From positions 1 to 20,434 of the IMG/VR virus record IMGVR_UViG_3300020160_000096: 20,434 nucleotides of DNA; one strand, written 5' to 3'. Position numbers and translations under genes: made by a program. The notes under the pieces were generated by a model. It was not told the origin of the DNA. It ran no database searches and saw only the letters and a list, made by a program, of their open reading frames with translations. Below are positions 1 through 20,434 of this stretch, one piece after another; the first letter of the stretch is position 1; every line of letters starts with the position of its first letter. Source of the DNA: a virus.

Positions 1-284
1 CATATAAGAAAGTTGGCATAGCCAAGAAAGATGAACAGAGAGCGTACCTCTCTGAGTTTGACGAGATACAAGCATATGCGCATTGTGTGTATCTAGATTT
101 TAAAATGCGCAGACCCAGAGTAGACATCAACACCCTGTTGAGTCGTTATAAAAAGAAACGAGATTCTTCTACTCTTCACTTCTTCTTAAAGACGTTTGAT
201 TACGATTTAAGAAACAACATGGCCACTCGAAAGATCATAGATCAAATCGGTAAATGGGATCGTAAATACAACCGAATGACTTGA
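1..284 (+). CDS. Hypothetical phage protein, 5'-truncated
   Basis: The reading frame is open from base 3 to the TGA at 282-284, with no upstream stop, so the true start lies outside the window. About 93 residues are visible. The fragment is charged, rich in Lys, Arg, Asp and Tyr, and has no signal peptide or membrane segment. A GTG at 87 could start a 65-aa product, but the continuous upstream frame and its normal composition argue for truncation by the window edge. I do not recognise the family and assign no function. The gene ends 32 bases before the next one, and that gap holds a late-promoter-like box and a hairpin. Confidence 0.6.
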   Translation, partial: YKKVGIAKKDEQRAYLSEFDEIQAYAHCVYLDFKMRRPRVDINTLLSRYKKKRDSSTLHFFLKTFDYDLRNNMATRKIIDQIGKWDRKYNRMT

Positions 285-316
285 CCTAAATAGTTGATTA
301 TTGTAAGATCAACTAT
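285..316 (+). promoter_or_regulatory. Late-promoter-like box plus hairpin abutting a start codon
   Basis: CCTAAATA at 285-292 matches six of eight positions of the T4 late-promoter box TATAAATA. A perfect inverted repeat with arms at 290-298 and 308-316 and a 9-base loop (299-307) overlaps it and ends one base before the ATG at 317. If transcribed, the hairpin would cover the place where a ribosome binding site should be, and no good Shine-Dalgarno sequence is visible. The promoter reading is inference; the inverted repeat is seen directly. Confidence 0.45.
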
Positions 317-1696
317 ATGGCATACAAATATCCTGAAATGGCTTTAACAGCCAAGAACATATCAGACTTTCTTAAGAAGAAAGGTGCTGGTGCTTCTGTA
401 AAAACATCTAGATATCAGACTCAGATTAAGTCTGTGGAAGTAGCACATCCAGGAACTTTAGAAGATCTTTTAAAATCTTCTGGTATAAAAGGTAAGTTAA
501 CTGATATTAGCGCAACCGATGAGAAGGCAATCTCTGGTAAGTATAAAGCAAAATTACTGACACTCACTACAGCAATTGCTGAGTGTAAGACTGGTGCTAC
601 CTGTTTTATTCTAAATACATTTACTGAGAAGGGTACTCTCAAGACTAAAGATTTAGCACCAGAGAAATTAAATTTAACTATTGCTTCTGGGTATACTGAT
701 ATTGCTAAATTTGATAAGGCTGTGTATGCTGGTATCGATAATCTTAAAGTTGGAGCAGATATCAAAACTGTTTTAACAGAATTGTATAGATCTATTGTTG
801 ATAATAAGACTACCAAAGATAGCATTACAATGAACGCTGCAGCCAAGAAAGCAATGGTCTCAGTTAAGCCACAAGATCGTCAAGCAATCGGTAAAGACTT
901 CGGTGAAATTCTATCACTTCGTTGGTATCTAACTCAACCACATGGTAAGGGTTGGACGAAGTTTGGATTCTCTGTTATCAGTAACGAAGCATTAGTTGAT
1001 TTTTATCTTGATAAAAAGGTTGGCACTAAATCTGTTCACGTTGATGTATCTGCTAAATTCGAAGCAGGTGCTGCTCCATCAATTGGTGCTATTGTTGATA
1101 ACATCGGTAAAGTTTATAAGACACCAACTGCAGAAGAAAAAAAAGCCATCGGAGTTTTACAGGCTTTGGCTGGTGCTGACGATAATACTTCTACAAAAAT
1201 TCTTAAAGCATTTGAGACTTTAAAGTTACCATCTTACACTACTCTTAAATCTATAGTTGGTGCTAAAGGCACATTTACTATTGCAGATGTATCTGCAGCT
1301 ATACAGAAGATAGCAACGGCAAGTAAAACCCCAGCTAACAGAATCAAGATGTTCAATACAGAATATGCTCCAATGTACGAATCGTTGGGTAAGAATGCTA
1401 GTCCAGATTCATTAGCTGTAGTCTTTAGCACTCCAACTTATAAAAAATACTATTCTTTAATCTTAGCCCCAATGGGATATGCTTTAGTCGAGTATATGAA
1501 TAAGAATAAGATCTATCAAGAAATCTTAAATAACATTAGTAGAGAGATGAAGACCGAACAGGTCTATCTAAACTTTGTGGGTGACTCGATGACCTTCTCT
1601 AAGAAGTTGTTTTCTAACGCTGAATTTAAGTTTGCATATGGAGCCAATGCCAAGGATTCCGACAATACAGGTATAAAGTTCTCGATGAAACATTGA
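317..1696 (+). CDS. Hypothetical phage protein, 459 aa, weak PD-(D/E)XK-like signature
   Basis: This is a soluble, Lys/Ala-rich protein without signal peptide or membrane segment. Function is unknown. The centre (about residues 190-255) has an order of elements seen in restriction-endonuclease-like folds: E197 in FGEIL, a strand ending in L-V-D228-F-Y, then V-D243-V-S-A-K247 followed by a Gly/Ala/Pro/Ser-rich turn (GAAPSI). In a classical site the residue two before Lys would be Asp or Glu; here it is Ser245, so the match is imperfect. The C-terminal half is Ala/Thr/Lys-rich with no recognisable motif. The start at 317 gives a normal phage N-terminus (MAYKYPEM). The downstream late promoter begins directly after the stop, so this gene is probably a separate unit from the late operon. 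Alternatives are a virion structural protein or an internal protein. Confidence 0.7.
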   Translation: MAYKYPEMALTAKNISDFLKKKGAGASVKTSRYQTQIKSVEVAHPGTLEDLLKSSGIKGKLTDISATDEKAISGKYKAKLLTLTTAIAECKTGATCFILNTFTEKGTLKTKDLAPEKLNLTIASGYTDIAKFDKAVYAGIDNLKVGADIKTVLTELYRSIVDNKTTKDSITMNAAAKKAMVSVKPQDRQAIGKDFGEILSLRWYLTQPHGKGWTKFGFSVISNEALVDFYLDKKVGTKSVHVDVSAKFEAGAAPSIGAIVDNIGKVYKTPTAEEKKAIGVLQALAGADDNTSTKILKAFETLKLPSYTTLKSIVGAKGTFTIADVSAAIQKIATASKTPANRIKMFNTEYAPMYESLGKNASPDSLAVVFSTPTYKKYYSLILAPMGYALVEYMNKNKIYQEILNNISREMKTEQVYLNFVGDSMTFSKKLFSNAEFKFAYGANAKDSDNTGIKFSMKH

Positions 1697-1700
1697 GGAT

Positions 1701-1708
1701 TATAAATA
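1701..1708 (+). promoter_or_regulatory. T4-type late promoter box TATAAATA
   Basis: An exact TATAAATA lies in the 39-base gap between genes. In T4 this box is recognised by the late sigma factor gp55 with gp33, and transcription starts a few bases downstream. The next ATG (1736) is 27 bases beyond the box, leaving room for a short leader. It would drive the tightly coupled genes from 1736 to 8010. A second A/T-rich element, TATAAT at 1713-1718, could act as a host-type -10 box. Confidence 0.6.
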
Positions 1709-1735
1709 AGATATAATACTATACAGATGGATTAA

Positions 1736-2485
1736 ATGAAAGATTACAAACAATTATTAAAAGAACTCCCATCTAAAACGGTAGTTCTAGCCTGTGGTAA
1801 GTTTAACCCTCCAAACGTGGGACATGAACTTATTGTAAAGGCTGTCAAAGCACTGGCTGAGCAACGTAGCGCAGACCACGTAATCTATGCATCCACTGTT
1901 AGCGATGCGAAAAAGAATCCACTATTAGTAGAAAAGAAACTTCAGTATTTGAATCTGATTTTTCCAAAGACCAACTTTGTCGAATCTGAAAAGAATTTGG
2001 TAGACATCGTTAAGAGTCTAAAGGAAAGTTATTCAAATATTATTTTAGTGACTGGCGCAGAAGTTCCACGAGCACTAAAGAAATATAATTTAACTGTTAT
2101 CAATACTGGAGAAAGCGATCCAGACGAATCTGAGAATATTCGTTCATTTGCTTCTAAAGGATTGTATGAACAGTTTAAGAAAGCACTACCATCATCTATT
2201 AGAGATCTTGATAGTCGCAGATTAATGAATGACATAAGAACTGGTCTTGGGTTAGATATAATCAAAGAACAGATCAATCTAGTCAAAGACGATATTCGTG
2301 AGATGTATCATTCAGGTGCAATCTTCAATGTCGGAGAAATTGTTGAGTCTAATGGTAAGAAGTATGAGATTGTTAAGCGTGGTTCAAATCATCTACTACT
2401 AAAAGAAGACTCTGGTAAATTAGTATCTAAATGGATACAAGATGTTAAAATAATTACATTTAAAGAACACATAAAAAATGGATGA
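1736..2485 (+). CDS. Cytidylyltransferase-like nucleotidyltransferase with capsid-leader-like N-terminus
   Basis: The 249-aa protein has a Rossmann-type nucleotidyltransferase domain. The nucleotide-binding signature is G21-K-F-N-P-P-N27-V-G-H30, a variant of the HxGH motif with Asn in place of the first His. Residues around 118-128 contain T-G-E-S-D-P-D, matching S-G-E-R-D-P-D in the N-terminal domain of the 1158-aa protein downstream; the two are paralogues. The second signature (ISSTxxR, seen as SASKMR in the paralogue) reads FASKGLY here, so the Arg is missing and activity is uncertain. The C-terminal part, about 190-240, looks like a small beta domain (VGEIVESNGKKYEIVKRG). The first ten residues, M-K-D-Y-K-Q-L-L-K-E, resemble the T4 IPIII capsid-targeting leader and end in L-K-E. 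The last residues, ITFKEHIKNG, resemble the leader of a later gene. Substrate unknown. Confidence 0.75.
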   Translation: MKDYKQLLKELPSKTVVLACGKFNPPNVGHELIVKAVKALAEQRSADHVIYASTVSDAKKNPLLVEKKLQYLNLIFPKTNFVESEKNLVDIVKSLKESYSNIILVTGAEVPRALKKYNLTVINTGESDPDESENIRSFASKGLYEQFKKALPSSIRDLDSRRLMNDIRTGLGLDIIKEQINLVKDDIREMYHSGAIFNVGEIVESNGKKYEIVKRGSNHLLLKEDSGKLVSKWIQDVKIITFKEHIKNG

Positions 2486-2924
2486 ACTAAAAACAGCAAT
2501 CAAAGTCCTGTTGGCAAATACAACAGTGATGTACTACAAGGCTCATCAATTTCATTGGAACATTGAGGGTATAGAGTTCACTCAATTCCACGAATTCTTT
2601 GGAGATCTGTATACTGATGTATATGCATCTGTAGATCCAATCGCTGAACTGCTACGTAAGTTAGATGATTATGCTCCAGTAAGTTTAGATGAATTATTCA
2701 AGTATAAAACATTACAGGAAGAGACTACCAGAGTAGAACTTCTTTCTGATATTCTGGCTAGTCTTATCAAGGCGAATGAGGAAGTCTTGGCTAGCCTAAA
2801 TAAAGTGTTCACTATTGCAAATGCAGACAAACAACAAGGTGTTTGTAATTTTATTGCCGATAGAATAGATACACACCAGAAGCATGCATGGTTCTTACGT
2901 GCTTCTGCCAAGAAAATAGGATAA
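2478..2924 (+). CDS. dps: Dps-like mini-ferritin
   Basis: This 148-aa protein belongs to the Dps/ferritin-like family, which forms dodecameric cages that oxidise and store iron and protect DNA from Fenton chemistry. The signature H-Q-F-H26-W-N-I-E-G is followed by H38, then D53 and E57 in VDPIAELLR. These occupy the positions of the Listeria Dps ferroxidase ligands His31, His43, Asp58 and Glu62; the Asp47 position is Gly42 with Asp43 beside it. Length is slightly below the usual 155-170, and the Lys-rich N-terminal DNA-binding tail of E. coli Dps is absent. The ATG overlaps the upstream gene by eight bases, which suggests coupled translation from the late promoter at 1701. It has no clear capsid leader. 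A role late in infection is inferred from its position among packaged or structural genes. Family assignment is confident; the biological role is not. Confidence 0.9.
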   Translation: MDELKTAIKVLLANTTVMYYKAHQFHWNIEGIEFTQFHEFFGDLYTDVYASVDPIAELLRKLDDYAPVSLDELFKYKTLQEETTRVELLSDILASLIKANEEVLASLNKVFTIANADKQQGVCNFIADRIDTHQKHAWFLRASAKKIG

Positions 2925-2927
2925 TAA

Positions 2928-3299
2928 ATGTTTTCATTTAAAGAATATCTCGAAGAAAGAAATAAGTCAGGATGCACCTGCTGGACAGGTTACAAACGTA
3001 AACCTGGAACTAAACCATGCGCTGAAGGTTCATGCATTAAAGAATCAGCAGTTGACGCTAAAGGACATAAAAGTTCTACTGGTGGTCTAACTCAAAAGGG
3101 ACGTGATGCATATAATGCCAAGGGTGCTAATTTACAAGCACCAGTGACAACACCTCCATCAGAATTAAAAGCTGGTAGCAAAGCAGCTAATCGTCGTAAA
3201 TCTTTCTGTGCTCGCATGGGTGGTATGGAAGGTCCAATGAAGAAACCAAATGGCGAACCAAGTCGCAAAGCACTTGCACTTAGAAAATGGAACTGCTAA
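2928..3299 (+). CDS. DUF6321-like small Cys/Lys-rich phage protein
   Basis: This is a 123-aa basic protein. The N-terminal part carries a cysteine cluster (C17-T-C19-W, then C31 and C36) that could bind a metal. The C-terminal half is highly conserved in aquatic T4-like phages: GGLTQKGRDAYN, then APVTTPPSELKAGSKAANRR, and the terminal ALRKWNC. I recognise the pattern as DUF6321; its function is unknown. The first ten residues, M-F-S-F-K-E-Y-L-E-E, match the spacing of the T4 capsid-targeting leader and end in L-E-E, a gp21-type cleavage tripeptide. If cut there, a basic mature peptide would be released into the head. It starts three bases after the Dps stop, and its stop overlaps the next ATG (TAATG). 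Confidence 0.8.
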   Translation: MFSFKEYLEERNKSGCTCWTGYKRKPGTKPCAEGSCIKESAVDAKGHKSSTGGLTQKGRDAYNAKGANLQAPVTTPPSELKAGSKAANRRKSFCARMGGMEGPMKKPNGEPSRKALALRKWNC

Positions 3300-4537
3300 T
3301 GAAATCATTTTTAACATATTTAAAAGAAGAAAAAGATGCCCTTGGCCATGGCTCAGATGCTGGTGATAAATTAAAACACATTACTCATGCTGAGGATCGT
3401 CCACTGATGCATGGCCACGAAGGTTTTGAGCATGCACATGGGGCATTAATGTCTGCGCATGAGCACACAAAGGCTGGCAATAACAGTAGTAAATTAACAA
3501 TGAAGTTTGATGGTTCACCTTCAGTTGTTTTTGGCCACCACCCAAGTAATGGTAAATTCTTTGTTGGAACAAAAGGTGCTTTTAATAAAGATCCAAAGAT
3601 TAATCATACAGAAGCTGACATCGATAAGAATCATGGACATGCTCCAGGTCTAGCAACTAAACTAAAAGCAGCACTACAGCATCTACCAAAAGTGACACCA
3701 AAGAAAGGTGTTTATCAAGGTGACATTATGCACTCTGAAGGTGATGTCGAGCATGATAAAAAAGCAGGCACTGCCAAATTTACTCCAAATACAATCTCTT
3801 ATACTGCCAAAGGCGATGAAGCAAAGAAAGCAGCAGGATCAAAATTCGGTGTTGCTGTTCATCAAAAGTATGAGCACAAAGAAGGTGCTGACAAGAAATC
3901 TTTAGAATCAATGCATGTAACTCCACATCCTGATAATCATAACTTCGGTGATCATAAAGACGTACATCTTAAGACTGCTAACCATGACACTTCTAAAGTT
4001 AATTATCCTAAAGAAGCACAAGACCAATTTCACAAACACATGGCTGCTGCCAAAGAAATTCATGATACTCATGGTCACAAGATGTATGATGCTGTTCATC
4101 CAGCCCACAAAGGTGATGCAGGACATTTGGCTTCTTACATCAATCATACAGTTAAGACAGATACAGATCCAACTGCAAAGGGTTTACAATCCCACGTTAC
4201 TGCTCATCACGAAAAGAAAGCAGCAAGTGTTAAGTCTGATGCTGCAAAAGCAAAACATACTGGTGAAGGTGCGTCACAGGTAGCACACATCGAAGCAAAC
4301 AAAGATCATTACGATAATCTATTGGCTTCTCATAGTCATTTGGCCAAAGCAAAAGATACATTAGTTAAAAGTTTAAATACTCATACTGGTGGATTAGATC
4401 ACCATATTGGTGATAACAAAACAGATCCCGAAGGATTTGTTGTTAATCATGAACACAATGGTAAAGAAGAGCCAACTAAATTAGTTAATCGTAAAGAGTT
4501 TAGTAAAGCCAACCTATTAAAAGTATACAAAAAATGA
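3299..4537 (+). CDS. His-rich DUF6267-like protein with ligase-type nucleotidyltransferase motifs
   Basis: I choose the ATG at 3299 (412 aa) over the one at 3287 because it forms a TAATG overlap with the upstream stop and gives the leader M-K-S-F-L-T-Y-L-K-E, like its neighbours. About 47 of 412 residues are His by hand count. The motif order of covalent nucleotidyltransferases (DNA/RNA ligases, capping enzymes) is visible: motif I K69-F-D-G72; a motif III-like Y139-Q-G-D142; motif IV-like E378-G-F-V-V; motif V-like K394-L-V with R398/K399. A long His/Lys/Ala-rich helical insert lies between motifs III and IV. The overall family resembles DUF6267, common in aquatic T4-like phages. In ligases K69 would be the adenylated lysine; whether this protein ligates anything is inference. 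Its stop overlaps the next start (ATGA). Confidence 0.75.
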   Translation: MKSFLTYLKEEKDALGHGSDAGDKLKHITHAEDRPLMHGHEGFEHAHGALMSAHEHTKAGNNSSKLTMKFDGSPSVVFGHHPSNGKFFVGTKGAFNKDPKINHTEADIDKNHGHAPGLATKLKAALQHLPKVTPKKGVYQGDIMHSEGDVEHDKKAGTAKFTPNTISYTAKGDEAKKAAGSKFGVAVHQKYEHKEGADKKSLESMHVTPHPDNHNFGDHKDVHLKTANHDTSKVNYPKEAQDQFHKHMAAAKEIHDTHGHKMYDAVHPAHKGDAGHLASYINHTVKTDTDPTAKGLQSHVTAHHEKKAASVKSDAAKAKHTGEGASQVAHIEANKDHYDNLLASHSHLAKAKDTLVKSLNTHTGGLDHHIGDNKTDPEGFVVNHEHNGKEEPTKLVNRKEFSKANLLKVYKK

Positions 4538-7500
4538 TTACATTTAAAGAAGCCAAAGATGCAGGTGGTCATGGGTCTGAAAAACACCATGCCATGGTAT
4601 TCGGTCGCATGAATCCAGTAACTTCTGGTCATGAAGCTGTTGTTAAAAAGATGCATGATGTTGCCAAAGAACATGGTGCTGGTCATTCTTTAATTGTTTC
4701 TCATAGTCAAGATGCTAAAAAGAATCCTCTCTCTGCAGATCAAAAAGTTAATCATGCAAAGAATGCATTTCCAGGAACTAATGTTTCATCTTCTAGTAAA
4801 GAAAAGCCAACTATCCTACATCATGCTGCAGAGTTACACAAACAAGGTGTAACTCACTTACATGTAGTTGCTGGTTCTGATCGTCATAAAGATATGCATG
4901 ATCTACTACATAAGTATAATGGGCAAGATTCTGGCCATGGTCACTACAAATTTAAAAAGATAACAGTACATTCTTCTGGTGAGAGAGATCCAGATGCAGA
5001 CGGTACTGAAGGAATGTCTGCAAGTAAAATGCGTGAGCATGCAGCATCTGGTAATAAAGCAGAGTTTCATAAAGGAACACCATCATCAATGAAACCAGAA
5101 CATAAAGATGCAATGTACAACGATGTGCGTAAAGGTATGGGTATTAAGGAAGAACTTAAAACATATAAAGATCTTATGGAAGACAGTTATCTAAGTAAAC
5201 TTATTTCTCGTCACCGACGTGGAGAAAAATTAGCAGCAAACGAACAAGAATTAGTTACATCTTCTTTAAAAAGAAGTAAACTATATGGTAAGTCTAAAAA
5301 TGCAATTAGTTCTGAAGTTAAAGAACACTATGAACAGATTTTAGAAACTATCGATGAGGCATTAACTGCTGTTGATAAAGGTGAGTACGATTACGAAGGA
5401 CAGATGGCTCGCACTCAGTTGCAAACTACTCTACGTAATTGTGAGGATTTGATTGATATGATCAAAGATAATGATAATATGCCAGAGTGGGTTCAGTCTA
5501 AAATTACATTGGCTCAAGATTATATCACTACTGTTAGAGATTATCTACAATCCAAAGAAGAATTAGGTGAGTCTGTTTCTGAGTTAAACAAACATATCTC
5601 GGATTTCTCTAAAGGTGTAAAGTCTTCATCTGCAAAACAAAGCACATACAAACGTGATAACAAACCAATTCATAATATGAAGCATGTTGAAACAGAGTCA
5701 GATCACCAAGCAGTCTTTAAACATCTACAAAAGATGGGTTACAAAAAGACTTCTGGTTATGATTCAAAACCACATGAGTTTGATATGCATCACAATCGTG
5801 AAGAGATGACATCAAAGAGTGACCCAGTTCACCACGCATCTGGTATTTCTGCCCATGTTGAAAAAGAACATGGTGGTAAGACTAAAGTTCACTTTACTCA
5901 TCGTCATATTAAAGAAGAACAAATTGATGAGATCAGTGGTATGACTACCAGAAGTTATATGCAAAAAGCAAGAACTCAGCTAAGCAATATTGAAGTTGGT
6001 CGTCGTAGTACTGGAGACAAAAACTTTGGAGCCGAGAAAGCAAGACGCAGAGCAAACACGTTAAACAAGATTGCTGATAAAACAGACTCAAGGGCAGTTC
6101 GTGATCAACTACACAAAGCAACTGAATTTGTTAAAGAAGAACAGATCGATGAACTATCCACTAATCTTCTAGCAAGATATAAAACAGCTGCAGGTGCTTC
6201 TGCTAAAGCAGCGGATGCATCTGGTAACTATGCTAAAGGCGACAAGCGTTTCAAAGGCATCAACAAAGCAACAAACAAACAGTTTGATAATGATCTAAAG
6301 AAACACAATCAAGTCAAAGAAGAAACTCACGATCAGCAAGCCGATCGTGTGAAACAATTGAAGAAGTTTAAAGACATGATGGCTGGTATGAAATTAGATG
6401 AAGTAAAAACTGGTAATCCAGGATTCGGTTATCATGGCCAACACCAAACAACACATAATGGTGATGATGCATATGAAAAGATTCATGCTCATGTTAAAAG
6501 TTTGACTGATAGTGATGACAAAACTGTAAAGCATTATCTTGATTCTGCTCATGGTCGTCACTTAGTTGGTCATGAAGATAATCATGACCACATTAAAAAA
6601 GACTTCAAGAAATTTAGTAAGTATTATCGTCCAGAAATGCATGAAGGAACTCTGCAACCATCAGGTACAGATAAAATAGAAACGGCTGGCAGTCCAGTGT
6701 CAGATATTGGAACACAAAAATTAAAGGTAACCAAAGTGAAATCATTTAAATTTTTTACAGCTGAACAGGTTCAGCCGATTCAAGAAGCATCAGTTAAATC
6801 TGAGAAACATAGCTGGGGTAAGATGATGACTGTTCATCATGGAGCCAGCCATTCATATCCTTTACATCCAGAACATCAAGAAGCAATCAGAAATTTGAAA
6901 CATGGTGAAAAAACTTCTTTCAAAGATGAAACTGGTGCTAAAGTAAATGTTCATCGTGATGTTGAAGATGTTCACTTTTCTTCTAATAAGACAGCTACTA
7001 AGACTACAGTTCCTCATAGTCATTTTAGCGAAGAACATGAATTAGATGAAAAACTAATTGGTGGACAAAAGAATCTAGACAAGAATAAGAATGGTAAACT
7101 TGATAAAAAAGACTTCGAGTTACTCCAAAAAGAAAATGCACCAGTTGCTCCAGTTCCTGATAAAAAGTATATCAAAGGAACACCTGAGAACAAAGCACTC
7201 AAAGCAGCACGTAAACCAATCAATGGTATGCCAACAAATGTAAAAGAAGCAGTTTACCAAAACAAAACAACTGGAGAGATTGTTGATACTGGCAAAAAAG
7301 AAGATCCTCCTTTCGATGGTCCATACAAATCTACTTTTAAGAAACCAAATAATCCAAGTCGTACAGGTATGGATTCAGCACGTGCATTAGCACAACGTGC
7401 TATTGGTAAGGTTAAAGAAAAAGCCATTAAAGAAGATAACGAACAACTCGATGAAGTTAATCATCGTGAGTTTGCTTCACAAGGTAAGATGCATCCAGAC

Positions 7501-8010
7501 ATGGCCAAGCATATGAAGACTGGTCAAGAGATGGACTTCTATCATTCTAAAACTGGCGACAAGATCTCTGGAATTGTTAAACACACTAGCGGATCTGAAG
7601 TTCATGTTAAAGCGCATAAAGATGGTAAAGTTGGCGCAGGTGAAGTTCATAAATTTAATGTTACATCTAAATTAGATGAAACAGCACCACTTAAAAAGAT
7701 TGATCATGTAAACCTTCCAGGTGAAGCACCACATGAAGAAAAATGGGAACCAGCTAAAAAGAAAATGGTTAAGAAAGAATCAGTATCATTCTCTGATTTC
7801 TTAAATCGTATAGATGAAATTAAAATGGCAGATCTGCCAACTCGTAAAGTTCAGGGTCGTTCTTATGGTGCAGACTATGAAGATCCAGCTGGAGCATTCG
7901 AGACAAAAGACGATATGAAAAAAGCAGAGCCAAAAAAGGCTGGGCGAAAAGTGGGACAAAAGATTGGTGCAAGAGCCAATCTCGGAAATTCTAAATTGCA
8001 TCAAGCATAA
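4534..8010 (+). CDS. Giant multidomain putative polyprotein, N-terminal nucleotidyltransferase, gp21-type cleavage sites
   Basis: The 1158-aa protein starts at an ATGA overlap. Residues 1-206 form a cytidylyltransferase-like domain: F-G-R-M-N-P-V-T30-S-G-H33 (HxGH variant), S-G-E-R-D-P-D, then S-A-S-K-M-R (ISSTxxR-like). Residues about 207-346 are a helical module (DYEGQMARTQLQTTLRNC and VQSKITLAQDY) recurrent in aquatic T4-like phages. Two related modules start at Q463-IDE-IS and Q537-IDE-LS. Residues 849-860 form a canonical EF-hand loop (DKNKNGKLDKKD). The tail from 1096 holds MADLPTRKVQGRSYGADY. I/L-x-E tripeptides end at E206, E346, E466, E540, E623, E751, E839, E974, E1049 and E1095, near module joints, as expected for gp21-type prohead protease sites. 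Leader-like segments recur at 208 (LKTYKDLMED), 736 (KSFKFFTAEQ) and 1084 (VSFSDFLNRI). Processing is inference; a long internal or scaffold-associated protein is the alternative. Confidence 0.75.
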   Translation: MITFKEAKDAGGHGSEKHHAMVFGRMNPVTSGHEAVVKKMHDVAKEHGAGHSLIVSHSQDAKKNPLSADQKVNHAKNAFPGTNVSSSSKEKPTILHHAAELHKQGVTHLHVVAGSDRHKDMHDLLHKYNGQDSGHGHYKFKKITVHSSGERDPDADGTEGMSASKMREHAASGNKAEFHKGTPSSMKPEHKDAMYNDVRKGMGIKEELKTYKDLMEDSYLSKLISRHRRGEKLAANEQELVTSSLKRSKLYGKSKNAISSEVKEHYEQILETIDEALTAVDKGEYDYEGQMARTQLQTTLRNCEDLIDMIKDNDNMPEWVQSKITLAQDYITTVRDYLQSKEELGESVSELNKHISDFSKGVKSSSAKQSTYKRDNKPIHNMKHVETESDHQAVFKHLQKMGYKKTSGYDSKPHEFDMHHNREEMTSKSDPVHHASGISAHVEKEHGGKTKVHFTHRHIKEEQIDEISGMTTRSYMQKARTQLSNIEVGRRSTGDKNFGAEKARRRANTLNKIADKTDSRAVRDQLHKATEFVKEEQIDELSTNLLARYKTAAGASAKAADASGNYAKGDKRFKGINKATNKQFDNDLKKHNQVKEETHDQQADRVKQLKKFKDMMAGMKLDEVKTGNPGFGYHGQHQTTHNGDDAYEKIHAHVKSLTDSDDKTVKHYLDSAHGRHLVGHEDNHDHIKKDFKKFSKYYRPEMHEGTLQPSGTDKIETAGSPVSDIGTQKLKVTKVKSFKFFTAEQVQPIQEASVKSEKHSWGKMMTVHHGASHSYPLHPEHQEAIRNLKHGEKTSFKDETGAKVNVHRDVEDVHFSSNKTATKTTVPHSHFSEEHELDEKLIGGQKNLDKNKNGKLDKKDFELLQKENAPVAPVPDKKYIKGTPENKALKAARKPINGMPTNVKEAVYQNKTTGEIVDTGKKEDPPFDGPYKSTFKKPNNPSRTGMDSARALAQRAIGKVKEKAIKEDNEQLDEVNHREFASQGKMHPDMAKHMKTGQEMDFYHSKTGDKISGIVKHTSGSEVHVKAHKDGKVGAGEVHKFNVTSKLDETAPLKKIDHVNLPGEAPHEEKWEPAKKKMVKKESVSFSDFLNRIDEIKMADLPTRKVQGRSYGADYEDPAGAFETKDDMKKAEPKKAGRKVGQKIGARANLGNSKLHQA
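5920..6345 (+). repeat. Two divergent QIDE[I/L]S protein modules
   Basis: Within the 1158-aa protein, two consecutive modules start with KEEQIDE followed by I-S (Q463) or L-S (Q537). Both contain an aromatic/basic helix (RSYMQKA and ARYKTAA) and a G-D-K-x-F-x-G or A-x-x-K-A block (GDKNFGAEKA and GDKRFKGINKA), and both end in V-K-E-E. The similarity is at protein level and the DNA has diverged, so this is an old duplication rather than a fresh repeat. Confidence 0.55.
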
Positions 8011-8034
8011 ATAATAATAGTCCAATCTAAGGAG
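8006..8034 (+). promoter_or_regulatory. Late-promoter-like box and strong ribosome binding site
   Basis: CATAAATA at 8006-8013 matches seven of eight positions of the T4 late box and overlaps the upstream stop codon. The spacing to the ATG (28 bases) is almost the same as for the exact box at 1701. TAAGGAG at 8028-8034, seven bases before the ATG at 8042, is the best Shine-Dalgarno sequence in the window. Together they predict strong late expression of the next gene. Confidence 0.55.
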
Positions 8035-8041
8035 AACAAAA

Positions 8042-8566
8042 ATGGCACTATGGGGAAATATCGATTCGGCAGCACCATCTGCTGGCACAACAGTTAACGT
8101 AACAAATGCTAGCACTGCTGTTACTGGTGTTAGCACTACATTCTTAACAGACTTATCAGTGGGTGATGTTCTTATGATCACTTCTGGTACAACTACTAAA
8201 AATCGTGTTGCAGCTATCGCTTCTAACACAGCATTAACTTTGGCTGATAACTTTACTGGAACTACTGCAGCAACTCTAGCGATTGCTAACGTAAAGATCC
8301 AGAAAGCACCAAAGTTTGTTTACCAAGATTCTAACCAAACTAGTGGTAAGACTTCTTTGGATCAAACATTCTTTGTTGACTCTACTGAAGCAACTATCGC
8401 TTCTAACAGACTAAAGGGCATTACACATTCAGGCTGGTGGAGAGTTAAAACATATACTGACTCTGCAAGCGCAACACGTTACAAAGCAGTTTGCTTAGTT
8501 GCTATGGGAACTGCGGTTGGTGTATCATCTGATGCTGCTGACGATGCGACTGTAGCAGACGCATAA
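8042..8566 (+). CDS. T4-like virion structural protein (MALWGN family)
   Basis: This 174-aa protein starts M-A-L-W-G-N, which I recognise as the N-terminus of a virion-associated protein conserved in aquatic T4-like phages. The first half is Thr/Ala/Val/Ser-rich with alternating beta-strand character (TVNVTNASTAVTGVSTTF, VGDVLMITSG), as in decoration or fibre-like beta domains. The second half carries the conserved block G-I-T-H-S-G-W-W-R-V-K-T-Y-T-D, followed by RYKAVCLVAM. Hydrophobicity shows no signal peptide. A near-perfect ribosome binding site and a strong terminator directly after the gene fit an abundant, separately transcribed structural protein. The exact virion position (head decoration, neck or tail) cannot be read from the sequence. 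Confidence 0.75.
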   Translation: MALWGNIDSAAPSAGTTVNVTNASTAVTGVSTTFLTDLSVGDVLMITSGTTTKNRVAAIASNTALTLADNFTGTTAATLAIANVKIQKAPKFVYQDSNQTSGKTSLDQTFFVDSTEATIASNRLKGITHSGWWRVKTYTDSASATRYKAVCLVAMGTAVGVSSDAADDATVADA

Positions 8567-8585
8567 TAAATACATTATGTATGTA

Positions 8586-8617
8586 AGATGGGGAGGTTTT
8601 CTCCCCATCTCTTTCTT
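8586..8617 (+). terminator. Rho-independent terminator
   Basis: A perfect 10-bp GC-rich stem has arms at 8586-8595 and 8601-8610 (AGATGGGGAG and CTCCCCATCT) around the loop GTTTT. It is followed by a T-rich tract through 8617. It lies 20 bases after the stop of the virion protein gene and is the clearest terminator in the window. Confidence 0.85.
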
Positions 8618-8631
8618 GAAGGTATTATGGT

Positions 8632-9009
8632 GTGAATGAAAAATTAACTGAAGCGAATTTCTTAGTATATGCAATGCATCATTATGACAATCCACAATGT
8701 CACAGTCTGCAAGAATTTGAAGAAGATTTAAAAAAGATCCTCTATCTTAAAAAATTATTATCTCGTTATAAGAATAATAATGAATTGAGAGAACGATTGA
8801 TACTTAATCATATTATTGTTCTTTACAATATTTTTGGTGAAGCCACAACAAATATGTTGTTTTTTAAGATAGAAGAATCTTGCTGGGATTCACTGATTAC
8901 GTTTTTAGTATATCTCGATCGTATGCCTGAAACTATTCCAGAATATGGAATCATACTTTCTGATGTTACATTAGATGAGTATATCATCGCAAATTTAAGG
9001 AAACTCTAA
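8632..9009 (+). CDS. Conserved T4-like phage protein, 125 aa
   Basis: The frame opens with GTG at 8632, preceded by GAAGG at 8618-8622; no in-frame ATG lies nearby. The pattern Y-D-N-P-Q-C near residue 20, then the basic stretch KKLLSRYK and L-I-L-N-H-I-I-V-L-Y-N-I-F-G-E-A-T, is one I recognise as a small conserved hypothetical protein of T4-like cyanophages and relatives (DUF7207-like; the number is from memory). It is mostly helical, with no signal peptide. Function is unknown. It follows the terminator, so it must be transcribed by readthrough or by a promoter not obvious here. An AATAAATA at 8565-8572 lies upstream of the terminator. It overlaps the next gene by TAATG. Confidence 0.75.
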   Translation: MNEKLTEANFLVYAMHHYDNPQCHSLQEFEEDLKKILYLKKLLSRYKNNNELRERLILNHIIVLYNIFGEATTNMLFFKIEESCWDSLITFLVYLDRMPETIPEYGIILSDVTLDEYIIANLRKL

Positions 9010-9530
9010 TGAGTCGCATTGTAGACAACATGATTGCTTATAGAATTGTTCGCATGCTTGTGACCGATTTCCCGCAAACAGATGCATTCAGATTAGGTAT
9101 TATCGATGCACATGGTAATGCGATCAAGCGTTCAAATATGCTGACTACGGATCAAGAGAAAAACTCTTACACATACCTACATCGTTTAGTTTTCAATATG
9201 AAGAAATTGATCAATAGACTTGGTGGAGAAAATAAGTTAAAGAGTATGGCTGCAGCATTATGGTTGATCAGAGAGTATTATGAGAGTGGTTCAAGAACTA
9301 CATCTAATATGGAAACCAAGTATAAGAATTTGATCGAAACATTAAACCACAATGTTATTCTTGTTGAAGAAGAAATTCTTATCAAGAAAGTTTTAGCAGA
9401 AGATGCACCAGCTAATGCAACTGGTGCAGCAGTTTCTACAAATGAACCAAAGATTGAACCAAAGAGCAAAAAGAAACCTATCATGGGTATGGCTCGCAGA
9501 CCAGCACTAGCAGTTAAAGAGGTTTGTTAA
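9009..9530 (+). CDS. Conserved T4-like phage protein, 173 aa
   Basis: This protein starts M-S-R-I-V-D-N-M-I-A-Y-R-I-V-R-M-L-V-T and contains Y-L-H-R-L-V-F-N-M-K-K-L-I-N-R-L-G-G-E. This is a conserved pattern in aquatic T4-like phages, where the gene usually sits next to the preceding one. The first 130 residues are predicted helical and soluble. The last 40 form an Ala/Lys/Pro-rich flexible tail (EPKIEPKSKKKPIMGMARRP). The start is fixed by the TAATG overlap with the upstream stop. The function is not established; virion association is plausible from synteny but is not shown by the sequence. The stop is followed immediately by the next ATG. Confidence 0.75.
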   Translation: MSRIVDNMIAYRIVRMLVTDFPQTDAFRLGIIDAHGNAIKRSNMLTTDQEKNSYTYLHRLVFNMKKLINRLGGENKLKSMAAALWLIREYYESGSRTTSNMETKYKNLIETLNHNVILVEEEILIKKVLAEDAPANATGAAVSTNEPKIEPKSKKKPIMGMARRPALAVKEVC

Positions 9531-9974
9531 ATGTGGATGTTGTCATTTGTACCTGATGCGGTACTCCATTTAGTTGTCTTTGGTATTATGATTACGGGCA
9601 TAGGCATCTATGCCCTTAGTTTTCTTACAAGATTCATTCCACCATTAATTCCATATTCTGGAATTGCTAGAATTGTTGGGACTATTCTTATGATTGGCGG
9701 TGTTTATTTCTATGGAAGTTATGCTACTGAAATGTCTTGGAGAAATAAAGTATCTGAGTTAGAAACTAAAGTTGCTGCTTCTGAAGCCGAATCTAAGAAG
9801 AGCAATATACAAATACAAAAAATATACGTAGATAAAATTAAGATAGTGAAAGAAACGCAAGTAGTAATACAAGAACGAATTAAAGAAGTTGAGAAGCGCA
9901 TTGACTCGCAATGTACTGTTGATGCTGAAGTTATTAATATCCTCAATGATGCTGCAAAGAGGAAAGTGAAATGA
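9531..9974 (+). CDS. Rz-like inner-membrane spanin (i-spanin)
   Basis: The 147-aa protein has two hydrophobic segments, about residues 11-36 and 47-63, followed by a long charged coiled coil (about 70-130: SELETKVAASEAESKK, KIVKETQVVIQERIKEVEKR) and a C-terminal tail with one Cys. A membrane anchor followed by a periplasmic coiled coil is the architecture of i-spanins, though two membrane segments are more than the usual one. The decisive context is the next gene, a small lipoprotein whose start overlaps this stop (ATGA), as in embedded or overlapping Rz/Rz1 pairs. The pair would fuse inner and outer membranes at the last step of lysis of a Gram-negative host. Confidence 0.7.
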   Translation: MWMLSFVPDAVLHLVVFGIMITGIGIYALSFLTRFIPPLIPYSGIARIVGTILMIGGVYFYGSYATEMSWRNKVSELETKVAASEAESKKSNIQIQKIYVDKIKIVKETQVVIQERIKEVEKRIDSQCTVDAEVINILNDAAKRKVK

Positions 9975-10231
9975 AACTACTATTGATTGTTCCTGTATTA
10001 TTATTAACTGGTTGTTTATCAACACCAGTAAAGAGAAGTTTTCCAGAGGTTCCTCCCGAACTAAAGGTGGCTTGTCCAGATTTGATGTTACTCGAGCCAA
10101 CAACGAAACTAAGTGAAGTAGTTTCTGTTGTTTCTAAAAACTATGGTCAATACCAAGAATGTCAGATCAAAGTAGACACTTGGATTGAATGGTATAATAG
10201 CCAAAAACAAATATTCGAGAGTGTTAAATAA
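9971..10231 (+). CDS. Rz1-like outer-membrane lipoprotein spanin (o-spanin)
   Basis: This 86-aa protein has a lipoprotein signal peptide with lipobox L12-T-G-C15, so the mature protein is a lipid-anchored outer-membrane polypeptide of about 72 residues. The mature part begins with a Pro-containing stretch (FPEVPPEL), as is usual for Rz1 proteins, followed by C-P-D-L and a conserved tail, N-Y-G-Q-Y-Q-E-C-Q-I-K-V-D-x-W-I-E-W-Y-N. Two further Cys residues could form disulphides. The overlap with the upstream membrane/coiled-coil gene and the XhlA-like gene that follows place it in a lysis cassette. Confidence 0.8.
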   Translation: MKLLLIVPVLLLTGCLSTPVKRSFPEVPPELKVACPDLMLLEPTTKLSEVVSVVSKNYGQYQECQIKVDTWIEWYNSQKQIFESVK

Positions 10232-10561
10232 ATGGAACATCTACCACAGGAAAGAATCGCTAAATTGGAAGCACAAGTAGAAGGCATAAAAGAAGATGTT
10301 GCTGCCGTAAAGCAAGACATCAAAGAACTTCACTCACGTATTACTACAGGTAATCGTGAGATCACTGACCACATCGATCACAAGATTGATGAACTTGCAA
10401 AGTCGGATGAAGAACAACATATTGCAATGTCAAAGAAAATGGATACGATTAATGAACGTGTAGATATTCTTGAGAGATGGCGTTGGATGATTGTAGGTGG
10501 TGCAATTGTTTGCGGTTATCTAATCGGACACATTGACTTTTTGTCAAAATTTATAAAATAA
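10232..10561 (+). CDS. XhlA-like coiled-coil protein with C-terminal membrane anchor
   Basis: This is a 109-aa protein. Residues 1-80 form a charged heptad-rich coiled coil (RIAKLEAQVEGIKEDVAAVKQD, MDTINERVDILERW), and residues about 84-101 form one membrane segment (WMIVGGAIVCGYLIGHI). This layout, including the L-E-R-W-R-W joint, matches the haemolysin XhlA family, which assists holins in phage lysis. The gene starts directly after the stop of the o-spanin gene. No separate canonical holin or endolysin is visible in the window, so this could be a holin, an accessory to one, or an unrelated tail-anchored protein. Confidence 0.6.
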   Translation: MEHLPQERIAKLEAQVEGIKEDVAAVKQDIKELHSRITTGNREITDHIDHKIDELAKSDEEQHIAMSKKMDTINERVDILERWRWMIVGGAIVCGYLIGHIDFLSKFIK

Positions 10562-10563
10562 AG

Positions 10564-10598
10564 TTTGCTTTGCAACAGCATGTGGAGTATAATTACTC
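10564..10598 (+). promoter_or_regulatory. Promoter-like region with MotA-box resemblance and palindromic -10
   Basis: TATAAT at 10588-10593 lies 17 bases after TTGCTT (10565-10570), an acceptable host-type spacing. TTTGCTTTG at 10564-10572 also matches eight of nine positions of the T4 MotA box (WWTGCTTYA), although the 15-base gap to the -10 is about two bases longer than usual in T4. The -10 box sits in a short palindrome, GAGTA-TAAT-TACTC (10585-10598). Transcription would begin only a couple of bases before the ATG at 10602. This is inference from pattern only. Confidence 0.4.
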
Positions 10599-10601
10599 TA
10601 T

Positions 10602-11633
10602 ATGCTATACATCGATAACAAATATGCACAAATCCTTGGCAGTCGTCTAAGGAACTTCACAAAGAAGAAAGACTATGTCTGGAACTTTTCATGTCCAGTG
10701 TGTGGAGATAGTTCAACCAACAAACTAAAAGCACGTGGCTATATCTTTCGTGCCAAAGCAGATCTTTTCGTAAAATGTCATAACTGTGGTTACAGTACCA
10801 ATCTCGGTAACTTAATCAAGTATGTCGATACTAAGTTATATGATGAATATGTTCTTGAACGCTACAAAGGTGGCGCAACAAGATACAATGATCACAAAGA
10901 CATTGCTGATACCAGTGTCACTCTAGAAACTCCAACAGAAGATTTACTCGAAGATGATATCTTATCATCTCTATCAAGAATTGATAAACTACCACTGACG
11001 CACCCAGCAGTTAAGTATGTTATCGAACGAAAGATTCCACGTGAAAACTGGAGTCTTTTGTATTTTGCTCCGAAGTTTAAAGCATTTACTAATTCAGTGA
11101 CTGCTAAATTCCAAGAGCCAATCAAGGATGAACATCCACGTATGATCATTCCTTTCTTTACACCAGCAGGTAAATGTTTTGCTTTCCAAGGCAGAGCATA
11201 CGGTAAAGAAGAACCTAAGTATTATACCATTAAGGTTGATGAAACACAGGAGAAAATTTATGGACTCGATCGCTTGGATTATAGCAAACGCATTTACGTG
11301 GTCGAAGGACCAATTGACTCGCTTTTCATACCGAATTGTGTGGCTGTGTCAGGAAGCAGTTTTGATACCCCTACTATCAGGCAGTTACTTACTAATGCAA
11401 CTTTAATAATGGATAATGAGCCAAGAAGTAAAGAGATTGTGAAACTTCTTGACAAAAATATAAAGGCAGGTTATTCTGTTTGTATGTTCCCAGAACATAT
11501 CCAACAAAAAGATATAAATGATATATTTTTACATAGCGGAATGACCATAGATGAGATTTTAGAGACGATAAATACAAATACCTTCACAGGTATTGAAGCG
11601 AGTCTTAAATTTAGTACATGGAAAAAAATATGA
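10602..11633 (+). CDS. 61: T4 gp61-like DNA primase
   Basis: The 343-aa protein is nearly the same length as T4 gp61 (342). The N-terminal zinc-binding domain has C31-P-V-C34 and C59-H-N-C62. A linker follows, then a TOPRIM-type catalytic domain: V-V-E-G-P-I-D-S-L with the catalytic Glu, and later L-I-M-D-N-E-P-R with the Asp pair region. In T4, gp61 works with helicase gp41 and makes short RNA primers for lagging-strand synthesis. The C-terminal region (KDINDIFLHSG) also fits the family. It begins a block for DNA and nucleotide metabolism and its stop overlaps thyX (ATGA). The 40-base upstream gap carries the promoter-like signals described separately, with no clear ribosome binding site at normal spacing. 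GGAG at 10584-10587 lies 14 bases upstream of the ATG. Confidence 0.93.
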   Translation: MLYIDNKYAQILGSRLRNFTKKKDYVWNFSCPVCGDSSTNKLKARGYIFRAKADLFVKCHNCGYSTNLGNLIKYVDTKLYDEYVLERYKGGATRYNDHKDIADTSVTLETPTEDLLEDDILSSLSRIDKLPLTHPAVKYVIERKIPRENWSLLYFAPKFKAFTNSVTAKFQEPIKDEHPRMIIPFFTPAGKCFAFQGRAYGKEEPKYYTIKVDETQEKIYGLDRLDYSKRIYVVEGPIDSLFIPNCVAVSGSSFDTPTIRQLLTNATLIMDNEPRSKEIVKLLDKNIKAGYSVCMFPEHIQQKDINDIFLHSGMTIDEILETINTNTFTGIEASLKFSTWKKI

Positions 11634-12298
11634 ATGTTAGAATGATTAGTTATAGTAAACCCTCTCGTGAGATGTATGATGAGGGTTTGTTAGATGTACA
11701 GGAGTTGGTTGCGTTCTGTGCACGTGTGAGCAATCCAAGTAACCAATTCAACACAGAGACATCAGAGAAGTTAATTAAGTATTTAATTAAGCATCAGCAC
11801 TGGTCACCTTTAGAGATGGTTAGTGCATGTTTAGAAATTGAAACAACTCGTGATATAGCAAGACAAATCTTGCGACATCGCTCTTTCTCTTTCCAAGAAT
11901 TTAGCCAACGATATGCAGATCCAACCAAAGACTTATCTTTCGTTCTTAGAGAAGCCCGACTCCAAGATACGAAGAATCGTCAAAATAGCGTTGAGAATGA
12001 AAATCTAGCATTGGCAGCATGGTGGGAAGAAAGACAGAAGCGAGTGATTGAAGAAGCAAGAAATGCTTATGACTGGGCAATCACCAATGGTATTGCCAAA
12101 GAACAAGCAAGAGCAGTATTGCCAGAAGGTCTAACTGTTTCTCGTTTGTACATGAATGGTACGTTGCGTAGCTGGATTCATTTTATCGAACTCCGATCTG
12201 CAAATGGTACACAAAAAGAACATCAAGAAGTAGCACGAGCGTGTGCAAAAGTTATTGCTGAAGTATTTCCTTTGGCAAATGATTTAATAAAACTATAA
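11630..12298 (+). CDS. thyX: Flavin-dependent thymidylate synthase ThyX
   Basis: ThyX makes dTMP from dUMP using methylene-tetrahydrofolate, FAD and NADPH. From the ATG at 11630 the protein has 222 residues, typical of the family. The ThyX signature RHRx7SxR is complete: R82-H-R84, seven residues, S92-Q-R94. Upstream, H-W-S-P-L-E and E-I-E-T-T-R-D-I-A-R-Q match the FAD/dUMP-binding region, and R-A-V-L-P-E-G lies in the usual later position. An ATG at 11618 adds four residues, but I prefer 11630 because of its ATGA overlap with the primase stop and the normal ThyX N-terminus (MNVRMISY). It sits just before nrdA, linking dTMP and dNDP supply. The active-site residues look intact. Confidence 0.95.
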   Translation: MNVRMISYSKPSREMYDEGLLDVQELVAFCARVSNPSNQFNTETSEKLIKYLIKHQHWSPLEMVSACLEIETTRDIARQILRHRSFSFQEFSQRYADPTKDLSFVLREARLQDTKNRQNSVENENLALAAWWEERQKRVIEEARNAYDWAITNGIAKEQARAVLPEGLTVSRLYMNGTLRSWIHFIELRSANGTQKEHQEVARACAKVIAEVFPLANDLIKL

Positions 12299-12304
12299 AG
12301 AATA

Positions 12305-14113
12305 ATGGGGCGAAGTATGGAAAGTGTTATGCATGGCATAAAGGTTGACTACAACCGAGATAGTTTGTTTGACGAGTTGGGTAGAATTAGATTAAAAGAA
12401 AGTTACATGAAGGATGATGAGGTAAGTCCACAAGAAAGATTTGCCTTTGTCAGTAAAACATTTGGGAGTAATGAAGAACATGCGCAGAGATTATACGACT
12501 ACAGTAGCAATCATTGGCTCAGTTATTCTACTCCCATTCTTTCTTTTGGTCGCAGTAAGCGTGGTCTGCCTATATCATGCTTCCTTAATTATATTGAAGA
12601 TACAGCGGAGGGTCTAGTTGATAATCTATCTGAGACAAATTGGCTTAGTATGTTGGGCGGTGGTGTTGGGATTGGCTTTGGTATTCGTTCGGCTGACGAT
12701 AAAAGTACTGGAGTTATGCCTCATCTTAAAATGTATGATGCTTCCTCGCTGGCTTACAGGCAAGGAAGGACTCGTCGTGGCAGTTATGCTGCTTACTTGT
12801 CTATTGACCATCCAGACATTATAAATTTTCTAGAGATGCGCAAGCCAACAGGCGACCAAAATCTTAGAACATTAAATATGCACCATGGGATTAATATCCC
12901 TGATCGTTTCATGCAGATCATCGAAAATAGTATGCTTGATCCAGAAGCAGATGATAAGTGGGATTTAGTTGATCCAGCATCAAAAGAAATTCGTGAAACA
13001 GTTTCTGCAAAAGAACTCTGGCAACGCATTCTTGAAATGCGTATGATGACTGGTGAACCATACCTACATTTCATTGATGAATCAAATCGTAAGATGCCTC
13101 AACATTTGAAGGATCTTGGATTAAAAATCAATCAGTCTAATCTTTGCTCTGAAATCATTCTTCCAACTAATGAGAAGCGAACAGCTGTTTGTTGTTTATC
13201 ATCATTGAATTTGGAATACTATGATGAATGGAAAGATCATCCTTTATTCTTAAAAGATGTAGCTGAGATGCTCGATAATGTTCTCCAGTATTTTATTGAT
13301 CATGCACCATCTTCTATTAAACGTGCTAAGTATTCTGCACAACGTGAACGCAGCATTGGTATTGGTGCACTAGGTTGGCATGCCTATCTTCAAAAGAATA
13401 ATCTCCCATGGGAGTCTCCGATGTCTGTTGGTAGAAACAAGCAGATCTTCAAAACAATTAGGGAGAAATTAAATGCAGCGAATATTGAATTGGGCAAAGA
13501 GCGTGGAGAAGCACCAGATTGTGTGGGTACTGGATATAGGTTTAGTCATCTTATGGCTATTGCTCCCAATGCTTCTTCTTCCATTCTTATGGGGAATACT
13601 AGTCCTAGTATTGAACCTTACCGTGCCAATGCGTATCGACAAGATACTCTCTCAGGTTCTCACTTAAACAAGAATCGTTACCTTGATGTGGTTATTCAGA
13701 ATGAATCAAAAACTCATAAAGAAGGTTGGGCAGACGAAGTATGGTCTAGTATCATTGCGAATGATGGTTCAGTTCAGCACCTCGATTGGATGGACGAATG
13801 GACAAAAGATGTTTTCAAGACTTCTATGGAAATCGACCAGCGTTGGGTCGTTCAACATGCGTCCGACAGACAAGAATATATTGACCAAGCACAATCGTTG
13901 AATGTGTTCTTTAGACCAGATAGTCATATCAAATATATCCATGCTGTGCATTTCCAAGCATGGAAACAGGGATTGAAGACTATGTACTACTGTCGTAGTG
14001 ATAAGATCGCCAAAGCAGATAAAGTCTCTAAGCGTATCGAACGTGAGGTTATTAAAGAGATTGATCTTCATGCACTAACAGAAGGTAATGATTGTTTGGC
14101 ATGTGAAGGTTAA
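12305..14113 (+). CDS. nrdA: Class I ribonucleotide reductase large subunit NrdA, without ATP cone
   Basis: This 602-aa alpha subunit converts ribonucleoside diphosphates to deoxy forms with NrdB. The catalytic residues are in place: C92 (S-C-F-L-N, E. coli C225), N279/C281/E283 in N-L-C-S-E (N437/C439/E441), C296 in A-V-C-C-L-S (C462), Y561-Y562 in M-Y-Y-C (Y730/Y731) and the C-terminal C597-L-A-C600 pair for thioredoxin or glutaredoxin. E. coli NrdA and T4 NrdA are about 750-760 residues. Here the N-terminal ATP-cone that senses ATP/dATP is absent, and the protein starts near the substrate-domain core, so dATP shut-off is not expected. The start at 12305 is taken; the ATG at 12317 is an alternative, and no strong ribosome binding site decides between them. 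Confidence 0.95.
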   Translation: MGRSMESVMHGIKVDYNRDSLFDELGRIRLKESYMKDDEVSPQERFAFVSKTFGSNEEHAQRLYDYSSNHWLSYSTPILSFGRSKRGLPISCFLNYIEDTAEGLVDNLSETNWLSMLGGGVGIGFGIRSADDKSTGVMPHLKMYDASSLAYRQGRTRRGSYAAYLSIDHPDIINFLEMRKPTGDQNLRTLNMHHGINIPDRFMQIIENSMLDPEADDKWDLVDPASKEIRETVSAKELWQRILEMRMMTGEPYLHFIDESNRKMPQHLKDLGLKINQSNLCSEIILPTNEKRTAVCCLSSLNLEYYDEWKDHPLFLKDVAEMLDNVLQYFIDHAPSSIKRAKYSAQRERSIGIGALGWHAYLQKNNLPWESPMSVGRNKQIFKTIREKLNAANIELGKERGEAPDCVGTGYRFSHLMAIAPNASSSILMGNTSPSIEPYRANAYRQDTLSGSHLNKNRYLDVVIQNESKTHKEGWADEVWSSIIANDGSVQHLDWMDEWTKDVFKTSMEIDQRWVVQHASDRQEYIDQAQSLNVFFRPDSHIKYIHAVHFQAWKQGLKTMYYCRSDKIAKADKVSKRIEREVIKEIDLHALTEGNDCLACEG

Positions 14114-14115
14114 TA

Positions 14116-14655
14116 ATGTTAGAAGGTATAAATCAGTGGGACTCTTTCTTCTCAAAAGAAGAATATGATAATGTTGATAAAGAACTATTGAATCACGAAT
14201 GGGTTTTTGGTGCTAGTCCCAACAATAATTTACTTGAGGGAAACAGGGTAAGACAATTCTGGTATAAGGACTTAATGAAGTCTGACTATATTAAAGAGTT
14301 GTTTAAATTCAGAACAGAAGATTATCTAAATGCAGAAGTAGAGACAATGCGTCTCTACGCAAATGGACAATCACATGGAATGGCAGGACATATACATGAG
14401 GATGTTCCACCAGATGAACCTGGAATCTGTGGGAGTATAGTATATTTCTTTCAGGCTGATTGGAAACCAGAATATGGTGGACATTTAATCTTCTTATCAC
14501 CAGAAGATCCAAACCGAGTAATGTTATCAGTATTTCCGAGATCAAACTCTGCAGTTATATTTAACTCAAAGTTATCTCACATGGCATTTGATCCATCAGT
14601 ATATTGTACAAATCAAAGAATAAGCATAGCATATAAATTTAGGGTAAAAGAATGA
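14116..14655 (+). CDS. 2-oxoglutarate/Fe(II)-dependent oxygenase
   Basis: The 179-aa protein has the double-stranded beta-helix signature of the prolyl-hydroxylase-like 2OG-Fe(II) oxygenases. The iron ligands are H94-E-D96 in G-H-I-H-E-D and the distal H155 in S-K-L-S-H-M-A. R168 in N-Q-R-I-S-I-A-Y is the likely 2-oxoglutarate-binding Arg. Core strand residues S-I-V-Y-F-F, Y-G-G-H-L-I-F and S-A-V-I-F-N-S lie in the expected order. It sits between nrdA and nrdB, two bases after the former and overlapping the latter by ATGA, so it is co-expressed with them. The substrate is unknown: protein side chains, a nucleotide or a small molecule are all possible. Oxygenases of this type are common in cyanophages, which supports the family call. 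Confidence 0.85.
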   Translation: MLEGINQWDSFFSKEEYDNVDKELLNHEWVFGASPNNNLLEGNRVRQFWYKDLMKSDYIKELFKFRTEDYLNAEVETMRLYANGQSHGMAGHIHEDVPPDEPGICGSIVYFFQADWKPEYGGHLIFLSPEDPNRVMLSVFPRSNSAVIFNSKLSHMAFDPSVYCTNQRISIAYKFRVKE

Positions 14656-15644
14656 TAGCAAAAACAAAATCAAATCTAACAGATCAACGAACATATTTTA
14701 AACCATTTAATTATCCATGGGCTTATGACGCATGGCTAAAGCATGAACAAAGTCATTGGCTTCATACAGAAGTTCCAATGGCTGAAGACGTTAAAGACTG
14801 GAAAAAGAAACTAACTAATGAAGAAAAGCAGTTCCTCACAAATATCTTTCGTTTCTTTACACAGGGTGATATCGATGTGGCTGGTGGCTATGTTAATAAT
14901 TATCTACCTTACTTCCCTCAGCCTGAAATTCGTATGATGCTTATGGGGTTTGCTGCACGTGAAGCACTTCACATTGCTGCTTATTCTCATCTGATTGAAA
15001 CACTCGGAATGCCCGAATCAACTTACAATGAATTTCTTGAATATCAAGAGATGAGAGATAAGCATGATTACGTTACAGAATTAAGTTCCAAAAATGGAAC
15101 ATTGGCTTCAACTGCAACCCACATTGCCGTGTTCAGTGCTTTCACTGAAGGGATGCAGTTGTTCTCTTCATTCATCATGTTGTTGAATTTTCCACGCCAT
15201 GGTATTATGAAGGGTATGGGACAGATCGTTACTTGGTCTATTGTTGATGAAACGATGCATTCGGAGAATATGATTCGTTTGTTTAAAGAATTCATTAAAG
15301 AAAATAATGAAATCTGGAATGATGAACTTAAAGGAAAGATTTATACCATTGCTGAAAAGATGGTTGAACTTGAAGATAAATTTATCGATCTATGCTATGC
15401 CAATGGTGACATGCGTGAACTGTCAGCATCTGATGTTAAACAATACATTCGTTACATTGCAGATCGTAGATTAATTAGTCTCGGTATGAAAGGTATTTAC
15501 AAAGTTAAACGTAACCCACTACCATGGGTCGAAGAAATGATTAACGCACCAGTGCATGGTAACTTCTTTGAGAATCGTGTAACTGACTACGCTAAAGGTG
15601 CTTTATCTGGTAGCTGGAATGACGTATGGGGGAAAGCAGTATGA
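14652..15644 (+). CDS. nrdB: Class I ribonucleotide reductase small subunit NrdB
   Basis: The 330-aa beta subunit houses the diiron-tyrosyl radical cofactor used by NrdA. Iron ligands are visible: D73 or D75 in F-T-Q-G-D-I-D-V, E104 and H107 in R-E-A-L-H, E166 in T-E-G-M-Q, and E200 and H203 in D-E-T-M-H. The radical tyrosine position is filled by Y111 (E-A-L-H-I-A-A-Y), four residues after the His as in E. coli (Y122), so this is a Tyr-radical type. The N-terminal H-W-L-H-T-E-V-P-M-A-E-D is typical of the family. A T-Q-G-D-I-D-V-A-G-G-Y type helix differs from enterobacterial and T4 NrdB and suggests a marine-phage or alphaproteobacterial lineage (from memory). It overlaps its neighbours by ATGA on both sides. 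Confidence 0.95.
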   Translation: MIAKTKSNLTDQRTYFKPFNYPWAYDAWLKHEQSHWLHTEVPMAEDVKDWKKKLTNEEKQFLTNIFRFFTQGDIDVAGGYVNNYLPYFPQPEIRMMLMGFAAREALHIAAYSHLIETLGMPESTYNEFLEYQEMRDKHDYVTELSSKNGTLASTATHIAVFSAFTEGMQLFSSFIMLLNFPRHGIMKGMGQIVTWSIVDETMHSENMIRLFKEFIKENNEIWNDELKGKIYTIAEKMVELEDKFIDLCYANGDMRELSASDVKQYIRYIADRRLISLGMKGIYKVKRNPLPWVEEMINAPVHGNFFENRVTDYAKGALSGSWNDVWGKAV

Positions 15645-15790
15645 TAGTAAAACAATTTCATTGCAATCATTGTGATGCAGAAGGTAAGATTACCATAAAG
15701 GGTGACGACTTTAACTTTGAAGATATTGTCCACTGTCCGCTATGTAGTTCTGATATCTATGAAGAAGAAGGACTAGACGAGGACGAATAA
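15641..15790 (+). CDS. Small zinc-ribbon protein, 49 aa
   Basis: A short frame starts at the ATGA overlap with the nrdB stop and ends with TAA at 15788-15790. The product has two Cys pairs, C8-N-H-C11 and C32-P-L-C35, separated by about 20 residues, which is the layout of a zinc ribbon. It ends in an acidic tail (EEEGLDEDE). The region between contains alternating strands (KITIKGDDF). The coupling to nrdB, the intact Cys pairs and an ordinary codon pattern support a real gene despite its size. A redox or regulatory role linked to the reductase is possible but not shown. Confidence 0.75.
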   Translation: MIVKQFHCNHCDAEGKITIKGDDFNFEDIVHCPLCSSDIYEEEGLDEDE

Positions 15791-15808
15791 ATAGTCCACT
15801 ATGTGGAC
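15786..15808 (+). promoter_or_regulatory. Late-box-like element and hairpin enclosing a start codon
   Basis: AATAAATA at 15786-15793 resembles the T4 late box. It abuts a perfect 6-bp inverted repeat, GTCCAC (15794-15799) and GTGGAC (15803-15808), with the loop TAT. The ATG at 15801-15803 lies in the loop and the first base pair of the stem. No Shine-Dalgarno sequence is close; GAGG at about 15779-15782 is some 18 bases away. The hairpin could restrict translation in long transcripts, while a late transcript starting near 15799 would be almost leaderless and free of it. Confidence 0.45.
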
Positions 15809-16226
15809 ATTTGATAATAAAATCGTTGAAGAGTTACCTGAAAAATGTGTTGGCTTTGTTTATTTAATTACGAACAAAGCCAACAGTCGTATGTATGTAG
15901 GGAAGAAACTAGCAAAGTTTTCGAAAACATCCTACAAAATGGTCACATTAAAAAATGGGACTAAGAAACGAAAGAAAATCAAATCTAAGATAGATTCTGA
16001 TTGGTTAGATTATTATGGTTCCAGCGAAGAACTAAATAAAGATATACAGTCTCTGGGTAAGGAATCCTTTACTCGAGAGATTTTATTCTTTTGTCAATCA
16101 AAGGCTGAGTGTTCTTATATCGAGGCACGAGAGCAATTTGCAAGGAAAGTACTAGAGTCCGATGCATACTATAATGGACAGATATCTGTTCGAGTGCATG
16201 GATCTCATATAAAAAATAAACTATGA
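15801..16226 (+). CDS. GIY-YIG-like nuclease
   Basis: The 141-aa protein has G-F-V-Y21-L-I followed by M-Y-V-G34-K-K, the spacing of the GIY-YIG nuclease core. A later helix, S-Y-I-E-A-R-E-Q-F, can supply the metal-binding Glu. D-W-L-D-Y-Y-G-S and H-G-S-H at the C-terminus match a family I know from T4-like cyanophages, often labelled a putative endonuclease. GIY-YIG enzymes in T4 include the homing endonucleases I-TevI and SegA-G and the host-DNA-degrading endonuclease II (DenA). No separate DNA-binding domain is visible, so a DenA-like or repair role is as likely as homing. Its start lies in a hairpin, and its stop overlaps the next gene by ATGA. Confidence 0.7.
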   Translation: MWTFDNKIVEELPEKCVGFVYLITNKANSRMYVGKKLAKFSKTSYKMVTLKNGTKKRKKIKSKIDSDWLDYYGSSEELNKDIQSLGKESFTREILFFCQSKAECSYIEAREQFARKVLESDAYYNGQISVRVHGSHIKNKL

Positions 16227-17389
16227 CATATCTACTATTCGCAGTAGCATTATCCCTTTCAGCTGTTGCAGCATGGTACGCCATTGCTGGACTTTGCGCA
16301 ATTTTTGCTGCAGCAGTGATACCGATTGCCATTATGGGTTCGTTGTTAGAAGCAGCAAAACTTGTAGTTGCATCATGGCTTTATAGGAACTGGAAAGAAA
16401 TTCCAAAACTTATGAAGTCATATTTCACAGTATCATTATTAATTTTGATGATGTTAACTTCTATGGGTATTTTTGGTTTCTTATCAAAAGCCCATTTAGA
16501 TCAAGCAATACCAACAGGTGATGTTCAATCAAAGTTAGCTCTCATTGATGAGAAAATTAAAACCGAAAAGGAGAACATTAATGCAAGTCGTAAAGAACTT
16601 ACTCAACTCGATGCTCAAGTGGATCAAACCCTCAGCAGAACAACCGAAGCCAGTGGAGCCGATCGTTCCATCTCCATCCGTAGAGGACAGCAAAAAGACA
16701 GAGCCAGAATCCTCAACGAAATCGGTGCAGCGCAAACCAAGATCGCCAAGTACAACGAAGAACGTGCCCCGATCGCCAGCGAAGTCCGCAAAGTCGAAGC
16801 CGAAGTTGGTCCAATAAAATATATTGCAGCAGTATTGTATGGTGACAATCCTGATACTGATATTTTAGAGAAGGCTGTTCGTTTTGTTACGATGCTTATT
16901 GTGGTAGTGTTCGATCCATTGGCTGTATTATTGTTGATCGCAGCGAACTGGAATATGTCACGTGGTAATAAAAAAGAAATAATTGATGCTGGAACTTTAC
17001 CTGCTGAAGAACCACCACAAGAACATATTTTAAATATAGAAGATAATATTGAGTCTTCCGATAAAGTTACACCCATTCAGACCGATACTGTAACTGAAGA
17101 AGATCTTGCTGTAACAGAACAGACTCATACGAAAGATTGGGAGCCAGAGTTATTTAATACTCTCCCGAATACATATTCGACCCCTAAAGCAAACCACTTT
17201 ATGACAAGTGTTAGAGAATTTCTTAAACCGAATAGAGATACTGCTCCAGGAGTTTCAGTTAAGACTATTGAGTATGACTCTGCAGGAAGAAGAATGACTC
17301 CAGTGACTGAAGAAGAACGAGCAAAAACTATAGAAAAAGAAGTAGAAGATTTGCAACCTTCAGTCGGTAATCCGACCATTCCTAAATAA
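16223..17389 (+). CDS. Membrane protein with central coiled coil, conserved in T4-like phages
   Basis: This is a 388-aa protein. Hydrophobic segments lie at about residues 3-24, 25-50 and 66-87, and a fourth at about 217-240 (MLIVVVFDPLAVLLLIAANW). Between the third and fourth lies a long coiled coil (about 100-190: ALIDEKIKTEKENINASRKELTQLD split over several heptads). The block A-P-I-A-S-E-V-R-K-V-E-A-E-V-G-P-I-K-Y-I-A, then Y-G-D-N-P-D, is strongly conserved in aquatic T4-like phages by my recollection. The C-terminal 130 residues are hydrophilic and disordered-looking. Function is unknown. The topology suggests a coiled coil on one side of the inner membrane. The codons from about 16620 to 16815 are much richer in G and C than the rest of the gene. 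Confidence 0.7.
   Translation: MTYLLFAVALSLSAVAAWYAIAGLCAIFAAAVIPIAIMGSLLEAAKLVVASWLYRNWKEIPKLMKSYFTVSLLILMMLTSMGIFGFLSKAHLDQAIPTGDVQSKLALIDEKIKTEKENINASRKELTQLDAQVDQTLSRTTEASGADRSISIRRGQQKDRARILNEIGAAQTKIAKYNEERAPIASEVRKVEAEVGPIKYIAAVLYGDNPDTDILEKAVRFVTMLIVVVFDPLAVLLLIAANWNMSRGNKKEIIDAGTLPAEEPPQEHILNIEDNIESSDKVTPIQTDTVTEEDLAVTEQTHTKDWEPELFNTLPNTYSTPKANHFMTSVREFLKPNRDTAPGVSVKTIEYDSAGRRMTPVTEEERAKTIEKEVEDLQPSVGNPTIPK
17363..17388 (+). promoter_or_regulatory. Small hairpin and late-box-like element at the end of a gene
   Basis: GTCGG (17363-17367) and CCGAC (17372-17376) form a 5-bp stem with loop TAAT inside the last codons of the upstream gene. CCTAAATA at 17381-17388 resembles the late box and matches the element at 285-292 exactly; the next ATG (17420) is 31 bases beyond it. 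TAGGAA at 17407-17412 is a fair ribosome binding site. The promoter reading is inference. Confidence 0.3.
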
Positions 17390-17419
17390 TTTTATAATAA
17401 CTACAATAGGAATATTTCG

Positions 17420-17965
17420 ATGGCAGAAGTAAAACAACTATCTCGTTCTGAAAGAGAAGCGCAGATAAAAGACAAAGCAGGGATGGTAATCTGTATACTT
17501 GCAGCATTACTAGCCATAAACACATTAGTTGGTGGTTCAAATTCTAGTAAAATATTAAATAATACGATTGAAGCAAACAATACGTGGGCATTTTTTCAGG
17601 CAAAGTCTATTAAACAAACTTTAGCAGAAATGGCATATGACGATGCCGTTCGTTCTAATGACAAGAAAAAATCAGAAGCATTAAAAAGTAAGATTGACAG
17701 ATATGAATCCGATCCAAAAACTGGAGAGGGTAAAGTTGAATTGATGGCGAAGGCAAGAGGATTAGAAGCTGAACGAGCGGTAGCTAAACAGCGTAGTCCT
17801 TTTTATACTTACGCAGGCAGTTTATTACAAATAGCAATTGTTTTATTGACAGCTAGTATTCTAGCAGTTAATCAAAATATGTTTAAAGCCAGTGTTGTAG
17901 TCGGAGCACTTGGAGCCTTTATTATGTCACAAGCAGTTTGGTTATGGATTCCAATAACAATATAA
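17420..17965 (+). CDS. DUF4337-like membrane protein
   Basis: This is a 181-aa protein with a short charged N-terminus and a first membrane segment at about residues 20-38. A soluble helical domain follows and contains N-N-T-W-A-F-F-Q-A-K-S-I-K-Q-T, the signature I recognise for the DUF4337 family (bacterial, cyanobacterial and phage). Two further membrane segments lie at about 131-147 and 153-178. The central part (about 65-125) is charged and likely coiled. DUF4337 has no established function. The protein belongs to a run of four membrane or exported proteins, so envelope modification during infection is a reasonable but unproven idea. Confidence 0.75.
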   Translation: MAEVKQLSRSEREAQIKDKAGMVICILAALLAINTLVGGSNSSKILNNTIEANNTWAFFQAKSIKQTLAEMAYDDAVRSNDKKKSEALKSKIDRYESDPKTGEGKVELMAKARGLEAERAVAKQRSPFYTYAGSLLQIAIVLLTASILAVNQNMFKASVVVGALGAFIMSQAVWLWIPITI

Positions 17966-17980
17966 AAAAAGGTAATTCAA

Positions 17981-18454
17981 ATGTACAAAAAGATCGCTAC
18001 AGCGGTGCTTTTTGTTATGACTACATCTACTGCGATGGCAGATCCCATCGTTACTGACTCGACCTCAAGAAGCACCACAGACTCTAACTCTACTAGCACA
18101 ACTACAGTTAAGTCCCCACCCCCAACTGCTGTTGCACCAGCAGTTACCGTTATCAACTCTGATGTTTGCGCAGTAGGTGTATCTGGCGCAGCACAAACTC
18201 AAATCCTAGGTATCAGCTTTGGTTCTACCATGGTCGATAAAAATTGCGAACGATTAAAACTCGCTCGTGGCATTTACGACATGGGTATGAAAGTTGCTGC
18301 GGTTTCCATTATGTGTCAAGATGAACGAGTATTCTCAGCAATGATGAATGCTGGTACACCATGCCCAGTTGATGGTAAAATCGGTGAGTCTGCCAAAGAA
18401 ATTTGGGCAGCAGCACCAGATCGCCAACCACAGAAAGTTAAGAGCAAGGAATAA
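17981..18454 (+). CDS. Small secreted phage protein with conserved Cys residues
   Basis: The 157-aa precursor has a Sec signal peptide (MYKKIATAVLFVMTTSTAMA, cleavage before DP). A Ser/Thr-rich linker (about 25-45) and a Pro-rich stretch follow. The folded part carries four Cys: C63 in D-V-C-A-V-G-V, the Cys of N-C-E-R-L-K, that of I-M-C-Q-D-E-R and that of T-P-C-P-V-D-G-K-I-G-E. This Cys pattern with the block Y-D-M-G-M-K-V-A-A-V-S-I-M-C-Q-D recurs in T4-like phages from aquatic sources, as I recall. The Cys residues probably form disulphides in the periplasm. AAAGG at 17968-17972 is the ribosome binding site. No function is known. Confidence 0.75.
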   Translation: MYKKIATAVLFVMTTSTAMADPIVTDSTSRSTTDSNSTSTTTVKSPPPTAVAPAVTVINSDVCAVGVSGAAQTQILGISFGSTMVDKNCERLKLARGIYDMGMKVAAVSIMCQDERVFSAMMNAGTPCPVDGKIGESAKEIWAAAPDRQPQKVKSKE

Positions 18455-18457
18455 CCA

Positions 18458-20344
18458 GTGAAGTCTCTGGTAGTTCTTTTGCTTGGTTGTTTACTGAGTG
18501 TTTCAGTAGCACACTCACAAGTAGTGACAATTCCAATTCCTGGAAGTCCGCTGTCACTAAATGTTATGGCTAACCCACAGCCACTACAAAACATCAACAA
18601 TAATCCAGCAGCAACTGCTTATCAACTATGGGACGATGGTTACGCAAATGTACCATTAGGTTTCACTTTCCCATTCTTTGATAAGAACTTTACCAATTCT
18701 ACCATGTATAGTAATGGTGCTGTTCAGTTTGGTCCAGCTGTAACTGGGTTTCCAGCTAATAATACTTTTTGCTGTAATGGTATTACCATAGACAGAAATA
18801 CTCCATCCGCATATAATTATAGCATTCTTATGATGCAAGACGATTTGTATGGGGCTTCTGGTAATAATCACTATTCATTGGGTACAACAAATACAATGAC
18901 TTATGGATGGTATAATGTTGAGAGATTAGGTTCACCTCAAAACAAAACTAGTTTTGAATTAAAAGTTGACAGCACGGGTGGTATTGACATGCGTTGGACT
19001 GGTGCATTAGTATCATACAATTCACCAGCAATCGGAGTGATTGGTGATGCCTCTAAAGGAGAGTTTGCTGTTCTTCAGCAAGGTGGGCTTGCATCGAATA
19101 CTTTCTCAATTCCAGGATTGACTCAGTGGACTACTGGACAAAGTCCAGTTGTTATTGACCCATGCACAACAAATCCACTTTTTGCAACAACTTGTTCTGG
19201 ATATCAAGCTGCATATTTAGAACAGCAATGTTCGGCTAACTCATTGTACTCAACAAGCTGCTCTGGTTATCAAACTGCATATACCAATCAGCAATGTGCA
19301 ATCAATCCACTATACTCTGCATCTTGTTCTGGTTATGCTGACGCATATTATACTCAACAGTGTACAGCTAATCAACTATATGACACTGGATGTCCAGGTT
19401 ATGCAGCAGCTTACCTAGATCAACAATGCTCAATCAACCCATTATATTCTACAACTTGTACTGGTTACGCTGCAGCATATCATAATCAACAGTGTACTGC
19501 TAATCCTCTTTATTCTACAACTTGTACTGGTTACGCTGCAGCATATAAAGCACAACAATGTTCACTAGATGGATTGTATGATAGAACCTGCCCCAATTAT
19601 GCCACTGCTTATGCGACTAAAATGGTTCTTGAACAGCAAGGCACAGCATCAATAGTAGCAACTGCAGGTACAGTGGCACGAAACGATCCTGCCAATCAAC
19701 CTGTTTCTACAACAACTGTTTCAGCTACAGTTGGTTCCGATGGCGCAGTTTCTGTCGGAGTTTCAAAAACAGGTGATAGTAATGTGGACAAAGCAATTGC
19801 TCCTCCGCCACCAAGTACAAATTCTGCTGGATCACCAGCAGCAGTTCAGTTAGCACCACCCCCACCTGCTCCACAACAACAAATGGCTCAGAACGAACCA
19901 AAGGGTGGTGGTAAACAAGAGGAAAGAAAAGATGATGCTCCGAAAGGCACTGGAGGCAGTTCTCCGCCACAGAATACTAATACTGCTCAAGCGTCATCTG
20001 ATAAACCAGCAGCACCAACTGCTCGTCAAGCACTCCAAGAACGAAGAGAAGCTGCAGCAAAAGCAGAAGCAGTAGAAAAAGGTAAAGACCTTGCTAATCA
20101 AATGGGTAAGGCATCTGACTTGGAAGCGCAGAAAGCAGTTCAGAATGTAGTTATCCAAGCAATGGGTTTCACTCCTGGATTTGATGTATACAGCAGACAG
20201 ATGATAGTTCAACAACAGTTCTATCCATCGGTATCAGTTTATAATAATCAAAAGAATATTGATAATCGTTATACAGCAAGAATGTTTGGTGGCACTGACA
20301 GACTCCATAATCAGATGGTAGAGAAACAATATGAAGGTAGATAA
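18458..20344 (+). CDS. Large secreted protein with NIDO-like domain and seven Cys repeats
   Basis: The start is GTG at 18458, with AAGGA at 18446-18450. The 628-aa precursor has a signal peptide (about residues 1-20, ending AHS). Residues about 45-230 resemble the beta-rich domain of extracellular proteins with the pattern V-P-L-G-F-T-F-P-F-F and Y-S-N-G-A-V-Q-F-G (NIDO-like). Residues 236-389 form seven tandem 22-residue repeats, each with C at position 1 and C at position 11 followed by x-G-Y and ending A-Y-x-x-Q-Q. A Pro/Gly/Gln-rich disordered linker follows (about 430-530), then an Ala/Glu/Lys helical segment and a C-terminal domain with Y-S-R-Q-M-I-V-Q-Q-Q-F-Y. Such architecture suggests a surface or periplasmic protein made by the infected cell, or a secreted virion part. 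Function unknown. Confidence 0.75.
   Translation: MKSLVVLLLGCLLSVSVAHSQVVTIPIPGSPLSLNVMANPQPLQNINNNPAATAYQLWDDGYANVPLGFTFPFFDKNFTNSTMYSNGAVQFGPAVTGFPANNTFCCNGITIDRNTPSAYNYSILMMQDDLYGASGNNHYSLGTTNTMTYGWYNVERLGSPQNKTSFELKVDSTGGIDMRWTGALVSYNSPAIGVIGDASKGEFAVLQQGGLASNTFSIPGLTQWTTGQSPVVIDPCTTNPLFATTCSGYQAAYLEQQCSANSLYSTSCSGYQTAYTNQQCAINPLYSASCSGYADAYYTQQCTANQLYDTGCPGYAAAYLDQQCSINPLYSTTCTGYAAAYHNQQCTANPLYSTTCTGYAAAYKAQQCSLDGLYDRTCPNYATAYATKMVLEQQGTASIVATAGTVARNDPANQPVSTTTVSATVGSDGAVSVGVSKTGDSNVDKAIAPPPPSTNSAGSPAAVQLAPPPPAPQQQMAQNEPKGGGKQEERKDDAPKGTGGSSPPQNTNTAQASSDKPAAPTARQALQERREAAAKAEAVEKGKDLANQMGKASDLEAQKAVQNVVIQAMGFTPGFDVYSRQMIVQQQFYPSVSVYNNQKNIDNRYTARMFGGTDRLHNQMVEKQYEGR
19163..19624 (+). repeat. 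Seven tandem 66-bp units encoding Cys repeats
   Basis: Seven in-frame units of 66 bases encode C-x-x-N-P-L-Y-x-x-x-C-x-G-Y-x-x-A-Y-x-x-Q-Q with variation. Units 5 and 6 share an identical run of about 36 bases (19445-19480 and 19511-19546, 66 bases apart), which points to recent duplication or gene conversion. The other units have drifted in DNA but keep both Cys. Unit 7 is degenerate at its end (ATKM instead of xxQQ). Confidence 0.85.
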
Positions 20345-20434
20345 TGGATCCTATAACTATTGGTCTGGCTTTTGCTGCTGCTCAATCTGCTGTTAGTCAT
20401 ATAAAGCAAGCAGTTGCTCTTGGTAAAGATATAA
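20344..20434 (+). CDS. Conserved T4-like phage protein, 3'-truncated
   Basis: The ATG at 20344 overlaps the upstream stop (TAATG), and the frame stays open to the window edge, giving about 30 residues. The sequence M-D-P-I-T-I-G-L-A-F-A-A-A-Q-S-A, then H-I-K-Q-A-V, is the start of a protein I recognise as conserved in T4-like cyanophages and relatives, with a helical, probably coiled-coil body. Its function is unknown. The rest lies outside the window. Confidence 0.6.
   Translation, partial: MDPITIGLAFAAAQSAVSHIKQAVALGKDI

Follow-up and report, generated by a model that had tools for sequence, protein, structure and literature searches.

The 1158-residue polyprotein encoded by the window (a virus record of 20,434 bases) is probably head-internal cargo of a T4-type (Kyanoviridae-like) phage, which would be loaded into the prohead and cut there by gp21. 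Its cleavage, its virion location, the retention of its pieces and their injection are what we infer from comparing sequences. A sequence-only reading had described a modular protein with gp21-type joints, likely to be head-internal, and the comparison with 34 related loci (IMG/VR scan) raised this suggestion to a strong inference: sites delimit the modules that move as units, the site pattern agrees with that of the viruses' own capsid and scaffold proteins, gp21 genes occur in near relatives, and mass spectrometry has found homologues of module 1 in the virions of other phages. The gene cluster is located close to thyX, nrdA and nrdB, outside of the head operon, and the polyprotein is composed as follows (here and below ↓ precedes the P1' residue).

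4534..8010, + strand: polyprotein ORF, 1158 aa, pI 9.2, 13.5% Lys
4534..5151, + strand: module 1 (1-206), NMNAT/NadD-like nucleotidyltransferase, ends in IKE206 (phrog_3041, 8.9e-57; PDB fold search)
5143..5151, + strand: joint IKE206, a K-E type tripeptide and weak protease-site candidate
5158..5181, + strand: internal targeting-like stretch KTYKDLME (209-216), by resemblance only; SYQTFME in L015/L017
5350..5358, + strand: joint IDE275↓A, left border of a mobile helical module
5359..5571, + strand: helical module 276-346, ends in LGE346; mobile, also found within a neighbouring gene of relatives
5572..5931, + strand: module 347-466, ends in IDE466
5932..6153, + strand: module 467-540, basic, helical, ends in IDE540; close relatives lack it
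6154..6402, + strand: module 541-623, ends in LDE623; first part moved in L005
6403..6786, + strand: module 624-751, ends in IQE751 (phrog_8020); relatives have an extra module after 704
6787..7050, + strand: module 752-839, ends in LDE839
7051..7455, + strand: module 840-974, ends in LDE974; EF-hand-like stretch 848-868 (weak EF-hand match)
7447..7455, + strand: joint LDE974; I/L-x-E here in 27 of 29 contexts
7456..7680, + strand: M10 (975-1049), a small beta-barrel module, mobile, flanked by LDE974 and LDE1049
7672..7680, + strand: joint LDE1049; I/L-x-E here in 26 of 29 contexts, Leu and Glu invariant (18/18)
7681..7818, + strand: segment 1050-1095, ends in targeting-like SFSDFLNRIDE
7819..8007, + strand: basic C-terminal module 1096-1158

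All ten I/L-x-E tripeptides that had been listed were found at their positions in the product of 4534-8010 (IKE206, LGE346, IDE466, IDE540, LDE623, IQE751, LDE839, LDE974, LDE1049 and IDE1095), and together with LME216, ILE271, IDE275, IKE461 and IKE967 the total amounts to 15 as compared to 7.6 in composition shuffles (P=0.006), whereby the shuffle comparison sides with the proposal. It is the D-E form that carries the signal, because I/L-D-E occurs 8 times where 0.54 were expected and none of 20,000 composition shuffles reached 8. IDE275, which had been set aside as a tripeptide within a predicted helix that may be unused, constitutes the left border of the mobile module 276-346. This module recurs in other proteins, and its closest copies show LDE↓A or IDE↓A at the matching border.

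Across 46 cluster proteins I/L-D-E was counted 84 times as compared to 17.8 expected, with V-[DE]-E (22 vs 24), [IL]-D-D (11 vs 14) and E-D-[IL] (18 vs 17.5) remaining at expectation and E-x-[IL] being elevated overall as well (1.56x); P values are optimistic here because related proteins are not independent. When unique contexts were considered, x-D-E was enriched 5.1x for Leu and 3.7x for Ile and stood at 0.8x for Val, and Ala was enriched 3.6x at P1', a preference that these viruses also show at their capsid and scaffold sites. As expected of a substrate of a gp21-type protease, I/L-x-E occurs beyond chance and P3 and P1 are conserved. With x-K-E the enrichment at P3 extends to V, I, M and F alike, which renders IKE206, IKE461 and IKE967 weak candidates; counting every I/L-x-E as a site was rejected, as the P3 spectrum shows that K-E joints are not I/L-specific. 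For sites such as 206 the proposal consequently stands in part: V/M/F-K-E is equally enriched, so that I/L-specificity is lost, and residue 206 is nonetheless a real module end. The stand-alone NMNAT genes of L019 and L023 stop at the position of this joint.

The window's 20 kb fragment does not contain gp21. A Peptidase_S77 gene and gp23 were each found in the related contigs G004, G005, G007 and G008, and the module 1 of G004 is about 99% identical to the window copy. The cleavage rule of T4 gp21 is L/I-X-E (PMC9026906), and the T4 record shows sites of the same kind. Of all genes in the four contigs the gp22 scaffold gene has the strongest I/L-x-E excess (e.g., 18 vs 6.4), with KLDE↓A or QLDE↓A close to the gp22 start in two of the contigs, and gp23 has LNE↓A, IFE↓A or LFE↓A where the N-terminal maturation site is expected. 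In G008, gp23 (105614-106882) has FTE↓A at the expected maturation site, not I/L-x-E, which suggests that the protease of this virus may accept Phe at P3.

Alignment of the relatives revealed that entire modules are gained, lost or moved at the joints, the polyprotein ORF being uninterrupted in L001, L002, L005 and L015-L017. Modules 276-346 and 467-540 are missing from L001, L002, L005, L007 and L009, in L001, L002 and L006 an additional segment follows residue 905, and the edges of exchanged modules read KEE...I/L-D-E or similar; helical-fragment rows that were misplaced in the alignments were left out. Considering 999 alignment ends from 46 proteins, I/L-x-E was found 249 times within 5 residues of a module breakpoint as compared to 140.6 expected, with [IL]-x-D (0.98) and [IL]-x-K (1.06) not being enriched near these same ends. 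V/F/M-x-E (1.5) and KE (1.64x, within 5 residues) are likewise raised near breakpoints, and therefore the joints have a wider KEE-rich context. Site 540 reads V-N-E in L001, L005 and L007, and positions 596 and 905 are V-K-E.

The most detailed view of a joint comes from the mobile module M10, for which 42 loci provided 29 distinct flank contexts. Despite differing neighbours, I/L-x-E was kept at its left site in 27 and at its right site in 26 of these contexts, and in 18 aligned homologues the module ends with L-[DES]-E, whereby Leu (P3) and Glu (P1) are invariant and P2 is free. In L107, M10 opens the ORF as MKSFLEFQKLDE↓VNH, where an N-terminal targeting sequence terminates in the left joint. 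When M10 was modelled separately, its LDE end fell outside of the fold; a fold search gave SH3/Tudor-like matches that were weak and non-significant, and no M10 homologue was detectable among isolated phages. These findings bear on the idea of an uncut multidomain protein, in which the I/L-D-E joints would be a conserved linker or recombination sequence aiding shuffling. The KEE-rich joint context and the existence of V/M/F-K-E joints speak for it, yet the conservation is that of protease sites (constant P3 and P1, variable P2, Ala at P1'), V-D-E and I/L-D-D are excluded although a linker would tolerate them, and the same tripeptides are found in gp22, in gp23 and at the ends of targeting sequences, so that this idea is regarded as quite improbable.

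Module 1 is predicted to possess a NadD/NMNAT fold, as NadD structures top the fold search and the (H/T)-x-G-H motif is present as T-S-G-H, while phmmer of module 1 against the PDB gave nothing useful. For the polyprotein, Pfam returned weak matches only, PHROGs identified module 1 and families without assigned function, and neither scan found a peptidase domain. The full AlphaFold2 model (52 alignment rows) has a mean pLDDT of 60.5 with several modules being predicted as disordered or of low confidence. Within this model, sites 466, 623, 751 and 839 reside in low-confidence chain, 206 and 1049 at domain edges, and 275, 346, 540, 974 and 1095 within predicted helices, whereby comparison with all Glu residues revealed that the sites do not significantly avoid confident regions; the model thus neither supports nor refutes the placement of the sites in linkers.

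The disordered or low-confidence modules would also suit a sacrificial core or scaffold-like protein, which gp21 would cut at the same sites and most fragments of which would exit the head, giving it a role in assembly instead of one as cargo. This reading, which we consider unlikely, is in line with gp22 of the same viruses holding even more I/L-x-E and with the T4 core proteins gp22 and gp67 being cut into numerous fragments, most of which exit the head (PMC9026906). Against it, module 1 is a folded NMNAT domain without an internal site (0 vs 0.5 expected), homologues of which are found in mature virions (PMC9602691, PMC10665884), the polyprotein's sites locate to joints whereas those of gp22 are spread throughout, and module content varies among close relatives, unlike that of an essential scaffold.

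For the head-internal cargo reading, the route into the prohead is of importance. T4 IPIII starts with MKTYQEFIAE, and T4 mutants identified residues 4 and 7 as relevant for targeting and residues 8 and 10 for processing (PMC9026906). Comparable starts were found in front of the polyprotein:

1736..1765, + strand: targeting-like start MKDYKQLLKE of the second NMNAT-like gene (1736-2485)
2928..2957, + strand: targeting-like start MFSFKEYLEE of the DUF6321 gene (2928-3299)
3299..3328, + strand: targeting-like start MKSFLTYLKE of the DUF6267 gene (3299-4537)

The window cluster hence carries two NMNAT-like enzymes, the second with its own targeting-like start, and a Ferritin/Dps-like gene within the cluster (2478-2924; PF00210, 6.8e-22) is without one; for DUF6267, no paper was found in the open-access collection searched. 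Across the four contigs the T4-type targeting pattern occurs in 8 of 29 cluster genes as compared to 1 of 697 genes elsewhere (P=2e-11, an optimistic value because the cluster was noticed before the test). The window polyprotein itself starts with MITFKEAKD only and has no N-terminal targeting sequence ending in I/L-x-E; in L015 and L017 the start reads MITFKELFE↓AKD and contains the site as LFE↓A, and the neighbours at 1736, 2928 and 3299 have targeting-like starts ending in I/L-x-E. Judging from this alignment, the window N-terminus is a worn targeting sequence, the best part of which is lost. In relatives, F-x-x-F-(L/I/V) followed by I/L-x-E precedes the C-terminal module.

Isolated cyanophages connect these starts to virions. 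Homologues of the module 1 NMNAT were detected by mass spectrometry in S-SCSM1 and S-CREM2 virions (PMC9602691, PMC10665884), and they start with MKSFLQFLKE↓A (S-SCSM1 NMNAT) and MKNFSSFLTE↓A (S-CREM2). As an independent test, a looser pattern was applied to S-CREM2, where it matches 6 of 218 genes, five of which belong to the virion list given in Table 3 of PMC10665884 (Fisher P=0.003; shuffling expects 0.6), namely the SAM hydrolase, ORF13, an APH-like kinase, a 237-aa protein and the cytidylyltransferase. S-SCSM1 is a weak replicate, as only one of four annotated starts matching the pattern, that of the NMNAT, belongs to a virion protein (PMC9602691), and the targeting rule is therefore not fully specific; ORF89, 90, 92 and 93 around the NMNAT are also annotated as virion proteins. 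Further observations on these phages concern the S-CREM2 loci L082 and L084-L087 (OR473000), whose genes at 3837, 10310, 10579 and 107301 encode virion proteins with T4-type targeting starts (the SAM hydrolase and the APH-like kinase being among these), the Cas9-like S-CREM2 virion protein (7704-10313) with LRFASFMAE↓AA close to the N-terminus and KTFRDFLN at the C-terminal end, and the virion protein ORF93 of S-SCSM1 (L075, 9487-9696), which has the targeting-like C-terminus KRTFKEFLEYIE. Syn19_175 (L078, 7965-9764; 599 aa), which adjoins an NMNAT gene, holds 16 I/L-x-E as compared to 6.2 expected and may be a multi-site protein of a cyanophage that has been isolated and can be cultured.

The location of the cluster near the DNA-metabolism genes thyX, nrdA and nrdB, not in the head operon, could alternatively mean that the cluster encodes early or metabolic proteins of the cytosol that have no connection to the head, with the virion homologues being carry-over, which the authors of the mass spectrometry work allow for abundant proteins (PMC10665884, PMC9602691), and the motif resulting from chance or composition. 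Given that composition controls fail to reproduce the pattern and that targeting motifs are concentrated in the cluster and associated with virion location, this explanation is held to be highly improbable.

The mechanism suggested for the head-internal cargo assumes that the cluster products are sorted into the prohead core via T4-type capsid-targeting sequences. Loading of the polyprotein is the weakest link of this mechanism, and since the N-terminal tag of the window copy is mostly lost, alternative routes were proposed, whereby internal tag-like stretches (209-216, 1085-1095) or affinity for the core may be relied on. Inside the prohead a gp21-type protease would cut after I/L-x-E, mainly I/L-D-E, at the module joints and would release the NMNAT-like enzyme and about ten smaller proteins, which would be taken up into the head along with the DNA and probably reach the host when it is infected. 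In the course of evolution the modules are swapped as cassettes bounded by the proposed cut sites, and some joints look like fused starts of formerly separate tagged genes.

Several known systems share part of these features, and the putative mode of action would unite that of tagged T4 internal proteins with the multi-site cutting of gp22/gp67. Like T4 IPI-III, the window neighbours are basic, variable proteins, and their starts follow M-K-x-(F/Y)-x-x-(F/Y/L)-(I/L)-x-E, the T4 key positions being kept; IPI-III are single small proteins with one N-terminal tag each, whereas the polyprotein comprises about eleven modules and internal sites. T4 gp22 and gp67 likewise hold many I/L-x-E per protein, and gp22 of the related contigs has the same KLDE↓A/QLDE↓A, but the fragments of these T4 proteins are mostly discarded and their sites occur throughout, while those of the polyprotein border exchangeable modules. 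The NMNAT/cytidylyltransferase of S-SCSM1 and S-CREM2, located to the virion by mass spectrometry, is homologous to module 1 and has a similar gene neighbourhood, yet it is encoded by shorter single genes with their own tag, whereas in the polyprotein this module is joined with many further ones. Polyvalent proteins of phages and plasmids, likened to polyproteins by their authors, also combine many domains per polypeptide and are thought to enter the host with the DNA (PMC5512222); in contrast to the window polyprotein, embedded peptidases release their parts. Substrates of the phiKZ and SPN3US prohead proteases resemble the proposed cargo polyprotein in having several sites per head protein and in including abundant ejected cargo, but the motif is S/A-x-E (PMC9026906) and the cuts remove propeptides instead of separate modules (PMC10052503).

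What is new here is that the neighbouring genes carry T4-type capsid-targeting starts and that in S-CREM2 this motif is linked to virion location; in the open-access collection searched, 'capsid targeting' and 'cyanophage' coincide in a single paper, which has 'cyanophage' in its references only. The ten-residue tag rule explains several virion enzymes of cyanophages and leads one to expect further ones. Should gp21 cut the polyprotein in the manner suggested, this phage would load many proteins from one gene by a polyprotein strategy. The joints are ready-made boundaries for expressing uncharacterised modules singly. A wider and tentative generalisation, on which we are close to evenly divided with a slight leaning against it, is that T4-type phages of marine and freshwater habitats might use a general cargo code in which an N-terminal tag loads, I/L-D-E joints release and cassettes are swapped freely, so that one gene would deliver a panel for host takeover or counter-defence, including a ready-made NMNAT, at infection. 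An NMNAT carried in the virion could replenish NAD+ where host defences deplete it. Cyanophage virions hold NMNAT, a kinase, a SAM hydrolase and a Cas9-like nuclease, whereby the reason for their presence was left open and carry-over was considered possible (PMC9602691, PMC10665884). Apart from the cluster, the window encodes at 18458-20344 a secreted-looking protein of 628 aa with a GTG start and about eight tandem Cys-containing repeats of about 19 residues (NPLYSTSCSGYQAAY).
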